Positions 1 through 62,723 of a DNA stretch of 62,723 nt are shown in pieces (position 1 is the stretch's first letter; each line of letters begins with the position of its first letter). This stretch comes from Fimbriimonas sp. (lineage in GTDB: Bacteria; Armatimonadota; Fimbriimonadia; Fimbriimonadales; Fimbriimonadaceae), in assembly GCA_031292555.1 (NCBI GenBank), contig JARLGV010000041.1, positions 1 through 62,723 of the forward strand. The letters run 5' to 3'. A model generated the notes under the pieces. It made no database searches and was not told the DNA's origin. It saw only the letters and a list, made by a program, of their open reading frames with translations. Both the position numbers and the translations under genes were made by a program.

Positions 1-1095
1 GCCCAACGACGCAAGACGATGAAGCTGGATGCATCCGGAAACCGCCCGCCGCAGTATGGACTGATGACTCCCGGAGTGATTGCAGATTGGAACGCCTATC
101 AGTACTACTTCTACAGTAATGGCACCTACTGCGCAGGTCTGGAAGCGGCGGGAAGAGCGCTCAAGCAACTTGGCAGAGGCGATGGAGACGTATTCTTGCG
201 CGAAGCACGCTCATACCGCAACGACATCGTTCGGGCATACCGGTGGGCTCAAGCGTTGACTCCGGCCACGGCTCTCCAGAATGGAGCTTGGGTAGCGGGG
301 CAGCCTTCGCAGGTCCATTGCCCGGGACCCCTGAGCGAGTTCTATGCCGGAGAAGATGGGTCGCGCTCTTGGTGCTACGATGTGGAGGTCGGTGCGCATA
401 ACCTCATCCAGCAGGGCATCTTGCCGGCTGACGGCGCCGATTCACGAGAGATCGCCGACTACCTGGAGGACGTGATGTTCCTAAAAGATGGTTGGGGCGA
501 CTACCCGGCTGCCGAGTCGCAAAAGGACTGGTTCGATCTGGGCGGTTTTGCAAAGGTGCAGCCCTATTACGGGAGGTTGACGGAGGTCTACGCGATGCGA
601 GACGACGTCAAGCCCTTCATTCGGAGCTATTTCAACATGATCGCGTCGCTGGTCGACCCGTCGAATCTGACGATTTGGGAGCACTTCGACCACATGGGGG
701 CACCGGACAAGACCCATGAAACCGGCGTGTTCTTGCAGCAGAGTCGGTTCATGCTGCTCAAGGAGCGCGGCGATCAGCTTTGGCTCGCGCCATTCGTGAC
801 GTCGAACTGGATGAAGGACGGGATGAGCGTAGAGGTTGAACACGCTCCAACGTTCTTTGGGCCGGTCGGTTACCGGATCGTCTCCCACGTGGCCCACGGG
901 ACGATCGAGGCCATCGTCGATGCCACGGGCATACGAACGGCCTCTTCGATTGTCTTGCGGCTTCGGCATCCGAAGGGACTGCCGATGCGAAAGGTGATTG
1001 TCGACGGGAAGAACTGGAGGAGATTCGATTCGATCAAGGAGACGGTTACGTTGCGTCCGAAGCAGGGCGTAATGCGGGTCCAAGCGTTTTATTGA
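1..1095 (+). CDS. Six-hairpin-type glycoside hydrolase, C-terminal part (5' end outside window)
   Basis: The reading frame is open to the left edge, so the start lies upstream; the first Met visible is at 19. About 364 residues remain. The first two thirds are helical and rich in Trp and Tyr (WNAYQYYFYSNGTYCAGLEA, WEHFDHMG), as in (alpha/alpha)6-barrel glycosidases. The last ~90 residues look like a beta-sandwich cap (HPKGLPMRKVIVDGKNW), which such enzymes usually carry at the C-terminus. No single GH family can be assigned from this fragment. It is followed 3 nt later by an L,D-transpeptidase gene on the same strand. Family-level identification is inference from fold-like patterns. Confidence 0.6.
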   Translation, partial: AQRRKTMKLDASGNRPPQYGLMTPGVIADWNAYQYYFYSNGTYCAGLEAAGRALKQLGRGDGDVFLREARSYRNDIVRAYRWAQALTPATALQNGAWVAGQPSQVHCPGPLSEFYAGEDGSRSWCYDVEVGAHNLIQQGILPADGADSREIADYLEDVMFLKDGWGDYPAAESQKDWFDLGGFAKVQPYYGRLTEVYAMRDDVKPFIRSYFNMIASLVDPSNLTIWEHFDHMGAPDKTHETGVFLQQSRFMLLKERGDQLWLAPFVTSNWMKDGMSVEVEHAPTFFGPVGYRIVSHVAHGTIEAIVDATGIRTASSIVLRLRHPKGLPMRKVIVDGKNWRRFDSIKETVTLRPKQGVMRVQAFY

Positions 1096-1098
1096 AGG

Positions 1099-1761
1099 AT
1101 GCCAGGTGCGCTCCGGTCTCTACTCGTGGTGTCAGGCTTGCTTGGAACGTTGCTGAACGCGTACGCCTCGGACCTCATTGGCCTTCGCGTATTCAAGTTG
1201 GAGCGGGTACTCGAGATTTGGGTGGCCCATTCGGCTGCCGGTCCATATCGGCTCAAGGTGTCCTATCCGATCGCGGCGATGTCTGGAGGGCTTGGGCCGA
1301 AGCGTCGCGAGGGAGACATGCAAGTTCCGGAGGGCTTCTATTGGGTCAATCGATTCAACCCGAACAGTCGTTTTCACCTGTCTTTGGGCTTGAACTATCC
1401 GAATTCAAGTGATCGCAAACTTGGCAATTCCGTCCATCCGGGCAGCGACATATTCATCCACGGCAATCATGTGAGCGCCGGGTGCATTGCGATGACCGAC
1501 CCGATCATCGAGAAGATCTACCGCCTGGTCATCCAGGCGAGAGACCACGGGCAGCACTCGATACCCGTGTCGGTCTATCCTTGCCGTCTTAACGAGCGGA
1601 ACTTGAATTGGCTTCGCAGCACGTACGGTGATCGACCCGACCTCCAGCATTTCTGGTCGAGCCTCATACCAGGCTACGTACTGTTCGAATCAACCCGAAA
1701 ATGGGTTCGGCCGCATGTTGGACGTGACGGTTACTACGCTTGGCCGAGGAACGCGGGCTAG
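1099..1761 (+). CDS. Secreted L,D-transpeptidase (YkuD/ErfK type)
   Basis: The 220-residue product begins with a signal-like segment (residues 4-23, LLVVSGLLGTLLNAYAS). The YkuD catalytic motif HGNHVSAGC lies at 121-129, giving His121 and the nucleophile Cys129. This family crosslinks peptidoglycan 3-3 or anchors proteins to it, outside the cytoplasmic membrane. The length and the motif's position match the YafK/ErfK branch, where the catalytic domain makes up most of the protein. The start is 3 nt after the upstream stop, so translational coupling is possible; no separate ribosome-binding site with normal spacing is visible. A periplasmic cell-wall role is known for the family, but the exact substrate is not shown by sequence. 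Confidence 0.85.
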   Translation: MPGALRSLLVVSGLLGTLLNAYASDLIGLRVFKLERVLEIWVAHSAAGPYRLKVSYPIAAMSGGLGPKRREGDMQVPEGFYWVNRFNPNSRFHLSLGLNYPNSSDRKLGNSVHPGSDIFIHGNHVSAGCIAMTDPIIEKIYRLVIQARDHGQHSIPVSVYPCRLNERNLNWLRSTYGDRPDLQHFWSSLIPGYVLFESTRKWVRPHVGRDGYYAWPRNAG

Positions 1762-1768
1762 CACTCGG

Positions 1769-1780
1769 TAGAATCGCGTC
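1769..1780 (+). promoter_or_regulatory. Candidate leaderless -10 element (TAGAAT-N6-ATG)
   Basis: TAGAAT at 1769-1774 is followed by six bases and then the ATG of the GH36 gene. This spacing would place transcription start at or next to the start codon. The gene has no Shine-Dalgarno sequence. The same arrangement recurs at several other starts in the window. Confidence 0.5.
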
Positions 1781-4339
1781 ATGAGACGTTGCAGTGGCGC
1801 AGCATTCTTGTTGGCGTTCGGGCTTGTCCAAGCATCTGGCGCATCGCATCAGGCTTCGACCCCGACGATCGACCCCATGAGCGACGATGTCCCCTTCTCC
1901 TTTCGGATGGGCGGCACGCCTTCGAGTGAGGTGCTCGCCAGATGGCAGTGCCATCGGTCGACGGTCAAGGTCGATCACTCTCGCACTCGAGTCGTAGCGG
2001 TGCGAAGCGATCCCATAACGGGTCTTGAAGTTCGGACCGAAGGGGTCGTCTACAGCGACTATCCGGCAGTCGAGTGGACGGTGACCCTGAAGAATCGCGG
2101 GAAGAAGGACTCGCCGATGATCGACAGACTGCAAGGGTTGGATGCCGATTTTGCTCGGGGGAACGACGAGGAGTTCGTACTCCACCACAACGTGGGCGCC
2201 CCGGCCGACGGAAGCGACTACAGTCCGATCTCAACGCCATTGCCAAGGGGCTTCTCACTCCGGATGGCGGGAGCGGGAGGCAGGCCCACCAACTCCGATT
2301 GGAGTTATTTCAATCTGGCATGGGGGCACGAAGGAGCGATCGTCGTCGTCGGTTGGCCCGGGCAGTGGGCCGCCGAGATCACCCACGAGAACCGAGACAT
2401 AGTTCACATGCGTGCGGGGCAGCAGAATACTCACTTCCGCCTTCATCCCGGTGAGGAGGTTCGAACTCCGCTGATCGTAGTCCTCAAGTGGAAGGGAGAT
2501 TGGATCGATGGCCAGAACGACTGGCGTCACTGGATGATGGCTTACGGCATGCCGCACCCAAATGGCAAACTGCCTCAGCCGATGATGCTCGGGTATAGCG
2601 GGAGACCCTATGGCGAGATGATCGGCGCGAACGAATCGAACCAGATCATGTTCATCGACCGGTACCTGCAGGAGCGTCTTCCCCTTGCGTACTGGTGGAT
2701 GGATGCGGGGTGGTACGTTCAAACTCAGGGGTGGCCCCAGGTGGGGACATGGGAGGTTGACCGAAAACGGTTCCCCAACGGACTCAAGCCAATCAGCGAG
2801 CACGCCCATGCGAAAGGGCTAAAGACTCTCGTATGGTTCGAACCGGAACGGGTGGCCGCGAATACTTGGTTGTCAGACAAGCATCCGGAGTGGCTTCTCG
2901 ACGGGTCCGCCAGCATCATGGCGAGGCGCTCGTCCAAACTTGGCGGGTCCGAACCATGCGTTTTCTACAACCCAAGCGATCGGCCGGTCGACCTACACGG
3001 GATTCACTGGGCGCCGCGCAGCGTCGCATTTCATCCTGGGCCCAAGGGGGAGTATAGCGACATCCGATATGCGGCTCCCGTCGCAGGGGATTACCGCATC
3101 CAGGCGGCCTTCACCGGCATCGACGAAAAGACGACCACCGACGTTCATGTTCTGGCATCGGGTAAGTCGTTGTTCGACTCTTTCATTCTTTTGGAGGGCC
3201 ACGGCCGTAACGAGAGTTTCAGCGGCACGGTCCACCTGGCGGCGGGCGAATCGATCAACTTCGTGGTTGGGTACGGCAACGGCGAGTACTACTACGATTC
3301 GACCGGACTGAACGCCTCGGTCACGGGGCCGGATGGAGTCGTTCACGACGCGGCAACGGAGTACGGCAAGAAGAACTGGAGCTACGGCTACCTTCCCGCG
3401 GCCAAGCAGCCTGACTCCGCCAGTTTTTCTCCATATGATCGAAACGAGAAGATGAGTCGAGACTCGGATCAATTGCTCGACCTTGGAAATCGGGAAGCTC
3501 GTACATGGCTCACCAACCATATCGATCGGTTGCTCGTGGACAACGAGATCGACCTCTACCGTCAGGACTTCAACATCGACCCCTTGGCGTACTGGCAGGC
3601 CAACGATGCGGATGACCGGCAGGGAATCACTGAGAACCACTATGTCGTCGGCTACCTCGCGTATTGGGACGAGTTACGGCGTCGCCATCCCAACATGCTC
3701 ATCGACTCCTGCGCGTCGGGCGGTCGCCGGAACGACCTCGAAACGATGCGACGAGCGGTGCCGCTTTGGAGGAGCGACTATGCCTACAAGGCGATCCCTC
3801 ACCAGTGCATGACCTACGGAATCTCGATGTGGCTGCCGTTTTACGGAACAGGCACAGTTGCCAACGAGACGGCCCCTTACTACGGGAGTGGGTCCATGCC
3901 GGTGAGAGCTTACGACTTTTGGAGCACGGCATGTCCGAGCATCATGAGTGCGCTGGATATGCGGGCAACCGACACCGACTATGCCGCTCTCAGGACGTTG
4001 TATTCGGACTGGCAGAAGCTCTGGCCCTACTATTACGGCGACTATCATCCATTGACCGAGTTCAGCCGCGACGAGGACGGTTGGATGGCTTGGTCGTTCG
4101 ACCTGCCAGACCACTCTGGCGGTCTTGTCGAAGCGTTTCGACGCCCTAAAGCCCAGGCGGATGCTCAGGTTCTGAAACTTCGAGGACTGGATCCCGAAGG
4201 CAGGTACCGGTTGTCGGTCCTCGAAGGAGCTACGCTGGATCGAGAAGAAGCAACCGGTCGGGACCTCATGGATCAGGGAATCGTGGTTCGCGTTCCAGGG
4301 AAGCCGGGAACTGGGATCATGCTGTATCGCAAGCTGTAG
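1781..4339 (+). CDS. Secreted GH36-type alpha-galactosidase with inserted beta-sandwich module
   Basis: The 852-residue product has a signal peptide (residues 1-20) and a supersandwich domain (~40-240). A (beta/alpha)8 barrel follows with GH36 landmarks: WWMDAGWY at 305-312, the putative nucleophile Asp596 in LYRQDFN, SCASGGRRND at 643-652, and the putative acid/base Asp666 in WRSDY. Known GH36 enzymes release terminal alpha-galactose or act on related oligosaccharides. Between HPEWLL (~368) and the nucleophile strand there is an extra segment of about 135 residues (~400-535). It contains VAFHPGP, TTDVHVL and INFVVGYG, typical of a beta-sandwich accessory domain, so one domain appears nested in the barrel. 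The ATG at 1781 gives the signal peptide. The exact sugar specificity is not determined. Confidence 0.85.
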   Translation: MRRCSGAAFLLAFGLVQASGASHQASTPTIDPMSDDVPFSFRMGGTPSSEVLARWQCHRSTVKVDHSRTRVVAVRSDPITGLEVRTEGVVYSDYPAVEWTVTLKNRGKKDSPMIDRLQGLDADFARGNDEEFVLHHNVGAPADGSDYSPISTPLPRGFSLRMAGAGGRPTNSDWSYFNLAWGHEGAIVVVGWPGQWAAEITHENRDIVHMRAGQQNTHFRLHPGEEVRTPLIVVLKWKGDWIDGQNDWRHWMMAYGMPHPNGKLPQPMMLGYSGRPYGEMIGANESNQIMFIDRYLQERLPLAYWWMDAGWYVQTQGWPQVGTWEVDRKRFPNGLKPISEHAHAKGLKTLVWFEPERVAANTWLSDKHPEWLLDGSASIMARRSSKLGGSEPCVFYNPSDRPVDLHGIHWAPRSVAFHPGPKGEYSDIRYAAPVAGDYRIQAAFTGIDEKTTTDVHVLASGKSLFDSFILLEGHGRNESFSGTVHLAAGESINFVVGYGNGEYYYDSTGLNASVTGPDGVVHDAATEYGKKNWSYGYLPAAKQPDSASFSPYDRNEKMSRDSDQLLDLGNREARTWLTNHIDRLLVDNEIDLYRQDFNIDPLAYWQANDADDRQGITENHYVVGYLAYWDELRRRHPNMLIDSCASGGRRNDLETMRRAVPLWRSDYAYKAIPHQCMTYGISMWLPFYGTGTVANETAPYYGSGSMPVRAYDFWSTACPSIMSALDMRATDTDYAALRTLYSDWQKLWPYYYGDYHPLTEFSRDEDGWMAWSFDLPDHSGGLVEAFRRPKAQADAQVLKLRGLDPEGRYRLSVLEGATLDREEATGRDLMDQGIVVRVPGKPGTGIMLYRKL

Positions 4340-4379
4340 TCGGGTCGGTTTCCGTCGCGTTCGTTGTGGTCACGTAGTC

Positions 4380-4406
4380 GATCTCGTGAGCGAGGGCCAC
4401 GAGATC
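4380..4406. terminator. Hairpin between convergent genes
   Basis: GATCTCGTG at 4380-4388 pairs perfectly with CACGAGATC at 4398-4406 across a 9-nt loop. It lies in the 133-bp gap between the GH36 gene and the convergent M14 peptidase gene. It lacks a clear T tract, so its use as a terminator is inferred from position. Confidence 0.45.
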
Positions 4407-4472
4407 GGAGGACTTTGCCTTTGTATGCTTCAACTCCCTCAAGCTGGTATTCGTAGGTCATCGACTTACGTT

Positions 4473-7070
4473 CTATTGTCCGGATCCGTTGCTATCGTCG
4501 GTCGATCCAAGATTCGCGGAGTACCGGATCGCGTTGAAGATCAAGTTGTAGGAGCCAACCGTTTCTCCTCGCCAGAACGGATTGATGCCGAATAGTAGGA
4601 CGTGCCCTTTGCCAACCGGGCAGTCGACCACCGCCGGTTTGCCGGCGAGTTCCTCTGGATGATCGATCATGCCGCTCATCAGAACCTTGCCGGCGTCGGC
4701 AAAGCGGAGAAGGGTTCGAGATGCGGGGAGCCGGGGACCACGCGGGCCGTTCGATTCGGGCTCGTCCCCAGGCATGGACTTGGGCGTGTAGGGTGGCCGT
4801 CCCTGGATCACGTCCGGGTCAGTCAGGGTTCCGCGACCGCTCGACCGGGTTGCACCGCCGGCGGGCCTTCCGCCTCGGCCGCCACGGAAGCCTCCGCCCC
4901 CGGATGCCAAGATCACTGACCCATTCATGTTGAAGTAAGCCCCCATCGAATCGCCGTAACCCGTGAGTACGGGGGAAGTCTCGTCGACGCGATCGACTTC
5001 GTACACTCCGCCCGGTGCGTTGAGCGTCGTCGGCTGGAAGACAGAGACTCCGTTAACGATGCCGTAATCGATCGGAATTCGACAGGTGTTGCCAATGCAG
5101 ATGAAGATCCCCCCGTCGTTGACGAACTTCTGGAGGTTCGTCATGCCCTTGAGCTCGATGCCGCCCCGGGTATCGTCAGTCGCGTCCGGTCCTCCGAGGT
5201 TTGGGTACTCCTGAGTTGGTTTGTAGGGAATTGGGTCGCCGATCATCGGGGAGCCGTTGACGATCGACTGAGCGCTCCCGCCGGTGTTGGGGAAGATGAT
5301 CACGTCGTATTTGTTTTTGAGAAATGGGGTGTCCCGAATCTCATGAACCGATACGTATGAGTAGGGGATCTTGCGCTGATCAAATGCGATTCGGGCCCAG
5401 CCTTCGTCCTGGGTGCTCGACCAGGTGTGAACGAGGGCGATGCGCTTGCCAGCCAGACCAGCCGGACGTGACGGCACAGCCGGGTTGAATTGGTATCGCT
5501 CGGTCGGCGCCTTCAAGATGCTCACGTCCTTTACGCGAGTGGTCCTCACACCGAACAGCGGACCGATCTCCCAACCGGTGTCGTCGTAGGAGCGCGGATC
5601 GGTCGGATTGTAGTACTGGGTATCCAGCATCATGTCCGCCATGCGGCTATATGGCTGGTCCATCCGGATGATCCACGAGCCTTTGGCGAATTTGCCCTCC
5701 GCCGTCGTAACGTCCTTTCCGAGGGAAGACACTTCAACGCCCTGCTGGGTCATGATGTTGCACAGTTCAACCGCACGATCAGCTCCGTATTTGGCGTCGA
5801 TGATCCAAGCGGCGGGGCCCTCTGTCGTCGCCTTGGCAATTGACCGCTTGGATTTGAGGTAGTAATTCCTCATAAACTTATCCTTTTCGGTGGCAACTTT
5901 CGACATCCCCATAAGAAGTGCCGCTTGCATGATGTTGACGTTGTTTCGAATGGACCAACGGACGCGAGGGAAGGGTGGGTTCGGGCGATACCACTCCTTC
6001 GTCGTCTCGCCGGCGGACCGAATCCCCGTATCCGCCCCACTGCCGCCGAACGTCTCGTAAAACCGGCCAATCCCGTTGTGGCCGTTGGCCACATAGAACC
6101 CGTAGGACGGCGCCCAGCCATCGTAGTAGTTGTGGGTCCAGACGCCGGGGACTCCTTTCTCGGTCATTTGCTGGATTTCGTTGTATGCCATCTCCTGCCA
6201 TTCGGAAATCACGATCGGATCGAGCCAGGCGTTATAGGGGCCGGTACCGGTAGAAATATAGAGGTAGGGCTCGGATTCATGGAGGTCGTGGAGCACCGTC
6301 GGCTTGAAATCTAGCCAAGTTTTCATCAAAGACTTGGACAAATTGAGAGCCATCGTGAGGGCGTCGCGGTTGTCGTCATGGGCCACGTAGTGGCCCCAAT
6401 AGACGAGTGGGATTGGCGGCTTCTTCGGATTCGCCTTGCGATACCGGTACAGATCGACCACCCGGTCCCGTCCATCCACGTCCAACACGGGAGTGAGCAT
6501 CACGATCTCGTTCTTTCGGATCGTCTTGATCATCGGTTCCTCGCTGACCGCGAGCCGATAGGCGAGTTCCATAAGCATCTCGGGCGGTCCGGTCTCCGGA
6601 GCGTGCATCCCGCCAGTTGCCCAATACATCGGGAGGCTCTGTTTGATGAGACGGTCTGCCTCTTTCTCGTCCTTAATCTGTCTCGGGTCGCCGAGTTGGG
6701 CGTTCATCTTCTTGAAGTCGTCGAGACGCCGGAGGTTGCCTTCATCGGAGATCGCCGCGACGACCATTTCCCGCCCTTCCTCGCTCAAACCCATCGAAAA
6801 CACCTTCACACGGCGCGAGGATTTCTCGAGGAGCCGAAGATAATCGGCGGCCTGCTTGCTATACGTCAGAACGTTTGGCGCACCGACGATATGGCCCAGA
6901 AACTTGTCCGGACTCGGCACCGATCGGCTGGCAGGCAAATGATCCACGATGTCGGGCAAGAAGAACGACTCGGTAGTGTATTCCCGGATCTTCTTGCCGT
7001 ACGCTTCATCGTTCTGAGCGGCAGCAGCGATCGGCAAGGCGAGGGCGAGCAGCAGGAAACAGCGTCGCAT
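4473..7070 (-). CDS. Secreted M14-family zinc carboxypeptidase-like protein
   Basis: The 865-residue product starts at 7070, chosen because AAAGG lies just upstream and the signal peptide (RRCFLLLALALPIAAAAQ) then begins at once. The M14 zinc site is visible: MHAPE (His156, Glu159) and HDLHE (~261-265); FYETFGG carries a probable catalytic Glu. The family removes C-terminal residues from peptides. Residues ~530-700 (KRIALVHTWSS, VIIFPNTGG) resemble a class I glutamine-amidotransferase-like beta-galactosidase trimerisation fold, often fused to large M14 proteins. A glycine/arginine-rich linker (GGGGFRGGRGGRPAGG) follows near residue 720. It is separate from its neighbours, with 60 bp to the upstream membrane protein gene. 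The substrate is unknown. Confidence 0.85.
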   Translation of the reverse strand: MRRCFLLLALALPIAAAAQNDEAYGKKIREYTTESFFLPDIVDHLPASRSVPSPDKFLGHIVGAPNVLTYSKQAADYLRLLEKSSRRVKVFSMGLSEEGREMVVAAISDEGNLRRLDDFKKMNAQLGDPRQIKDEKEADRLIKQSLPMYWATGGMHAPETGPPEMLMELAYRLAVSEEPMIKTIRKNEIVMLTPVLDVDGRDRVVDLYRYRKANPKKPPIPLVYWGHYVAHDDNRDALTMALNLSKSLMKTWLDFKPTVLHDLHESEPYLYISTGTGPYNAWLDPIVISEWQEMAYNEIQQMTEKGVPGVWTHNYYDGWAPSYGFYVANGHNGIGRFYETFGGSGADTGIRSAGETTKEWYRPNPPFPRVRWSIRNNVNIMQAALLMGMSKVATEKDKFMRNYYLKSKRSIAKATTEGPAAWIIDAKYGADRAVELCNIMTQQGVEVSSLGKDVTTAEGKFAKGSWIIRMDQPYSRMADMMLDTQYYNPTDPRSYDDTGWEIGPLFGVRTTRVKDVSILKAPTERYQFNPAVPSRPAGLAGKRIALVHTWSSTQDEGWARIAFDQRKIPYSYVSVHEIRDTPFLKNKYDVIIFPNTGGSAQSIVNGSPMIGDPIPYKPTQEYPNLGGPDATDDTRGGIELKGMTNLQKFVNDGGIFICIGNTCRIPIDYGIVNGVSVFQPTTLNAPGGVYEVDRVDETSPVLTGYGDSMGAYFNMNGSVILASGGGGFRGGRGGRPAGGATRSSGRGTLTDPDVIQGRPPYTPKSMPGDEPESNGPRGPRLPASRTLLRFADAGKVLMSGMIDHPEELAGKPAVVDCPVGKGHVLLFGINPFWRGETVGSYNLIFNAIRYSANLGSTDDSNGSGQ

Positions 7071-7130
7071 GATCAGCGACCTTTCGACAGTGGGCACCCG
7101 TATTCCTGCCGGTCAATCTCGTGGCGCGAC

Positions 7131-7511
7131 CTAGACCGCCGGTTTTGCCTTGGCGACGGTCCACACCAGTAGCGCCCATCCAGCCAGGAAGCAAGCACCG
7201 CCAAGCGGCGTGATGGCGCCGAGCCAGCGGATACCGGAGACGGCGAGGATGTACAGGCTTCCGGAAAAGATCAGGACGCCGAAATAGATGAGCCAGCCCG
7301 ACGTCTTGACGCGGGGATCAGGTACGTGCGCGGAAAGGACGCCGATCAGGATGAGGGCAAGGGCATGCGCCATCTGGTACTCCACGCCGGTATGCCAGAT
7401 CTGTAGAGATTCGGGACCGATACGCTCGCGCAGGGCGTGGGCCCCGAAGGCGCCGAACGCAACGGCGAGGAATGCCAAGGCGCCGCCTAACGAGACGAAC
7501 GTGCGATTCAT
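7131..7511 (-). CDS. DUF423 family small integral membrane protein
   Basis: The 126-residue protein has four hydrophobic segments and the family's N-terminal signature GAFGAHALRERI. DUF423 (YgdD-like) proteins are inner-membrane proteins with no established biochemical function. The start at 7511 is chosen over an upstream in-frame start because the first membrane helix then begins immediately, as in homologues. TACCCT lies six bases upstream, consistent with a leaderless start. The gene points the same way as the M14 peptidase but is separated from it by 60 bp. Confidence 0.88.
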   Translation of the reverse strand: MNRTFVSLGGALAFLAVAFGAFGAHALRERIGPESLQIWHTGVEYQMAHALALILIGVLSAHVPDPRVKTSGWLIYFGVLIFSGSLYILAVSGIRWLGAITPLGGACFLAGWALLVWTVAKAKPAV

Positions 7512-7523
7512 GCCTATAGGGTA
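7512..7523 (-). promoter_or_regulatory. Candidate leaderless -10 element (TACCCT-N6-ATG)
   Basis: On the minus strand TACCCT (7523-7518) is separated by six bases from the ATG of the DUF423 gene. No ribosome-binding site is seen. It matches the pattern at other starts in the window. Confidence 0.4.
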
Positions 7524-7598
7524 CCGGGGAGCCGAATAGGGGACAGTCGATCGGGCGACAACTGGAGATTGAGTTCTGGGTGCCCCTGAACGCGAAAG

Positions 7599-7631
7599 CG
7601 CCGGCATTTCCGCATTTGCGGAGCCGGCGCC
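7599..7631 (-). terminator. Stem-loop after the repeat-protein gene
   Basis: GCGCCGGC (7599-7606) pairs with GCCGGCGC (7624-7631), and inner arms TCCGC and GCGGA pair around an ATTT loop, giving 13 pairs with a small bulge. It lies 44 bp downstream of the repeat-protein stop on the minus strand. Confidence 0.6.
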
Positions 7632-7674
7632 TGATCGGTCTTTCCCTCAGCCGGAAGAACGGCTGGAGGCCAGA

Positions 7675-9063
7675 CTAATTACGGCGAACTCGAATCTCTT
7701 CGCCGTTGATCTTCAGGTCGATGTCAAATTTGCCGTCGAACTGGTCAAACATCGCCTTCTGGTCGCGATCAAGGTCGCTGTACCAAACGTAGCCCTGCTT
7801 CTTCTGCTCATCCCTTTCGGCCGGAGTCAGCGAATTCAGGAAACGGCTCGCATCGAACGAGGAAGCCCCTGGGTGCTTCCCGAGGCCCTGGCGCAGGAAG
7901 AGGTGCGGCGTCTGGAACATATTGGAGCCACCTTTCTGCTCTTTCTGCTGCTTGGTGACCTCCTGCTGGATTTGGATCTGGAGATCTTCCATCTGCTTCT
8001 GGAACTTCGGGCCGAACTGGTCCTGCATCTTCTTCTCGAAGTCAGGGCCGAATTGCTTCTGCATCTTGTTCTGGAAGTTCTGACCGAACTGGTCCTGCAT
8101 CTTTTTTTCGAAGTCCGGTCCGAACTGCTTCTGCATCTTGTTCTGGAAGTTCTGACCGAACTGGTCCTGCATCTTCTTCTCGAAGTCAGGGCCGAATTGC
8201 TTCTGCATTTTGTTCTGGAAGTTCTGACCGAACTGGTCCTGCATCTTCTTCTCGAAGTCAGGGCCGAATTGCTTCTGCATTTTGTTCTGGAATTCGGGGC
8301 CAAACTGCTCTTCCATTTGCTTCTGGAATTTAGGCCCGAACTGGTCCTGCATCTTCTTCTCGAAGTCAGGGCCGAATTGCTTCTGCATCTTGTTCTGGAA
8401 CTCGGGGCCAAACTGCTCTTCCATTTGCTTCTGGAATTTAGGCCCGAACTGGTCCTGCATTTGCTTTTCGAACTCGGGTCCGAATTGCTCTTGCATCTTC
8501 ATCTGGAACTTGGGGCCGAACTGATCCTGGATCTTCTTCTGGAACTCGGGGCCAAACTGCTCCTGCAGTTTCTTTTGGAACTCCGGCCCGAGGCTCTTCT
8601 CGATTTCGATGTTCTCGTTCTGGGGTCCGCTGGGAAGGGGTTTGCCCCAGATCACCGATCCCTCGTTCGGAATCTTCATCCAGTTCATGGAGGAGACGCC
8701 CTTCTTATAGACGTGGATTCCGCCCGTCTGCTCCCAATGACCGCCAAGAGCGTTCGCGATCGCGTCAGCCACTGAACCGACCGACTGATTCGCGATGTTC
8801 ATGGTGACGGTCTTGCTCGTAGCCAAGTCGCCGTCGTTGACCACAAAGCTGTAGCCTTGCGACTGGAGCCAGCCGAGTACCTCGGAGACCTTGGCCGAAC
8901 GGAACTGAACCGAGAGCTTCGAATCGTGTTGGTTCTGGGCCAAAACCACGCTTCCTTCAAGCCTGGGAACACCTCCGGCTTTGAGCGCTGGGCCTGTAAG
9001 GACGGCCAATTCTGCCGCCAAGGAAACGCCTGCTATTGTCGCAAGCACATTGTGACGTGCCAT
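7675..9063 (-). CDS. Secreted protein with STN-like domain and 17 tandem 12-residue repeats
   Basis: I do not recognise this as a named protein. The start at 9063 is supported by a strong GGAGGAG site about 9 nt upstream, giving 462 residues. Residues 1-30 look like a signal peptide. Residues ~50-120 (SVQFRSAKVSEVLGWLQSQG, TVTMNI, SVADAIANALGGHW) resemble the secretin/TonB short N-terminal (STN) domain. Residues 158-361 are 17 consecutive 12-residue units of the form FGPxFxxxMxxQ, rich in Gln, Lys, Glu and Met. A Gln-rich stretch follows, then a C-terminal ~50-residue domain (GYVWYSDLDRDQKAMFDQFD). The repeats probably form short helices broken at each Gly-Pro. No secretin barrel or TonB receptor domain follows the STN-like part. 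A cell-envelope structural or scaffold role is a guess. Confidence 0.75.
   Translation of the reverse strand: MARHNVLATIAGVSLAAELAVLTGPALKAGGVPRLEGSVVLAQNQHDSKLSVQFRSAKVSEVLGWLQSQGYSFVVNDGDLATSKTVTMNIANQSVGSVADAIANALGGHWEQTGGIHVYKKGVSSMNWMKIPNEGSVIWGKPLPSGPQNENIEIEKSLGPEFQKKLQEQFGPEFQKKIQDQFGPKFQMKMQEQFGPEFEKQMQDQFGPKFQKQMEEQFGPEFQNKMQKQFGPDFEKKMQDQFGPKFQKQMEEQFGPEFQNKMQKQFGPDFEKKMQDQFGQNFQNKMQKQFGPDFEKKMQDQFGQNFQNKMQKQFGPDFEKKMQDQFGQNFQNKMQKQFGPDFEKKMQDQFGPKFQKQMEDLQIQIQQEVTKQQKEQKGGSNMFQTPHLFLRQGLGKHPGASSFDASRFLNSLTPAERDEQKKQGYVWYSDLDRDQKAMFDQFDGKFDIDLKINGEEIRVRRN
7981..8592 (-). repeat. Tandem 36-bp coding repeat, 17 copies
   Basis: The DNA has a 36-bp period over 612 bp, each unit encoding 12 residues. 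Neighbouring units also alternate as a 72-bp superunit: FGQNFQNKMQKQ followed by FGPDFEKKMQDQ occurs three times in succession with nearly identical DNA. A three-unit block (FGPKFQKQMEEQ, FGPEFQNKMQKQ, FGPDFEKKMQDQ) occurs twice. Near-identity at synonymous sites indicates recent duplication or homogenisation. The repeats are in frame and contain no spacers, so this is not CRISPR. Confidence 0.95.
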
Positions 9064-9205
9064 TCGTAGTAACTCCTCCCGACGCAGTGCGTCGCCATAC
9101 CCTTCACTCGACTTGGTACGCACTCATGCGCCCAAAAACGATTAAAAAGCGATACTGTGCCTGCCCGGGTGAAAGTGCCAGGATTTTTGGAATTTATTGA
9201 CCAAT

Positions 9206-9556
9206 TTAGGCGCCGGTGGCAGAAAAATCGTCGTTCTCGTCTTCCGTGCGGTCGTTCATATGAGGGATCATCGTGTTCCAGACGCCCTGTTCCTTGCGGT
9301 GCTGGATCCGGTCCGCCAGCGAGTGTCTTGCGAGCCGAAGAAATCGAAGCGCCTCAGCGTTCTCTTCGCAGGCGAGTGGGCCGTCCTGGAACCGCTCGAG
9401 CTTATGAATCGCCACATTGATGACGTCCTCGACACGGCACCCATTGATGCCGACTTCCGTCGGGATACCTGATTGAAACGCAACCCGAATATAGGGCGAT
9501 TCGACGATCTCTCCACCGCCGGCAAATGTCGGAGTCTTCACTTCTTCTTTGATCAT
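9206..9556 (-). CDS. Tad1-like (Acb2/Tad1 superfamily) protein, putative cyclic-nucleotide sponge
   Basis: The 116-residue product has the layout I associate with Tad1, a phage protein that blocks Thoeris defence by sequestering the signal gcADPR: a short beta region with FQSG..EVGINGC (27-40), helix VEDVINVAIHKLERFQDG (42-59), then an ENAEAL...RIQHR helix and GVWNT. Tad1 ligand residues recalled from the published structure are Phe82, Asn92, Arg109 and Arg113. Phe56, Asn66, Arg83 and Arg87 here reproduce that spacing exactly (10, 17 and 21 residues). The C-terminus is an acidic tail. The start at 9556 is favoured by GGGAA upstream; an ATG at 9580 would add 8 residues. No phage genes and no intact Thoeris or CBASS genes lie nearby, so its role here is unknown. 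The family call rests on memory and motif spacing, not on a search. Confidence 0.68.
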   Translation of the reverse strand: MIKEEVKTPTFAGGGEIVESPYIRVAFQSGIPTEVGINGCRVEDVINVAIHKLERFQDGPLACEENAEALRFLRLARHSLADRIQHRKEQGVWNTMIPHMNDRTEDENDDFSATGA

Positions 9557-9723
9557 GTTTCCCGAATGGCATTCTCGCAAGGGATGCGACTAACCTGGCT
9601 GGGTTTACATTCGTTTGGCCCAGATGGGCCCTGAATGCTCCCGTTGTTTTAACACATAGTACGATGGAATTCCTCGGACACTGCCGCTACGTGCCTAATC
9701 TTCGCAATGTTCCAAGATCCTGG

Positions 9724-11040
9724 CTAAGCAAGTGCCACCACTGACGTCCGGGCCCGAGCCCAGGCAATTGCCAGGACAGCCAATTCGGCGAGCAATGCGC
9801 CGGTTACGGAGACGGCGGAAAGGGTCGGACCGCTCCAGTGAAGCATGACACCGAGGCAGACGCCGCCCGCCAGGACGAACATGGCTCCGAGCACCGCGAT
9901 CAAACGAGAGACGGTCAGATGATGGGCGGTCAGTACGCCTCGAATGTAGGCTTGGGCCGCATCGACGAGGGGCACCGCCGCCGAAAGGAGATAGCACCAG
10001 TGGGCTACCTCAGCGATCGACGGCTTCGCATCGATCAGCCACCTAAAGAGGATGCGATCAAAGCCGGTCAATCCAAGCAGTAGGATCAAACCACTGGAAG
10101 CCAGGCCGACGCCGTAGCTGAACGCTCGCAGGGCGTCGCGCGATGCCTCGCTTCGGTACAAGGTGATCACCACTTCGGGCAAGCAGAACGTCACGGCCCG
10201 GTGGAGGAACAGGACGGCTCCCGCAACCCCGCAACCGGCCAAGGCGAGCACCGGTTGATCCACGCGAGCCAACCCGGCACTGACAACAGGCATCACGAGG
10301 AGATTGACCATCGTAGTCGCCGATAAAGGCACGTGAAAGCCGATGAGCTTGCGCATGGTGAGCGGCTCGGCGCTCGATGGCTCGTTGCCCCTAAAGTGGC
10401 GAACGATCACGTCTCGGCTGAGCCAGTGGACGCAACTCGCCTCAACCGCGACGGAAGAGATGATCGCAATCGACGCGATGACGATGCTGGGCAAGTGGGT
10501 CCAGTGGAAGAGCGAGATGGCGAGGACGGTCAACGTCGCGACCCTCGCACTGGTGCCCAATCCGATCGCACGCGTCCTTCCGTGCCGGATGAGGATTCCC
10601 TGGAGATAGCGCCTCCATCCGATCATGGCGCTCCAAGGTATGAGGATGATCAGTCCGCTCCGAGCGGCGTCGGCAACCGCCGGCTTCACCCCCATGACGC
10701 CTTCGACCACCAGACCGTAGAGGGGAGTGCAAACGACCGCCGCATGGGCGACGGATACCCACATGAGGAGGTACCACACGAATCGGCTCAGCAACTCGTA
10801 CGATTGGCGATCTTTGGATAGGGTCGTCGAGGTCGACAGGAGGTCGATGACCGGGCTTTCGATCCAGATGGCAATCGCCATCAAGATCGGCCAGGCAGCC
10901 GCGTTAATCTCCGGCCGGCTCAACCGATTGATGACTCCCTCGCAAATTGGACCCTCGAGTCCCATGAAAATCCACGAGATGGCGAGCGGGGAGTAGAACC
11001 GGAAGATCGTCTTCGTGGTTAGCGGTTGCGTGCCATCCAA
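9724..11040 (-). CDS. MATE/MOP-like polytopic membrane protein
   Basis: The 438-residue product has about twelve hydrophobic segments. The two halves both begin with a similar motif (FYSPLAISWIFM near the start, GFHVPLSATTMV near 225), which suggests two related six-helix bundles as in the MOP flippase superfamily. It also resembles bacterial relatives of the progressive ankylosis (ANKH) family. It probably sits in the inner membrane and exports or flips a small molecule or lipid-linked substrate; the substrate cannot be read from sequence. The frame opens with TTG at 11040, needed to keep the first helix intact, and there is no strong ribosome-binding site. It is divergent from the Gfo-type oxidoreductase gene. 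Confidence 0.65.
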   Translation of the reverse strand: MDGTQPLTTKTIFRFYSPLAISWIFMGLEGPICEGVINRLSRPEINAAAWPILMAIAIWIESPVIDLLSTSTTLSKDRQSYELLSRFVWYLLMWVSVAHAAVVCTPLYGLVVEGVMGVKPAVADAARSGLIILIPWSAMIGWRRYLQGILIRHGRTRAIGLGTSARVATLTVLAISLFHWTHLPSIVIASIAIISSVAVEASCVHWLSRDVIVRHFRGNEPSSAEPLTMRKLIGFHVPLSATTMVNLLVMPVVSAGLARVDQPVLALAGCGVAGAVLFLHRAVTFCLPEVVITLYRSEASRDALRAFSYGVGLASSGLILLLGLTGFDRILFRWLIDAKPSIAEVAHWCYLLSAAVPLVDAAQAYIRGVLTAHHLTVSRLIAVLGAMFVLAGGVCLGVMLHWSGPTLSAVSVTGALLAELAVLAIAWARARTSVVALA

Positions 11041-11168
11041 GTCGTAGAGGGTACCGCGTGCGAATCAAACAAGCCGAGGACAGGCGTGGCAGCGTGTTCG
11101 AAGTACAGCCATTGAGGCAACGAAAACACGGATGTAGCCCCGAGGTTATTCGCGGTAACCTGGCCAAC

Positions 11169-12305
11169 ATGGTGCGCTTAGGAATCGTCGGATTGGGCAA
11201 TATGGGCTCCGGCCACGTCGCCGGAATGAACCGGATCAAGCGGTGCGAGTTGACGGCCGTTTGCGACATCGTTCCAGAGAAGCTGGAACGCTACTCACAG
11301 TTCAAGACCTATACCGATAGTGCCGAAATGATCCGAAGCGGTGAGATCGATGCGATTCTCCTTGCGGTGCCGCACTACGACCACACGACAATCGGCATCG
11401 ACGCGTTGAACAACGGTCTGCACGTCCTGACAGAGAAGCCCATTTCAGTTCACAAGGCCGATTGCGAGCGTCTTATCGCTGCCCACACCGACAAGAGCAG
11501 GGTTTTCGCTGCCATGTTCAACCAGCGGACGGATCCGTTCTACAAACGAATTCGGGCGATCGTGAAGAATGGCGAGCTTGGGGAGATTCGCCGTACGGCC
11601 TGCGTGGCGACCAATTGGTTCCGCACCGAGGCGTACTACGCTAGCGGCGGCTGGCGCGCTACATGGGCAGGGGAAGGCGGTGGGGTCCTCCTGAATCAGT
11701 GCCCTCACACCCTCGACCTGTTCCAATGGATCTGTGGCATGCCTTCCAAGATTCGGGCGACCTGCAACTTCGGCCGATTCCACAATATCGAGGTGGAGGA
11801 CGACGTGACCGCTTACCTCCAGTACGCCAATGGCGCCACTGGCGTGTTTATCGCCACAACCGGCGAAGCTCCCGGTACGAGTCGTTTGGAGATCGCGGGC
11901 GACCGTGGCCGCCTCGTTTACGAGGACGATCGAATTACCTTCGACCGCACCGAGATGTCGGTGGCCGAGTTCTGTCAGACATCGAGCGAGTCGTTCGCTT
12001 CTCCCGCAACATGGCAATGCCACATTCCGGAGCATAGCCACGGGCCGCAGCATATCGGCATCCTTCAGAACTTCGTCGACGCGATTTTGGACGGCAGCGA
12101 ACTCATCGCCCCCGCCGAGGAGGGTATTCACTCCGTCGAACTGGCCAATGCGATGCTGTACTCGACCTTCACCGATTCAGCCGTGGACCTGCCCATCGAT
12201 TCTGCCGCCTACGAAGCCGCGCTGATGGAGAAGATCAAGACATCTCGCTTCAAGAAGACGGTGCGAGACGACGTAGTCGTCGACTTGAGCAAGTCGTTCC
12301 ACTAA
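11169..12305 (+). CDS. Gfo/Idh/MocA family oxidoreductase
   Basis: The 378-residue protein starts at 11169, where the Rossmann fold begins (VRLGIVGLGNMGSGH, a GxGxxG nucleotide-binding motif). The family EKP motif appears as TEKPIS near residue 90, and the remainder matches the substrate-binding alpha/beta domain. These enzymes oxidise or reduce sugars and related alcohols with NAD(P). The sequence does not show which sugar is used. An in-frame upstream extension from 11058 is rejected because it precedes the conserved fold with unrelated sequence. It is a single gene between a divergent membrane protein and a decayed region, with a hairpin right after its stop. Confidence 0.88.
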   Translation: MVRLGIVGLGNMGSGHVAGMNRIKRCELTAVCDIVPEKLERYSQFKTYTDSAEMIRSGEIDAILLAVPHYDHTTIGIDALNNGLHVLTEKPISVHKADCERLIAAHTDKSRVFAAMFNQRTDPFYKRIRAIVKNGELGEIRRTACVATNWFRTEAYYASGGWRATWAGEGGGVLLNQCPHTLDLFQWICGMPSKIRATCNFGRFHNIEVEDDVTAYLQYANGATGVFIATTGEAPGTSRLEIAGDRGRLVYEDDRITFDRTEMSVAEFCQTSSESFASPATWQCHIPEHSHGPQHIGILQNFVDAILDGSELIAPAEEGIHSVELANAMLYSTFTDSAVDLPIDSAAYEAALMEKIKTSRFKKTVRDDVVVDLSKSFH

Positions 12306-12313
12306 ACGGCTGA

Positions 12314-12348
12314 ACTGTGAGCGGTGACGGCACGTGGTCGCTCACAGT
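12314..12348 (+). terminator. Hairpin after the Gfo-type gene
   Basis: ACTGTGAGCG (12314-12323) pairs perfectly with CGCTCACAGT (12339-12348) across a 15-nt loop, 9 bp after the stop. There is no T tract, so the terminator role is inferred from position. Confidence 0.5.
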
Positions 12349-12416
12349 CCCGTCGCAATACAGGCGGTCGCTTCCGCTCTCACGCCGGTGGGCGCCGACA
12401 GAGCCGTTGACGACAG

Positions 12417-12750
12417 GGCGGTTTCTAGGGTCTCCCTGAGCGAGTGAGCCACCGCCGAAAGCACGAGCAGATCCTCACCGCGGGAAGCTCCCACCTGGGC
12501 GAAGTCCAGCGCTTCCTTATGCCCAATGATCTCCAGGTGCTAAGCGAGCGACCTGCCACCGATTGCGATGCCCCTTTCTATCACGATTTGGGTTTCGCTT
12601 TGTGTGAGCGTATTTGCCCTCGATGGCGGTCGAGTGATGAGTGAGGGCGACCTCGTACCGGTGTCGCAACTCCTCGGTGACCTCAGGCGGCAGAGGCGGC
12701 ATGCCCTGCAGCCAACCTTGCGCGGTCGTGAGTACGGCGAGCGCAATCAC
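12417..12750 (-). pseudogene. Fic/DOC family protein remnant (frameshift and stop)
   Basis: On the minus strand one frame reads LPPEVTEELRHRYEVALTHH and STAIEG. A neighbouring frame continues with NTLTQSETQIVIERGIAIGG, then RSLA, a TAG stop, and HLEIIGHKEALDFAQ. Joined, these follow the conserved N-terminal region of Fic proteins (the HSxAIEGN motif, then REHLE..GHKEAL). At least one frameshift and one in-frame stop break the gene, and the catalytic HPFxxGN region is missing. It opens with GTG directly after the stop of the HsdM-like fragment, as in type I restriction loci that carry a fic gene between hsdM and hsdS. No function is expected from this remnant. Confidence 0.72.
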
Positions 12751-13003
12751 CTAGAGAACATCTGCGGCAAGGTTCGGGCCACGATCTTCGAAAGTGCGAT
12801 TTGCCAGTTCAAGCTCTTTCTGATACTCCTTAGGATGCCAGATGCTCTCGACCAGCACATCTGCACCGGTACTCATCTGCGCAGATACCATGTGTGGAGA
12901 AGGTGAGGCCCTGAACCTCATGCCAATATTCAGCCGCGGCCATGCTCGTGCGGAGTTCGCACCTGGTCTTGCATAACTCTCCTCCGAAGCCCAAATCAGC
13001 ATC
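12751..13003 (-). pseudogene. Type I restriction methylase HsdM N-terminal remnant
   Basis: The minus-strand translation DLGFGGELCKTRCELRTSM then AAAEYWHEVQGLTF aligns by eye with the conserved HsdM N-terminus (LGFE..LW.AADKLR.NMDAAEYKHVVLGLIF). After CADEY the match moves to another frame that reads VESIWHPKE, comparable to the family's DEYRAENVFWVPKE. The frames do not join and no methylase motif (NPPF) remains, so it is broken and truncated. It lies directly upstream of the Fic remnant on the same strand. The alignment is from memory of the family and should be tested by translated search. Confidence 0.55.
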
Positions 13004-13135
13004 CGATCTCGCCTCCCTTCGTACTGAGGCTGGCACGCGAATGAGGCTAGCCATATGTCGGTTCATGGAGGCCAGAGGATGGAGATACGGAACGTCGCGC
13101 GACAACAGGCTGGACTCATTCTCGCCAACGCTTTC

Positions 13136-13153
13136 GCGAGAAACGATTCTCGC
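13136..13153 (-). terminator. Hairpin at the end of rsmG
   Basis: GCGAGAA (13136-13142) pairs with TTCTCGC (13147-13153) around an ACGA loop and touches the rsmG stop codon. No T tract follows on the minus strand. Confidence 0.4.
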
Positions 13154-13827
13154 TAGAGAGGCCGGGCTTTGATCTCGGCCCAGCGGCGGGGGTAGCCGGG
13201 CTTTGTTTTCGCCACTTTCTCGTAGATTGGGAAGAGACGGACGGCGTCGGCTCGGGGGAGAACGCGCTCGATGACGTCAACCAGGCGCAACCCCAGGGGC
13301 TCAATGTCGATGGCGGCGAGGGTCTCGCGATCTGAGGCGCCTCGCATCGGGATCACCTTTCCTCCCAGCCCGCACGGGCGCGCACTGACTTCGAGCTGGG
13401 CGGCCAACGGGGCGACGGCTCGGCCGGTGACGACATCGAACGGCTTGCCGGGTCTCCATTCCTCCGCCCGGTAGAGGACCGCCTCCAGGTTCGGCAACCG
13501 GTGCTGTTGTAGGAACCCTATCATCTTGCCGTTCGAGTCCAGTCCGGTCACATCGAGATCCGGGCGCGCACAGGCTAGCGGCCAGGAGGGGAAGCCAGGT
13601 CCGCAACCGATGTCCAACACACGGGTGGATTGCGGTAGGAGGTCGTGCATCAGCAGGCTGTCGAGAAAGTGGCGAACCCAGCAGTCTTCGACCGGCACTC
13701 GCGTGAGATTCATGACTTCATTCGCGCGATAAAGTGCCTCCTCGAATTCGAGGAAGCTCGCGATCTGGGATTCGGAGAGGGAAAGGCCGAGCCGATTGGC
13801 TTCCTCGACAAAGAGCCCGGCTTCCAT
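13153..13827 (-). CDS. rsmG: 16S rRNA (guanine-527-N7)-methyltransferase RsmG
   Basis: The 224-residue product matches RsmG along its length: an N-terminal helical part, NLTRV then VRHFLDSL (residues ~40-58), the SAM-binding motif VLDIGCGPGFPSWPLA (~70-85), and VVTGRAVAPL (~132-141). RsmG uses S-adenosylmethionine to methylate G527 of 16S rRNA in the 530 loop of the decoding centre. The ATG lies 3 nt downstream of the stop of the BNR-repeat protein, so the two are probably cotranscribed although unrelated in function. The usual partners gidA/mnmG and parA/parB are not present in this window. Confidence 0.95.
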   Translation of the reverse strand: MEAGLFVEEANRLGLSLSESQIASFLEFEEALYRANEVMNLTRVPVEDCWVRHFLDSLLMHDLLPQSTRVLDIGCGPGFPSWPLACARPDLDVTGLDSNGKMIGFLQQHRLPNLEAVLYRAEEWRPGKPFDVVTGRAVAPLAAQLEVSARPCGLGGKVIPMRGASDRETLAAIDIEPLGLRLVDVIERVLPRADAVRLFPIYEKVAKTKPGYPRRWAEIKARPL

Positions 13828-13830
13828 CTT

Positions 13831-16506
13831 CTATTCCGCCCGGTGAGACACGTCTTCGGCATGCACCGAACCCAAATACTCCTTGCCGTCCACCTTCACC
13901 GTGATCTTGTAGTCGCCGGCAACCACCATTCGGCCGTCGAGTCGACCGCTCCAAATCACCTGGTTGAGGCCAGGATCGCCGGAGCCGGTGTATTCCTGTG
14001 TGCGCTCGCCCTTGATATCGGACACGATCACGGTGACGTCCTTGGCCGGCTTCTTGAGGTAGTACATGACCCTCGTTCCGGGCTGAGTGTTAGGCGCGAC
14101 ATAGTATCGGTCGCCTTCCCATTCGCCGCCACCGTTTCGTGGCATCAGAAGTACGTCCTGAGGAGTGGGGACGACAACGTCTTTCGCCATCGCGTCGCTG
14201 TCGAGTTGCTCCAATCCGCTCACATCGAGCGTCCAGATCGATCGTCCGTGCGTGCCGATGACGAGGTCCAGTTCACGCGGATGAACCAGCAGATCGTGGA
14301 CGGCCACGGTTGGGAACTTCGTGCGGAATCGGGTCCAGCTCTTGCCCGTGTCGAGGGAGATTCGCAGCGACATCTCAGATCCCAGATACAAGAGGTCGCG
14401 GTTCTTTTCGCCCTCGGTTACGACGTAAAGACTGTCGTTGTCCGGCAGGCTACCGGCAAGCGATTTCCATGTTTTCCCGTAATCCTCGGTGACGTAGAGG
14501 TACGGTTTGAAGTCGTTTTCGCGATGGCCGTCGAACGTTGCATAAGCGCGCCCTTCCGCCCACTTCGACGCAAGCACGCGGGAGCACCAGGTGTTCTTTG
14601 GCAGGCCGGGAATCGCGAGCGTGACGTTCGTCCATGTCGCCCCGCCGTTGCGCGTCACGCTGACTTGTCCGTCGTCGGTGCCAACCCAGATCAGCCCCTC
14701 GCTCATTGGCGATTCGCTGATCGTGATGATTGTGCAGTGAGTCTCTGCGCCGGTGTTTTCCGGAGTCACGCTTAGGTCGCCGGCGTGCTGCTTACTCGGG
14801 TCGTTGGTAGACAGATCCTTGGAAATCGGAACCCAGTGGTCGCCCCGATCCACCGTCTTGAACAGGATATTGCCGCCCATGTACAAGGTGCGGGGGTTAT
14901 GCGGGCTGATGATGAACGGGGTGCTCCAGTTGAAGCGAACCCGCTGACCCTGCAGGCGGGGACGAATCCCGCGGCTCTGACCGGTTGAAAGGTCGGTACG
15001 GCTGATCGATCCGCCCTGACTCTCGGAATATACGGTCGTCCAGTCGGTCGGGTCAACTTGACAGTGAAAGCCGTCACCGCCGCCCAGTCCATAAGAGTCG
15101 AAGAACGCGATCCCGCCGTGGCGAGTCTGGGTCGGGATGCCCCAACAGCTATTGTCCTGCAGCCCGCCATAGATCCAATAGGGCCTCCGCATATCGACGG
15201 CGACCGCATAGAATTGGCCGATCGGTAGCTGATTGAGCTGCTCCCAAGCGACACCTTTGTCGCGGGTCACGAAGGCGCCGCCGTCGTTGCCGTCCAGGAT
15301 GTGATTGTCGTCGAGCGGATCGATCCAAAAGGCATGATGATCGGGGTGGACCCGGATGTTCATCGTCCGGAACGTCTTGCCGGCATCGTTCGAAACCCAG
15401 AGGTTGTCGCCGAGGATGTAGAGCCGATTCTCATCGACGGGGTCCTGCTCCGGCATGCTGAAGTAGAATGGTCGGGGGTTCAGGAAATTGATTCGCTTCC
15501 AGCTTTCGCCGCCATCGGTGCTCTTGTAAGTGCCTCCCGCATAGTTCTTTACCTCACCTCCGTCGCTCGGGCGCTTTGCAGGGGGTTTCTCGGCCTCTTC
15601 GGCTTTGCGGTCCGGCTTGTACTCGAAAGTTCCGACGATGATCTTAGGGTTCTTGCGGAAGTAACTGAGCCCGATACGCCCAAAGTTCGTGTTGGGTAAG
15701 CCTTTGGTAATCCGGCGCCAGGTTCGTCCCGAGTCGGAGCTTTTGAACAGCCCGCTGCCGGAGCCGCCACTGATAAAGTCATACGGTTTGCGCATGCGCT
15801 GCCACATCGCGGCGAAAATTTCGCGGTTGTTGTCGGGGTTCATCTCTAGGTCGATGACACCGGTCTTGTCGTCGACGTAGAGGGCGTGATCCCAAGACTT
15901 TCCACCGTCGGTCGACTTGTATACGCCCCGCTCCGGATTGGAACCCCACAGGTGACCGAGGGCGCCGACATAGACCACATCCGGGTTCCTGGGATCAATG
16001 AGGATTTTGCCAATGTGCATGGAATCCTTGAGGCCCATGTTCTTCCACGTGACCCCGCCGTCGGTCGACTTGTAGACGCCGTCGCCCCAAGCGACCGAGT
16101 TGCGGGAGCTTGCCTCTCCGGTTCCGACCCAAACAATATCGGGGTTCGTGGCGCTGACCGCAACAGCCCCGATCGAGATGGATCCTTCACGCTCGAAGAC
16201 GGGCTTGAACGTGATTCCGCCATTCGTCGTCTTGAAAAGGCCTCCCGATGCGCTTGCCACATAGAAGATCCTTGGGTCCTTTTCGTACACCGCGATCCCC
16301 ATGATTCTCCCGCCCATATTGGTCGGTCCGAGTTGGCGAGGCGTCAGGTTCTTGAGCAACTGCCATGCCGGACCATCTGAACTGACGGTCTCCTGCGGGG
16401 GTGGCGTCGGCGGTTGAGTCGGGGCATCGTTTGCGCGTCTCCGGCCGCCTTGAGCAAGAGCGAGGGCAGGAACGACGACGAGGGCGAAAGCAAGTGTCTT
16501 ATTCAT
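13831..16506 (-). CDS. Secreted BNR/sortilin-like beta-propeller protein
   Basis: The 891-residue protein starts at 16506, where a signal peptide begins (MNKTLAFALVVVPALALAQ), followed by a proline-rich linker. Most of the chain is made of BNR/VPS10-type blades with Asp-box motifs such as STDGGVTW, STDGGKSW and SSDSGRTW. About 90 C-terminal residues (VMYYLKKPAKDVTV, VIWSGRLDGR) look like a separate beta-sandwich. Such large secreted WD40/YVTN/BNR-like proteins are common in environmental bacteria; their activity is usually unproven, so sialidase activity should not be assumed. It is immediately upstream of rsmG. Confidence 0.88.
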   Translation of the reverse strand: MNKTLAFALVVVPALALAQGGRRRANDAPTQPPTPPPQETVSSDGPAWQLLKNLTPRQLGPTNMGGRIMGIAVYEKDPRIFYVASASGGLFKTTNGGITFKPVFEREGSISIGAVAVSATNPDIVWVGTGEASSRNSVAWGDGVYKSTDGGVTWKNMGLKDSMHIGKILIDPRNPDVVYVGALGHLWGSNPERGVYKSTDGGKSWDHALYVDDKTGVIDLEMNPDNNREIFAAMWQRMRKPYDFISGGSGSGLFKSSDSGRTWRRITKGLPNTNFGRIGLSYFRKNPKIIVGTFEYKPDRKAEEAEKPPAKRPSDGGEVKNYAGGTYKSTDGGESWKRINFLNPRPFYFSMPEQDPVDENRLYILGDNLWVSNDAGKTFRTMNIRVHPDHHAFWIDPLDDNHILDGNDGGAFVTRDKGVAWEQLNQLPIGQFYAVAVDMRRPYWIYGGLQDNSCWGIPTQTRHGGIAFFDSYGLGGGDGFHCQVDPTDWTTVYSESQGGSISRTDLSTGQSRGIRPRLQGQRVRFNWSTPFIISPHNPRTLYMGGNILFKTVDRGDHWVPISKDLSTNDPSKQHAGDLSVTPENTGAETHCTIITISESPMSEGLIWVGTDDGQVSVTRNGGATWTNVTLAIPGLPKNTWCSRVLASKWAEGRAYATFDGHRENDFKPYLYVTEDYGKTWKSLAGSLPDNDSLYVVTEGEKNRDLLYLGSEMSLRISLDTGKSWTRFRTKFPTVAVHDLLVHPRELDLVIGTHGRSIWTLDVSGLEQLDSDAMAKDVVVPTPQDVLLMPRNGGGEWEGDRYYVAPNTQPGTRVMYYLKKPAKDVTVIVSDIKGERTQEYTGSGDPGLNQVIWSGRLDGRMVVAGDYKITVKVDGKEYLGSVHAEDVSHRAE

Positions 16507-16672
16507 CGGGCGAACGGAACCTAACCAAGAAAGGATGCTTCGCAACGTCATACCCGAAACCGTTGATCGCGAACCCTAAAGGATTCTAGGACGACGCTCC
16601 CGAGCCGGTCCCATACGGGCTTGAGCGAGTGAATTGAAAAGTGATAGCCTTCACTCGTCCGGGGGCCACGCC

Positions 16673-17308
16673 ATGAAAATCCACAAAATCGGCCATTGCT
16701 GCCTAGTTATTCAAGAAAGAGGAGTAAAGCTCCTCACCGATCCCGGAGCGTTTTCTACCGGGCAGAACGAAGTCACGGGAATCGATGCGGTGCTTGTGAC
16801 ACACGAGCACTTCGATCACATTCACATCGACTCGGTCAAGGCTATAGTCGACAAGAATCCGGAAGTTCGAATCATCACGAACACGGCGGTCGCAAAACTG
16901 CTTGAGGATGCCGGCCTTCCCTACGAATTGCTCGCCGACGGCGCAGCAACTCACGTTGGGGAGGTCTCGATCACCTCGGTGGAAGGGCCCCACGCATTGA
17001 TTCACAGGTCGGTTCCGAGAGTGCTCAACACGGGATTCGTCATCGGCGAGAGGCTCTTCTATCCCGGCGATGCGTTCCTCAACCCGTTCTGGCCGGTGGA
17101 GATCCTGGCTCTCCCGGTCGCCGGTCCCTGGATGAAGATATCGGAGGCGATCGAATACGCGGTGAAGCTCAAGGCTCAGGTGTGCTTTCCAGTTCACGAC
17201 GCTGTCATGGCTACTCCAAGCATGTTCCACGGCATGGTCAAGAGGCTCTTGGAGGTCGAGGGAATCGACTTTGTGCCGCTGGATGCCGGTCAAGAAGCAG
17301 AGTTCTGA
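16673..17308 (+). CDS. MBL-fold metal-dependent hydrolase (UlaG-like)
   Basis: The 211-residue product has the metallo-beta-lactamase fold signature THEHFDH (His44, His46, Asp48, His49). Further ligand positions are suggested by EGPHALIH near 106, FYPGDAF near 142, and FPVHDAV near 178. The short length and the start (MKIHKIGHCCLVI) fit the UlaG/YtnP-like branch of soluble hydrolases. It has a GGGGG tract before ATG 16673, which is preferred over an earlier in-frame start at 16634. Substrates in this group vary (lactones, phosphoesters), so only hydrolase activity is predicted. It stands alone, about 65 bp before an acyl-CoA dehydrogenase gene. Confidence 0.85.
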   Translation: MKIHKIGHCCLVIQERGVKLLTDPGAFSTGQNEVTGIDAVLVTHEHFDHIHIDSVKAIVDKNPEVRIITNTAVAKLLEDAGLPYELLADGAATHVGEVSITSVEGPHALIHRSVPRVLNTGFVIGERLFYPGDAFLNPFWPVEILALPVAGPWMKISEAIEYAVKLKAQVCFPVHDAVMATPSMFHGMVKRLLEVEGIDFVPLDAGQEAEF

Positions 17309-17361
17309 CGGTCACGATCAGCTTCGGTGGGCCATTAGCCGTGGGGCGTCAAGTCACGCGG

Positions 17362-17373
17362 TACGCTTAGAAT
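17362..17373 (+). promoter_or_regulatory. Candidate leaderless -10 element (TACGCT-N6-ATG)
   Basis: TACGCT at 17362-17367 lies six bases before the acyl-CoA dehydrogenase ATG, and no ribosome-binding site is visible. It fits the pattern seen at other starts. Confidence 0.4.
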
Positions 17374-18570
17374 ATGGATTTCGCATTGACCTCCGAACAT
17401 GAGCTTATTCGGGAGATGGCCTACAAATTTGGCCGGCAGGAGGTGTTGCCCGGCATCCAAGAGCGGGATCGGGAGGCCAAGTCCGACCGCAAAATGCTCG
17501 ACAAGATGGGCGAGGCGGGGATCCTCAGCGTAAGCATTCCGCAGCAGTATGGCGGCAGCGGAACGGACTATATCTCGCTTGGTTTGGTCTGCGAAGAACT
17601 CGAGCGGGCTGACACGAGCGCGCGCGTCGTGATGAGCGTCCATAGCGGTTTGCACAGCCTGACGCTTCTTCAATGGGGCACCGAAGAGCAGAAGCGACGA
17701 TGGCTGCCCAAACTGGCAAGCGGCGAGAGGATTGGCGCATTCGGATTGACCGAGCCAAACGCCGGGTCAGATGCGGTCAACATCAAGACGACGGCACGAA
17801 AGGACGGAGACAGCTACGTACTGAACGGCGAGAAAACCTGGATCTCGCTGGCGGACTATGCCGATCAGTTTCTCGTCGTCACGAGGCTTGCGTCCGCTGG
17901 CGACAGGGCCAACTACGCAGCCTTTATCGTCGATCGCAATCTGCCGGGCTTCCATAGCAAGCCGATTCACGGCAAGCTCGGCGTTCGAGCCGGGAATACC
18001 GGTCAGATCTTCTTCGATGATGTGCGGGTTGGTGCAGACTGCCTGATCGGCGACGAAGGAGACGGATTCAAGATCGCGATGTCCGCATTGGATCACGGCC
18101 GGTATACGGTCGCTTCGGGCGCGGTCGGGATCGTCGTTGCCTGTCTCGATGCCTGCGATGCCTATGCCACCCAACGGAAAGTTCAGGGCGAGGAGATCGG
18201 GAAGAAGCAGCTTGTGCAGCAGATGATCGCCAACATGGTTGCCGGTCGTGACATCGGTCGACTTCTCTATTACCAGGTCGGCTGGATGAAGAATGTCGGA
18301 TTGCGCCATACGAGAGAGGTCAGCATGGCCAAATGGCAGAACTGCGCGAATGCGTTCAAAGCAGCGAACGATGCAGTGGAGATTCACGGCGCCTACGGGT
18401 ACTGCGACGAGTTTCCGGTGGAGCGGTATCTCAGGAATTCGCGAGGAGCGATCATTTACGAGGGGACCCATGAGATCCACACGCTCGTCCAGGCAGAGTA
18501 TGAGTTGGGTTACCGGGCGGACAAGCCACTCAAGAGGACGCTCCCGATCTGGAACGACTCCTCAAGATAG
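17374..18570 (+). CDS. Acyl-CoA dehydrogenase
   Basis: The 398-residue protein is of standard length for the family. FAD/substrate-binding signatures are visible: FGLTEPNAGSDA near residue 127 and EKTWISLADYAD near 152. The catalytic base is Glu363 in IYEGTHEIH, the position used by short- and medium-chain and glutaryl-CoA enzymes. It oxidises an acyl-CoA to the 2-enoyl-CoA and passes electrons to electron-transfer flavoprotein. The chain-length preference cannot be decided from sequence alone. It is convergent with the alcohol dehydrogenase gene, with 8 bp between stops, and no other beta-oxidation genes are adjacent. Confidence 0.93.
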   Translation: MDFALTSEHELIREMAYKFGRQEVLPGIQERDREAKSDRKMLDKMGEAGILSVSIPQQYGGSGTDYISLGLVCEELERADTSARVVMSVHSGLHSLTLLQWGTEEQKRRWLPKLASGERIGAFGLTEPNAGSDAVNIKTTARKDGDSYVLNGEKTWISLADYADQFLVVTRLASAGDRANYAAFIVDRNLPGFHSKPIHGKLGVRAGNTGQIFFDDVRVGADCLIGDEGDGFKIAMSALDHGRYTVASGAVGIVVACLDACDAYATQRKVQGEEIGKKQLVQQMIANMVAGRDIGRLLYYQVGWMKNVGLRHTREVSMAKWQNCANAFKAANDAVEIHGAYGYCDEFPVERYLRNSRGAIIYEGTHEIHTLVQAEYELGYRADKPLKRTLPIWNDSSR

Positions 18571-18578
18571 ACGAGCGG

Positions 18579-19679
18579 CTAGAAGACGACTACGCCTCGG
18601 GATACGCTTCCCGCAAGCATGTCGGCATACGCGTCATTGATCTCTTCGAGACGATAGCGCCGGGTGACGAGGCGGTCCAAGTCCAGCTTGCCGTCAAGAT
18701 ATAGGTCTGCAAATCGAGGGAAGTCTCTTGCCGGGTCGGCGGTTCCGTAGTAGGAACCCATGACGGTCTTCTCTTGGCGGGTCAGCACGGCGCCGGGAAG
18801 GTTTGTGGAACTGCCCATCGGGGCGATGCCGGCGAATACGATGCTTCCTCCGGGCCGGGTAGCCTCGAGGCACATCTCCTGAACGGCCGGGATTCCAACC
18901 GCCTCGAATACGTAGTCGGCGCCCCGACCCTCCGTCATCTCCCGGATGGTCTCAACGACCGCATTGTCCGACCGGACTCCGTCCGTGGCGCCAAAGGCAT
19001 AGGCGGTCTCCAGCTTTGCCTCGGAGCGATCGACGGCAATGATCTGCTTTGCTCCGGCGAGCTTTGCGCCCATGACGATACTCAAGCCGACTCCTCCAAC
19101 GCCAAAGACGGCCACGCGGGACCCGGCCGTGACCTTGGCAGTGTTCAGAACCGCTCCCACGCCTGTTGTCACCGCACAACCGATCAATGCGGCGACTTCG
19201 AGCGGGACGGCTTTCGGAAGAGGAACGCAGCACGGCTCCGGCACTACCGCTCGGTCGGCAAAACACGCGAGCGCGCTGAAGTGATAGACGGGTTGCCCGT
19301 TCAGGGACAGGCGGGTGGTCCCGTCCATCATCGTGCCCGCCCAGATGGGCGCCAGATAGGCGGAGCAGAGGCTATGGCGGTCGTTCAGGCAATAGAAACA
19401 GTGGCCGCAACTGGGAGCCCAGTTCAGGGCCACGTGATCACCAGTAGCGACTCGTGAAACGCCCTCACCGACGGCCTCGACGATCCCGGCTCCCTCATGT
19501 CCGGGCACAACCGGCATCGGATGGCTGGTAGCCCCCGATACGATATGCCAATCGCTGTGGCACACTCCGGTCGCTGCGATGCGGACGAGGACCTCTCCCG
19601 GTCCCGGATCGGCGAGATCCAGTTGTTCTACGGAGAACCTCTCGTGGGGGCCTCGGAGCAGAGCCGCTTGAATCTTCAT
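18579..19679 (-). CDS. Zinc-dependent alcohol dehydrogenase (class III-like MDR)
   Basis: The 366-residue protein has the catalytic zinc ligands Cys40 (GVCHSDW), His61 (PGHEGAG) and Cys168 (LIGCAVTTG). The structural zinc cluster is Cys91, Cys94, Cys97 and Cys105. The NAD-binding motif is GVGGVG at 193-198. This layout is that of medium-chain alcohol dehydrogenases near the class III/NDMA-dependent branch, which oxidise alcohols or formaldehyde adducts. The exact substrate is not shown. It is transcribed toward the acyl-CoA dehydrogenase and away from the histidine kinase gene. Confidence 0.93.
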   Translation of the reverse strand: MKIQAALLRGPHERFSVEQLDLADPGPGEVLVRIAATGVCHSDWHIVSGATSHPMPVVPGHEGAGIVEAVGEGVSRVATGDHVALNWAPSCGHCFYCLNDRHSLCSAYLAPIWAGTMMDGTTRLSLNGQPVYHFSALACFADRAVVPEPCCVPLPKAVPLEVAALIGCAVTTGVGAVLNTAKVTAGSRVAVFGVGGVGLSIVMGAKLAGAKQIIAVDRSEAKLETAYAFGATDGVRSDNAVVETIREMTEGRGADYVFEAVGIPAVQEMCLEATRPGGSIVFAGIAPMGSSTNLPGAVLTRQEKTVMGSYYGTADPARDFPRFADLYLDGKLDLDRLVTRRYRLEEINDAYADMLAGSVSRGVVVF

Positions 19680-19807
19680 CGATGACGAGATTACCGTCTG
19701 CCAGGTCTCCGAACCGGCGTAGGGTCAGGAGCGCCAAGTATCTCTAGGCGTCCGACATAGGTAGGAATGTCTATGGGCCTGACAGGGATGGGGGTATCTA
19801 GACAGGC

Positions 19808-19813
19808 TATAAT
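19808..19813 (+). promoter_or_regulatory. Possible -10 box upstream of the histidine kinase
   Basis: A perfect TATAAT lies 77 bp before the kinase start. No good -35 is found at 16-18 bp, so this is weak. Confidence 0.3.
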
Positions 19814-19890
19814 ATCTAATCGGTTAAGCAGATACAAGAATCCTACAGGTTTGGATGGCGCGTAGTACATGACGACCGAGAGAAGCTCCG

Positions 19891-22038
19891 ATGGACTATA
19901 GTTGGACACCGGGCGCGATCTTGCCATTCACATCGGCCTTCTGTGCAATGATCGCGATGACGATCGCACTGCGGACCAAGGCTGCCGCTGCCACAAAGCC
20001 GTTTCTCGTCATTCAGCTGTGTGCCTTTGTTTGGTGCTTCTTCTACGGCATCGAACTCTGTGCGAACCGATTGAGCGATGCCCTCCTCTGGGCGAACATC
20101 GAGTACCTGGGGATTACGTTCATCTCTCCGGCGTGCGCGCTCTTCGCGTTGGTTTACAGCAACCGCATGCGGCGCCCATCCTTTGTCGGTTGGATTGTCT
20201 TGGCGATCCAGCCGGCGGTGATTTTGCCCCTGGTTTGGCTCAATCCAGACGGAGCGATGCGCCAGAACGTTCGGATGGTCCAATCGGGCGGCCACTACCT
20301 GCTCGGCTTCGATCCGGGACCTGCCTACTACGTGAACGTAGGTCTCTCCCACGCCCTCCTGCTCTATGCTTGGGGGACATTCCTCTATCTCGCCCTACAG
20401 AGGAGCAATGCGTTTCGCAAGCAAGCGAGGATGATCTTCCTGGCGTTTGTGTTTCCGGTCTTAGGGAATATCGTTTACCGGTCGGGATTCGACCCAGTTA
20501 AGTTCTACGATCTCACGCCCGCGATGTTCTCGGTCTGCGGAGTCATCGTCACCTACAGCCTCTACAGGTTGTCGTTCTTGGATCTTGCCCCGATCGCTCG
20601 CGGAACTGCGGTGGAGCAGATGATCGATCCGATCATCGTGATGAACGGCCGCGGTCGTCTCATCGACTGTAACCGGGCCGCTTCGGCGATTCTCGAATTG
20701 GAGCCGGAGTATTTGATCGGCCAGGACGCCCTGAAGCTTCTGCAGGCGGCAGGAAGGCTCTCTGACGCCAGGGCGGGCACCGGAGCGCTTTACCATTTTC
20801 GAGGGAGAGTCTTTGCGATCAAGCGATCGCCGCTTAACGATCCGTACCGCGGCGAGATAGGTCAGATCGTCCAGCTCTCCGATCTGACGGAGCGGTTGGA
20901 ACTGGAGCGGTCGCTTCAACACGCCAAAGACCAAGCCGATGCGGCCAATCGTGCCAAATCGAATTTCCTTGCCAACATGAGCCATGAGATCCGCACTCCG
21001 ATGAATGGCGTGATCGGCTTGGCGGACCTCCTTGTCGGCACCGGGCTAAGCGGCGATCAACGGGAGTTCGTCGCGGCGATTCAGAGCTGTTCGAGGTCGC
21101 TGATGCACATCATCGACGAGATACTCGACTTCAGCAAGATCGAAGCAGGCAAGATGATCCTCAGTCCCGAGCCAGTGGATCTGATCTCGCTAGTGAGAGA
21201 CGTCACGATCGCTCACCGCGTCATCGCCGAAGGCAAAGGGCTCACGTTTGTCCTATCGACACCGGAGGCGGATGCCCTGCCCGTCCTGGCCGACCCATCG
21301 GCATTGCGTCAGATCCTCAATAATATCGTCGGCAATGCCACCAAGTTCACTGCCACTGGTTCAGTATCAGTCCGTCTGGAAGTCGGTAGCGGAGAGCCAT
21401 GCCGGTACCGGATCGAGGTCGAGGACACAGGGGTTGGAATTCCCATCGATAAGCAGGCACAAGTGTTCGATCGGTTCAGCCAGGCGGACGAGTCGACGAC
21501 CCGTGAGTTCGGCGGCACGGGCCTGGGCCTGACGATTACCAAGCAACTCGTCCTATTGATGGGAGGCGAGGTTCTGCTTGAGAGCAAACAAGGTATCGGA
21601 AGCTGCTTCCGAATCGAACTGCCCTTGGCGAAGGCGACGCTTCCGGAAGCTCCGACCTTCAGTGACGGACCGTTGCATTTGCGGGTCCTCCTGGCGGAGG
21701 ACAATCTCGTGAACACGATGGTGATTCAACACCAGCTAGAGCAGTTGGGTTGTGAAGTGACTCACCGTGCCGACGGCCGGGCAACCGTCGCCGCCTTCCA
21801 AGAAGGGCGATATGACGTGGTTCTGCTCGACGTGCAGATGCCGGTAATGGGCGGAATCGAGGCCTGCAGGCAGATACGGCAATCTAGCCATCAACGCGTG
21901 CCCGTAGTCGCCCTGACCGCCAATGCCTTGGAGCTAGAGCGGGAAAAGTGTTTGGAGGTCGGAATGGATGCCTTTCTGACCAAGCCGACCACCCTCAAAA
22001 TGTTGCGCGAGACGCTACAGCGATTCGTCCGCGTCTAG
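19891..22038 (+). CDS. Hybrid sensor histidine kinase with 7TM N-terminus, PAS, kinase and receiver domains
   Basis: The 715-residue protein opens with about seven hydrophobic segments (residues ~8-230), matching the 7TM histidine-kinase N-terminal sensor type. A PAS-like domain (~245-340, VMNGRGRLIDCN) follows. The HisKA H-box NMSHEIRTPMNG carries the phosphorylated His365. The ATP-binding N, G1 and G2 boxes are visible (NNIVGNATKF, EDTGVGIP, GGTGLGLTI). The C-terminal receiver domain has acceptor Asp647 in VLLDVQMPVMGG. It likely senses a membrane or small-molecule signal and passes phosphate to an unlinked partner. No response regulator with a DNA-binding domain is nearby. GAGAGAAG before the ATG may serve as the ribosome-binding site. 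Confidence 0.93.
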   Translation: MDYSWTPGAILPFTSAFCAMIAMTIALRTKAAAATKPFLVIQLCAFVWCFFYGIELCANRLSDALLWANIEYLGITFISPACALFALVYSNRMRRPSFVGWIVLAIQPAVILPLVWLNPDGAMRQNVRMVQSGGHYLLGFDPGPAYYVNVGLSHALLLYAWGTFLYLALQRSNAFRKQARMIFLAFVFPVLGNIVYRSGFDPVKFYDLTPAMFSVCGVIVTYSLYRLSFLDLAPIARGTAVEQMIDPIIVMNGRGRLIDCNRAASAILELEPEYLIGQDALKLLQAAGRLSDARAGTGALYHFRGRVFAIKRSPLNDPYRGEIGQIVQLSDLTERLELERSLQHAKDQADAANRAKSNFLANMSHEIRTPMNGVIGLADLLVGTGLSGDQREFVAAIQSCSRSLMHIIDEILDFSKIEAGKMILSPEPVDLISLVRDVTIAHRVIAEGKGLTFVLSTPEADALPVLADPSALRQILNNIVGNATKFTATGSVSVRLEVGSGEPCRYRIEVEDTGVGIPIDKQAQVFDRFSQADESTTREFGGTGLGLTITKQLVLLMGGEVLLESKQGIGSCFRIELPLAKATLPEAPTFSDGPLHLRVLLAEDNLVNTMVIQHQLEQLGCEVTHRADGRATVAAFQEGRYDVVLLDVQMPVMGGIEACRQIRQSSHQRVPVVALTANALELEREKCLEVGMDAFLTKPTTLKMLRETLQRFVRV

Positions 22039-22688
22039 AGCGCTTTGCCTTTCAGCGTGGCATCGACTGAACCGGGGCCTGCGATCGGAACCACCCAGTT
22101 CTTGACCTTGACTTCAAACTTGACTACCCGTCCGACCCTGGACAACCACCAGTTACCCTCGCCGGTTGCGCCGTCGGCGCCGTCTTCCTTGTATTTCATT
22201 GCCAATATGATCGTCTGGACGCCATCGACCAATTCGGTCTTTGTTGCCTCAAAGTCATAGTTGATCTTGACCCCGGCGCCGTCTGGCTTGGAGACGTAGC
22301 TCCATTTATCTCCTGGCGAAACCGGCTTCTCGGGATAGACAAAGACGATCGGAGAGAGCATGCGCCGATAGGAGTCGTCCGAGCCGTCGTCCAGTTTGAG
22401 GATTTCGCCCCGTGGGCCAGTAACGGCATCCCACGCCGGGATCTCTTGTCCCTCCTGTTCGTCGACGGTCATGTGATCCCAGACGAAGGTCACGACCGTC
22501 TTCTTGTCGTCGCTGGACTTCTGTTGCCGGCTAAACTGAAAGGTGGCGTGGTGTTCCTGCCCCTCAGCCTGGGCATCGACCGTGACACCCCACGAAAGCT
22601 TCACTTTGGGGTCGAGAACGACGTTCAGATTCCATGCGTCCGAGTCCTTTTGGACGGCGATTGCGAATGCGATAAGCGGTATCAACAT
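22035..22688 (-). CDS. Secreted protein of unknown function, paralogue of 56751-57446
   Basis: The product has 217 residues, with a short hydrophobic N-terminus (MLIPLIAFAIAVQ) that suggests export. The rest is predicted beta-rich. A C-terminal region (SPGDKWSY, INYDFEATKTELVDG, NWWLSRVGRVVKFEVKVKNW) matches the corresponding part of the protein at 56751-57446 (AGDTWSY, CSYTFVGEEKVG, TVWLSKTDF). The two are therefore paralogues of one uncharacterised secreted family. Its stop overlaps the stop of the histidine kinase, both TAGs lying in one CTAG. No function can be assigned. Confidence 0.75.
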   Translation of the reverse strand: MLIPLIAFAIAVQKDSDAWNLNVVLDPKVKLSWGVTVDAQAEGQEHHATFQFSRQQKSSDDKKTVVTFVWDHMTVDEQEGQEIPAWDAVTGPRGEILKLDDGSDDSYRRMLSPIVFVYPEKPVSPGDKWSYVSKPDGAGVKINYDFEATKTELVDGVQTIILAMKYKEDGADGATGEGNWWLSRVGRVVKFEVKVKNWVVPIAGPGSVDATLKGKAL

Positions 22689-22752
22689 ATGTTCTTTGCG
22701 GGTCCTCGTTTGACGAACGCAGGTCGCCTCTACGGCGTTGCGGCCTTTGCTG

Positions 22753-23910
22753 CTATCCCGTTTGCCAGGACTTCCAGTAGTTCGGATCCTCGATCTCGCG
22801 AGACTCCTTCGTCATTCTAAACGGGTGGAAGGTGTCCACCATAACGGCGAGTTCTTCAGTTTTCGTATGGCCAAGCGCGGCTTCCACTGCTCCCGGCTGG
22901 GGACCGTGGGGAATGCCTAGGGGATGTACAGTGATGCTCCCCTCCTCGATACCCTTTCGCGATCCGAACTTATCGTTGACGTAATACAGGACCTCGTCCG
23001 AATCCACGTTCGAATGATTGTAAGGAATCGCGATCGCCTGTGGATGGTAGTCCAACATTCTCGGGCAGAAGCTGCAGATTACGAAGTTGTGGCCGTCAAA
23101 GGTCTGATGGATCGGCGGAGGCATGTGCAGTTTGCCGGTAATCGGCGAAAAATCGTGGATGCTGAAGGCAAACGGAAACACGAACCCGTCCCAACCGACG
23201 ACATCGCACGGATGGAAGGGATAGTGATAGAGAGTCAGGCGGCTGCGAGCACGAATAAGCACTGATGAGGGTTCGCGTTCCGCGTGCGTGTGAAGGGAAT
23301 GGGGGGGCCGAATGTCGCGTTCGGTATAGGGGGCGTGTTCGAGCAACTGTCCAAACTCATTTCGGTACCGCTTCGGCACGCCTATTGGCCCGAATGAGAC
23401 GATGGCCAGCATGCGAACCGGCAGCATTCGGAAATGAAGCTTGTAGATGGTCCCGCGAGGAATCACCAGATAGTCGCCGGCGTGGAACTGGATGTTCCCA
23501 AACAGGGATTCGAGGGTGCCTTCACCGTCATGGATGAACAGGCATTCGTCTCCGTCGGCGTTCTTGTAGAACGTGTCCATCTGCGTTGCAGCATAGACCT
23601 GATGCCATTCCACGTCTTGGTTTCCCATGAGCGGTACCCGTCCGGAGACCGCATCACCAACTGGTTTCATCAGGCGTGTCTTCAAATGGCGATGCCGTAA
23701 CGGCTCGTCTTCGAGATAGGTCAGTGCTACTGAGCCACGGTCTTCAAAGCCGATCACTTCGGTAGGTTGGTGGACATGGTAGAGGGTCGACATGGGGCCG
23801 CTGAAGCCCCTAGTGCTAAACAGCTGTTCGGTATACAACCCTCCGTCCGGTTTGCGAAACTGCGTGTGGTGTTTGTGTGGGAGCTCGCCTAAACTGACAT
23901 ACCTTGGCAT
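22753..23910 (-). CDS. hmgA: Homogentisate 1,2-dioxygenase
   Basis: The 385-residue product matches HmgA: N-terminal PRYVSLGELPHKHHTQFR, the central cupin parts (GDECLFIHDGEG, GDYLVIPRGT), and the C-terminal iron site region (VHPLGIPHGPQPG, with HPFRMT near the end). HmgA opens the ring of homogentisate to 4-maleylacetoacetate, a step in tyrosine and phenylalanine breakdown. The start at 23910 is chosen because GGAGG lies five bases upstream; the longer open frame to 24318 overlaps the divergent acyltransferase gene. Genes for the next steps (maleylacetoacetate isomerase, fumarylacetoacetase) are not adjacent. Confidence 0.92.
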   Translation of the reverse strand: MPRYVSLGELPHKHHTQFRKPDGGLYTEQLFSTRGFSGPMSTLYHVHQPTEVIGFEDRGSVALTYLEDEPLRHRHLKTRLMKPVGDAVSGRVPLMGNQDVEWHQVYAATQMDTFYKNADGDECLFIHDGEGTLESLFGNIQFHAGDYLVIPRGTIYKLHFRMLPVRMLAIVSFGPIGVPKRYRNEFGQLLEHAPYTERDIRPPHSLHTHAEREPSSVLIRARSRLTLYHYPFHPCDVVGWDGFVFPFAFSIHDFSPITGKLHMPPPIHQTFDGHNFVICSFCPRMLDYHPQAIAIPYNHSNVDSDEVLYYVNDKFGSRKGIEEGSITVHPLGIPHGPQPGAVEAALGHTKTEELAVMVDTFHPFRMTKESREIEDPNYWKSWQTG

Positions 23911-23979
23911 CGTCGCCTCCAGAGATTCCATCATTCTACTGCGCGTTGTTGGGGCCTCAGGTACATTCGTGGGCAGTCG

Positions 23980-24636
23980 ATGCGGTTGATCATCATCGGA
24001 GCCGGTGGGTTTGGCAGAGAGGTGCTTGCCTGGGCAGAGCATGCCTGCAAGGCAGGGAGTATCGAGCCAGAGGGTGAATGGACGATCGGAGGCTTTTTGG
24101 ACAATAACTTGGAGGCGTTGTCTGGATTCGAAACGGGCTATCCAATCTTGTCCTCGATCGCAGAGTACTCCCCAGGCCCTGACGATTGGTTTGTCATTGC
24201 CATGGGGCGTCCAGACGTTCGATTGAACCTGGCGCAGGATTTGGAGTCGAGAGGTTTTCGGTTTGCCCGGCTCATTCACCCTACCGCCATCGTTGGCCCG
24301 AGGGTAAAGGTCGGTCATGGTTCGATTCTCTGTCCCTTTTCAGTTGTGACGGCCGACGTGACGATCGGAAGTCACGTGATTCTCAACGTTCATTCGACGG
24401 TGGGGCACGACTCGACGGTTGGTTCGGGCTGCACGGTGAACGGGTTTGCCGAAGTGACAGGTCGATGTGGGATAGGCATGGGTGTTCATATGGGGACCCA
24501 CGCGAGCGTCATCCCCGGCTGCAAGGTCGGCGATTTTGCGGTGATCGGTGCGGGAAGCACGGTCATCAAGAACGTGCCATGTCGAGCAACCGTGTTTGGA
24601 GTGCCGGCAACGCGACTATTCGACGCAGGGGAATGA
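23980..24636 (+). CDS. NeuD/PglD-like sugar O- or N-acyltransferase
   Basis: The 218-residue product has an N-terminal Rossmann-like domain (LIIIGAGGFGREV, residues 3-15). The C-terminal part (~100-205) is a left-handed beta-helix of hexapeptide repeats (ATVGPRVKVGHG-like turns, VTIGSHVILN, HVGDFAVIGAGSTV-type coil near the end). NeuD and PglD acylate amino sugars such as sialic acid or bacillosamine using acyl-CoA or acyl-ACP. As the first gene of a tight cluster with KAS III, FkbH and ACP genes, it is the likely acceptor-side enzyme. The acceptor sugar is unknown, and no sugar-nucleotide synthesis genes are in the window. The KAS III TTG start follows its stop by one base. Confidence 0.85.
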   Translation: MRLIIIGAGGFGREVLAWAEHACKAGSIEPEGEWTIGGFLDNNLEALSGFETGYPILSSIAEYSPGPDDWFVIAMGRPDVRLNLAQDLESRGFRFARLIHPTAIVGPRVKVGHGSILCPFSVVTADVTIGSHVILNVHSTVGHDSTVGSGCTVNGFAEVTGRCGIGMGVHMGTHASVIPGCKVGDFAVIGAGSTVIKNVPCRATVFGVPATRLFDAGE

Positions 24637-24637
24637 C

Positions 24638-25690
24638 TTGAAGAGCCGATTTGAGTCAATCCAGATTCGGGCCATTGGGACGGTGCTTCCCGGAGTTCCC
24701 CAGCCTCTTGTAGACCTTGGGCCGGATTTTGGAGTCGATTACGTTCGGAGGGTCGTTGCCAGCACCGGCATCGAATCGGTTCATATCGCGCCGACCGGCG
24801 TCACATCGTCCGATCTTTGCGTGATTGTTGCACGGGAACTCATTCAGAGGGAGGGCCTGACTCCTGAGGACTTCGACGCCCTCGTGTTCGTAACACAGTC
24901 GCCCGACTACATCACACCGGCAACGTCGCCCTCTATTCAAGCGCGGCTTGGAATGCGGACCGACGTTGCAGCGATGGATCTGAATTTCGGGTGTTCCGGA
25001 TATGTGTACGGTCTGCTGCAGGCCTCTCTCTTGTGCCTTCTGCCAGACTGCCGTCGCGTAATGCTCTTAGTCGGCGACATACAGACGCCGTACGTCAACC
25101 TGCGTGACCGATCACTCAAGATGGTCATCGGCGACGGTGCGTCCGCTACGATCGTCGAGAAGGGGACACAAACGGCAGTTGGCGTCCACTATTCCGACGG
25201 TTCGGGAGTCGAGCATCTCTACATTCCGGCTGGGGGGCGCCGGAGACCTTACTCGCCGGAGTCGCTTCTGGATGTGCTCATGCCGGATGGAGGATACAGA
25301 TCGGATTTGAACCTACGCATGGATGGCGCAGAGATTCTGCGGTTCGCCATGGAGACCGTTCCGGAGATGATCGAGGGAATTGTCGGAGATGCTGGCTGGA
25401 CGAAAGACGAGGTCGATCTTTTCGTGCTGCATCAAGCCAACAAGTTGATCCTTGAGTCGATCCGTCGCAAAATTGGCGTTCCGAAGGAAAAGCTGCCTGT
25501 CATGCTTCGTACGACGGGCAACACGAGTCCGACGTCGATTCCGCTGGCGCTTTCGAAGATGGTGGAGGCGGGAGAGATTCCCGATTCGATGAGTCGAGTC
25601 GTCCTATGTGGGTTCGGGATTGGACTGTCGTACGGAGCGATCGCAGCCAATCTGACGGGATGTCGGATCTATCCGCCTATCTATAGCTAG
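24638..25690 (+). CDS. 3-oxoacyl-ACP synthase III-like protein (KAS III)
   Basis: The product has 350 residues if it starts at TTG 24638, which has AGGGGA just upstream. The longer ORF from 24548 would run through the upstream acyltransferase gene. The KAS III catalytic triad is visible: Cys119 in NFGCSGYVYG, His265 in FVLHQANK and Asn295 in TTGNTSPTSIP. KAS III enzymes condense a CoA-linked starter with malonyl-ACP, or transfer acyl groups. In this setting it probably builds or moves a short acyl chain onto the ACP encoded two genes on. It need not be the housekeeping FabH, as no fabD or fabF is near. Confidence 0.9.
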   Translation: MKSRFESIQIRAIGTVLPGVPQPLVDLGPDFGVDYVRRVVASTGIESVHIAPTGVTSSDLCVIVARELIQREGLTPEDFDALVFVTQSPDYITPATSPSIQARLGMRTDVAAMDLNFGCSGYVYGLLQASLLCLLPDCRRVMLLVGDIQTPYVNLRDRSLKMVIGDGASATIVEKGTQTAVGVHYSDGSGVEHLYIPAGGRRRPYSPESLLDVLMPDGGYRSDLNLRMDGAEILRFAMETVPEMIEGIVGDAGWTKDEVDLFVLHQANKLILESIRRKIGVPKEKLPVMLRTTGNTSPTSIPLALSKMVEAGEIPDSMSRVVLCGFGIGLSYGAIAANLTGCRIYPPIYS

Positions 25691-25693
25691 CCG

Positions 25694-27313
25694 ATGAAAA
25701 TTGCGCTTTTGGCGTCTACTACGCTCGATATGCTTCCCTCCTTGGCTGACGCGCTTGCACGGGCGCACGGGCTCAGTCTGGAATGGTACGTGGCCTCGTT
25801 CGGCCAATACGAACGAGAGGTGCTTGATCCGGCGTCAGGCGCACGTCAGTTCGCCCCCGACGTCGTGCTTCTCTCAATCGACGCGGATACCGCGGCCCGA
25901 GATGCCAAATCGTTTCGTGCTCTCGCCTCGCAAGCCCTAGTGAGTTTTCCGACGGCGACAATCTTCGTCCATAACCTGGTCCTAACCGCGCCCGATGTTC
26001 TTTCGCTGCTCGAATGGAACGAGCCGGAATCGAACGCGCGGATGGTTGCGCAATTGAACCTTGAGCTTTCCGGGGTGGCCCTGGGAAGCGACCGGTTACG
26101 TGTTCTAGACTTGGACCGAGTCGTGCGAAGCTTGGGTATTCAAGCCGTATGCAGCCCACGATTCAGCTATCTCGGCAAGATCCCGTTCAACAAGCTTGGA
26201 TTGCAGGCGATTGCCGGCCAGCTTGTGACCGCGATCAACGCCTACCGGGGGGCCAGACGGAAGGTGCTCGTGCTGGACTTGGATGGGACCTTGTGGGGCG
26301 GGGTTCTCGGAGAAGACGGCATTGAGGGGCTTCGGCTATCGAACGACGGGGAGGGCAAAGCCTTCTACGATTTCCAGCAACTACTCCTAAAGCTCTGGCG
26401 CTCGGGGATCCTACTGACGATTTGCAGCAAGAACGACGAGTGGCTCGGCCTTGAGGCGATCCGGACGCTGCGATTCATGGTGTTGCACGATGAGCATTTC
26501 GCTGCCCACCGGATCAATTGGGAACCAAAGGCGACGAATATCGCCGAGTTAGCGGAAGAGTTGCAGTTGGGGTTGGACAGCTTTGTCTTTCTCGATGACT
26601 CGGCCGAAGAACGCGCGCTCGTTCGGGCAGCGCTTCCGGAAGTGCTTACGCCGGATCTTCCCAAGGACCCGTCCGAGTATCCAACATTCCTGATGGGGTT
26701 GAACTGCTTCGAGACGCTCAAGTTGAGTACGGAAGACCGTGGGCGAGGGGCTCTCTATGTGCAAGAGCGACGGCGACGGTATGAGGCCATGGGAGCGGTC
26801 AGCCTGGAAGAGCATCTAGAGAGCCTACAGACTCGAGTTCGCATACGGGCCGCCCATCCATCCGAGTTTGGCCGGGTCGCCCAGTTGACGCAACGCACAA
26901 ATCAGTTCAATACGACAGGTATCCGCCGCACGGTTGACGAACTCCGTAGTCTCGCGGACGTCGATGGCTGGCAAGTGCTCGTGTGCGAGGCATCGGATCG
27001 GTTTGGCGACTATGGGCTGGTGGGGAGCGCGTTGGTTGCGCAGTCGGCGGACGGACCGATCGTAGAAGGGTTTCTGCTTAGCTGCCGAGTATTGGGACGC
27101 GGCGTCGAAGAGGCATTCGTTGCGGCGACCGAAAGCCTTGTGCATCCAGGACGCGGCGTGCTATTGCGGTTTGTTTCCACGAATCGTAACGCCGTTGCGT
27201 TGAAGAAGTTGGTGGAGTTGGGGTTTGTTTTGGATGAGAAGACCGGCCTATTTGGGCGTGTGGCGCCGATGGAACTGCCCAAATGGATAGAATTGGAGAC
27301 CGTCTCCCTCTGA
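25694..27313 (+). CDS. FkbH-like HAD-superfamily protein
   Basis: The 539-residue protein has three parts: an N-terminal SGNH-like region (~1-180), a HAD domain with nucleophile motif LDLDGTLWGG (Asp195, Asp197) and FLDDSAEER near 300, and a C-terminal GNAT-like region (~375-530, LTQRTNQFNTTG). This is the FkbH architecture, in which the HAD domain takes 1,3-bisphosphoglycerate, removes phosphate and loads a glyceryl group on an ACP. Here the FkbH gene sits between KAS III and ACP genes, 4 bp before the ACP, which fits. The alternative is phosphatase-like activity on another phospho-acyl donor. Confidence 0.88.
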   Translation: MKIALLASTTLDMLPSLADALARAHGLSLEWYVASFGQYEREVLDPASGARQFAPDVVLLSIDADTAARDAKSFRALASQALVSFPTATIFVHNLVLTAPDVLSLLEWNEPESNARMVAQLNLELSGVALGSDRLRVLDLDRVVRSLGIQAVCSPRFSYLGKIPFNKLGLQAIAGQLVTAINAYRGARRKVLVLDLDGTLWGGVLGEDGIEGLRLSNDGEGKAFYDFQQLLLKLWRSGILLTICSKNDEWLGLEAIRTLRFMVLHDEHFAAHRINWEPKATNIAELAEELQLGLDSFVFLDDSAEERALVRAALPEVLTPDLPKDPSEYPTFLMGLNCFETLKLSTEDRGRGALYVQERRRRYEAMGAVSLEEHLESLQTRVRIRAAHPSEFGRVAQLTQRTNQFNTTGIRRTVDELRSLADVDGWQVLVCEASDRFGDYGLVGSALVAQSADGPIVEGFLLSCRVLGRGVEEAFVAATESLVHPGRGVLLRFVSTNRNAVALKKLVELGFVLDEKTGLFGRVAPMELPKWIELETVSL

Positions 27314-27317
27314 ACCC

Positions 27318-27563
27318 ATGCCGCACGACAACATCTTTCCACGAATCCAAGCTTGTATCGTCGACTCGCTCAAGATCGAACCGGGACGGGTTACGCAGGA
27401 GACGCGACAGGAAGATCTCGAGGAATGGGATTCGATCGGTCATCTGACTATCGTATTGTCGGTGGAAGCGGAGTTCGACGCTTCGTTTCAGATGGAGGAC
27501 ATCCCGGGGATGACCTCGGTCGCTATTCTGACTCAGCACGTCGAAGCAAGCGGCAGCGTGTGA
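27318..27563 (+). CDS. Acyl carrier protein
   Basis: The 81-residue acidic protein has the phosphopantetheine site Ser39 in EEWDSIGH. The DSxxH form of this motif is typical of discrete ACPs that partner FkbH proteins. It is the last gene of the plus-strand unit, four bases after the FkbH stop, and is the probable carrier of the acyl group made there. The convergent SDR gene ends four bases after its stop. Confidence 0.9.
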   Translation: MPHDNIFPRIQACIVDSLKIEPGRVTQETRQEDLEEWDSIGHLTIVLSVEAEFDASFQMEDIPGMTSVAILTQHVEASGSV

Positions 27564-27567
27564 AACT

Positions 27568-28329
27568 CTACTGGGCAGAGTAACCGCCGTCTACGACGAG
27601 TGTCGTGCCAGTGATCCACTGGGCGGCGGGCGAAAGCAAGAAAGCGATGCTATACGCCACGTCGTTCGGTTGCCCTAGTCCGAGGGGGTGACGGGCTTCG
27701 ATGGATGCGAATTCGCCGGGTGCGAGCGACTCCTTTAGTTCTTCCACCATAGGCGTGGATACGACGGCCGGGGCAACGCAATTGACTCGAATTCGCTCGC
27801 GCGCCAGTTCGACTGCCGCAGAACGGACCGCGCCGATCAGGGCCGCTTTGGCGGCCGAATAACCTGACATCGCGCTCTCCCCAGTGAGCCCTGCCACCGA
27901 CGATAGGAAGACGACGCTGCGATCTCCCTGGCCCACTCCCTTCTGTCGGAACGCTTTGAGCAGCATCAGCGAGGCGACCAAGTTCACCTGGAGAATGCGA
28001 TCGATCCCTTCGGTAGTAAGGGCTCGAATCGGAACGGTAGTGCGGGTCCCCGCCGAGTGGACGAGGCCACTTAGCGGACCTTGCTCCGTTGCGATCTGCT
28101 TGACCCACGCCGGAATCTCCTCCGTTGCCGTCAAATCGAACGAATAGCAAGCGAGACATCTGCCGGAAAGGCTTTCTGCCGTTTCCTCAAGCCGCTCTCG
28201 ACTGCGACCGGCAAGAACGAGTTCAGCTCCCATCGACGCTAGAACAAGGGCAGTGGCTCTCCCGATTCCAGATGAGGCGCCCGTTATGAGAACACGCTGA
28301 CCGTCAAGCGAAAAGGGAGTGGCTGTCAT
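27568..28329 (-). CDS. SDR-family oxidoreductase (FabG-like)
   Basis: The 253-residue protein carries the cofactor motif TGASSGIG (residues 16-23), the NAG-type motif as HSAGT, the catalytic Ser143/Ser144, Tyr157 and Lys161 (YSAAK), and the C-terminal VDGGYS. These features match FabG-like 3-oxoacyl-ACP reductases and related short-chain dehydrogenases. Paired with an ACP gene 11 bp upstream and opposite a KAS III gene, it probably reduces a 3-oxoacyl-ACP to 3-hydroxyacyl-ACP. The sequence alone does not separate this from an alcohol or sugar dehydrogenase role. Confidence 0.88.
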   Translation of the reverse strand: MTATPFSLDGQRVLITGASSGIGRATALVLASMGAELVLAGRSRERLEETAESLSGRCLACYSFDLTATEEIPAWVKQIATEQGPLSGLVHSAGTRTTVPIRALTTEGIDRILQVNLVASLMLLKAFRQKGVGQGDRSVVFLSSVAGLTGESAMSGYSAAKAALIGAVRSAAVELARERIRVNCVAPAVVSTPMVEELKESLAPGEFASIEARHPLGLGQPNDVAYSIAFLLSPAAQWITGTTLVVDGGYSAQ

Positions 28330-28340
28330 CGTTCGTGAGT

Positions 28341-28571
28341 CTAGACGGAAATCCGGTCGTTGACCATTTCAAGTAGATCCTGGACCGATCTCGCCGATCG
28401 CATCTGCGAGCCCGTTACTCTGAGTTGGAACTCTTCGTCGGCAAGGACGATGAACGACAAGGCGCACAGCGAATCCCACCCTAGGGCCTCAAGGGTCTCG
28501 TCACCGGTCAAACTGCCTTGGCCCATTTCCATTAACTCGGCAACCCGGTCCAAGAATTCGGCTCGGGTCAT
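28341..28571 (-). CDS. Acyl carrier protein (second)
   Basis: The 76-residue acidic protein has the phosphopantetheine attachment Ser34 in LGWDSLCAL. The start at 28571 has AAGGAG six bases upstream. It forms a two-gene unit with the downstream SDR gene, and a TATAAT box lies 24 bp before its start. It differs from the other ACP at 27318-27563 in length and motif (GWDSL instead of EEWDSIGH), so the two likely serve different steps. Confidence 0.85.
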   Translation of the reverse strand: MTRAEFLDRVAELMEMGQGSLTGDETLEALGWDSLCALSFIVLADEEFQLRVTGSQMRSARSVQDLLEMVNDRISV

Positions 28572-28594
28572 CCGTGACTCCTTGGCATCGATTG

Positions 28595-28600
28595 ATTATA
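28595..28600 (-). promoter_or_regulatory. -10 box for the ACP-SDR unit
   Basis: TATAAT on the minus strand, 23 nt upstream of the ACP start and downstream of the rhamnosidase terminator hairpin. The -35 region is poor. Confidence 0.5.
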
Positions 28601-28617
28601 CTGTGCCGAAACGAAGC

Positions 28618-28652
28618 GGCCATCGTAGCATCGTTTCGATGCTCCGATGGCC
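28618..28652 (-). terminator. Long hairpin after the esterase-rhamnosidase gene
   Basis: Outer arms GGCCATCG and CGATGGCC and inner arms AGCATCG and CGATGCT pair around a TTT loop, giving 15 pairs with one T-C mismatch between arms. It lies 26 bp downstream of the fusion gene's stop. Confidence 0.65.
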
Positions 28653-28678
28653 CTAATGGAGTTCTCGGCCACTGCCGA

Positions 28679-31600
28679 CTATGGCAAGTGCAAATGCACC
28701 GTATAGTTGCCCGGCGCCAAGGCGTATCCGGCGGCTCCTTGAGAGTCCTTCTTCCTGCGGACAGAAGGCATAACGGTGACCTCCTCAGCTTGCCCTGGAA
28801 GTTCGAGGATCGCGGACGAGTTGGGCGGAACGGTCAGGGACAGGATTACGGCGCCCTTATCGCGTACCCAGGCGCACCGAATCTTGCCGTACTGCGTTTT
28901 ATAGGCGACCGAGAGCCGATCGAGAGCCGGATGGCAATCGATCAGCGGGCGAATAACGAAGCGCTGAAAGCCGGCCGACCCGCCTTCCTGTCGAATACCG
29001 GCCAGTCCTTCGATGAAGAACGCTCCTACGAACAGATAGGAGCTATGAGTTAGAGAAAGCCGGCTCTCCCAGTCTTCGGGCATCGTAGTGTAGCCACGAC
29101 TCAGGAATTCGCCCCAGCTCGGGTAGTCCGTTTGGATGGCCATCGAGTAGTAGAGATCCGGTCGTCCCTGCTCCAGCAGAAGGCGGCTCAAAAGGGCGCC
29201 CCCGGTGATCCCCGCGAAGATATGCCCCTTCCGATGGACGAGGATCTCATCCTCGAGCCGGTTCCAGACGAGGGTGCGTTCCGAACGGGGAGGGATTTCC
29301 GCGAGAAGTGCGGCCGCCAGGTACGGCTGGTCGCCAGTAGCGTAGTCGTGAGTCGCCGGTCGGAAGAAACGGGAGTGTACGGCTGATGCGACGGCTTCGG
29401 CACGAAGGCGGAAGCGATCGGAATCCGCCTTCTCGCCGATGGCTTCTGCGATTTTGCTCGTGGTGCGCAAGGCATAAACCCAGTAGGCGTTATTCAGGAA
29501 CAAGGTCTCAGGCGTGTCGCCGTTGACGCCGTCGGCTCCCGGCCAGAGCCAGTCGCCAAGGAAATCCCATTCGCCTCCCCAGCGGACAAGCAGATCGCCC
29601 TTCTGCTTAGTCTCCAAGAAGGCCAACCACCGTTTGATGGTCGGGTACTGGGCTTGCAGCAGGGCAGCGTCGCCGTACCAGCAGTACATCATCCAGGGTA
29701 GATGGATGCAGTAGCTGCTCCATACCGGGCCGCCTCCTCCCCAATAGGTCGGGGCCGTATAGGGGAGGTTCCCGTCCGGGCCTTGGCTGTCACGCCAGTC
29801 TTGGGCCCACTTGGTGTAGAAGGCTCCCAGGCTGAAAGTGTTCAGCGCCATCTGGGTTGTGGAATGGGCGTCTCCGCCGTATCCCATCCGTTCGCGCTGC
29901 GGGCAATCGACGACGTATCCACCTAGGCTCAGATCCTCGAATGTCCATCGAGTCGTGTCGTAGATTCGGTTCAAAAGTTCGTTCGAGCAATCGAACTCGG
30001 AGGCGTCGCCATAGTCGGTGCGAACAAGCCAACCTCTTGCCTGGTCTGCCGTAGGGGCTTGAGTCAAACCCTTGACGGTGACCCAGCGCCCGACGCTGTA
30101 GTTGAATCGATTGCGGAACGTACCTTGGCCGGAAGGGCCGACGATAAACGCGCTGTGAAGGCGGTGGGTCATCTCCGCCTCTTCGCGCTCCGAGAATTCA
30201 AACTGGATGCGGTCGCCCGGCTTTCCATTGACCGCCATCTCGAACCAGCCCGTGTAGTTGCGTCCCATGTCGATGCGATAGGCGCCGTCGGGATGGGCTT
30301 CGATCTTGACGGGGTAGAGACAATGGACGGGCCGGTTCGGCTCGACAACCTCCGCCGATAGTTTCAGACCAGGCTGGTAAATCACGGCCGGGACCCAGCC
30401 TCGATCGTCGTACTCGGGGAGATTCCAACCGGGGACCTCCAGTCGTGCATCGTACTCCTCTCCTCCATAGTTCATGAAGTCCCAAGTCCCCAAGAGGCGG
30501 TTTGGACTCGGATGGGTCTTCCATTGGTCGTCTGTTGCGATCACTAGATGCCTGCCGTCGGCCGACTCGATCTCTGCCTGAAGCAGGAGCATCGGTATGG
30601 CGGGGCGCTTCACGCGATCGACATCGGGAAAGTGGGGAAAGATCGACCACGATGTGCCGAGCCATACGGCAAGCACGTTCTTGCCTCGATGCAGAAGCTG
30701 TCCGACCTCATAGGTCGTGTATCGCGCCCGATGGGATAGATCGGATACGCTCGGGGCGAGGATTGCGTCGCCAACACGCTTCCCGTTCACGTAGAGTTCG
30801 TGGTAGCCGATGGAGGCGATGCGCACCGTAGCGGATTTGGGTACAGAGGCAAGCTCAAAGGATCTCCTTAACCAAGGATCCCTCGGAGTTTCGATTGGCG
30901 CTTTGGTCTTCGACGCCGAGGGGGCATGTGTGCCGATCCAGTCGGCCGTCCAGTCCTTCGTCTCCAGAAGACCCATCGTCCATCGGGCAGGAACACTCCA
31001 CGGGAGTTTCCGGCCCTTCTCGTCGGTAACTTGGACCTTCCACCAGCACGATTCGCCCGAGTTGAGTGGTCGGCCGTCGTAAGGTATTTGGTTTGACCGA
31101 TCGTCCGCGACCTCGCCGGTGTCCCACAGGTCGGGAGTATTTCGATCGAGGGCCTCGGTTGACGTTGCGGCAACGATGCGATAGGCCCTTTGCAGCATGC
31201 CTCGCGTTCGGTCGCCAGTGCCTTGCATGCGCCAACTCAGTCGGGGATGACGGGCATCTATGCCAAGCGGGTTGACGAGGTACTCGCAACGAAGGTCGAC
31301 GATCTGCCGGGCTTCTGACGAAGGACGAAACAGGAGGGAAGCGAACGACCGAAGGCACTTCCGCCACACTTGCCACTCGTGCGAGCCATCGAATCGCTCG
31401 AATCGGCTATCGACTCCAGCCAGGTCCAGAGTCTTGTGAGATCCTTCGGCAAGCGCGTACAGTCCGTCGTCGATACCGCAGCCAAGCCAAAGCAGTTTGA
31501 TCGTCCGATTCGCCATCTCGGGCGCTTCGACCAACGGTCGCCAGACGTCTTTGGCGCGAAAGGCGCCGCTGAACGAGCCGATCGAATGAAAAAGGTCGAG

Positions 31601-32434
31601 GTGTCTCAACCCGATCGTAACGGCTTGCCCTCCTCCCATGCTGAGTCCAGCCAATGCCCGGTGGTCGGCGTCGGCAATTGTCCTGAATCGAGAATCGATG
31701 AAAGGGATAAGTTCTTTGGTTAGAACCTGCTCAAAGCGGTTTTCGGCTCCGAAGTCAGCGTAGCCGTTATCCATAACGACAATCATCGGACTTGCCTGCT
31801 TTTTCGCAATCAGGTTGTCGAGGATGAACTGCGCACAGCCTTGAGATGACCAACCCCGCTCGCTTTCGCCGGCTCCGTGTTGGAGATAGAGAACGGGAAA
31901 TCGCGTACGAGTCGCGTCGTATACCGCTGGGCAATAAACATAGGCTCGACGGTCTTGTCCGGTGAATTCCGAGTGATACGACACGATTCGCACATCGCCG
32001 TGCCGAACTCTTTGCGCCGTGTAGAAGTCCAGATTCGGATCGGGGACCTCAATCCCGCTCGTCTGTTTGCCCCATCCGAAATAGGTTTCGCTCGCCGAAT
32101 CGTTGCAGCGTCGACCGTCGACTTCCAACTCGTAATAGTGGAAACCTGGGCGCACCGGCGGGGTGGTGACCAACCAGTCGCCGCCATCGCCCCGATGCAT
32201 GGAATACGGCTGCCGTCCCAAGCCGTCATTGAGGGGAACAACCTCCACGCGACCGGCTTTGGGAGCACTGACCCGAAACGTTACGCTGAGATCTCCATGA
32301 ATGCGGGGATAGGAGGCGTTTCGGACGTTCGAAGGGGCGGGATAGCCTTCGTCCGGCATAGCATCGATTGGAGCGCTGCTAGACATTGTTAGGCACGCTC
32401 CGAGTGCTGCAAGGAGGCATGTACATACAAACAT
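28679..32434 (-). CDS. Fusion of CE1-type esterase and GH78 alpha-L-rhamnosidase
   Basis: The 1251-residue protein begins with a signal-like segment (1-20) and an immunoglobulin-like E-set/CBM48 domain (~30-130). An alpha/beta-hydrolase esterase follows (~140-370), with nucleophile Ser265 in AGLSMGGGQ and His352 in GSHEWQVW, as in feruloyl/acetyl esterases of family CE1. From ~378 on it follows the bacterial alpha-L-rhamnosidase layout: NPLGIDARHPRLSW, accessory beta domains, and an (alpha/alpha)6 barrel with DCPQRERMGYGGD (Glu848), DYPSWGEFLSRG and MPEDWE. Rhamnosidases remove terminal alpha-L-rhamnose. The union suggests removal of an ester group and rhamnose from the same glycan, which is inference. 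No stop or frameshift lies at the junction, so it appears to be one polypeptide. Confidence 0.88.
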   Translation of the reverse strand: MFVCTCLLAALGACLTMSSSAPIDAMPDEGYPAPSNVRNASYPRIHGDLSVTFRVSAPKAGRVEVVPLNDGLGRQPYSMHRGDGGDWLVTTPPVRPGFHYYELEVDGRRCNDSASETYFGWGKQTSGIEVPDPNLDFYTAQRVRHGDVRIVSYHSEFTGQDRRAYVYCPAVYDATRTRFPVLYLQHGAGESERGWSSQGCAQFILDNLIAKKQASPMIVVMDNGYADFGAENRFEQVLTKELIPFIDSRFRTIADADHRALAGLSMGGGQAVTIGLRHLDLFHSIGSFSGAFRAKDVWRPLVEAPEMANRTIKLLWLGCGIDDGLYALAEGSHKTLDLAGVDSRFERFDGSHEWQVWRKCLRSFASLLFRPSSEARQIVDLRCEYLVNPLGIDARHPRLSWRMQGTGDRTRGMLQRAYRIVAATSTEALDRNTPDLWDTGEVADDRSNQIPYDGRPLNSGESCWWKVQVTDEKGRKLPWSVPARWTMGLLETKDWTADWIGTHAPSASKTKAPIETPRDPWLRRSFELASVPKSATVRIASIGYHELYVNGKRVGDAILAPSVSDLSHRARYTTYEVGQLLHRGKNVLAVWLGTSWSIFPHFPDVDRVKRPAIPMLLLQAEIESADGRHLVIATDDQWKTHPSPNRLLGTWDFMNYGGEEYDARLEVPGWNLPEYDDRGWVPAVIYQPGLKLSAEVVEPNRPVHCLYPVKIEAHPDGAYRIDMGRNYTGWFEMAVNGKPGDRIQFEFSEREEAEMTHRLHSAFIVGPSGQGTFRNRFNYSVGRWVTVKGLTQAPTADQARGWLVRTDYGDASEFDCSNELLNRIYDTTRWTFEDLSLGGYVVDCPQRERMGYGGDAHSTTQMALNTFSLGAFYTKWAQDWRDSQGPDGNLPYTAPTYWGGGGPVWSSYCIHLPWMMYCWYGDAALLQAQYPTIKRWLAFLETKQKGDLLVRWGGEWDFLGDWLWPGADGVNGDTPETLFLNNAYWVYALRTTSKIAEAIGEKADSDRFRLRAEAVASAVHSRFFRPATHDYATGDQPYLAAALLAEIPPRSERTLVWNRLEDEILVHRKGHIFAGITGGALLSRLLLEQGRPDLYYSMAIQTDYPSWGEFLSRGYTTMPEDWESRLSLTHSSYLFVGAFFIEGLAGIRQEGGSAGFQRFVIRPLIDCHPALDRLSVAYKTQYGKIRCAWVRDKGAVILSLTVPPNSSAILELPGQAEEVTVMPSVRRKKDSQGAAGYALAPGNYTVHLHLP

Positions 32435-32497
32435 AATGGATGGAGAGTTGACGCTGAAGTTCAGTTTAGCAACGTGCTCAAGCTAAACTGTTAGTCT

Positions 32498-35155
32498 ATG
32501 GCTGACCGATACGAGCCGGCGTCCTTCGAGGCGGCCTGGCAGAAGCGCTGGAAGAATGCGGAGCTGTTCAAAACCCGCACGGCGGACGATGCTCCCAAGT
32601 TCTACGGGATGGATTTCTTTCCTTACCCTTCCGGCGCAGGGCTTAGCGTGGGTCACTGTCGTAACTACGTTCCGACCGACGTGATCTGCCGTATGAAGGT
32701 GATGCAGGGCTACAACGTGCTTCATCCGATGGGCTTCGATGCGTTCGGCCTTCCTGCTGAGAATGAGGCGATCAAGAACAAGACTCATCCGGCGAAAATG
32801 ATCGAGCGGTATGCGGGGACGTACCGTCGTCAGATGGAACTGATCGGCGTGTCGTACGATTGGTCTCGCTCATTCTCAAGTTCCGATCCGAGCTACTACA
32901 AGTGGACGCAGTGGATTTTTGAACTGATGTTCAAGAAGGGCTTGGCCTATCGCCGCCTGGCGGCTGTCAATTGGGATCCGATCGACAAGACGGTGCTTGC
33001 CGATGAAGAGATCATCGGCGGCCGGGCCGAGCGGTCGGGGGCGATCGTCGAGAAGAAGTGGATTCCCCAGTGGTTCTTCAAGATCACGGATTACGCCCAG
33101 CGGCTGCTAGACGATCTGGACGAATTGAATTGGCCGGAAGGGATCAAGAGTCAACAGCGAAACTGGATCGGACGCAGTGAAGGCGTTCAGTTTTCGATGA
33201 AGGTCGCGGATAGCGTCAAGCCGGCCACGCCGGTCGACGACGACTTTCAAGTTCGAAGTACCAAGGGGTCCTTGGCATTCGAGGTCTTCACGACTCGAAT
33301 CGACACCGTCTTCGGCATGACGTTTTGCGTGCTCGCGCCTGAGCATCCGCTGATTGACAGTTTGGTGGGAGTGGTCGGTCCGGTGTTTACACGCCGAATC
33401 CGCGAGTATCAGGAAAACGCCAAGACACTGAGCGACACCGACCGGCAGGCAACCAATCGTGAGAAGACAGGCGTCTTCACGGGCGCCTATGCGGTCAACC
33501 CGGCGAACGGCGCCAAGGTACCGATTTGGATTGCCGACTACGTCCTCTCGACCTATGGCACGGGCGCCATCATGGCAGTTCCCGGGCACGACGAGCGAGA
33601 CTACGAGTTTGCCCGGAAATTCGGGATCGATATCGTCCAGGTGATCGCGCCAAGCGACAAGTCCGAAGTCAAACTCCCTTACGTAGCCAAGGACGGCATC
33701 TTGGTCAATTCGGGCGAGTATGACGACATGCCAGTTGTGGAGTCCCAAACCCAGCTTGGTATCTGGATGGAGGGTCTTGGAATCGGTCAGCGCAAAGTGC
33801 AATTTCGTTTGCGTGACTGGCTGATCTCCCGCCAGCGGTACTGGGGTTGCCCGATTCCGATCATTCATACGAAGGATGGCGAGATGCAGCTTGTCCTGGC
33901 TGATTGCCTGCCGGTGGAACTGCCGGTCGTCGAGAACTATGAGCCGAGCGGGGATGGATCTTCGCCCCTTGCACACATTCAGGATTTCGTTAACGTGACG
34001 GATCTCGACGGACGCCTCGGACATCGAGAGACCGACACGATGGGCGGGTTTGCCTGCTCTTCCTGGTATTTCCTTCGGTTCTGCGATCCGATGAACGATA
34101 AGGAAGCCTGGAGCATCAAGTTGGCCAACTACTGGATGCCGGTCGACTGCTATGTCGGCGGCTCCGAACACGCGGTGATGCACCTCCTATATGCGCGGTT
34201 CTGGACAAAGGTGCTCTATGATGCCGGCTTGGTGGCCGTCAAGGAGCCGTTTGCCAGACTGGAGAATCAGGGTCAGGTTCTGGCTTTGACTCCCTACCGG
34301 CGACCAAAGGAGGGAGAGAAGCTCGATCTGGGTGACGAGGGAGTACTTGTCTCGTACAAGGATGCCGAGTCGATTCCTGAGGAGGACCTGTTCTACCGAT
34401 GGGCGAGGATGTCGAAATCGAAGGGTAACGTCGTGACGCCTGAGGAGGCGGTCGAACAATACGGCGCAGACGCGTTGAGGATGTATCTACTGTTCGTCGC
34501 TCCATTCTCGGCCGACGTGCAATGGTCGAACGATGGAATGCAGGGCCAGGTTCGATTCTTGAGCAAGATATTTAAACTCGTCGACGATTCGATGACGTTC
34601 TATTACCCGGATTGGCGAGACGTGATTCAGTTTGAGGATGGCGACGATTTGTGCAAGTCTATTCGACGAAGGACCCATAAAACGATCCAAAAGGCGACCG
34701 AGGACATTGACCGCTTCGCGTTCAATACTTACGTTTCCTCACTGATGATCTACGTGAACGACCTCGTCGACTTGGTCAAGAAGCATGGCGCGAATCCCAG
34801 TCGTGGATTTGCTTTGAGCCTTTCCGAGGCGATCGAAACGCTCGTCTTGCTGATAAGTCCAGGAGCCCCGCACTCCGCCGACGAGCTTTGGACAGTCATC
34901 GGGCAGGGCGGCTTCACCATGAACGAAGTGTGGCCAAAGTTCGATGCGAAGTTGGCCGCCGACGACATGGTCACGATTGCGGTTCAAGTGAACGGCAAGC
35001 TTCGAGACACGTTCGAGATTGAGATCACCGCCTCACGCGAAGAACTCGAGGCGACGGCGATGCAGTCCTCCAAGGCAAAGGCTCACTTTGACGGCCTAGC
35101 CATCCGCAAGGTGATTGTGATTCCTGGGAAGTTGGTGAATATCGTTGCCAGCTAG
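32498..35155 (+). CDS. leuS: Leucyl-tRNA synthetase
   Basis: The 885-residue protein is a class I synthetase. The HIGH-type motif appears as FPYPSGAGLSVGHCRNY near residue 43, and the KMSKS-type motif as RMSKSKGNVV near 641. A CP1 editing domain occupies ~225-415 (TRIDTVFGMTF, GTGAIMAVPGHDERDYEFA). It charges tRNA-Leu with leucine and removes mischarged residues. There is no clear ribosome-binding site; TAAACT lies eight bases before the ATG. The next gene overlaps its last codons. It is divergent from the esterase-rhamnosidase gene across 63 bp. Confidence 0.97.
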   Translation: MADRYEPASFEAAWQKRWKNAELFKTRTADDAPKFYGMDFFPYPSGAGLSVGHCRNYVPTDVICRMKVMQGYNVLHPMGFDAFGLPAENEAIKNKTHPAKMIERYAGTYRRQMELIGVSYDWSRSFSSSDPSYYKWTQWIFELMFKKGLAYRRLAAVNWDPIDKTVLADEEIIGGRAERSGAIVEKKWIPQWFFKITDYAQRLLDDLDELNWPEGIKSQQRNWIGRSEGVQFSMKVADSVKPATPVDDDFQVRSTKGSLAFEVFTTRIDTVFGMTFCVLAPEHPLIDSLVGVVGPVFTRRIREYQENAKTLSDTDRQATNREKTGVFTGAYAVNPANGAKVPIWIADYVLSTYGTGAIMAVPGHDERDYEFARKFGIDIVQVIAPSDKSEVKLPYVAKDGILVNSGEYDDMPVVESQTQLGIWMEGLGIGQRKVQFRLRDWLISRQRYWGCPIPIIHTKDGEMQLVLADCLPVELPVVENYEPSGDGSSPLAHIQDFVNVTDLDGRLGHRETDTMGGFACSSWYFLRFCDPMNDKEAWSIKLANYWMPVDCYVGGSEHAVMHLLYARFWTKVLYDAGLVAVKEPFARLENQGQVLALTPYRRPKEGEKLDLGDEGVLVSYKDAESIPEEDLFYRWARMSKSKGNVVTPEEAVEQYGADALRMYLLFVAPFSADVQWSNDGMQGQVRFLSKIFKLVDDSMTFYYPDWRDVIQFEDGDDLCKSIRRRTHKTIQKATEDIDRFAFNTYVSSLMIYVNDLVDLVKKHGANPSRGFALSLSEAIETLVLLISPGAPHSADELWTVIGQGGFTMNEVWPKFDAKLAADDMVTIAVQVNGKLRDTFEIEITASREELEATAMQSSKAKAHFDGLAIRKVIVIPGKLVNIVAS

Positions 35156-35837
35156 CACTCCAGCCTGGCGACGATTCGCAATCCCCATCGGGGCGGTTGT
35201 GATTGTTGCGTTAGTGTTGATTCTTTCCAACCGCACGACGCTGATGCCCAACGGGGAGTCGATCATCGTCAGCGAAAGCGACTACAACAATTCACTGCGC
35301 GAAGTGATTTCGCTCAGCCACGACGGAGTGGCCAACTTTAATGTCGGTGACGATGTCGATCAGAAGCAAAAGGACGACCTGCATCGCGCGATCAAGATCC
35401 TCGACAACATGAACGAGTTCAAGCAGACCGAAGCGGCGGGTTACTTCGAAGCGGGCCTGCTGTACTACATCGTGGGGGACAGCGACACCGCCAAGCAGCG
35501 AATCTTGCAGGCATTGAGTAACGCGCAGTTGACGCCAAACCTAACAACGGCGGCTCAGCAAGCGAACTTGGAAGGCGTTCTGGCCGACGCCCACCACATA
35601 TTGGGCCTTATCGCCTTCGACCATCACGACTACAACACGGCGATGCAGGAGGTGGATCTCGCACTTGACCATGTCAAGAAGTCGCACCTGATCCGTCCGA
35701 ACATCTACGTGTGCCGTGCTCGAGTCGAACTCGAATTGAAGAAGACCAAGCAAGCCCAGGAGGATATCGAGGCGGCCCTCGCGTCCGATCCGAACAGTCC
35801 CCAGGCCCTTCGCCTAAAGGATTTCATCCAACACTGA
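35145..35837 (+). CDS. Membrane-anchored TPR-like protein
   Basis: I do not recognise a named family. The 230-residue product opens at TTG 35145, overlapping leuS by 11 bp. One transmembrane helix (~12-28, IPIGAVVIVALVLIL) is followed by an extracytoplasmic helical domain. Helical repeats resemble TPRs (AAGYFEAGLLYYIVGDSDTA, DAHHILGLIAFDHHDYNTA, CRARVELELKKTKQAQEDIE). Such proteins usually act as scaffolds; no partner can be named. The overlap with leuS suggests translational coupling. Confidence 0.7.
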   Translation: MPASTPAWRRFAIPIGAVVIVALVLILSNRTTLMPNGESIIVSESDYNNSLREVISLSHDGVANFNVGDDVDQKQKDDLHRAIKILDNMNEFKQTEAAGYFEAGLLYYIVGDSDTAKQRILQALSNAQLTPNLTTAAQQANLEGVLADAHHILGLIAFDHHDYNTAMQEVDLALDHVKKSHLIRPNIYVCRARVELELKKTKQAQEDIEAALASDPNSPQALRLKDFIQH

Positions 35838-35885
35838 CGAGTCGCCGTATCAGCCTGCGGTATACCGACTGAGTGCTCATAGCAA

Positions 35886-38138
35886 ATGGGCGCTGAGGTG
35901 AATGTGGTTCTACTTTCGGCGATTCTGTTCCTACACGCCCAGGCTTGGAGCGGCGGCGACACTTGGTCATTTGAGCCGAAGGCGGACGACTTCCGTTCGG
36001 ATGCCCTGCTGGACCTGAGACCCCTCAACGAGAAGAGGGCCGGCGAGTCCGGATTCATCACCGTGGACAAGGACGGCAGTTTTCGACTCGGAAACGGATC
36101 GCTGGAAAGGTTTTGGGCTGTGAATACGAACGTGGGTCGGCAGAAGTCGTTCCAGGCGGCTCCACTGGGTCGTCCTACTGCTCCGGACCTGGCGAGGCAT
36201 GCCCGATTTCTTGCCAAGCGTGGCGTCAACATGGTGCGGTTTCACGGCCAGTTGTCTCCCAACCTCGAGAAGTATCCCGATGCCGCGATCACGGACGTCA
36301 ATGAGGACGAACGCGATTGGTGTTGGCGTCTTGTGGCATCAATGAAAAAGGAGGGAATCTACACGACGATTTCCCCCTATTGGATGGTTCCGATGAAGTT
36401 CTCGAAGAACTGGAACATCCCGGGCGGCGCCGGACAGAGCGCCGCCAGTTTGCTATTCTTCGACCCCACGCTCCAGGCGGGGTACAAGTCTTGGCTCAAG
36501 GCACTTCTGACTCCGGTCAACCCTTATACGGGCATTCCTCTGGCCAAGGACCCAGCGTTGGCGATCATCGAGATTCAGAACGAGGACAGTATGTTGTTCT
36601 GGAACATTAACGACGTCAAAGGCCCCCAGAGGGCCAACCTTCAGAGGCTATTCGCGACCTGGGCGAAAGCGAAGTACGGCACGTCGGCCAAAGTGCACGA
36701 AGCTTGGGGCGGCGAGCACTTGAAGGGGGACGATCCAGCCGATGCCGGCTATGATCTCTACAATATATGGGATGCGACCCAACCGCAGTTTGGGGCCAAG
36801 CAGGTGCGACTTGGGGATCAAATCCAGTTCCTAACCGAGACGATGCGGAAGTTCAACGGCGACATCGTCAACTACATTCATAACGACTTGGGCTGCAAGC
36901 AACTCGTGAACGCCGGGAACTGGAGGACCGCCGATCCGATTCGGCTCAACGACGCCGAGCGGTACTCCTACACGACGACTCAGGTTGACGCAGTCAACAA
37001 GTATTTCGACGGAATTCACAAAGGTCCAAACAACGGTTGGGCGATCATGAACGGCGACCTGTTTACGAGTCCATCGGTGCTGTTGGACCCGAAGCCTCTG
37101 CCCACCAATCTCAAACAGACAGTTGGCCGTCCGATCGTCATCACTGAAAGCTCTTGGGTCTTGCCGACCGGATACGACACCGAAGGGCCCTTCCTGATTT
37201 CTGCCTATCAATCGTTGACAGGCGTTGCTGGCTTCTACTGGTTCGCCACCGGCGACGACGAATGGACTCAGCCGTATTCGGCGAATGGGTACCTGCCGTC
37301 AAGTATGAAATGGGTCATGGGGAACCCCGATATGCTCGGCACATTCCCTGCGGCAGCGTTGATGTATCGAAAGGGATATGTGAAGCAAGGCAGTCCGGCA
37401 GTTGTCGAAGAGCGATCGCTTGCCGACTTGTGGGCTCGGCGCACACCGATCGTGTCGGAAGAGCCGAGCTACGATCCGAATCGCGATGCGGGAGACATCG
37501 CTTCGGGCTCAAACGTGAAGACCGGCATCGATCCGCTTGCGTTCTTGGTTGGACCCGTCGAAGTGGAATTCGGTGGCGACCCTTCGAAGAGCAAGGTGGC
37601 AGACCTTCGCAAATACATCGACCGCGATCAAAAAACCGTGAAAAGCAATACCGGCGAGATCGAGTTGAATTTCGATAAGGGGGTCTGTACCGTCGATACG
37701 CCTTGCGCACAAGGAGTGGCCGCCTTCTTCCGGTCGAAGCCGATGGTCCGCACATCGGACGTCACCTTTCTGTCCCAGAACGAATACGGCTCCGCAGTTG
37801 CGGTGTCGCTCGACGGGCAACCGCTCAAATCGTCGTCCAAGGTCCTCGTTCAATACGGGACTCGATGCCGGCCCACCGGCTGGTCCGATGAACCGGCTTC
37901 CATAGACCTAGATGGCGGCAAGAAGGCTGAGGGATTCCGAGTGGTGAGTTACGGCCGTCCGCCTTGGCAGGTTCAGAAGGCAAAGCTGGACGTAATCATT
38001 AGGAATCCTAATCTTCGGAACGCGGAAGTGCTCGACATGAACGGAAACGCTATCACTCACTTGACGCTGGCAAAAACGCCGGACGGCGTGAGATTCCGAT
38101 TTCCGGAAAGCGCCATGTACGTGGTTCTTCAGCGATAG
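35886..38138 (+). CDS. Secreted clan GH-A glycoside hydrolase
   Basis: The 750-residue protein begins with a signal-like stretch (VVLLSAILFLHAQAW). A TIM barrel spans ~75-480. The acid/base is Glu233 in IIEIQNED and the nucleophile candidate Glu421 in IVITESSW, the arrangement of clan A beta-glycosidases. RFWAVNTNVGR near the start and RGVNMVRFHG near 118 also fit. About 200 C-terminal residues form beta-rich accessory domains. It cannot be placed in one GH family (GH5-like or a related unclassified group) or given a substrate. It is a single gene, convergent with msrB. Confidence 0.8.
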   Translation: MGAEVNVVLLSAILFLHAQAWSGGDTWSFEPKADDFRSDALLDLRPLNEKRAGESGFITVDKDGSFRLGNGSLERFWAVNTNVGRQKSFQAAPLGRPTAPDLARHARFLAKRGVNMVRFHGQLSPNLEKYPDAAITDVNEDERDWCWRLVASMKKEGIYTTISPYWMVPMKFSKNWNIPGGAGQSAASLLFFDPTLQAGYKSWLKALLTPVNPYTGIPLAKDPALAIIEIQNEDSMLFWNINDVKGPQRANLQRLFATWAKAKYGTSAKVHEAWGGEHLKGDDPADAGYDLYNIWDATQPQFGAKQVRLGDQIQFLTETMRKFNGDIVNYIHNDLGCKQLVNAGNWRTADPIRLNDAERYSYTTTQVDAVNKYFDGIHKGPNNGWAIMNGDLFTSPSVLLDPKPLPTNLKQTVGRPIVITESSWVLPTGYDTEGPFLISAYQSLTGVAGFYWFATGDDEWTQPYSANGYLPSSMKWVMGNPDMLGTFPAAALMYRKGYVKQGSPAVVEERSLADLWARRTPIVSEEPSYDPNRDAGDIASGSNVKTGIDPLAFLVGPVEVEFGGDPSKSKVADLRKYIDRDQKTVKSNTGEIELNFDKGVCTVDTPCAQGVAAFFRSKPMVRTSDVTFLSQNEYGSAVAVSLDGQPLKSSSKVLVQYGTRCRPTGWSDEPASIDLDGGKKAEGFRVVSYGRPPWQVQKAKLDVIIRNPNLRNAEVLDMNGNAITHLTLAKTPDGVRFRFPESAMYVVLQR

Positions 38139-38148
38139 CCTTACCTAT

Positions 38149-38559
38149 CTAGCTCTCGGGCTCTACGACGGGCACGAACTTGATCGATACCGAGTTGATA
38201 CAATAGCGATTTCCGGTCGGTCGGGGGCCGTCCGGGAACACATGGCCGAGGTGACCGCCGCATGCCGCGCACACGACTTCAACCCGATGCATGCCGTGGC
38301 TGAAGTCCTCGATCTCGCGGACCTTCTTGCGGTCGATCGAATCATAGAAGGACGGCCAGCCGCAATGGGCGTCGAATTTGGTTCGGGAGTCGAACAATTC
38401 TTCGCCACACCCGGCACAACTGTAAATGCCGGTTTCTTTGTGGTTCCAGTACTCGCCGGTGAAGGGCCTCTCCGTGCCCTTTAGTCGGAGCACGTGATAT
38501 TGCTCGGGGGTCAGAATGCCTTTCCATTCCTCTTCGGATCTTTGTGGTTTATCGCTCAT
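38149..38559 (-). CDS. msrB: Peptide-methionine (R)-S-oxide reductase MsrB
   Basis: The 136-residue protein has the resolving zinc site Cys48, Cys51, Cys97 and Cys100 and the catalytic Cys120 in [12 protein letters not shown]. It reduces methionine R-sulfoxide in proteins, with thioredoxin as donor. ATG 38559 is chosen because the mature N-terminus ([11 protein letters not shown]) matches family starts. The zinc-ribbon protein gene ends 11 bp before this start on the same strand, so the two may be cotranscribed. No signal peptide is seen, so a cytoplasmic location is expected. Confidence 0.95.
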
Positions 38560-38569
38560 GGGACAGGAC

Positions 38570-39064
38570 TCAATCCTTCTGATGATACGCGATCGTCGAT
38601 GCCGCGATTCGCGCACGGATGGCACGCGCTCTTTCCGGTCCGCTTAGCACCTTCAGGCTAAGATCGCCCATGCCACTAGCCGGAGGGGCGGCGGGGGAAT
38701 CCTCCTTTGCCGAATCAAGGTATTCCCGCATCTGCTTCAACTCACCGTCTTGAACCCAGACTCCGCCGCAACTGTCACAGGTATCGAGGTGGATAGGCGA
38801 CGAATAGAGGTACCGGTAGCGTCGCATTCGGGTGTGGCACCCAGGACATAGGCGATCGACTTCGCGGCTGTCGACATGGCCCGGATCTGGCTGCACCCTG
38901 TCCTCGAGGGCGTCGAGTGCGCTGTTTCCACCTTGTTCGCGGATCCTGGACACTTCGCCTTCATCGAAGAAGATTCCGGCACAATGGCAACAAGTGTCGA
39001 GCGTCACTCCAAAGAAGTCTTTTTGGCTCAAGTCCGTTCGGCAGTCTGGGCAGGTTCGTGGCAT
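38570..39064 (-). CDS. Double TFIIB-type zinc-ribbon protein
   Basis: The 164-residue protein has two zf-TFIIB-like ribbons: CPDCRTDL with [10 protein letters not shown] near 5-33, and CPGCHTRM with [14 protein letters not shown] near 72-106. Each ribbon is of the CxxC...CxxC type. Proteins of this kind are common in bacteria, and their function is mostly unknown. The C-terminal part is helical. It lies upstream of msrB on the same strand. A TATAAT box at 39074-39079 (minus strand) sits nine bases before its ATG. Confidence 0.85.
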
Positions 39065-39288
39065 AGGTGAGAAGATTATAATGGAGCCGGTCTGGTTTGA
39101 CCATTCTGTCTCCGCGGAAATGACTGCCGCTATCTATGATCTGAGTGCGTCCGATCTTCGCAGGAAATCCGAGACGGCAGTTCGTGTAAGAGTGCCTTAA
39201 CCATTGCACCCTGTTCGCGCGTATAAAATCCTGAAGTCGAATTGGTCATGCTAGTGAAAACGGCGCACACGAAGGGGCAACGGTAGCG

Positions 39289-40209
39289 ATGGCAAATCCA
39301 CATGCTGGCGACACCCCCCATTGGGAGGCTGCGTTCGACTATTACTATCAAGATCAGGTCGAGGCCGCATTTGCGGAGGTGACCGAGAGCGGAGTGGGCG
39401 AGGGCGCCGACTTGCTACGCTGGTATCGGGTCATCGAAGCCGAATTCGTGACTCGAAAGAAGAGTCGAACCATCGATGTCACGCCGTGGTTGCAAATGGA
39501 GTTTGTTCCGGACCAACTCATGGGTTTGGAGGAGGAACTGGCCCAAAGGACGCTGGCGGCTTGCGACGAGGTGGCGCAGCGTATCGGTTGGTCCCACGGA
39601 TCCCAGACATTGCTTTCAATACTGGCGTCGGAAACCGAAGCGCCTTGGGCAGCGAATCCCTACGGATATTGCGTCAGCAAGGAGCCTTACGAGAAGATAT
39701 GCCTCCCAAACTATTTGGTTGACGATCCACTGGAGTTTGGACAAGCGGTGGCGCACGAGTATGCACATGTGATCAGCACGAACATCGCCGACGAATATGC
39801 TCCGCGGTGGGTGGAGGAGGCGGTGTCAGTCTTGGTCGAGAGGCGCTTCGATAGGGGAACATGGAGCGATTTCAAAGCTGACCGCACTCGATGGCTCAGC
39901 GAACGGGAGTTGGAATTTGCCCTGACGGACCGGACCGAAGACGAGGAAGCCCGGAAGGAGGAGATTTGGAACGCGTATCAGCAGGCAGGCTGGATCGGCA
40001 GGTATCTTGCCGAGTTGAAAGGCGAGAACTCGTTGGGAGCGTTTTTGCGTGAGATTGCCAACGAGTCTCCGGTCGCTAATATACTTCGCTCGTTTCGCGG
40101 GCAGGACAGAACCGATCGAGCTCTGAGGCAGGTTTACGGCGTATCCAAGCGGGAGTTATTCGATCGGGCCTATGATTGGATGTGCCAAGCGTCCGTCTTT
40201 AGCGATTGA
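39289..40209 (+). CDS. Gluzincin-type metallopeptidase-like protein
   Basis: The 306-residue protein has a zinc-peptidase motif HEYAH near residue 161 (AVAHEYAHVIST) and a downstream glutamate region WVEEAVSV, the HExxH plus E layout of gluzincins (peptidase MA-like). There is no signal peptide, and the N-terminal third is helical and acidic. Weak relation to M1/M61-type peptidases is possible. The start has AAGGGG upstream with suitable spacing. The physiological target is unknown. It precedes hslU by 40 bp, so the two may be coexpressed. Confidence 0.75.
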   Translation: MANPHAGDTPHWEAAFDYYYQDQVEAAFAEVTESGVGEGADLLRWYRVIEAEFVTRKKSRTIDVTPWLQMEFVPDQLMGLEEELAQRTLAACDEVAQRIGWSHGSQTLLSILASETEAPWAANPYGYCVSKEPYEKICLPNYLVDDPLEFGQAVAHEYAHVISTNIADEYAPRWVEEAVSVLVERRFDRGTWSDFKADRTRWLSERELEFALTDRTEDEEARKEEIWNAYQQAGWIGRYLAELKGENSLGAFLREIANESPVANILRSFRGQDRTDRALRQVYGVSKRELFDRAYDWMCQASVFSD

Positions 40210-40249
40210 AGGGAGAACGGTCCGAGCGGCGGAAGGTAAGTTGTAGGCG

Positions 40250-41650
40250 ATGAGCTTGCCTATTGAAGAGTTGACCCCCCGCCAGATCGTCTCTGAGCTG
40301 AATCGGTATATCGTCGGCCAGGACAACGCGAAGAGAGCGGTCGCGGTCGCCTTACGGAACAGGTACCGGAGGCTGAAGTTGCCTGCTTCGGAACGAGACG
40401 ATATCCTCCCCAAAAACATCTTGATGATCGGACCGACGGGAGTCGGCAAGACCGAGATTGCTCGGCGGCTAGCCCAACTGGCTCGGGCCCCCTTTATCAA
40501 GGTGGAAGCCACGAAATTCACGGAAGTTGGATACGTTGGGCGAGATGTGGAGTCGATGATTCGAGACCTCGCAGCGTCGTCGGTGCGGCTAGTCGAACGC
40601 GAGAAGATGGAAGAAGTCTGGCCCGAAGCGGAGCGCCGGGCTATCGAACGCATTGTGGAGATGATCGACGAGGAGATCCAGAGAATCGAACCAGACGACG
40701 AGCCCGACGCTTCTGAAGACGAGGACGGCACTCCATTCTTTACGGGCTTTCGTCATGAGGATCTTGTGAAGAGGGCAGAACGGCGCTCTCGCATTGAAAG
40801 GGAGCTTCTGGAGGACCTTCACGACGACCGAATCCTTGAGATATACGTTGAGGAATCGAGCAACCCGTTCTTTCAGGTGTTTACTCCGGGCGGTATGGAG
40901 GAGATGGGCATCGACACGAACCAGTTGGCCAGCCCCTTTCCATCCAAGCATGTAGCCCGGAAGATCACAGTGCGCGAAGCCCGCGAGAGCCTGATCGACG
41001 ATGAAGCCCGCAAGATGATCGACAAGGCTTCGATTCAGAGAGAAGCGATCACGCGAGCCGAGCAGACCGGCATCATTTTTCTCGACGAACTGGATAAGGT
41101 GGCGGGCAAGAGCGGAGGGTCCGGGCCGGATGTGTCTCGGGAAGGCGTCCAGCGGGATCTCCTGCCAATTATCGAGGGGTCGACGGTGGCGACCAAGTTC
41201 GGCCCATGCCGAACCGACCATATCCTCTTCATTGCCGCCGGCGCGTTTCACATCTCCAAGCCGAGCGACCTCATTCCTGAGTTACAGGGCCGCCTTCCGA
41301 TTCGAGTGCAGTTGGACAGCCTGAACGAATCCGACTTCAGGCGGATCCTGTTCGAGCCAAAGAACGCATTGACTCGCCAGTACACTCGATTGCTTGAGAT
41401 GGAGGGGGTTCAGATTTCGTTCACCTCCGATGCCCTGGACACGATCGCTCGGTATGCAACGGAAGTGAACAGCAAGACGGAAAATATCGGGGCACGTCGG
41501 CTCCATACGATTATGGAGAGGTTGCTGGAGGACGTGCTTTTCGAAGCGCCGGAGATCGATCGAAAGGAGATTCGCTATACGGCGGCGACGGTCGAGCAGC
41601 GGCTGGGTAAGTTGGTCCACGATGTGACATCCAGCAACGTTGTGCTGTGA
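40250..41650 (+). CDS. hslU: ATP-dependent protease ATPase subunit HslU
   Basis: The 466-residue AAA+ protein has the N-terminal RQIVSELNRYIVGQDNAKRA, Walker A GPTGVGKT at 61-68, an I-domain (~110-240), Walker B IFLDELDK (LDE 278-280), and the sensor/arginine region LQGRLPIRV. HslU unfolds substrates for the HslV peptidase. The C-terminal tail reads SSNVVL, where many HslU proteins end in an aromatic-Ile-Leu type sequence that docks into HslV. No hslV is adjacent, although it normally sits directly upstream. The protein's chaperone or protease role therefore depends on a distant hslV. Confidence 0.95.
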   Translation: MSLPIEELTPRQIVSELNRYIVGQDNAKRAVAVALRNRYRRLKLPASERDDILPKNILMIGPTGVGKTEIARRLAQLARAPFIKVEATKFTEVGYVGRDVESMIRDLAASSVRLVEREKMEEVWPEAERRAIERIVEMIDEEIQRIEPDDEPDASEDEDGTPFFTGFRHEDLVKRAERRSRIERELLEDLHDDRILEIYVEESSNPFFQVFTPGGMEEMGIDTNQLASPFPSKHVARKITVREARESLIDDEARKMIDKASIQREAITRAEQTGIIFLDELDKVAGKSGGSGPDVSREGVQRDLLPIIEGSTVATKFGPCRTDHILFIAAGAFHISKPSDLIPELQGRLPIRVQLDSLNESDFRRILFEPKNALTRQYTRLLEMEGVQISFTSDALDTIARYATEVNSKTENIGARRLHTIMERLLEDVLFEAPEIDRKEIRYTAATVEQRLGKLVHDVTSSNVVL

Positions 41651-41674
41651 CAGTTTTGGGACCCGACGTATAAT
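41647..41674 (+). promoter_or_regulatory. Sigma-70-type promoter upstream of lysozyme-like gene
   Basis: GTGACA (41647-41652), a 16-bp spacer and TATAAT (41669-41674). It overlaps the hslU stop and lies about 80 bp before the lipoprotein start. Confidence 0.65.
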
Positions 41675-41755
41675 GAACCTGCCGGCAGCCCATTCAGGAT
41701 GATCGCCTCATCCACTACGGAGCGAAGGAGAGCATTGGGGCACGGGAAGGCATGG

Positions 41756-43189
41756 ATGCGAACTCGTTTGATCTTTATCTTGCAGTTGGCGGTTACCATA
41801 GGGTGCGCGCAGTCGAAACCGGCGCCACCCATAGCACCGCCTCCCCCACCGCTATTCTCGGCAGACGAACGGAAGGCGATCTTGGACTACTGGGCCCAAC
41901 CGGGCCGTTACGTCTGCACTACTCCAGCTGATGTCATGGACAAGGGCATCTGGCAGGTCCGCCTGACGGTCCGCGGTTCGACATGGCTCTGGAACTATAA
42001 CAAGGCACGTAAGGTTAGCGCGCCTCCAACCCAGAACGCCCAACCGGCCAACGATCAGCAAAGGGACTGGGAAAACTGGCTAATCGCGAAACTCAATCGG
42101 GATCGTTGGGAAGCGCTGCAGACCGCCGAGGATGCGAACGAGAAGGTTACCGGCAAGCGCCTGCCAAAGCCGGACAAAACAATCCCTGCCACCGAACCAC
42201 CCCAACCGGGACCGATACCGGACGGCCTCGCGGCGATTGCGGGCAATCCGCCCAGGTTGGCGGAGGCGGCAGTGCCGATGGCACGAATTGTCGCATTCGA
42301 CGACATCAGCCTGACCTACGAGGATAACGTACGCGTCAGCAATCCTCGGTATCCCTATTACCGCTTCTCTCAGGGAGTCAATTCGGAGGGCGTCGCGGTC
42401 AAGGAGATGCCAACCGATCGGATGGAGCATCTGTTTCGATTGGCAGACGTCTCCGACTCGGAGGCGAGGATCATGCGGTCGGTGTCGATTCTCGAGGGTG
42501 GCTTTGACGCGATCAACACGTACGACACTGGCTACGTCTCGGTCGGTTTCATTCAGTTCGCGAGCCTGAAAGAAGGCGCCGGTTCGCTTGGGGCCATGCT
42601 CATCGAGTACAAAACAAACAATCTAGCCGATTTCCAGCGAGACCTCAGGCAGTACGGAATTGATGTCCAGCCGGATGGTTTGCTCGATGTGGTCGATCTG
42701 CAGACCGGAGCCGAACTCACCGGCCCCGATGCCAACCAGAAGATCATCGACGATCCGCGAATGATCGCCGTGTTTCAGCGCGCGGGCCTGAGAAGCGATA
42801 GCTTTATCGCAGCTCAGATTCGTTCGGCGAAGACGCAGTTCTATCCGGCGAATGACCCGATCACCGTCACGGTCGGCTCGCAGACATTGACCGGCAAGGT
42901 ATCGGACTTCGTCAAATCAGAAGCGGGGCTTGCTACGTTGATGGATCGCAAAGTGAATACCGGTCACCTCGATCCACTTCCTGCCGTCGTCAACGATATC
43001 GCCCAGAAGGCCGGTATTTCCGACCTAAGCGAGTTGGCTTCGCACGAGGCCGACATCATTCAGAGGATGAAGTACCGAAAGAACTACCTGGACGACACGT
43101 CCTTGTCCCAACCAGAGGGAAGCCGGCTCAGTCGGGAAGGCTCGAACCCAAGCCGACATGGCAAACGCGGCGCACGTGGAGGCGGCTAA
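41756..43189 (+). CDS. Lysozyme-fold lipoprotein, probable peptidoglycan-active
   Basis: The 477-residue product starts at 41756, preceded by GGAAGG at good spacing. A lipoprotein signal follows (LQLAVTIGC, lipid-modified Cys near residue 17), then a proline-rich linker. Residues ~225-300 (SEARIMRSVSILEGGFDAIN, TYDTGYVSVGFIQFA) resemble lysozyme-like or transglycosylase-like domains, in which a Glu in the ILEGG-type motif is catalytic. This is inference from short motifs. The C-terminus is basic and Ser/Gly-rich (SREGSNPSRHGKRG). An earlier in-frame ATG at 41699 would spoil the signal peptide. It may act in cell-wall remodelling. Confidence 0.6.
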   Translation: MRTRLIFILQLAVTIGCAQSKPAPPIAPPPPPLFSADERKAILDYWAQPGRYVCTTPADVMDKGIWQVRLTVRGSTWLWNYNKARKVSAPPTQNAQPANDQQRDWENWLIAKLNRDRWEALQTAEDANEKVTGKRLPKPDKTIPATEPPQPGPIPDGLAAIAGNPPRLAEAAVPMARIVAFDDISLTYEDNVRVSNPRYPYYRFSQGVNSEGVAVKEMPTDRMEHLFRLADVSDSEARIMRSVSILEGGFDAINTYDTGYVSVGFIQFASLKEGAGSLGAMLIEYKTNNLADFQRDLRQYGIDVQPDGLLDVVDLQTGAELTGPDANQKIIDDPRMIAVFQRAGLRSDSFIAAQIRSAKTQFYPANDPITVTVGSQTLTGKVSDFVKSEAGLATLMDRKVNTGHLDPLPAVVNDIAQKAGISDLSELASHEADIIQRMKYRKNYLDDTSLSQPEGSRLSREGSNPSRHGKRGARGGG

Positions 43190-43212
43190 GGTAACTTTCG
43201 GCGATCTCGCGG

Positions 43213-43224
43213 CATAATCAGGCC
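43213..43224 (+). promoter_or_regulatory. Candidate leaderless -10 element (CATAAT-N6-ATG)
   Basis: CATAAT at 43213-43218 is six bases before the GH20-like gene's ATG, with no ribosome-binding site. Confidence 0.45.
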
Positions 43225-45777
43225 ATGCCGCCCCTACTTTTGGCTGCGCTAATGCTTCAGTCGAAGCCCTCATTCGATTTCGACGTCCGGGGAGGAAGTG
43301 GGCTCACCCTTTCGGTTTCCGGGGTGCCGATCGTCAAGGGAACGACGGTCCAGTACTTCGAGAAAGGATGGGTGCGAGGCTACTACAGTTCGTCGAACGA
43401 TGGCAGTCACGTCGATAGAATCGACGACGACACCTACAAGGAGACTTTCTCCGGACACAGTGGCAGCGCGAGCGGAACCGTCACATACCAGCGACGCGGC
43501 AATCGCCTTTTGGTCCACTACGACCTTCAATGGGGTGATGCAGATCCGGCACAGGTGGAGCTCTCGGCGGGACTGATTTCGGCGCCTGCGCTTCAAGCGG
43601 GATCGCTCACGGCGGACGGAGCCATGACCCGGAGCCTGAAGACTCACAAGTATTTGGGCGGGGGTGATTTTGAAAACCGTCGTTATGCGCACGATTCAAG
43701 TGACTACGTGTTCGACGCGCCACTGGCAAAAGTCGAAGTGAAGACGTCCGCGCCTACGACCCTTTTCGACGCTCGTGGGTACGACCAGGCATACGCGGCC
43801 GGACGCGCTTTGTGGTGGCTTGGATGTCTAGACCTGGATATATCGAAAGAAAGGCCTCTGTCCTTCGATGTGACTTGGCAGATAGACGCCAAGCCGGTTC
43901 CCAGTTCGACTCCGATCAAGGTGGCGCTTAAGGCGACGCATTCGGCCGCCGTGATCGTGCCAGATGAGAAGCCCCCAGTCTTGATTCCCAAGCCTACGCT
44001 CAATCAATTGAACTTCACTAAAACGCTGGAGTTCACGGGCCAGTACGATTGGCCGGCCGGGCTCGTGCGATTCTGGGATACGGACTTTATCGCTGGCCTT
44101 GCCAAACGGTTCGATCTACCAAAGCCATCCCCAAAGGCGAACCATATCAAAGTGGACGGGGGCGTCAGCAAACTAGGGCTTCACCCAGGCGGATTCCAGA
44201 TCGAGATCCGGGAGGACAGCATTTCAGTCTTGGGCGAGGAAGACGAGGGACTTCATGACGGCCTCCGATACCTTGCGAGGCTAGCGTTCGTCCGTGGTGG
44301 CAAGATCGTGTTCCCCACTGGCTTTTTGCGCATGTCTCCCCGAGTCATATGGCGAGGCGTCCATCTCTTCGTTGGACCGGAGGCAAGGAGCTTCCAGAAG
44401 AAACTCTGGGACCGGGTTCTGCTCCCTCTGGGATTCAACAAGGTGGTGCTTCAGTGCGAGCAGACGAAATGGGATTGCCTACCTGCGCTCAAGGACGACA
44501 AGGACGCAATGTCCAAGACCGAATTGGCGAGCTTGTTTGCCGACTACCGGGCGATGGACGTCGAACCCATTCCGCTGATCCAGAGTTTTGGACACATGGA
44601 GTGGTACTTCCGAGGAGGGCAGAACCTCGACTTGGCGGTCAATTCGAAGGTGCCATACACTATCGATCCGCGCAACCCGAAGACCAAGGAATCTCTGACA
44701 AAGTTGTGGGACGAAGCCTGCGATTTACTCAAACCTTCGACCCTACATTTTGGTTGCGACGAAGTCGGTATGCGCGGTTTTCCCGATGATCACGGCGCGT
44801 TGGTTACCCAGCTTTGGAGCCTGCAGATGCCGGTGCTGCAGCAGATAGCGGAAAGACACGGGGATACGATGATGATCTGGGGTGACGAGGGTTTGGCGCC
44901 GGAGGAGGCCGTCGACGCGGCCAACGGAGAGTCAAAGGAGACGGCAGCAAAGCGACGAGCAGCCATTCCGAAGGGAACCTGGATCGGCGACTGGCACTAT
45001 GCGGCCGGGCCCAAGCCGGAGAAATATGTGACCTCGCTTGAGCTTTGGAAGCGTGAAGGCTTTGTCCCGGTGGCGAGCAGTTGGTATGAACCGCTCAATA
45101 TCGCCTCCTTCGGCCTTGCAGCGGACGTAGAGCATGCGGGCACACTTCAAACTACCTGGTCGGGCTACACGAGCGACGAACGGGCGATGGAAGAGAACTT
45201 CGATCAATATTCGGCCATGGTCCTTGCGGCGGACTATTCTTGGAACAGCCGTTTTGAGCCTCCTTTCGGCTTGGCGTACGACCCAGCGGCCGTATTCCGG
45301 CAGATGTACTATGGACGCCCTCGTTCGATAGTGCCCAAAGCGGGGGACCAGATTTTTCAGGGAGATGGTACGAGCGAGTTGGTGGACGGCGATCTTCATT
45401 TCCAGCTTGGGACCCCGATCGCGTTGAGGAGCCTGATCTCGACGCCGGATGCCCCAGGCGAATGCGACCTCGAATTTAGGTCGAAGGGCGCCCACTTGGC
45501 TTTGGCGATGGACACCGTCGATAAATGCGATCGGAACGAGCCAGTTGCGGACCTAACTATCCGCTTCACCGACGGCAGCGTCCGTACAGATAGAATCGTA
45601 TATGGCCGTGACGTCCGATCATCCGACGATACAATTGACCTTGTGAGAGCCGATTCGGTCAAGGGGCTTTCGATCCTTGAGCTTCCGATCGGGGAGGGAC
45701 ACACCGTCGCCGGAATCAAGATTCAAACGATCAGTCCCGCGGCGGGAATCCGGATTCACGGACTGATCGTCTGGTAG
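43225..45777 (+). CDS. GH20-like beta-N-acetylhexosaminidase
   Basis: The 850-residue protein has a short N-terminal hydrophobic segment (LLLAALMLQ). Beta-rich domains span ~15-260. A GH20b-like domain then leads to the TIM barrel (~390-680). The catalytic pair Asp512-Glu513 in LHFGCDEVG is the hallmark of GH20, where the Asp assists the substrate's acetamido group and the Glu acts as acid/base. Supporting parts include SPRVIWRGVHLFVG, PLIQSFGHMEWYF and DTMMIWGDEG. A C-terminal beta domain (~700-850) may bind carbohydrate. The enzyme probably removes terminal GlcNAc or GalNAc from glycans outside the cell. Confidence 0.82.
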   Translation: MPPLLLAALMLQSKPSFDFDVRGGSGLTLSVSGVPIVKGTTVQYFEKGWVRGYYSSSNDGSHVDRIDDDTYKETFSGHSGSASGTVTYQRRGNRLLVHYDLQWGDADPAQVELSAGLISAPALQAGSLTADGAMTRSLKTHKYLGGGDFENRRYAHDSSDYVFDAPLAKVEVKTSAPTTLFDARGYDQAYAAGRALWWLGCLDLDISKERPLSFDVTWQIDAKPVPSSTPIKVALKATHSAAVIVPDEKPPVLIPKPTLNQLNFTKTLEFTGQYDWPAGLVRFWDTDFIAGLAKRFDLPKPSPKANHIKVDGGVSKLGLHPGGFQIEIREDSISVLGEEDEGLHDGLRYLARLAFVRGGKIVFPTGFLRMSPRVIWRGVHLFVGPEARSFQKKLWDRVLLPLGFNKVVLQCEQTKWDCLPALKDDKDAMSKTELASLFADYRAMDVEPIPLIQSFGHMEWYFRGGQNLDLAVNSKVPYTIDPRNPKTKESLTKLWDEACDLLKPSTLHFGCDEVGMRGFPDDHGALVTQLWSLQMPVLQQIAERHGDTMMIWGDEGLAPEEAVDAANGESKETAAKRRAAIPKGTWIGDWHYAAGPKPEKYVTSLELWKREGFVPVASSWYEPLNIASFGLAADVEHAGTLQTTWSGYTSDERAMEENFDQYSAMVLAADYSWNSRFEPPFGLAYDPAAVFRQMYYGRPRSIVPKAGDQIFQGDGTSELVDGDLHFQLGTPIALRSLISTPDAPGECDLEFRSKGAHLALAMDTVDKCDRNEPVADLTIRFTDGSVRTDRIVYGRDVRSSDDTIDLVRADSVKGLSILELPIGEGHTVAGIKIQTISPAAGIRIHGLIVW

Positions 45778-45836
45778 GAGCACAGAAGGGTAGAAAGTCC
45801 CTCGATTTAGTCGAAATCACTGAACAAACCCATCTA

Positions 45837-45870
45837 ACAACTCGTTACTGCCTTTTCGAGAACGAGTTGT
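45837..45870. repeat. Perfect inverted repeat before the small ORF
   Basis: ACAACTCGTT (45837-45846) and AACGAGTTGT (45861-45870) form 10-bp arms around 14 bases. It ends 2 bp before the next ORF's TTG start, so it could be an operator, a leader hairpin that hides the start, or the GH20 gene's terminator. Confidence 0.7.
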
Positions 45871-45872
45871 GA

Positions 45873-46241
45873 TTGATGATGGTCGGCGAGCTTTCCGTCT
45901 CCTTTTGCCAGCGTAAAAACGGTGAGACCAGTTTGCTCATCGACCTCTGGTCGTACCCGGACGGAACGTGCAATCTGGTGGTCGCTTTGCCGGTGTCGTC
46001 GCCAGGAGGCGAAGACGTATTTCCATGTGCTCCAAGTCAACTCAGTGCCGTACTTGAGGGAAGGGTCTTTTCGCTAACCGGAGCCCATGGCTCAATCGTC
46101 ATTGAGAAAAGTGTCGATAGAGTGTGTGCCCAATACACATGCCTCACGACTTCGCGAAGCGTTCGCCATTGTTTGCCGGTCGACGACTTTCGGCGAGCGG
46201 TCGATGCCTTGGCTGAGGGCAGCATCGGCTACGTTGCCTAA
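45873..46241 (+). CDS. Small protein of unknown function
   Basis: I do not recognise this protein. The frame can start at TTG 45873 or ATG 45876 or 45879, giving 120-122 residues. It is soluble and mixed alpha/beta in appearance, with four cysteines and segments such as LLIDLWSYPDGTCNLVVALP and PVDDFRRAVDALAEG. There is no signal peptide or membrane helix. A perfect 10-bp inverted repeat lies immediately upstream, which suggests control of this start. It ends 2 bp before a strong bidirectional terminator shared with rplL. It is supported as a gene mainly by position and lack of a competing frame. Confidence 0.5.
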   Translation: MMMVGELSVSFCQRKNGETSLLIDLWSYPDGTCNLVVALPVSSPGGEDVFPCAPSQLSAVLEGRVFSLTGAHGSIVIEKSVDRVCAQYTCLTTSRSVRHCLPVDDFRRAVDALAEGSIGYVA

Positions 46242-46243
46242 AA

Positions 46244-46287
46244 GCACAACGGGCAGAACCTGATCGGTTCTGCCCGTTTCGTTGTGC
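46244..46287. terminator. Strong bidirectional terminator
   Basis: AACGGGCAGAACC (46248-46260) and GGTTCTGCCCGTT (46266-46278) form a 13-bp perfect stem with a 5-nt loop. Outer GCACAAC and GTTGTGC arms can extend it. It separates the plus-strand small ORF from the minus-strand rplL. Confidence 0.85.
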
Positions 46288-46320
46288 CGGTGCGGCTTGA
46301 ATGCTGCCGCACTTTGGCGG

Positions 46321-46713
46321 TTACTTGATTTCGACCTTGCCGCCGACCTCTTCGATCTGCGCCTTGACCTTGTCGGCCTCGTCTCGGCTGACAGCCTGCT
46401 TGACGGGCTTCGGAGCGCCATCGACCAGGTCTTTGGCTTCCTTGAGGCCGAGACCGGTGATCTCGCGAACGACCTTGATGACGTTCAACTTGGAATCGCC
46501 AGGGCCGGTAAGGATAACGTCGAATTCGGTCTGCTCTTCCTCGACGGGAGCGGCAGCGGCCGGAGCGCCCATGCCGGCGAACATGGCCGGATTGAACGAT
46601 GGAGCAGCGGCGCTAACGCCAAACTTCTCTTCAAGGGCTTTCTTCAACTCAGAGAGCTCGATCGCGGTCATTCCGCTGATCTGCTCGACGATGGATTCAA
46701 CTGCGGTTGGCAT
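46321..46713 (-). CDS. rplL: 50S ribosomal protein L7/L12
   Basis: The 130-residue protein has the N-terminal dimerisation part ([20 protein letters not shown]), the alanine-rich hinge, and the C-terminal factor-binding domain ([35 protein letters not shown]). It is a stalk protein that recruits translation factors. Its ATG overlaps the rplJ stop by one base (TAATG), so the two are translationally coupled. rpoB, which usually follows in many bacteria, is not found here; a terminator follows instead. Confidence 0.98.
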
Positions 46714-47366
46714 TATGCGTTCTCCGTGGTTTCCGATGCTTCGGGGGTCTCCGATGTTTCGGTGGTTTCAGGGGAGGCTTCGGCCTCCGGGGAATTCGAT
46801 TCTGGCGTGGCTTCAGGTTCGTCTACAGTCGGTGTTGGCAGTGGGCTGCCTTCGGCGACCTTGTCGGCCACCGCACCAATTGTGCGAATCGGATCGGCGT
46901 AAAGCGCTTCGACCACTCCCACGAGGTTGCTTATCGGCGAAGCGATCAAACCGATCACTTGCGAGATGAGGACATCACGTGGAGGAAGTTCGGACAGAGC
47001 CTCTACTTCCTTGGGCGTAAACGATTTGCCGCTGAAATAGCCACCCTTAACGACGAGTTTCTTACTTGTCTTAGCGTAGTCGAGGAGCGCCTTGGCGACA
47101 CTGGCTTCGTTCTCGAACACGAACGCAAATGCGGTCGTGCCGTTATGAAGCTCAGCCGTCAAGTTGGCGGTATCGTCTCCCGCGGCGATTCGGAAAAGCG
47201 TGTTCTTGAGAACGTGCAACTCAGCGCCCTTCGTACGAAGATTGGCGCGGAGTTCCTGCAATTCCTTCACCTTCATTCCGCGGTAGTCGGTGAAGACGAC
47301 CCCGGTTGATTTGGAATACCACTCCTTTGCTTGCTCGATTGTGCGTGCTTTGGTTGCTGTTGGCAT
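46713..47366 (-). CDS. rplJ: 50S ribosomal protein L10 with acidic C-terminal extension
   Basis: The 217-residue protein starts at 47366. The first ~172 residues follow L10: [29 protein letters not shown], and the helix that binds L7/L12 dimers. Residues ~173-217 are an added tail rich in Glu, Pro, Ser and Thr ([27 protein letters not shown]), making the protein longer than the usual 165-175. It carries L7/L12 on the ribosome stalk and binds 23S rRNA. The gene is preceded by an L10-type leader hairpin. rplK and rplA are not adjacent; a secreted-protein gene is upstream. Confidence 0.95.
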
Positions 47367-47436
47367 TGTTTTCTCGCACCCAGCCCTAAAGCAGAAGGGA
47401 CCCACGCCCAGCTGAGATGGCGTAGGTCCCTCTTCG
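47367..47436 (-). promoter_or_regulatory. Ribosomal protein L10 leader-like hairpin
   Basis: Plus-strand AAGGGACC at 47395-47402 and ACGCC at 47404-47408 pair with GGCGT (47419-47423) and GGTCCCT (47425-47431), giving a long stem with small bulges 29 nt before rplJ. L10-L12 complexes often bind such a leader to limit their own synthesis; this role is inferred here. Confidence 0.6.
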
Positions 47437-47588
47437 CGATCGAGTCGCAAAATCGGTCGGCAACGAAGATCGTCGTCCTTATTTACCTGTCGCCCCTCGG
47501 CTGGTCGATCTTTCGATCGTTAAGGCGCTCGGCCACCGGCTGTCTTCAGAGTGTTGGGTCGATTATGGCACAATTCCGCGCTGGGCTG

Positions 47589-48428
47589 TCAGTTGGAGAC
47601 TGGCTTCGGTCCGACGACAGGATGCCAACCCTGGATTTGAGAACCGGAGAAGGGTTGAAAGATCTCGGTGGAGAAGGTGACGCCGGGGTACGGGGTCACC
47701 TGCCAGTGGGTGAAGCGCACCGATGCACCCAACTGATCGACTTGACTGAAGAAGATGTTCTGCAAGGTGTCGATCGGCGGCAGTCCGCTACTTTGAGCCT
47801 GGGGAACGATCTCAAAGACGATGGAGCGTTTGGGGCTGCCGTTGTAGAGATAGAACCAGTCGTTTGCGGTGGGCGAATAGGACTGATAAGGGTTGATTGG
47901 GTCGTTCACGGGAACGTTCTGAGGCAAGTTCTGCGATCGGACGCCCGGCATCCAACTGATAAAGGTTCCGGTCGTGCTATAGACCTGGCGCAACAGCTTG
48001 GCAAGGTAGGCGGTCTGTCCGGTTGTGGCCCAGTTCAGGTCGCTCAAGAGATCTTGCTGATAGTCGGTCGGCCTCGTGGAACCCGATCCGCCATACGAGG
48101 TTGCCGAGTAGGTGTGGGCGACCATGTCGTAGGACCAAAGGGTGTCTCCGTCGCCCACAATGCGTTTCATCATCACGCCGTTCGTGAACTCTTGCAGTTC
48201 CAACTGGGCGATCGGCTTCGCTCCCGATGTGCTTGTCGACCAGGCGAGGGTCGAGATGATCGGGGTGATCTTGCTTCCGTAGTTCACTGCTCCGTTCAGT
48301 TGTAGAAACAGAGTTTCGTTCGAGGCAAGTTGAGAGAAGACCGTCTGAAAGGTCGTCTCATTCACATCCGGTTGGCCGGCGGTTGGAGCTTGCAGAGCGA
48401 AGGCAAATGCCAGGGACAGAAATGTCAT
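47589..48428 (-). CDS. Secreted protein of unknown function
   Basis: The 279-residue product starts at 48428, where a signal peptide begins (MTFLSLAFAFALQAPTAGQ). The middle part (TLAWSTSTSGAKPIAQLELQ, VGDGDTLWSYDM) suggests a beta-rich fold like outer-membrane lipoprotein carrier-type domains, but the match is weak. I do not recognise the family. It is divergent from thrS. A gap of about 220 bp, which must hold its terminator and the rplJ promoter, separates it from rplJ. Confidence 0.65.
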   Translation of the reverse strand: MTFLSLAFAFALQAPTAGQPDVNETTFQTVFSQLASNETLFLQLNGAVNYGSKITPIISTLAWSTSTSGAKPIAQLELQEFTNGVMMKRIVGDGDTLWSYDMVAHTYSATSYGGSGSTRPTDYQQDLLSDLNWATTGQTAYLAKLLRQVYSTTGTFISWMPGVRSQNLPQNVPVNDPINPYQSYSPTANDWFYLYNGSPKRSIVFEIVPQAQSSGLPPIDTLQNIFFSQVDQLGASVRFTHWQVTPYPGVTFSTEIFQPFSGSQIQGWHPVVGPKPVSN

Positions 48429-48497
48429 GGTTCGTCGTTTTCCGTTTGGGACGGACCGTCCCCACACCGAACGGAGTCCAGGTATTGGACTCGCATT

Positions 48498-48525
48498 TTG
48501 TCCGGAATGTTCAATTAAGTATAAT
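48498..48525 (+). promoter_or_regulatory. Sigma-70-type promoter of thrS
   Basis: TTGTCC (48498-48503), a 16-bp spacer and a perfect TATAAT (48520-48525). Transcription would start near 48532, leaving a short leader with a GGGAGGT ribosome-binding site before ATG 48568. Confidence 0.65.
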
Positions 48526-48567
48526 CACCTTCGACAACTCGATCCCTTGGTATGGGAGGTTTCACCT

Positions 48568-50361
48568 ATGACAGTATCCAGTTACGAAGACAGCTATCTC
48601 TATCGACTCCGACATTCCGCCGCCCACTTGATGGCTCAGGCGCTCACGGAGCTCTACCCCGGCATCAAACTCGCAATCGGCCCTCCGATCGAGAACGGCT
48701 TCTATTACGACGTCGACGCTCCAACCACTATTCGCGAGGAGGATCTTCCCAAGATCGAGGCGCGGATGAAAGAGCTTTCCAAGCTCGATCAGAGGATCGT
48801 CCGTATCGTCGCCGCGGACCGGAACGAAGCGAGAACAAAGATTCTTGAAGAAACGACGCTTGGGCAAGGACCCGAAGTGGCCGAATACAAGTTGCTGCTT
48901 CTCGAAGCGGTTCCAGAAGGCGAAGATGTCAGTTTCTATGACCAACAAAGGACCGATCGCGCGGGCACGCACCATCGGTTTATCGATCTTTGCCGCGGCC
49001 CGCACGTGGATACGACCAAAGAAATCAAGCACTTCAAACTGATGTCGATCGCGGGCGCGTACTGGCGCGGAGACGTCAAGAACAAGCAGCTTACGCGCAT
49101 CTACGGAACGGCTTTCGAGTCCGCCGAGGAATTGGAGACGTATCTCCATAACCTTGAGGAGGCGAAGAAGCGCGATCACCGGATTCTGGGCCGCGAGTTG
49201 GGTCTGTTCATGTTCTCCCCGCGCGTCGGCACCGGTCTGCCGCTATGGCTGCCAAAGGGCGCCATGCTGCGCGACACGATGACGACGTTCATGAAAGAGG
49301 AGCAGCTCAAGCGAGGCTATGACCCGGTGGTGACGCCGCACATCGCCAACATCAAGCTGTACGAAAAGTCCGGGCACGTTATCACGTTCCGGGAGAAGAT
49401 GTTCCCGTTCATGGAGGACGACGAGAAGGAAACGTTCATCCTCAAACCGATGAACTGTCCGTTCCACATCGAGATCTATCAGTCCCAGATGCGGAGCTAT
49501 CGCGACTTGCCTATCCGCTATGCGGAATTCGGGACGGTCTATCGATACGAGCAGAGCGGCGAAGTCACAGGCATCTTGCGTGCCCGAGGCTTCACTCAGG
49601 ACGACGCGCACCTGTTCGTTCGACCAGACCAGCTTCTGGACGAGTTCATCGGGGTAGTAGACCTGATGAAGACGGTGTTGAGCCGATTGGGCCTTACCGA
49701 TTTTCGCGCTCGGTTGGGAACGAAGGATCCGGCAAGCAGCAAGTACATCGGCCACGACGACAATTGGACGGCGGCGACGGCGGCGATCGAGCAGGCGTGT
49801 CAGAAGATCGGGATGGAGTATTTCATCTCGCCCGGCGATGCGGCGTTCTACGGCCCCAAACTGGATCTGATTATTAAGGACGCTTTGGGCCGGGATTGGC
49901 AGATGGGCACGGTGCAGGTGGACTACAACCTGCCCGAGCGGTTCGAACTTGAGTACATCGGTGAAGACAGCAAGCCTCATCGGCCGGTGATGATCCATCG
50001 GGCGCCATTCGGCTCGCTCGAAAGGATGATCGGGTTGTTGACCGAGCAGTATGCGGGCGCATTTCCGTTCTGGCTCGCCCCCGTCCAGATCGCGGTGCTC
50101 CCGATAGCCGATCGCCACGTCGAATATGCAGCCGCGCTTGCGCAGTCACTCCGGTTGGACCACAAGTACCGCGTGCATCTTGACGATCGAAGGGAGACGC
50201 TGGGGAAGAAGATTCGCGAGAATCAACTTCAGAAGATTCCATACATGTTGATCATCGGGGACCGCGACATTGAGAACGGCACGGTCGGCGTGCGTAGCAG
50301 GGAAGATGGAGATCTCGGCGCGATGCCGCTCCAAGACTTCCTAAGCAAGATCGACGGCTAA
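48568..50361 (+). CDS. thrS: Threonyl-tRNA synthetase lacking the TGS domain
   Basis: The 597-residue protein starts at 48568 (GGGAGGT seven bases upstream). It opens directly with the editing domain (LRHSAAHLMAQAL, AIGPPIENGFYYDV). The class II core contains PMNCPFHIEIY (zinc Cys), motif 2 RYEQSGEVTGILRARGFTQ and motif 3 HRAPFGSLERM. The C-terminal anticodon-binding domain is present. The ~60-residue N-terminal TGS domain of E. coli-type ThrS is absent; the in-frame codons before 48568 do not encode it. TGS-less forms are known in other phyla, for example cyanobacteria. It charges tRNA-Thr. Confidence 0.97.
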   Translation: MTVSSYEDSYLYRLRHSAAHLMAQALTELYPGIKLAIGPPIENGFYYDVDAPTTIREEDLPKIEARMKELSKLDQRIVRIVAADRNEARTKILEETTLGQGPEVAEYKLLLLEAVPEGEDVSFYDQQRTDRAGTHHRFIDLCRGPHVDTTKEIKHFKLMSIAGAYWRGDVKNKQLTRIYGTAFESAEELETYLHNLEEAKKRDHRILGRELGLFMFSPRVGTGLPLWLPKGAMLRDTMTTFMKEEQLKRGYDPVVTPHIANIKLYEKSGHVITFREKMFPFMEDDEKETFILKPMNCPFHIEIYQSQMRSYRDLPIRYAEFGTVYRYEQSGEVTGILRARGFTQDDAHLFVRPDQLLDEFIGVVDLMKTVLSRLGLTDFRARLGTKDPASSKYIGHDDNWTAATAAIEQACQKIGMEYFISPGDAAFYGPKLDLIIKDALGRDWQMGTVQVDYNLPERFELEYIGEDSKPHRPVMIHRAPFGSLERMIGLLTEQYAGAFPFWLAPVQIAVLPIADRHVEYAAALAQSLRLDHKYRVHLDDRRETLGKKIRENQLQKIPYMLIIGDRDIENGTVGVRSREDGDLGAMPLQDFLSKIDG

Positions 50362-50368
50362 AAGCAAA

Positions 50369-50402
50369 AGAACCCCGCGAAATGCTCGCGGGGTTCTCCT
50401 TT
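50369..50402 (+). terminator. Terminator after thrS
   Basis: AGAACCCCGCGA (50369-50380) pairs with TCGCGGGGTTCT (50386-50397) around AATGC, a 12-bp perfect stem followed by CCTTTC, starting 8 bp after the stop. Confidence 0.88.
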
Positions 50403-50420
50403 CAGGCTGACTCTAGACGG

Positions 50421-50648
50421 TTACTTGGGAAGTCCCGTCTTCTCGCCTGGAGCAGCGGACATTGGCTCAGGCGCCATACCGCCGCCCATCCTCGCCTTAA
50501 CGCCGCCCTGGCCTTGGTTGGCCAGTTTGGACGCATCGGCGGGTCGTGCTACAGTCTTGTCCTCCGGAATACCGTTGCTACAGGCTCCGCAAACGACGGA
50601 CGTTACAACGATTCCCAAAGCAAAGAGCAGAGTGCGTGACTTTCTCAT
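50421..50648 (-). CDS. Small lipoprotein
   Basis: The 75-residue product starts at 50648 and has a lipoprotein signal (LLFALGIVVTSVVCGAC) followed by a Gly/Ala/Pro/Met-rich tail with no known domain. It follows the prepilin gene by 2 bp and has no ribosome-binding site of its own, so it is probably translationally coupled to it. A role with the pseudopilin is inferred from this pairing only. Confidence 0.7.
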   Translation of the reverse strand: MRKSRTLLFALGIVVTSVVCGACSNGIPEDKTVARPADASKLANQGQGGVKARMGGGMAPEPMSAAPGEKTGLPK

Positions 50649-50650
50649 GC

Positions 50651-51565
50651 TTAGAAGTACAGGTCGTTGAGTGTGCCGTCGAGCGACCACAGGTAGTTGG
50701 AAGGCGCTGCGCCCGGAGCTTTGAGGTTGGTTACGCCGTTGATCGAAGCGCCAGCAGCACTGTTCGTCACGTCGACCGAGCCGTAGTTGGTGCCGGCGGC
50801 AAGCGCGCTGTCGTTCATGTACTTAGCGTGACCGTCAACCCAGCAGACGTTGGCGCCGTTGTAGGGCTTGACTGCACGAACGCTTCCCGTCCACTTTCCG
50901 TACTGGGGAAGGTCAGGGTTAGCTGCCCAGTTGCCATCGACGAACGGATTGGAGCTACCGTACCAGATGCAGGCAAAGGGCGACGGTGCGATGATCGGCC
51001 AAGCGCCGGGAGCGTTCACCGTGTACCAGCCACGATTCTGGTGATTGTAGAACTCCTGCGAGGTCGTGTACATGACCGTCTCAGCCGGCTTGGTCGCCGA
51101 AGAGCCCGATCGAGCTTCGCTGCTGACACAACCGTACCAGGGGGAGAGGAACAGGTAGTTATAGCCGAACTGGCCAAACAACTCCTGGTTGTACTGGATC
51201 GCTTTGGCGCCCGATCCGAAGAATCCATCCTGATCGCCAACGCCCGGGTCGACCATCAAGCCGAGAGTCTTGATGTAAGGGAGGGTGAGGAACGTGCAGG
51301 ATAGAGCCGTGTGAGCGGCGAGTTGGGCGGTGAAACCACCGATCGGCGAGCCGTAAGTTGCGTTTCCGCTGAGGACGAAGTAGTCGTCATTGTCGCCCTG
51401 ATACATGATCTCGGCGAGGCCAACCTGCTTCGTGTTGGAGAGCGAAGCGGTCTTCTTTGCAGCAAGCTTGGCTTGGGCGAAGACAGGGAACAGGATCGAA
51501 GCGAGAATGGCGATGATAGCAATGACTACCAATAGCTCAATAAGAGTAAATGCTTTATTTTTCAT
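50651..51565 (-). CDS. DUF1559-type prepilin-like secreted protein
   Basis: The 304-residue product starts at 51565. It begins with KNKA, then [20 protein letters not shown], the class III signal cut before the Phe by prepilin peptidase. [13 protein letters not shown] follows, typical of Armatimonadota proteins of this group. The C-terminal domain ([11 protein letters not shown]) matches the DUF1559/H-X9-DG layout, where an aspartate-glycine-His region closes the fold. These pseudopilins are exported and may assemble with type II secretion or pilus machinery. No pilus assembly genes are in this window. A small lipoprotein gene is directly downstream. Confidence 0.93.
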
Positions 51566-51675
51566 GGCAAAGAGTAAACACCGACACGAGTGGATCACCA
51601 AAAATAGGTGATGTCACCCATTGTAAGGGACCATTGTCGGCGGTTAAGTGCTTAATGCTATCTTAAAAACAGCAA

Positions 51676-52206
51676 TTAATGGCCAGTCAACTCGTGAACT
51701 GCAAGATCCAGAGCGTCCGGCGACTCCGACGTCGGCACGATCATAACAGTTGCAGACGATACTGATTTCAACTTCCAATCGCCTCGAGCGACGTTGCTGA
51801 AGAAACCCGAGGAGTTGATCAGCTTGGTCAGTTCCACCGGGTTGGCGCCCGGCACGGCGGGGGTCTCGAAAATGCGAACGATACCTCCCTTCTTGTATCC
51901 GTAGCTCAGGAGAACGACTTGCTGATCCTGGCGCAATTTCCCTCCGAATCCCTTTGGAAGGGTGTTATAAACCGCTCCCATCTCGATAAAGTTCTTCTTC
52001 GAGAGTCGGGTGACCGGGAATTTGATGATGCGAGCCAAGAACGGAAACGGGACTTGGGCGCCCTTGCTCTTGGCTCGTTGCTGTCCTTGTCCGCCTCCAC
52101 GCATCATTTGACCCGTTGCGGCAAGGGGAAAGAGCAGGCAGGATGCGGCAACGATCGATGACATCTTTGACGTGTAGGCGCATCTAGGTGCGAGATGAAA
52201 GCTCAT
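51676..52206 (-). CDS. Secreted protein of unknown function
   Basis: I do not recognise this family. From ATG 52206 the product has 176 residues; ATG 52164 (MSSIVAASCLLFPLAATGQ) gives a neater signal peptide of 162 residues. The mature part has a Met/Gly/Gln-rich segment, then KFPVTRLSKKNFIEMGAVYN, a GYKKGGIV strand and a C-terminal helix. The 52206 start is favoured because TATACT lies six bases before it. It is divergent from a TPR-sulfotransferase across only 16 bp. Confidence 0.6.
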   Translation of the reverse strand: MSFHLAPRCAYTSKMSSIVAASCLLFPLAATGQMMRGGGQGQQRAKSKGAQVPFPFLARIIKFPVTRLSKKNFIEMGAVYNTLPKGFGGKLRQDQQVVLLSYGYKKGGIVRIFETPAVPGANPVELTKLINSSGFFSNVARGDWKLKSVSSATVMIVPTSESPDALDLAVHELTGH

Positions 52207-52222
52207 GGGGTTAGTATAAGGC
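52207..52222. promoter_or_regulatory. Overlapping divergent leaderless -10 elements
   Basis: The 16-bp gap holds TAGTAT (52212-52217, plus strand), five bases before ATG 52223. On the minus strand it holds TATACT (52218-52213), six bases before ATG 52206. The two boxes share five bases. Neither gene has a ribosome-binding site. Confidence 0.5.
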
Positions 52223-54094
52223 ATGCCAACCGACATCGACCAACTTGAGGCGCAAGCCCTGAGTTGCTATCGAGCAGGACGTTTCCCGGAAACGGAGCAG
52301 TACTGCAGGCACATCGTCTCGGAAGTTCCGGATCATGTGCAGGCGACCATTCTGCTCGGATTGGTGGCAGCAAAGACCGGTCGGCCCCAACCAGCGATCG
52401 ATATGTTGCGCAAGGCAACCGCCCTCGATCCGACCTCTTACGATGCCCACGTGTGGCTTGCCAACCTCATGCGTATCACCGGGAACATCGAAGAGGCGAT
52501 CCGTTGCGGCGAGACGGCGGTGAAGCTCGATCCGGATGGGGCGGCCGGGTTCGCGGCGCTGGGCCTTGCCAGAATGGCGAATCGCGAATTCCACGAAGCG
52601 GCCGCGCTGTTCGAAAGGGCGGCCGAGATTGACCCGAAAGCCGCGCCCATTCAGCACAACCTCGGTAAGGCGCTCCAGGTTTCCGGCCGAACCGAAGAAG
52701 CGGTCCGTGCCTTTCAGAACGCAACGGCTCTAGCTCCGAGAAACCCGGAATCGTTCATCAGCCTAGCGCACGTCTGTTTCGAGATTGGGGATCGCATGGG
52801 GGCGGCAGCCGCATTCCGCCGAGCTCACGCTTTGGAACCGCATGCTCCCCGCGGTATGCTCCAGTTGGCGAAAGCGGAAATCCACGAAGGGGAGATCGAT
52901 CGGGCGGAGCGGACGCTCAAGCAGATCACCCGAGTCGATCCATCGATGTCCACCGCTTACGGGCTACTGGGCAACGTCTTGCAGCAGCAAGGGAAGTTCG
53001 TCGAAGCGGGACCCATTCTGCGCAAGGCGATCGAGCTTCAGCCGAATGTCGCTCGACCCTATTTCGATTTGGTCAACTGCCAACGGATTGCAAGGATCGA
53101 TCGTGAGTTGGTCGACCGGATGCAATCACTGCTGGACAGCGGAATACCCAATCTTGAGGATCGACGCCATCTTCACTACGGGATTGGGAAGGCGCTTGCC
53201 GATCTGGGTGAGTTTGAGCCTGCGATGCAGCACTATGACGCGGCCAACCGGGTTATGGATCAGTTGATCCGTCACCCGTTTGATGTGGCCGCACACTCCA
53301 AGCAAGTGGACCTACTGATTGAGGCTTTCTCCGATGGGCGAATCGACAACATATCCTACGCCCACTACAGCGAACGTCCGGTGTTTATCGTAGGGATGAT
53401 TCGGTCGGGAACCACGTTGGTCGAGCAGATCGTGTCAAGCCATCCGGCGGCGGTGGGAGGCGGAGAACTGCTCTACTGGCAGGAGCGCGCGGAACCCCTG
53501 TTCGGCGACGGCTTCCTCGCGATGGAAGCAGAACAACTCCATGCAATCGGAATCGAATTCCTCCAGTTGCTAAATGGGATCAACGGTTCGGTCCAACGCG
53601 TGACCGACAAAATGCCTCTGAACTACATTTACATGGGGATCATCAACTCGATTTTTCCCAATGCGCGCTTCATTCACTGCCGGCGCAATCCGATTGATAC
53701 ATGTCTTTCGATCTATGTAACCCCATTCCCAAGTCCGGTGAATTTCGCCCACAACAAGCGCCGTATCGTTGATTATTACGGGGAATATGTGAGACTGATG
53801 GACCACTGGAGGAAGGTGATCCCCGCCAATCGGCTCCTTGAGGTCGACTATGAAGATCTCGTCGCCGACAAGGAGACAGAGGCTAGACGCATTGTCGATT
53901 TTCTCAACTTGCCCTGGAGCGAGCGCTGCATGCGCCATGAACAGAACCAACGCACGGTTCGGACGCCCAGCCTGTGGCAAGTTCGTCAACCGATCTATCG
54001 CTCATCGGTCGGTCGCTGGCGAGACTACGAACCTTGGCTTGGCGAACTACTGGAGAGTGTTCCAAGGGCAGAGGAATCGGGTATCGCCCGCTAG
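52223..54094 (+). CDS. TPR-sulfotransferase fusion protein (first copy)
   Basis: The 623-residue protein has about nine TPR units in residues ~1-340 (ALSCYRAGRFPETEQYCRHI, AFQNATALAPRNPESFISLA, AYGLLGNVLQQQGKFVEAG). A sulfotransferase domain follows. Its 5'-phosphosulfate-binding loop is RSGTTLVEQI (Arg394), and the 3'-phosphate site is RRNPIDTCLS (from ~487). It should transfer sulfate from PAPS to a hydroxyl or amino group, with the TPRs holding the acceptor or a partner. The acceptor is unknown. It is a paralogue of 54752-56605. Confidence 0.88.
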   Translation: MPTDIDQLEAQALSCYRAGRFPETEQYCRHIVSEVPDHVQATILLGLVAAKTGRPQPAIDMLRKATALDPTSYDAHVWLANLMRITGNIEEAIRCGETAVKLDPDGAAGFAALGLARMANREFHEAAALFERAAEIDPKAAPIQHNLGKALQVSGRTEEAVRAFQNATALAPRNPESFISLAHVCFEIGDRMGAAAAFRRAHALEPHAPRGMLQLAKAEIHEGEIDRAERTLKQITRVDPSMSTAYGLLGNVLQQQGKFVEAGPILRKAIELQPNVARPYFDLVNCQRIARIDRELVDRMQSLLDSGIPNLEDRRHLHYGIGKALADLGEFEPAMQHYDAANRVMDQLIRHPFDVAAHSKQVDLLIEAFSDGRIDNISYAHYSERPVFIVGMIRSGTTLVEQIVSSHPAAVGGGELLYWQERAEPLFGDGFLAMEAEQLHAIGIEFLQLLNGINGSVQRVTDKMPLNYIYMGIINSIFPNARFIHCRRNPIDTCLSIYVTPFPSPVNFAHNKRRIVDYYGEYVRLMDHWRKVIPANRLLEVDYEDLVADKETEARRIVDFLNLPWSERCMRHEQNQRTVRTPSLWQVRQPIYRSSVGRWRDYEPWLGELLESVPRAEESGIAR

Positions 54095-54221
54095 GCACTG
54101 CTTCGCGCGGCATACCGTGTAGTGCTTTCTGCCCACATTGAGCCCTGCAGGTAATTTTAGCAGGTGAGTAGATATCTCTTCGGGCCGATATCAAAAAGCG
54201 ACCCCTAATTGTGAAGAGAAG

Positions 54222-54695
54222 ATGAAGACCGACGCGCTGACCTATCGAGCCGATTTCTTTAGCCAGATCACCAACGTTTCTTGCGCACTTGCCGGCGCTT
54301 TGGCCTTTGGAACGGGTCTGGCGATGCAATCGGGAGATATCCAGGGCTTGGGCATCATTCTTGCTGGGTGTTCGGTAGTGAAGTACCTGGCAGGGGATGC
54401 CATCGTGATCGATCGCAAGCACCGGATCATCAAGCGCCGGCAGGGAATTTGGCCATTCGCAATCGAAGGCACCAAGGCTTTCAGCGAGGTCGATCACGTT
54501 CTTCTCGAGCAAAGGCCCGGCATTGAGTCGGACGGAAGCGAGTTCGTAGAGACTCGCCTAAGCTTGGTTGGCAAAACGGGGGCTCCGATCGTATTGGCAC
54601 TGACCGATCGCCTCGACCAGGCGTTCGAGGCACGAGCCAAGGCAGTCGCCGATGCCCTTGGTGTTTCTGCGGTGTCCCAGACCAACCTCGGCTAA
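54222..54695 (+). CDS. Small membrane protein with PH-like domain
   Basis: I do not recognise a named family. The 157-residue product has two hydrophobic segments (ITNVSCALAGALAFGTGLAM near 17-36 and GIILAGCSVVKYLAG near 44-58). A beta-rich soluble part follows (IVIDRKHRIIKRRQGIWPF, TRLSLVGKTGAPIVLAL), which looks like a bacterial PH-like domain. GAAGAGAAG precedes its ATG. It sits between the two TPR-sulfotransferase genes, 128 bp after the first and 57 bp before the second. It may be functionally linked, but only position supports that. Confidence 0.62.
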   Translation: MKTDALTYRADFFSQITNVSCALAGALAFGTGLAMQSGDIQGLGIILAGCSVVKYLAGDAIVIDRKHRIIKRRQGIWPFAIEGTKAFSEVDHVLLEQRPGIESDGSEFVETRLSLVGKTGAPIVLALTDRLDQAFEARAKAVADALGVSAVSQTNLG

Positions 54696-54751
54696 GGCAC
54701 TCACCCTGTCTGTCGCTGACTACCAGCTCAACGGAGAGGTATGGTTTGCGC

Positions 54752-56605
54752 ATGGACAAAGAAGCGCTCCTTGCCGCCGCCGTTCGCGCGCATCGCGAGG
54801 GAAGGCTCGAGGAAGCTGCCCGCATCGCCCACGGTCTGCTTTTAGAGGATCCCGACGATGTGGAGATCATGCTTCTATTGGGAGTCCTTACGGCAAAGAT
54901 GGATCGTCCGGCGATTGCCGTGCCCCTGCTCCAGCAAGTGACGGAGCGAGATCCGGCTTCAGCCAACGCGTTTCATTGGCTATCGGTCGTCTTCAGGCGC
55001 CACCGGCAGTTCGCGCTCGCGCTCGAAGCTGCTCAGAAAGCAGCAGATATTGCGGGCGAAGAAGCCCGTTCATGGCATCAGGTCGGCATCTGTCACATGG
55101 GCTTGGAAGACTGGAAGGCGGCGGAACCCCACCTCCAGCGGGCGGTTCGGATGTGTCCGGACAATGAGACGTTCCTTTTCAACCTCGGAGTGGTTTTGGA
55201 GGAGTTGGGCCGCCCGCTCGATGCCGCCCAAGTTCTTCGCCGAACGATCGAGGTGAATCCGGGCAACGTCAACGCGCTCAACCGCTTGGGCCAACTGCTC
55301 GCTCGCATTGGTGAATACGAGGACGCGCAACGCTATGCGAGGCGCGTTTTGAAGATCCATCCGAAATCGTCGATGGCCCACTCGGTACTCGCCATCTCCT
55401 ATGTCGGTATGAACCGCGCGTCGGATGCAGTCGAGCACGCTGTCCGGACGGTGGAACTGGAGCCGGGGAACACCGATGCGCTCACCCTGTATGCGACGAT
55501 CCTGCAATCGGTTGGGCGTACCAAGGAGGCGGCTGAGAACTTCGCGAAGTCCCTCGAAATCGATCCACTCCAAGGCTATGCGTATTTCGGGCTGATTCAG
55601 GCAAGAAAGGTCACCGAAGTCGATCGAGACCTCGTCAATCGCATGATCGGCGTGGTCGAGGATCGCCGGTTTCCACCCAGGCACCGGGCGGAAATCGAAT
55701 ATGCGCTTGGGAAGGCCCTGGCGGATCTTGGCGAGTACGGGACGTCGATGAGCCACTACGACGAGGCGAACCGGATGGTTCGTCTGCGCAATTTCGGTGG
55801 CGCCCCGTTCGACGGAACGTCGTTGACTCGCGACACGGATGGAGTCATTGCGCACATCAACCGCGATTTTGTTCAGGCTGGAAAGGACGCCGGAACCGAG
55901 AGCGAGTTGCCGGTGTTCGTTGTCGGCATGATTCGGTCCGGGACGACGTTGGTAGAGCAGATTCTCTGCTGCCATCCCGAAATAGGGGCGGCCGGCGAAC
56001 AGCTTTTCTGGCTACAGAATCGGCGGTCGGCCATGAACGAATCTGGAGAACTCGATGCCGACAAGCTGCTTGAGCTTTCGGCCCAGTATCTAAAACTGCT
56101 CGAATCGACTGCACCGGGACGTACCCGGGTGATCGACAAGCTGCCGGGCAACTACATGCAATTGGGGCTTTTGAAACTCGCATATCCCAATTGCCGAATC
56201 ATCCACGTTCGACGGAATCCGGTCGACACGTGCCTTTCGATCTGGACGACGCCTAATTCCACGCCGATCCCCTGGGCCAACGACCGATCGAACTTGGTAC
56301 ACGCCTATAAAGAGTATTTGAGGGTCATGGACCACTGGCGAACCATCCTCCCTGCCGGGAGCTTTCTCGAGGTCGACTATGAGGATCTCGTCGAGAACCA
56401 AGAGACAGTTACGCGCAAACTCGTCGGGTACTGCGGTCTAGAGTGGGATAACCGGTGCTTGAAGCCACAGGACAACGCAAGGAGCGTCGCGACGCCGAGC
56501 GCCTGGCAGGTACGACAGCCGGTGTACCGCACGTCGGTTAACCGGCGGCTACCCTTTGAGCCGTTCCTTGGTGAATTCGCAGAGCTAGCCGGTGACTCTG
56601 GCTAG
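54752..56605 (+). CDS. TPR-sulfotransferase fusion protein (second copy)
   Basis: The product has 617 residues from ATG 54752, chosen over the TTG six bases earlier. TPR units fill residues ~1-330 (AAVRAHREGRLEEAARIAHG, ALNRLGQLLARIGEYEDAQ). The sulfotransferase part has the PAPS loop RSGTTLVEQI (Arg395) and RRNPVDTCLSIW, with C-terminal WQVRQPVYRTSVNR matching WQVRQPIYRSSVGR in the first copy. Order, length and motifs show tandem duplication, although the DNA has diverged. It has the same predicted reaction, sulfate transfer from PAPS, with an unknown acceptor. Confidence 0.88.
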   Translation: MDKEALLAAAVRAHREGRLEEAARIAHGLLLEDPDDVEIMLLLGVLTAKMDRPAIAVPLLQQVTERDPASANAFHWLSVVFRRHRQFALALEAAQKAADIAGEEARSWHQVGICHMGLEDWKAAEPHLQRAVRMCPDNETFLFNLGVVLEELGRPLDAAQVLRRTIEVNPGNVNALNRLGQLLARIGEYEDAQRYARRVLKIHPKSSMAHSVLAISYVGMNRASDAVEHAVRTVELEPGNTDALTLYATILQSVGRTKEAAENFAKSLEIDPLQGYAYFGLIQARKVTEVDRDLVNRMIGVVEDRRFPPRHRAEIEYALGKALADLGEYGTSMSHYDEANRMVRLRNFGGAPFDGTSLTRDTDGVIAHINRDFVQAGKDAGTESELPVFVVGMIRSGTTLVEQILCCHPEIGAAGEQLFWLQNRRSAMNESGELDADKLLELSAQYLKLLESTAPGRTRVIDKLPGNYMQLGLLKLAYPNCRIIHVRRNPVDTCLSIWTTPNSTPIPWANDRSNLVHAYKEYLRVMDHWRTILPAGSFLEVDYEDLVENQETVTRKLVGYCGLEWDNRCLKPQDNARSVATPSAWQVRQPVYRTSVNRRLPFEPFLGEFAELAGDSG

Positions 56606-56750
56606 TCGCCATGTCTGCTAAATCCACGGTCTTGGGCCGGAAATCCTCGAATATTGCCGAACCAATTCTTGGCCAATGCCGTAATCTATGGCGTAGTGCA
56701 TGTGGCGCCCGACGATGGCGGCGGCACTTGGAAATGGAATGAGGATGACA

Positions 56751-57446
56751 ATGAGTTTTAGATTATCTGTTGCGTTGGCGGCATTAGGTTTGGCTGCTAT
56801 TTCGCTCGCCGCTTTCGACGGCATTACGATCAAGCGTACTCCGAAAGTTGGCGAGACTCACAAGTACAAGCAGGTTGGCAAGTTCGACGTCGGCGGTCAA
56901 GAATTCGACTTCGAAGCAACTTCGACCGAGAAGGTTGTGAAGGTAGAAGATTCGGGCAATTATGCCGTCGAAGAGACCCAAAGCGACGTCAAGCTTAACG
57001 GTCAAGAAGCTCCCGAGGGGGCCGGCACAGGAGCCAGTACGACCAGCTACACCGCAAAGGGCGAGGTTGTCGAAATCAAGGGCGACAAGGTCGAACCGAA
57101 CACCTATCGGTTTGCCAACTTGGCACTTTTCGTGCTTCCTGACAAGGAGCTAAAGGCTGGCGACACCTGGAGCTACGACGTGAAGGAGAACAAGACGACC
57201 GGCGCGGTCAATGCGAAGTGTTCTTACACGTTCGTCGGCGAGGAGAAGGTCGGAACGACCGATGCGATCAAGGTGAAGTACACGATCAAGGAGTCGGGCG
57301 ACGACGCGGCAAGCAGCGACGCCACGGTCTGGCTCAGCAAGACGGACTTCACCATGCTCAAGCTGACTGCCAAGTGGGTCAATGCTCCGGTGCCCGGTGC
57401 TCCGATGAGCATTTCGGGTGACATCACGCTAACCCTCGTTCCCTAA
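56751..57446 (+). CDS. Secreted protein of unknown function, paralogue of 22035-22688
   Basis: The 231-residue product starts at 56751 (GAGG six bases upstream) with a signal peptide (MSFRLSVALAALGLAAISLA). The mature chain is beta-rich and charged: KRTPKVGETHKYKQVGKF, VLPDKELKAGDTWSYDVKEN, and TVWLSKTDFTMLKLTAKW. The second half is similar to the secreted protein at 22035-22688. I know no function for this family; it resembles DUF6263-like proteins in layout, which is a weak guess. It is followed by two terminator-like hairpins and then the riboswitch unit. Confidence 0.78.
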   Translation: MSFRLSVALAALGLAAISLAAFDGITIKRTPKVGETHKYKQVGKFDVGGQEFDFEATSTEKVVKVEDSGNYAVEETQSDVKLNGQEAPEGAGTGASTTSYTAKGEVVEIKGDKVEPNTYRFANLALFVLPDKELKAGDTWSYDVKENKTTGAVNAKCSYTFVGEEKVGTTDAIKVKYTIKESGDDAASSDATVWLSKTDFTMLKLTAKWVNAPVPGAPMSISGDITLTLVP

Positions 57447-57476
57447 TCGAGGATTCGAGGTTGGAAGGTCTCAAGG

Positions 57477-57515
57477 GGAATGGGGACCTGCGCGAGCAGG
57501 TTCCCATTCCTGTGT
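57477..57515 (+). terminator. Terminator after the secreted protein gene
   Basis: GGAATGGGGACCTGC (57477-57491) pairs with GCAGGTTCCCATTCC (57496-57510) with one G-T pair around a GCGA tetraloop, followed by TGTGTTT. Confidence 0.75.
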
Positions 57516-57685
57516 TTGGGGCTAAAGGCCGCTTGAAGGAGGCGCTTCCTGTCGATTCGAGCGCGCCTACCGAGGGACAGGACCGGAAAAGCTTGAGCCG
57601 AAGCCACGTAAGAGCATTCAAAGGAACCCGTTGGTCCTTCTGTGCGTTAGAAGAGATGACGCAAGTCTAATCCTCAAGACCCTCG

Positions 57686-57722
57686 GCCCGCACCTAACTA
57701 ACCCCAGTTAGGGCGGGCTTTA
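57686..57722 (+). terminator. Second terminator-like hairpin
   Basis: GCCCG and CCTAACT pair with AGTTAGG and CGGGC (57686-57718), followed by TTTAACC. It may insulate the downstream sigma-28-like promoter from read-through. Confidence 0.65.
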
Positions 57723-57793
57723 ACCTTCATTTGGGGTCTTTATCGAGAACCGGCCACCCTCGATTGGGGCAAACACTTTTTTACAAAAAGGTA

Positions 57794-57820
57794 TAAAGAT
57801 TCCAGCCTTGTTGCCTATAT
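57794..57820 (+). promoter_or_regulatory. Sigma-28 (FliA)-like promoter
   Basis: TAAA at 57794-57797, exactly 15 bases, then GCCTATAT at 57813-57820. The known flagellar sigma-28 consensus is TAAA-N15-GCCGATAA, so the second box matches 6 of 8. The expected start is near 57827, followed by the palindrome ATTGGGCGCCCAAT and the riboswitch. Confidence 0.55.
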
Positions 57821-57851
57821 AGAATTGGGCGCCCAATCCATCGGGGGCCGG

Positions 57852-57933
57852 GACAGAAAAAAGGCACGATAGGGGCGACCCTTACCACGCAAAGCCTAGG
57901 GTCTTCGAACCGAAGACAGCCGGGATGCCTGTC
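57852..57933 (+). promoter_or_regulatory. Class I cyclic di-GMP riboswitch (GEMM-I)
   Basis: The GEMM-I pattern is visible. GGCACGATAGGG (57863-57874) has a GCGA tetraloop closing AGGG/CCCT. The conserved CACGCAAAGCC (57887-57897) follows, then P3 stem GTCTTCG/CGAAGAC (57901-57917) and ACAGCCGGGATGCC (57916-57929). GACAG (57852-57856) pairs with CTGTC (57929-57933) to extend P1. The FlgM start has GAGGAG at 57944-57949, about 11 nt after P1, and no terminator lies between. Control is therefore probably at translation. The direction (on or off) cannot be read from sequence. Confidence 0.88.
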
Positions 57934-57953
57934 TGAAAACGCTGAGGAGAGAT

Positions 57954-58232
57954 ATGCGGATTTCAGACGCTGAAGTAAAGAGAATCATTAGTGGTCCGGG
58001 ACAATCGATTGTCGAGGAGATCGAAGAGGTTGGCAAGGATAACGTTCGGCAACAGGACAAGCTGATGGTAAAGGCATTGGCTCAGGAGATCCTCGCCATG
58101 CCGGATCGTCAGGAGATGATCGACGAACTCAAAGCTCAGATTGAAGCGGGAGAGTACAACCCATCGGGCGAAGAGATCGTTGACGCCATGATCCGAAGGG
58201 CGGTGGCCGACAAACTGGGTCACAGAAGCTGA
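57954..58232 (+). CDS. flgM: FlgM-like anti-sigma-28 factor
   Basis: The 92-residue acidic protein has the FlgM-type C-terminal sigma-binding region (IDELKAQIEAGEYNPSGEEI, VDAMIRRAV), preceded by a helical N-terminus with VKRIISGPGQ. FlgM holds the flagellar sigma factor FliA inactive until the hook is complete. The family call rests on the LK..I..GxY pattern, short length, and a sigma-28-like promoter upstream. A GAGGAG site lies five bases before the start, under a cyclic di-GMP riboswitch. No flagellar structural genes are in the window. The symbol is a best guess; a different small regulator remains possible. Confidence 0.72.
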   Translation: MRISDAEVKRIISGPGQSIVEEIEEVGKDNVRQQDKLMVKALAQEILAMPDRQEMIDELKAQIEAGEYNPSGEEIVDAMIRRAVADKLGHRS

Positions 58233-58242
58233 CTGAAGGGAG

Positions 58243-58279
58243 TCCGCCCCGATTCAACCATTATCAGGGCGGAGGTTTT
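58243..58279 (+). terminator. Terminator after the FlgM-like gene
   Basis: TCCGCCC (58243-58249) pairs with GGGCGGA (58267-58273) and is followed by GGTTTTC, just after the gene and before the convergent FUSC gene's end. Confidence 0.65.
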
Positions 58280-58282
58280 CAT

Positions 58283-60142
58283 CTAGCGTGCCCGGCTTTC
58301 GGCGTTTTCGATCGCCTTTCGAAGTGTCTGATCCAGGTCACTTTCTGACATTTCCGCTTTGCTGGAATTGCCTATTGCCTCGGCATGGACGTACAACATG
58401 TCAGCGGCCCCAGCCGCAAGAGCATCCATGTCTCGGGCAACCTCGTCTAAATGACCCTTTCTCGCCCAAAGGGGCTCGTCTTGCGCAGCGCGGGCGAGGT
58501 TTTGAGCGTCGATTCGCAGCGAACGGGCACGGCGTCGAACTGACTGAGTTCTATTGGCAGGCTTGCCGGCCAGTTGATTTTCGACAAGTCGACCGTACTC
58601 GGCCTGGGCGCGGAACGCGTCTCGCATGACCCCCGACACGTCTGGGCTTCGCCATAAGGGCCAAGCCAGCGAGACGGCGACCACGAAAATCACACCCAAC
58701 ACGGTTGCCATCGTGCGTATCTCGCCGACCTCATGCTGGGGTACGCCGGCCGCCGAAACAGAGAAGACGACGTACATAGTGATCGCGAGAGCGTAGAGGG
58801 TATAGGACGCCCTGTAGACCGCGTAGGCGAACCAGGCGCTCACCGCAACGAGTACGATGAGCGAACCGGTTGAGGGTCGGAGGGCGGCGTAAACGATCCA
58901 GGCAGCGCCGACGCCGAAGATCGTGCCTGCCGCACGGCCCAGCCCACGGGTCAGCGTGCTCGAATAGTCCGATCGCAAAGTTAATGCCACCGTCAGAGGA
59001 AACCAGTAGCTGTGGCTGACATGGGCAACTCGAGCCATTGCAGAAGCCCCGCCGACCGAAACTGCGTACCGAAAGGCGTGAGATGCCGCCAACCCGCGTA
59101 AATTGCGGCTGTCGAAGATGCCGGTGACAGACTCCCAACGAGGAAGCCAGTGTGAATCCCCCGGTTCCAGTGGGGGATCAGGTTCCATGTCGTTGAGGTG
59201 GGCGAGTTGGTCGTCGATAAGCTTGAGCCAATGCCGCACGTCGCCGACGGTGTGTTCGACTTCACGATCCAGGTCGGGCGTCTCAAGTGCGGCGGAGCCA
59301 TAGTCGCCGTCCGTAATACGTTTTGCACTAACTTCGAGGGCTGTGGCGAGAGTTTCATTCACTTGGGCGAGCCAATCGGGGCAGCAGCCATCCACCTCGA
59401 GGGCCGAATAGGCTCGCGCATAGCCCACCAACGCGGCTCGAACCGTCTCTGCGACCTCAAGCGACCTTTGCATTCGCACGTGTTCGGGCTTCTTGACATA
59501 TCGTTGTGCCTCATCCAGACGGGCGACGGCATGGACGAACGGATCGGAATCTGGGATGTCGCCACCTTCTGTTGAGCGTGCCCGAACAAAGGAAGCCAGA
59601 CCGAAGAAGACATCCGCCATCGCCTTCCTCTCCACAAAGTACGGGTTGATCGGCCAGGCGAGGCTCAATAGTGCGGTCTGAAACAGTCCGCCACACAGAA
59701 CCAGCCCGGCGTTTCCGAGCGGCGATGCCGCCGAACCCGGAATGCCGGTCATGACGATGAGTAGTGCGACCGCCTGAATCGAAACAATGCTGAACGACGT
59801 GCGTATGGCGCCAACCAGGGAGAAGACAAAGGCCAGAAGTGTGACGCCGACGATTGGAATGGCGTCGCCACGATTGAGACCGCAGCCAATTCCGGTTACG
59901 ATAGCGGTTGCGAGGCTCGAAAGCAGCATCTGACGGACCCGGACCGGCTGGATGCCGGTGAAGGAGGCGACTCCCGCATAGAGAGCTCCCAGCCCGACCA
60001 ACGCGCCCCAACCCGGCTTGCCAACCAGAGCGGAAACAAGCATGGGGCAAGCCACGCCGAGTGCGCGGAAGATCGCCGAACCTGGGGTCCACCCCTTTGA
60101 GTTAAAGTGGACGAGACCGCGCATATGCGCTTGCAGAGGCAT
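58283..60142 (-). CDS. FUSC-family membrane transporter
   Basis: The 619-residue protein has two hydrophobic blocks of about five helices each (~25-165 and ~360-510), separated by a soluble helical domain (~175-350). This is the AaeB/YccS layout of FUSC proteins that export aromatic acids or related compounds. The second block (SHSYWFPLTVALTLRSDYSSTLTRG) carries the family signature R-x-D-Y. The likely location is the inner membrane. The usual partner, a membrane fusion protein such as AaeA, is not adjacent, so the transport role is inferred. The start may be at 60142 or at ATG 60124. Confidence 0.82.
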   Translation of the reverse strand: MPLQAHMRGLVHFNSKGWTPGSAIFRALGVACPMLVSALVGKPGWGALVGLGALYAGVASFTGIQPVRVRQMLLSSLATAIVTGIGCGLNRGDAIPIVGVTLLAFVFSLVGAIRTSFSIVSIQAVALLIVMTGIPGSAASPLGNAGLVLCGGLFQTALLSLAWPINPYFVERKAMADVFFGLASFVRARSTEGGDIPDSDPFVHAVARLDEAQRYVKKPEHVRMQRSLEVAETVRAALVGYARAYSALEVDGCCPDWLAQVNETLATALEVSAKRITDGDYGSAALETPDLDREVEHTVGDVRHWLKLIDDQLAHLNDMEPDPPLEPGDSHWLPRWESVTGIFDSRNLRGLAASHAFRYAVSVGGASAMARVAHVSHSYWFPLTVALTLRSDYSSTLTRGLGRAAGTIFGVGAAWIVYAALRPSTGSLIVLVAVSAWFAYAVYRASYTLYALAITMYVVFSVSAAGVPQHEVGEIRTMATVLGVIFVVAVSLAWPLWRSPDVSGVMRDAFRAQAEYGRLVENQLAGKPANRTQSVRRRARSLRIDAQNLARAAQDEPLWARKGHLDEVARDMDALAAGAADMLYVHAEAIGNSSKAEMSESDLDQTLRKAIENAESRAR

Positions 60143-60204
60143 ATTCGATATCTACGGGGCGACGCCGCGGTATGCGTCCATAGGCGGTTCGGATTGGACG
60201 CCTT

Positions 60205-60507
60205 TCAGGCAGCGCTTGGAGCAGCGACGGTCGAGGTGTTCTTTGAGAGCGCTTCTTCGACAACGCCCACGTACCAAGAGCCGCACTCGAAGTCGGGGGT
60301 CTCGTGCCAGTCGTAGAGGTAGCCGTTGACGAGACTTTCGTTGGACAGCTTCTTGGACAGACGGAAGCGGGGAAGCCACACTTCCTTGAGCACGGGATAG
60401 TAGTCCGAGGGCATCGGTGGCTGCATCAGTCGATAGTCGTCAGACACATCGACCACGATTACCCGGCAAAAGTTGTATTCCCAGAGATTCCCAAAGCTAT
60501 CTGCCAT
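60205..60507 (-). CDS. Small protein of unknown function
   Basis: The 100-residue product starts at 60507 (AAAGGAG about 11 bases upstream). It is soluble and rich in Trp and Tyr (NLWEYNFCRVIVVDVSDDYR, GYLYDWHETPDFE, CGSWYVGVVEEAL). I do not recognise a family. A longer frame to 60564 is less likely because the ribosome-binding site favours 60507. It lies upstream of the FUSC gene on the same strand, 62 bp away. Confidence 0.55.
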   Translation of the reverse strand: MADSFGNLWEYNFCRVIVVDVSDDYRLMQPPMPSDYYPVLKEVWLPRFRLSKKLSNESLVNGYLYDWHETPDFECGSWYVGVVEEALSKNTSTVAAPSAA

Positions 60508-60627
60508 TGCTCGTCGAACTCCTTTTGGAATCAGGACGGACCAGGGTCGCCCGTAGGCGCGCAAAAGTTGGAATTGACCCTCTCAAGTTGAGCGGAGAGG
60601 CTTGCCCCTCTGCGATAGGCGCCGGGC

Positions 60628-60638
60628 TACAATCTCGT
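60628..60638 (+). promoter_or_regulatory. Candidate leaderless -10 element (TACAAT-N5-ATG)
   Basis: TACAAT at 60628-60633 is five bases before ATG 60639 of the ChaN-like gene, with no ribosome-binding site. Confidence 0.45.
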
Positions 60639-61526
60639 ATGCTTGCATTGGCCCTGTTCTTTTCTTTGATGGACGACGCGTCGCCGTACAACCTCCCAAT
60701 TGGTCGGCCGGGTACATCGGTGGTGGAGTCGGGCCGCTTGACAGAACTGAAGACCGGCAAATTCGCGACCGTTGACGACATTGCGAAAGCCTCCGACCGG
60801 CACCTATTCGTGTTTCTCGGCGAGGAGCATGCGACGGAACCGGACCAAGCGATGCACGCGGAGATTGTCCAAGCGCTTATCCGAAGAGGTCGTCACGTCA
60901 TTGTCGGCTTGGAGATGTATCAACGACCCAAACAGCCGGTTCTCGATCAATGGACTGCCGGTTCGATCGAAGAGGGGGACTTTCTGACGCAAAGCGACTG
61001 GAAGGGGCAGTGGGGATACCCGTTCGCATTCTACCGGCCGCTATTTGACACGATTCGGCGATTCAAGCTCCCGTTGGTGGGCCTAAACGTTCCTCGAGAC
61101 TGGGTGCGATCGGTTGGGCGCGGAGGATTTGAGGCGTTGACGGCCGAACAGAAGGCACAGCTTCCGGACCCATTAGGAGTGGAGAATCCGAATCACCGCC
61201 AGGTTTTCAACGCATTGATGGGCGGTCATCCGATGAGTGGAACGTCGGGCGAGCATATGTACTCGGCCCAGGTGCTTTGGGACGAGGCGATGGCGGACTC
61301 AGCTCTAAAGTATCTCGACGCGCATCGACCGGACAATCGAACCGTCTTCGTAGTGATTGCCGGTTCAGGGCACGTGATGTACGGCCAAGGGATTAACTAC
61401 CGGATAGCCAAACGGAAGGGCGGCGAGGGGATTACGGTGGTGATGGCACAGTCGGACGACCCCTTGACGGTGTCCAACGGCCTGGCCGACTTCGTCTTCG
61501 TCACCCCAATGCCGAGAAAGCAGTAA
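60639..61526 (+). CDS. ChaN-family (Tiki/TraB superfamily) protein
   Basis: The 295-residue product begins with a short hydrophobic segment (MLALALFFSLM) that may be a signal. The ChaN signature GEEHATEPDQ follows near 60, then VIVGLEMYQRPKQPVLDQW near 87 and VIAGSGHVMYGQGI near 250. ChaN proteins are haem-binding or iron-regulated lipoproteins in some bacteria, and the wider superfamily includes metalloproteases. The conserved GEEH and GSGH histidines could bind metal or haem. The TACAAT box five bases upstream suggests a leaderless start; the longer ORF from 60417 would run over the divergent gene. Confidence 0.8.
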   Translation: MLALALFFSLMDDASPYNLPIGRPGTSVVESGRLTELKTGKFATVDDIAKASDRHLFVFLGEEHATEPDQAMHAEIVQALIRRGRHVIVGLEMYQRPKQPVLDQWTAGSIEEGDFLTQSDWKGQWGYPFAFYRPLFDTIRRFKLPLVGLNVPRDWVRSVGRGGFEALTAEQKAQLPDPLGVENPNHRQVFNALMGGHPMSGTSGEHMYSAQVLWDEAMADSALKYLDAHRPDNRTVFVVIAGSGHVMYGQGINYRIAKRKGGEGITVVMAQSDDPLTVSNGLADFVFVTPMPRKQ

Positions 61527-61659
61527 TTTCGCATGTTCTTAGGAACGAATTCGGGTCGAAGACGGTCGAATACTATGCAAGGACCATTCGCCGCAGGATA
61601 CACGGCGCGATGGGCGAAAGAAGGCTTCTGACCTTCATTTGTCATAGATGCATAGGCTC

Positions 61660-61700
61660 AACCGCTCGCGAGCTACGCGCGAGCGGTTCTTTTGTTTTTG
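61660..61700 (+). terminator. Rho-independent terminator
   Basis: AACCGCTCGCG (61660-61670) pairs with CGCGAGCGGTT (61678-61688), followed by CTTTTGTTTTT. It is an 11-bp stem, 134 bp after the ChaN gene. Confidence 0.9.
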
Positions 61701-61737
61701 CTCCCGCCAGAGCCCGCGGTCGTCGACGCAACGAGAA

Positions 61738-61768
61738 CCGGGGCGAAGCTCTGTCTGCTTCGCCCCGG
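61738..61768 (-). terminator. Hairpin after the sigma factor gene
   Basis: CCGGGGCGAAGC (61738-61749) pairs perfectly with GCTTCGCCCCGG (61757-61768), 31 bp downstream of the sigma factor stop on the minus strand. A T tract is lacking. Confidence 0.6.
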
Positions 61769-61798
61769 CATGGGGTCTGGTCGTTGGGGCGGATTGCG

Positions 61799-62419
61799 CT
61801 ACAGGGACGGAACCAACCGCATTTTGCCGCCGGCAGGCTGAAGCACGGCCTCGCGTCGCAGGTGTTCGAGCCGGACGCGAATCGTCTTGTGAGTTCGGTG
61901 TAGCCGCGACCGAATGGTGCCGACCGGCTTGTTCAGAATCTCGGCGATCTCCTTGTATGGAACTCCTTCCACATCGGCAAGGGTCACGAGCAGGCGCTGT
62001 TCGGCCGAAAGGCTGTTGAGCACTTTTTGGAGATCCTCGCTGAATGCCGAATCAATGATCCGCTCTTCAGGATTGGAGGATTTGTCGGGCATTTCGAAGA
62101 AGAGGTTTTCGTCCCCCGCGGAGTTGGCGAGGGGCGTGTCGTACGACACCGCGCGCACCCGTCGGCGCCGAGTTCGGAGCATGTCCAAGAAGAGTCGCGT
62201 TACAATCCGGAAGATCCAGTTCTCGAATGGCCGGTCCCCCTCGTACTCGCAGAACGAGCGATAGGCGCGAAAGAACGCTTCCTGAGTCAAGTCCTCGGCA
62301 TCTGACCGGTTACCCGAAAGCCGATAGGCCATGTTGTATACCTTTCGATAGCTGGCTTCCATGAGCTCGTTGAACCGAGCTTGCTCTTTTTCGGATAGGT
62401 TGTAGTTGTTGGTTTTCAT
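61799..62419 (-). CDS. ECF-type RNA polymerase sigma factor
   Basis: The 206-residue protein starts at 62419. Region 2 is visible in YNMAYRLSGNRSDAEDLTQE then AFFRAYRSF (residues ~29-57), with ENWIFRIVTRLFLDMLR completing 2.4. Region 4 is LSAEQRLLVTLADVEGVPYK then EIAEILNKPVGTIRSRLHR (~143-180). This is the layout of ECF sigma factors of the RpoE/SigW kind. No anti-sigma gene lies directly downstream; the product of 60639-61526 is on the other strand. Its regulon is unknown. Confidence 0.93.
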   Translation of the reverse strand: MKTNNYNLSEKEQARFNELMEASYRKVYNMAYRLSGNRSDAEDLTQEAFFRAYRSFCEYEGDRPFENWIFRIVTRLFLDMLRTRRRRVRAVSYDTPLANSAGDENLFFEMPDKSSNPEERIIDSAFSEDLQKVLNSLSAEQRLLVTLADVEGVPYKEIAEILNKPVGTIRSRLHRTHKTIRVRLEHLRREAVLQPAGGKMRLVPSL

Positions 62420-62723
62420 GTGAGTCGCCCCGCTTTGCTGGACGTGTGTTTTGTATAAGCTCGCGACTGTGCAGCTATACAGAAAGACCGCTTCCTGCTG
62501 ATTTTGGTTCCCACTTTTCGTGTCATCCGGCCCTTTCTCTTCGGATCGTTTTTGCGACACTTGCGGTGGCGGAAACTGGAGGCTCCGAATTCCTTATCGG
62601 CAGCTTTGCCCGTTTCCTAAATGATTAACGCGTATTAAACGCCGTAAGTTCAGAGATTAACCTTAGAGACGTCTCAGCAACGGGACCGTTGCGCCGAAGT
62701 CGGTGTTCCGAAGTTATGCGGGA
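62420..62723 (-). other. Upstream region of the sigma factor gene
   Basis: About 300 bp with no gene I can support. Two adjacent palindromes lie at 62666-62675 (GAGACGTCTC) and 62677-62692 (GCAACGG, GA, CCGTTGC), possibly an operator. No convincing promoter could be chosen. Confidence 0.4.

Follow-up and report, generated by a model that had tools for sequence, protein, structure and literature searches.

A core chromosomal Tad1-family protein in Fimbriimonas, a candidate host receptor or buffer for an endogenous nucleotide signal

What is a Tad1-like gene doing on a bacterial chromosome? Tad1 is a hexamer made of three dimers that sequesters gcADPR and cyclic di- or trinucleotides. Published accounts place it in phages and prophages (PMC12043709, PMC13282480). 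The gene that raises the question lies in a stretch of Fimbriimonas sp. DNA of 62,723 nucleotides (the window, by which we mean that whole stretch), and an original prediction had offered three options for it: a captured anti-defence gene, a host buffer that keeps TIR-derived signals low, or a receptor in an undescribed signalling route. Here, we propose that its product is a host nucleotide receptor or a buffer of an endogenous signal, that is, a domesticated Tad1-type binder, and we put the probability of this reading at about one half.

An ORF check confirmed the predicted reading frame of 116 residues. The gene and its parts are:

9206-9556, minus strand: host Tad1-like coding sequence, 116 residues, with the ATG at 9556 and a stop codon that ends at 9206 and is counted in the coordinates
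9437-9556, minus strand: residues 1-40, the short N-terminal part, with conserved FQxG (27-30) and NG (38-39) loops; low model confidence
9383-9433, minus strand: residues 42-58, hairpin helix 1, with pocket residue F56 at 9389-9391 (AlphaFold2, block pLDDT above 90)
9287-9367, minus strand: residues 64-90, hairpin helix 2 (AlphaFold2 and alignment)
9359-9361, 9308-9310 and 9296-9298, minus strand: helix 2 pocket residues N66, R83 and R87, respectively
9287-9289, minus strand: clade-specific Q90 in helix 2
9209-9271, minus strand: residues 96-116, a C-terminal extension that ends RTED....FSATGA and is not in phage Tad1
9206-9226, minus strand: FSATGA-stop, whose DNA pattern hits a single time in each of the 20 genomes of the genus

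The resemblance to Tad1, first noticed in the sequence, is borne out by sequence and structure searches. A profile match came from PHROG 2428 (1.2e-17) and not from Pfam or NCBIfam, where no model matched the 116-residue protein. Against the PDB, phmmer returned CmTad1 (8kbb, 1e-8), phiKZ-type gp184 (2e-8) and cbTad1 (7uav, 0.005). AlphaFold2, given the window protein and relatives' proteins from related loci and modelling a single chain, predicted a confident helical hairpin, formed by residues 42-58 and 64-90 with block means of 91-98, between two ends of low confidence. When this model was compared with the PDB by Foldseek, ranks 1-20 were all Tad1 chains at a probability of 1.00 and the next match had an E of 1.8; across ranks 1-16 the rmsd was 1.0-1.8 over 68-75 residues. 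VIA-align ranked gcADPR-bound cbTad1 first (Z 10.2, 97 residues, rmsd 2.7). As middling Z values are common for helical hairpins, we give more weight to the sequence match and to how far unrelated chains fall behind. The model has the two-helix C-terminal hairpin of Tad1, and both sequence and fold assign the 116-residue protein to the Tad1 homology family, from which it departs in location. Since its non-phage status is a matter of location, we class it with the Tad1-family homologues and do not call it a phage anti-defence gene.

The likeness to characterised Tad1 proteins (cbTad1, 7uav/7uaw/8smd; CmTad1, 8kbb-8kbd) takes in the hairpin, the pocket Asn/Arg/Arg, the FQxG and NG loops and a C-terminal xGVxxT motif, whereas the host form is a core chromosomal gene and Tad1 a phage or prophage gene. 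The C-terminal hairpin domain is likewise that of phiKZ gp184, the jumbo-phage Tad1 (8y6v chain I), although there it sits behind a long N-terminal region in a phage protein of 230 residues and the host form stands on its own; phiKZ Tad1 has been reported to be injected (PMC13282480). A third phage protein, Acb2 (anti-CBASS 2, T4 Vs.4, 7uq2), is also a helical nucleotide sponge and gave a weak Foldseek match (E 5.4), but it is phage-encoded and smaller, had no phmmer match, and we do not claim that it belongs to the same family.

What has become of the ligand pocket? In the phmmer alignments, F56, N66, R83 and R87 align with the 7uav residues F83, N93, R110 and R114. The original prediction had given positions 82, 92, 109 and 113, which have the correct spacing and each fall one below the chain numbering, a uniform offset that fits an extra residue at the start of the 7uav chain. 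We take these F/N/R/R positions of cbTad1 to be the gcADPR ligand residues, and PDB titles name cbTad1 as solved with gcADPR. The pocket residues are kept, as had been predicted: none of the 44 host copies varies at N66, R83 or R87 (97 of the 98 phage copies have all three), and position 56 is mostly aromatic, being F in 23 host copies, Y in 17 and H in 4.

Other positions set the host copies apart from those of phages. Position 90 is Gln in all host copies and Arg or Lys in 91 of the 98 phage copies, positions 61, 77, 79 and 86 likewise distinguish the two, and host helix 2 is unusually Arg-rich. The host N-terminus is about 25 residues shorter than that of phage Tad1, with a median of 27 residues ahead of Q28 against 51, and the [AG]xHx[FYWM] motif of the N-terminal part occurs in no host copy against 69 of the 98 phage copies. 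In the window protein the 27 residues ahead of Q28 have low pLDDT and no predicted strand of at least 3 residues. With the N-terminal wall of the pocket shorter and its model of low confidence, binding may have been lost or changed. At the other end, a median of 20 residues follows T95 in host copies against 3 in phage copies.

Across the genus this C-terminal extension ends in RTED....FSATGA, the FSATGA tail being invariant, and the same ending with a final Ser (FSATGS) occurs in one species of another genus (genome G064, locus L162). The DNA pattern for FSATGA and a stop has exactly one match per genome in 20/20 genomes, always in the Tad1-like gene, and its codons differ synonymously between copies. 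We considered a shared sorting tail and rejected it, as the pattern is found once per genome and in the Tad1-like gene only. Such extreme C-terminal conservation in an otherwise variable protein suggests either that a partner recognises the tail or that the tail has a set position in the oligomer. Tail-less forms exist as well. Second Tad1-like copies without the tail (loci L052, L154 and L160, in genome G002 and genera g17 and g47) are paralogues within the class. Genome G025 carries a tail-less form (L048:9840-10133) where the genus has the tailed form; it groups within the genus by its ribosomal proteins, which would mean loss of the tail or replacement of the gene in place.

Could the tail be the working part of a protein that no longer deals in nucleotides? 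The arginines would then be structural, or would bind RNA or protein, on a Tad1-fold scaffold with some other job. The invariant tail and the reduced N-terminus would both suit such a scaffold, as would the arginine content of host helix 2, and the conserved residues might serve the oligomer. What speaks against it is the absence of drift at N66, R83 and R87 although the copies differ at half of their positions, and we therefore hold it to be rather unlikely.

If the protein does bind a nucleotide, the next question is where that nucleotide comes from, and here the distribution of immunity and signalling genes is informative. Six families (TIR_2, TIR (PF01582), STALD, SMODS, GGDEF and DAC) were searched across the 20 genomes of the genus. 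TIR_2 matched in 14/20, leaving 6/20 gene-bearing genomes without a match, and TIR (PF01582) in 7/20; the ThsA-type STALD domain and the SMODS domain of CBASS cyclases were each found in 1/20, GGDEF in 16/20, and DAC, the c-di-AMP cyclase domain, in 20/20. TIR and cyclase genes of other families may have escaped this search. The genome from which the window comes has twelve TIR_2 matches, its TIR proteins comprising ThsB_TIR + TIR_2, TIR-AAA_35, TIR-WD40 and TIR-TPR architectures, and no STALD domain. On its contig C134, two TIR genes are adjacent (L340:6296-8244, minus strand), one of them ThsB_TIR + TIR_2. Three TIR-AAA_35 proteins in one genome (L342:3352-5418, L343:3760-5217 and L345:3812-5287) make up an expanded STAND-like TIR set.

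These TIR proteins, above all the ThsB_TIR + TIR_2 and TIR-AAA_35 ones, would give work to a host buffer that soaks up leaked gcADPR or cyclic oligonucleotides and thereby holds immune effectors back until infection, and the pocket residues equal those of gcADPR-binding Tad1. A buffer of this sort, however, is expected to come and go with its signal, and the gene is kept by species without TIR_2 (6/20), without STALD (19/20) and without SMODS (19/20), so that we consider it unlikely. As an account of the gene's presence, co-occurrence with immunity was rejected: the gene is not tracked by TIR_2, TIR, SMODS or STALD, nor fully by GGDEF. Because ThsA, CBASS cyclases and TIR do not track it, canonical immunity fails to explain its core status; that the gene outlasts Thoeris and CBASS argues against a role in tempering their signals and for an endogenous ligand. 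DAC does track the Tad1-like gene, but so many bacteria make c-di-AMP that the presence of its cyclase is no more than permissive.

Is the gene then the host's own? Its neighbours in the window are:

9724-11040, minus strand: multi-span membrane protein, MATE/PST transporter-like, upstream neighbour; no Pfam match
7675-9123, minus strand: secreted-looking protein, downstream neighbour, in which an STN-like segment and an array of 36-bp repeats occur
7131-7607, minus strand: DUF423 membrane protein, third gene of a partly conserved block

No tRNA and no phage-type gene adjoins the Tad1-like gene. No upstream regulatory element is conserved among the window's nearest relatives, the one promoter-like match is weak and lies inside the gene itself, and no terminator-like site was found at it. 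The MATE/PST-like neighbour recurs near the gene in eight compared loci, and counterparts or variants of the STN-like repeat protein stand at the same place in relatives. A partial synteny, with the MATE-like transporter upstream and an M61 peptidase, the STN-like protein and DUF423 downstream, is shared by various members of the genus and by G025 of the neighbouring genus. Other sub-clades have neighbours of their own, for example putative mutL, ruvC and dprA; neighbours differ between clades, and there is no consistent operon partner. Phage genes were seen near none of the inspected copies, which upholds the original placement of the gene outside any prophage. A prophage or satellite was rejected in the genus by synteny, by presence in 20/20 genomes and by congruence of distances.

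Other features of the window deserve mention in their own right. In the STN-like protein (7675-9123, minus strand), a 12-residue unit (GPEFQKKMQDQF type) is repeated about 17 times after the STN-like segment, and TRF places a repeat array with periods of 72 and 108 at 7990-8591. A decayed restriction locus had been proposed nearby. At 12517-13105 (minus strand) there are short broken frames, one with a Fic-like stretch, HSTAIEG. Two of the fragments were scanned against Pfam without a match, which leaves both Fic and restriction decay unconfirmed. A c-di-GMP-I riboswitch at Rfam gathering level lies at 57853-57932 (plus strand), with ORFs of at least 120 residues near it at 58283-60142 (minus strand) and from 60417 (plus strand).

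All 20 genomes of the genus, a group of soil and water bacteria with F. ginsengisoli among them, carry the gene as one close copy each, and one of them has an additional tail-less copy. The statement that the gene stands alone is true of the window, but this is a core gene in 20/20 genomes and not a lone capture. In the class Fimbriimonadia it is present in 67/113 genomes and 26/47 genera, whereas the rest of the phylum yielded no further copies among 291 Armatimonadota genomes, and the gene is confined to two families. The nearest non-host relatives are phage proteins, at below 60% identity. Within the genus, distances between Tad1-like proteins follow those of seven sense-strand ribosomal proteins (Mantel r 0.877, p 2e-4, 19 genomes), and dN/dS is 0.03-0.07 in six informative pairs. 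Among 15 genomes of other genera there is no correlation with ribosomal distances (r -0.16); vertical descent across the class is accordingly unsupported by the distance test outside the genus, which has only about 100 residues to resolve it, and the mismatch, together with the patchy presence, makes transfer or paralogy within the class possible.

A tree built from 142 proteins groups all 44 host copies in a single clade (SH-aLRT 98) with a long stem, the inner forks being weak because the alignment has few columns. The single clade and long stem probably reflect one old transfer into the host lineage. To that extent the captured anti-defence gene of the original prediction survives; what does not is any recent capture, since the gene is now core, vertically inherited in the genus and under strong purifying selection. 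That all close non-host relatives are phage-borne might still favour an anti-defence gene retained by a cryptic mobile element or satellite, but the lack of phage genes near inspected copies, the partial synteny, the ribosomal-like distances in the genus and the 20/20 presence make this very improbable, and within the genus it is already largely refuted. We know of no phage- or competitor-delivered TIR or cyclase effector for these bacteria. Protection by a host sponge that blocks the products of such effectors would draw on the broad ligand range of known Tad1 proteins, which bind several cyclic dinucleotides, some weakly (PMC12043709), but universality and strong purifying selection better fit a housekeeping role, and we give it hardly any credence.

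In light of this, what might the role of the protein be? We return to the reading proposed at the outset, in which the host uses the protein to receive or buffer an endogenous nucleotide signal. The Tad1-like gene would have entered an ancestor of some of the Fimbriimonadia once, and the lineage retained it on the chromosome, as we observe in the genus. With the hairpin, Asn66, Arg83, Arg87 and a mostly aromatic position 56 all kept, the host protein has most likely retained the ability to bind an adenine nucleotide, cyclic or cyclised, presumably as an oligomer. The gene is universal in the genus, whereas ThsA, SMODS cyclases and TIR are each missing from some genomes, which makes an endogenous signal a more likely ligand than one of infection. 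One candidate is c-di-AMP, whose cyclase is present in 20/20 genomes. The trimmed N-terminus, the Arg-to-Gln change at position 90 and the FSATGA-COOH tail may together have altered ligand preference, and a protein partner could read ligand occupancy via the tail, in which case the protein would be less a plain sponge than a receptor or adaptor. The His found in place of F56 in 4/44 copies counts against this explanation.

A more specific version is possible, although we advance it only tentatively: a dedicated receptor derived from a phage sponge would bind an endogenous messenger and relay this to a partner through FSATGA-COOH, outside known immunity. Of the three options first raised for this gene, the receptor in an undescribed route is now the stronger, helped by the invariant tail.

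How does this compare with what is known? The searched literature, mostly without subscription papers, contained no host-owned Tad1, a weak sign of novelty. In the Panoptes system OptS/OptE, too, nucleotide pools and sponges are at the centre of a host strategy (PMC12657218), but that sponge belongs to the phage and its action is what the host detects, whereas in Fimbriimonas the sponge-type protein is the host's.

If our reading is true, either a host has put an anti-immunity protein to use in signalling of its own, or the phage proteins derive from host receptors. Armatimonadota would then be expected to have a nucleotide signal, which could be searched for with the Tad1-like protein as bait, and F. 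ginsengisoli Gsoil 348 is a cultivated strain that carries the gene. A Tad1 match in a bacterial genome, moreover, need not imply a prophage or an anti-defence gene.
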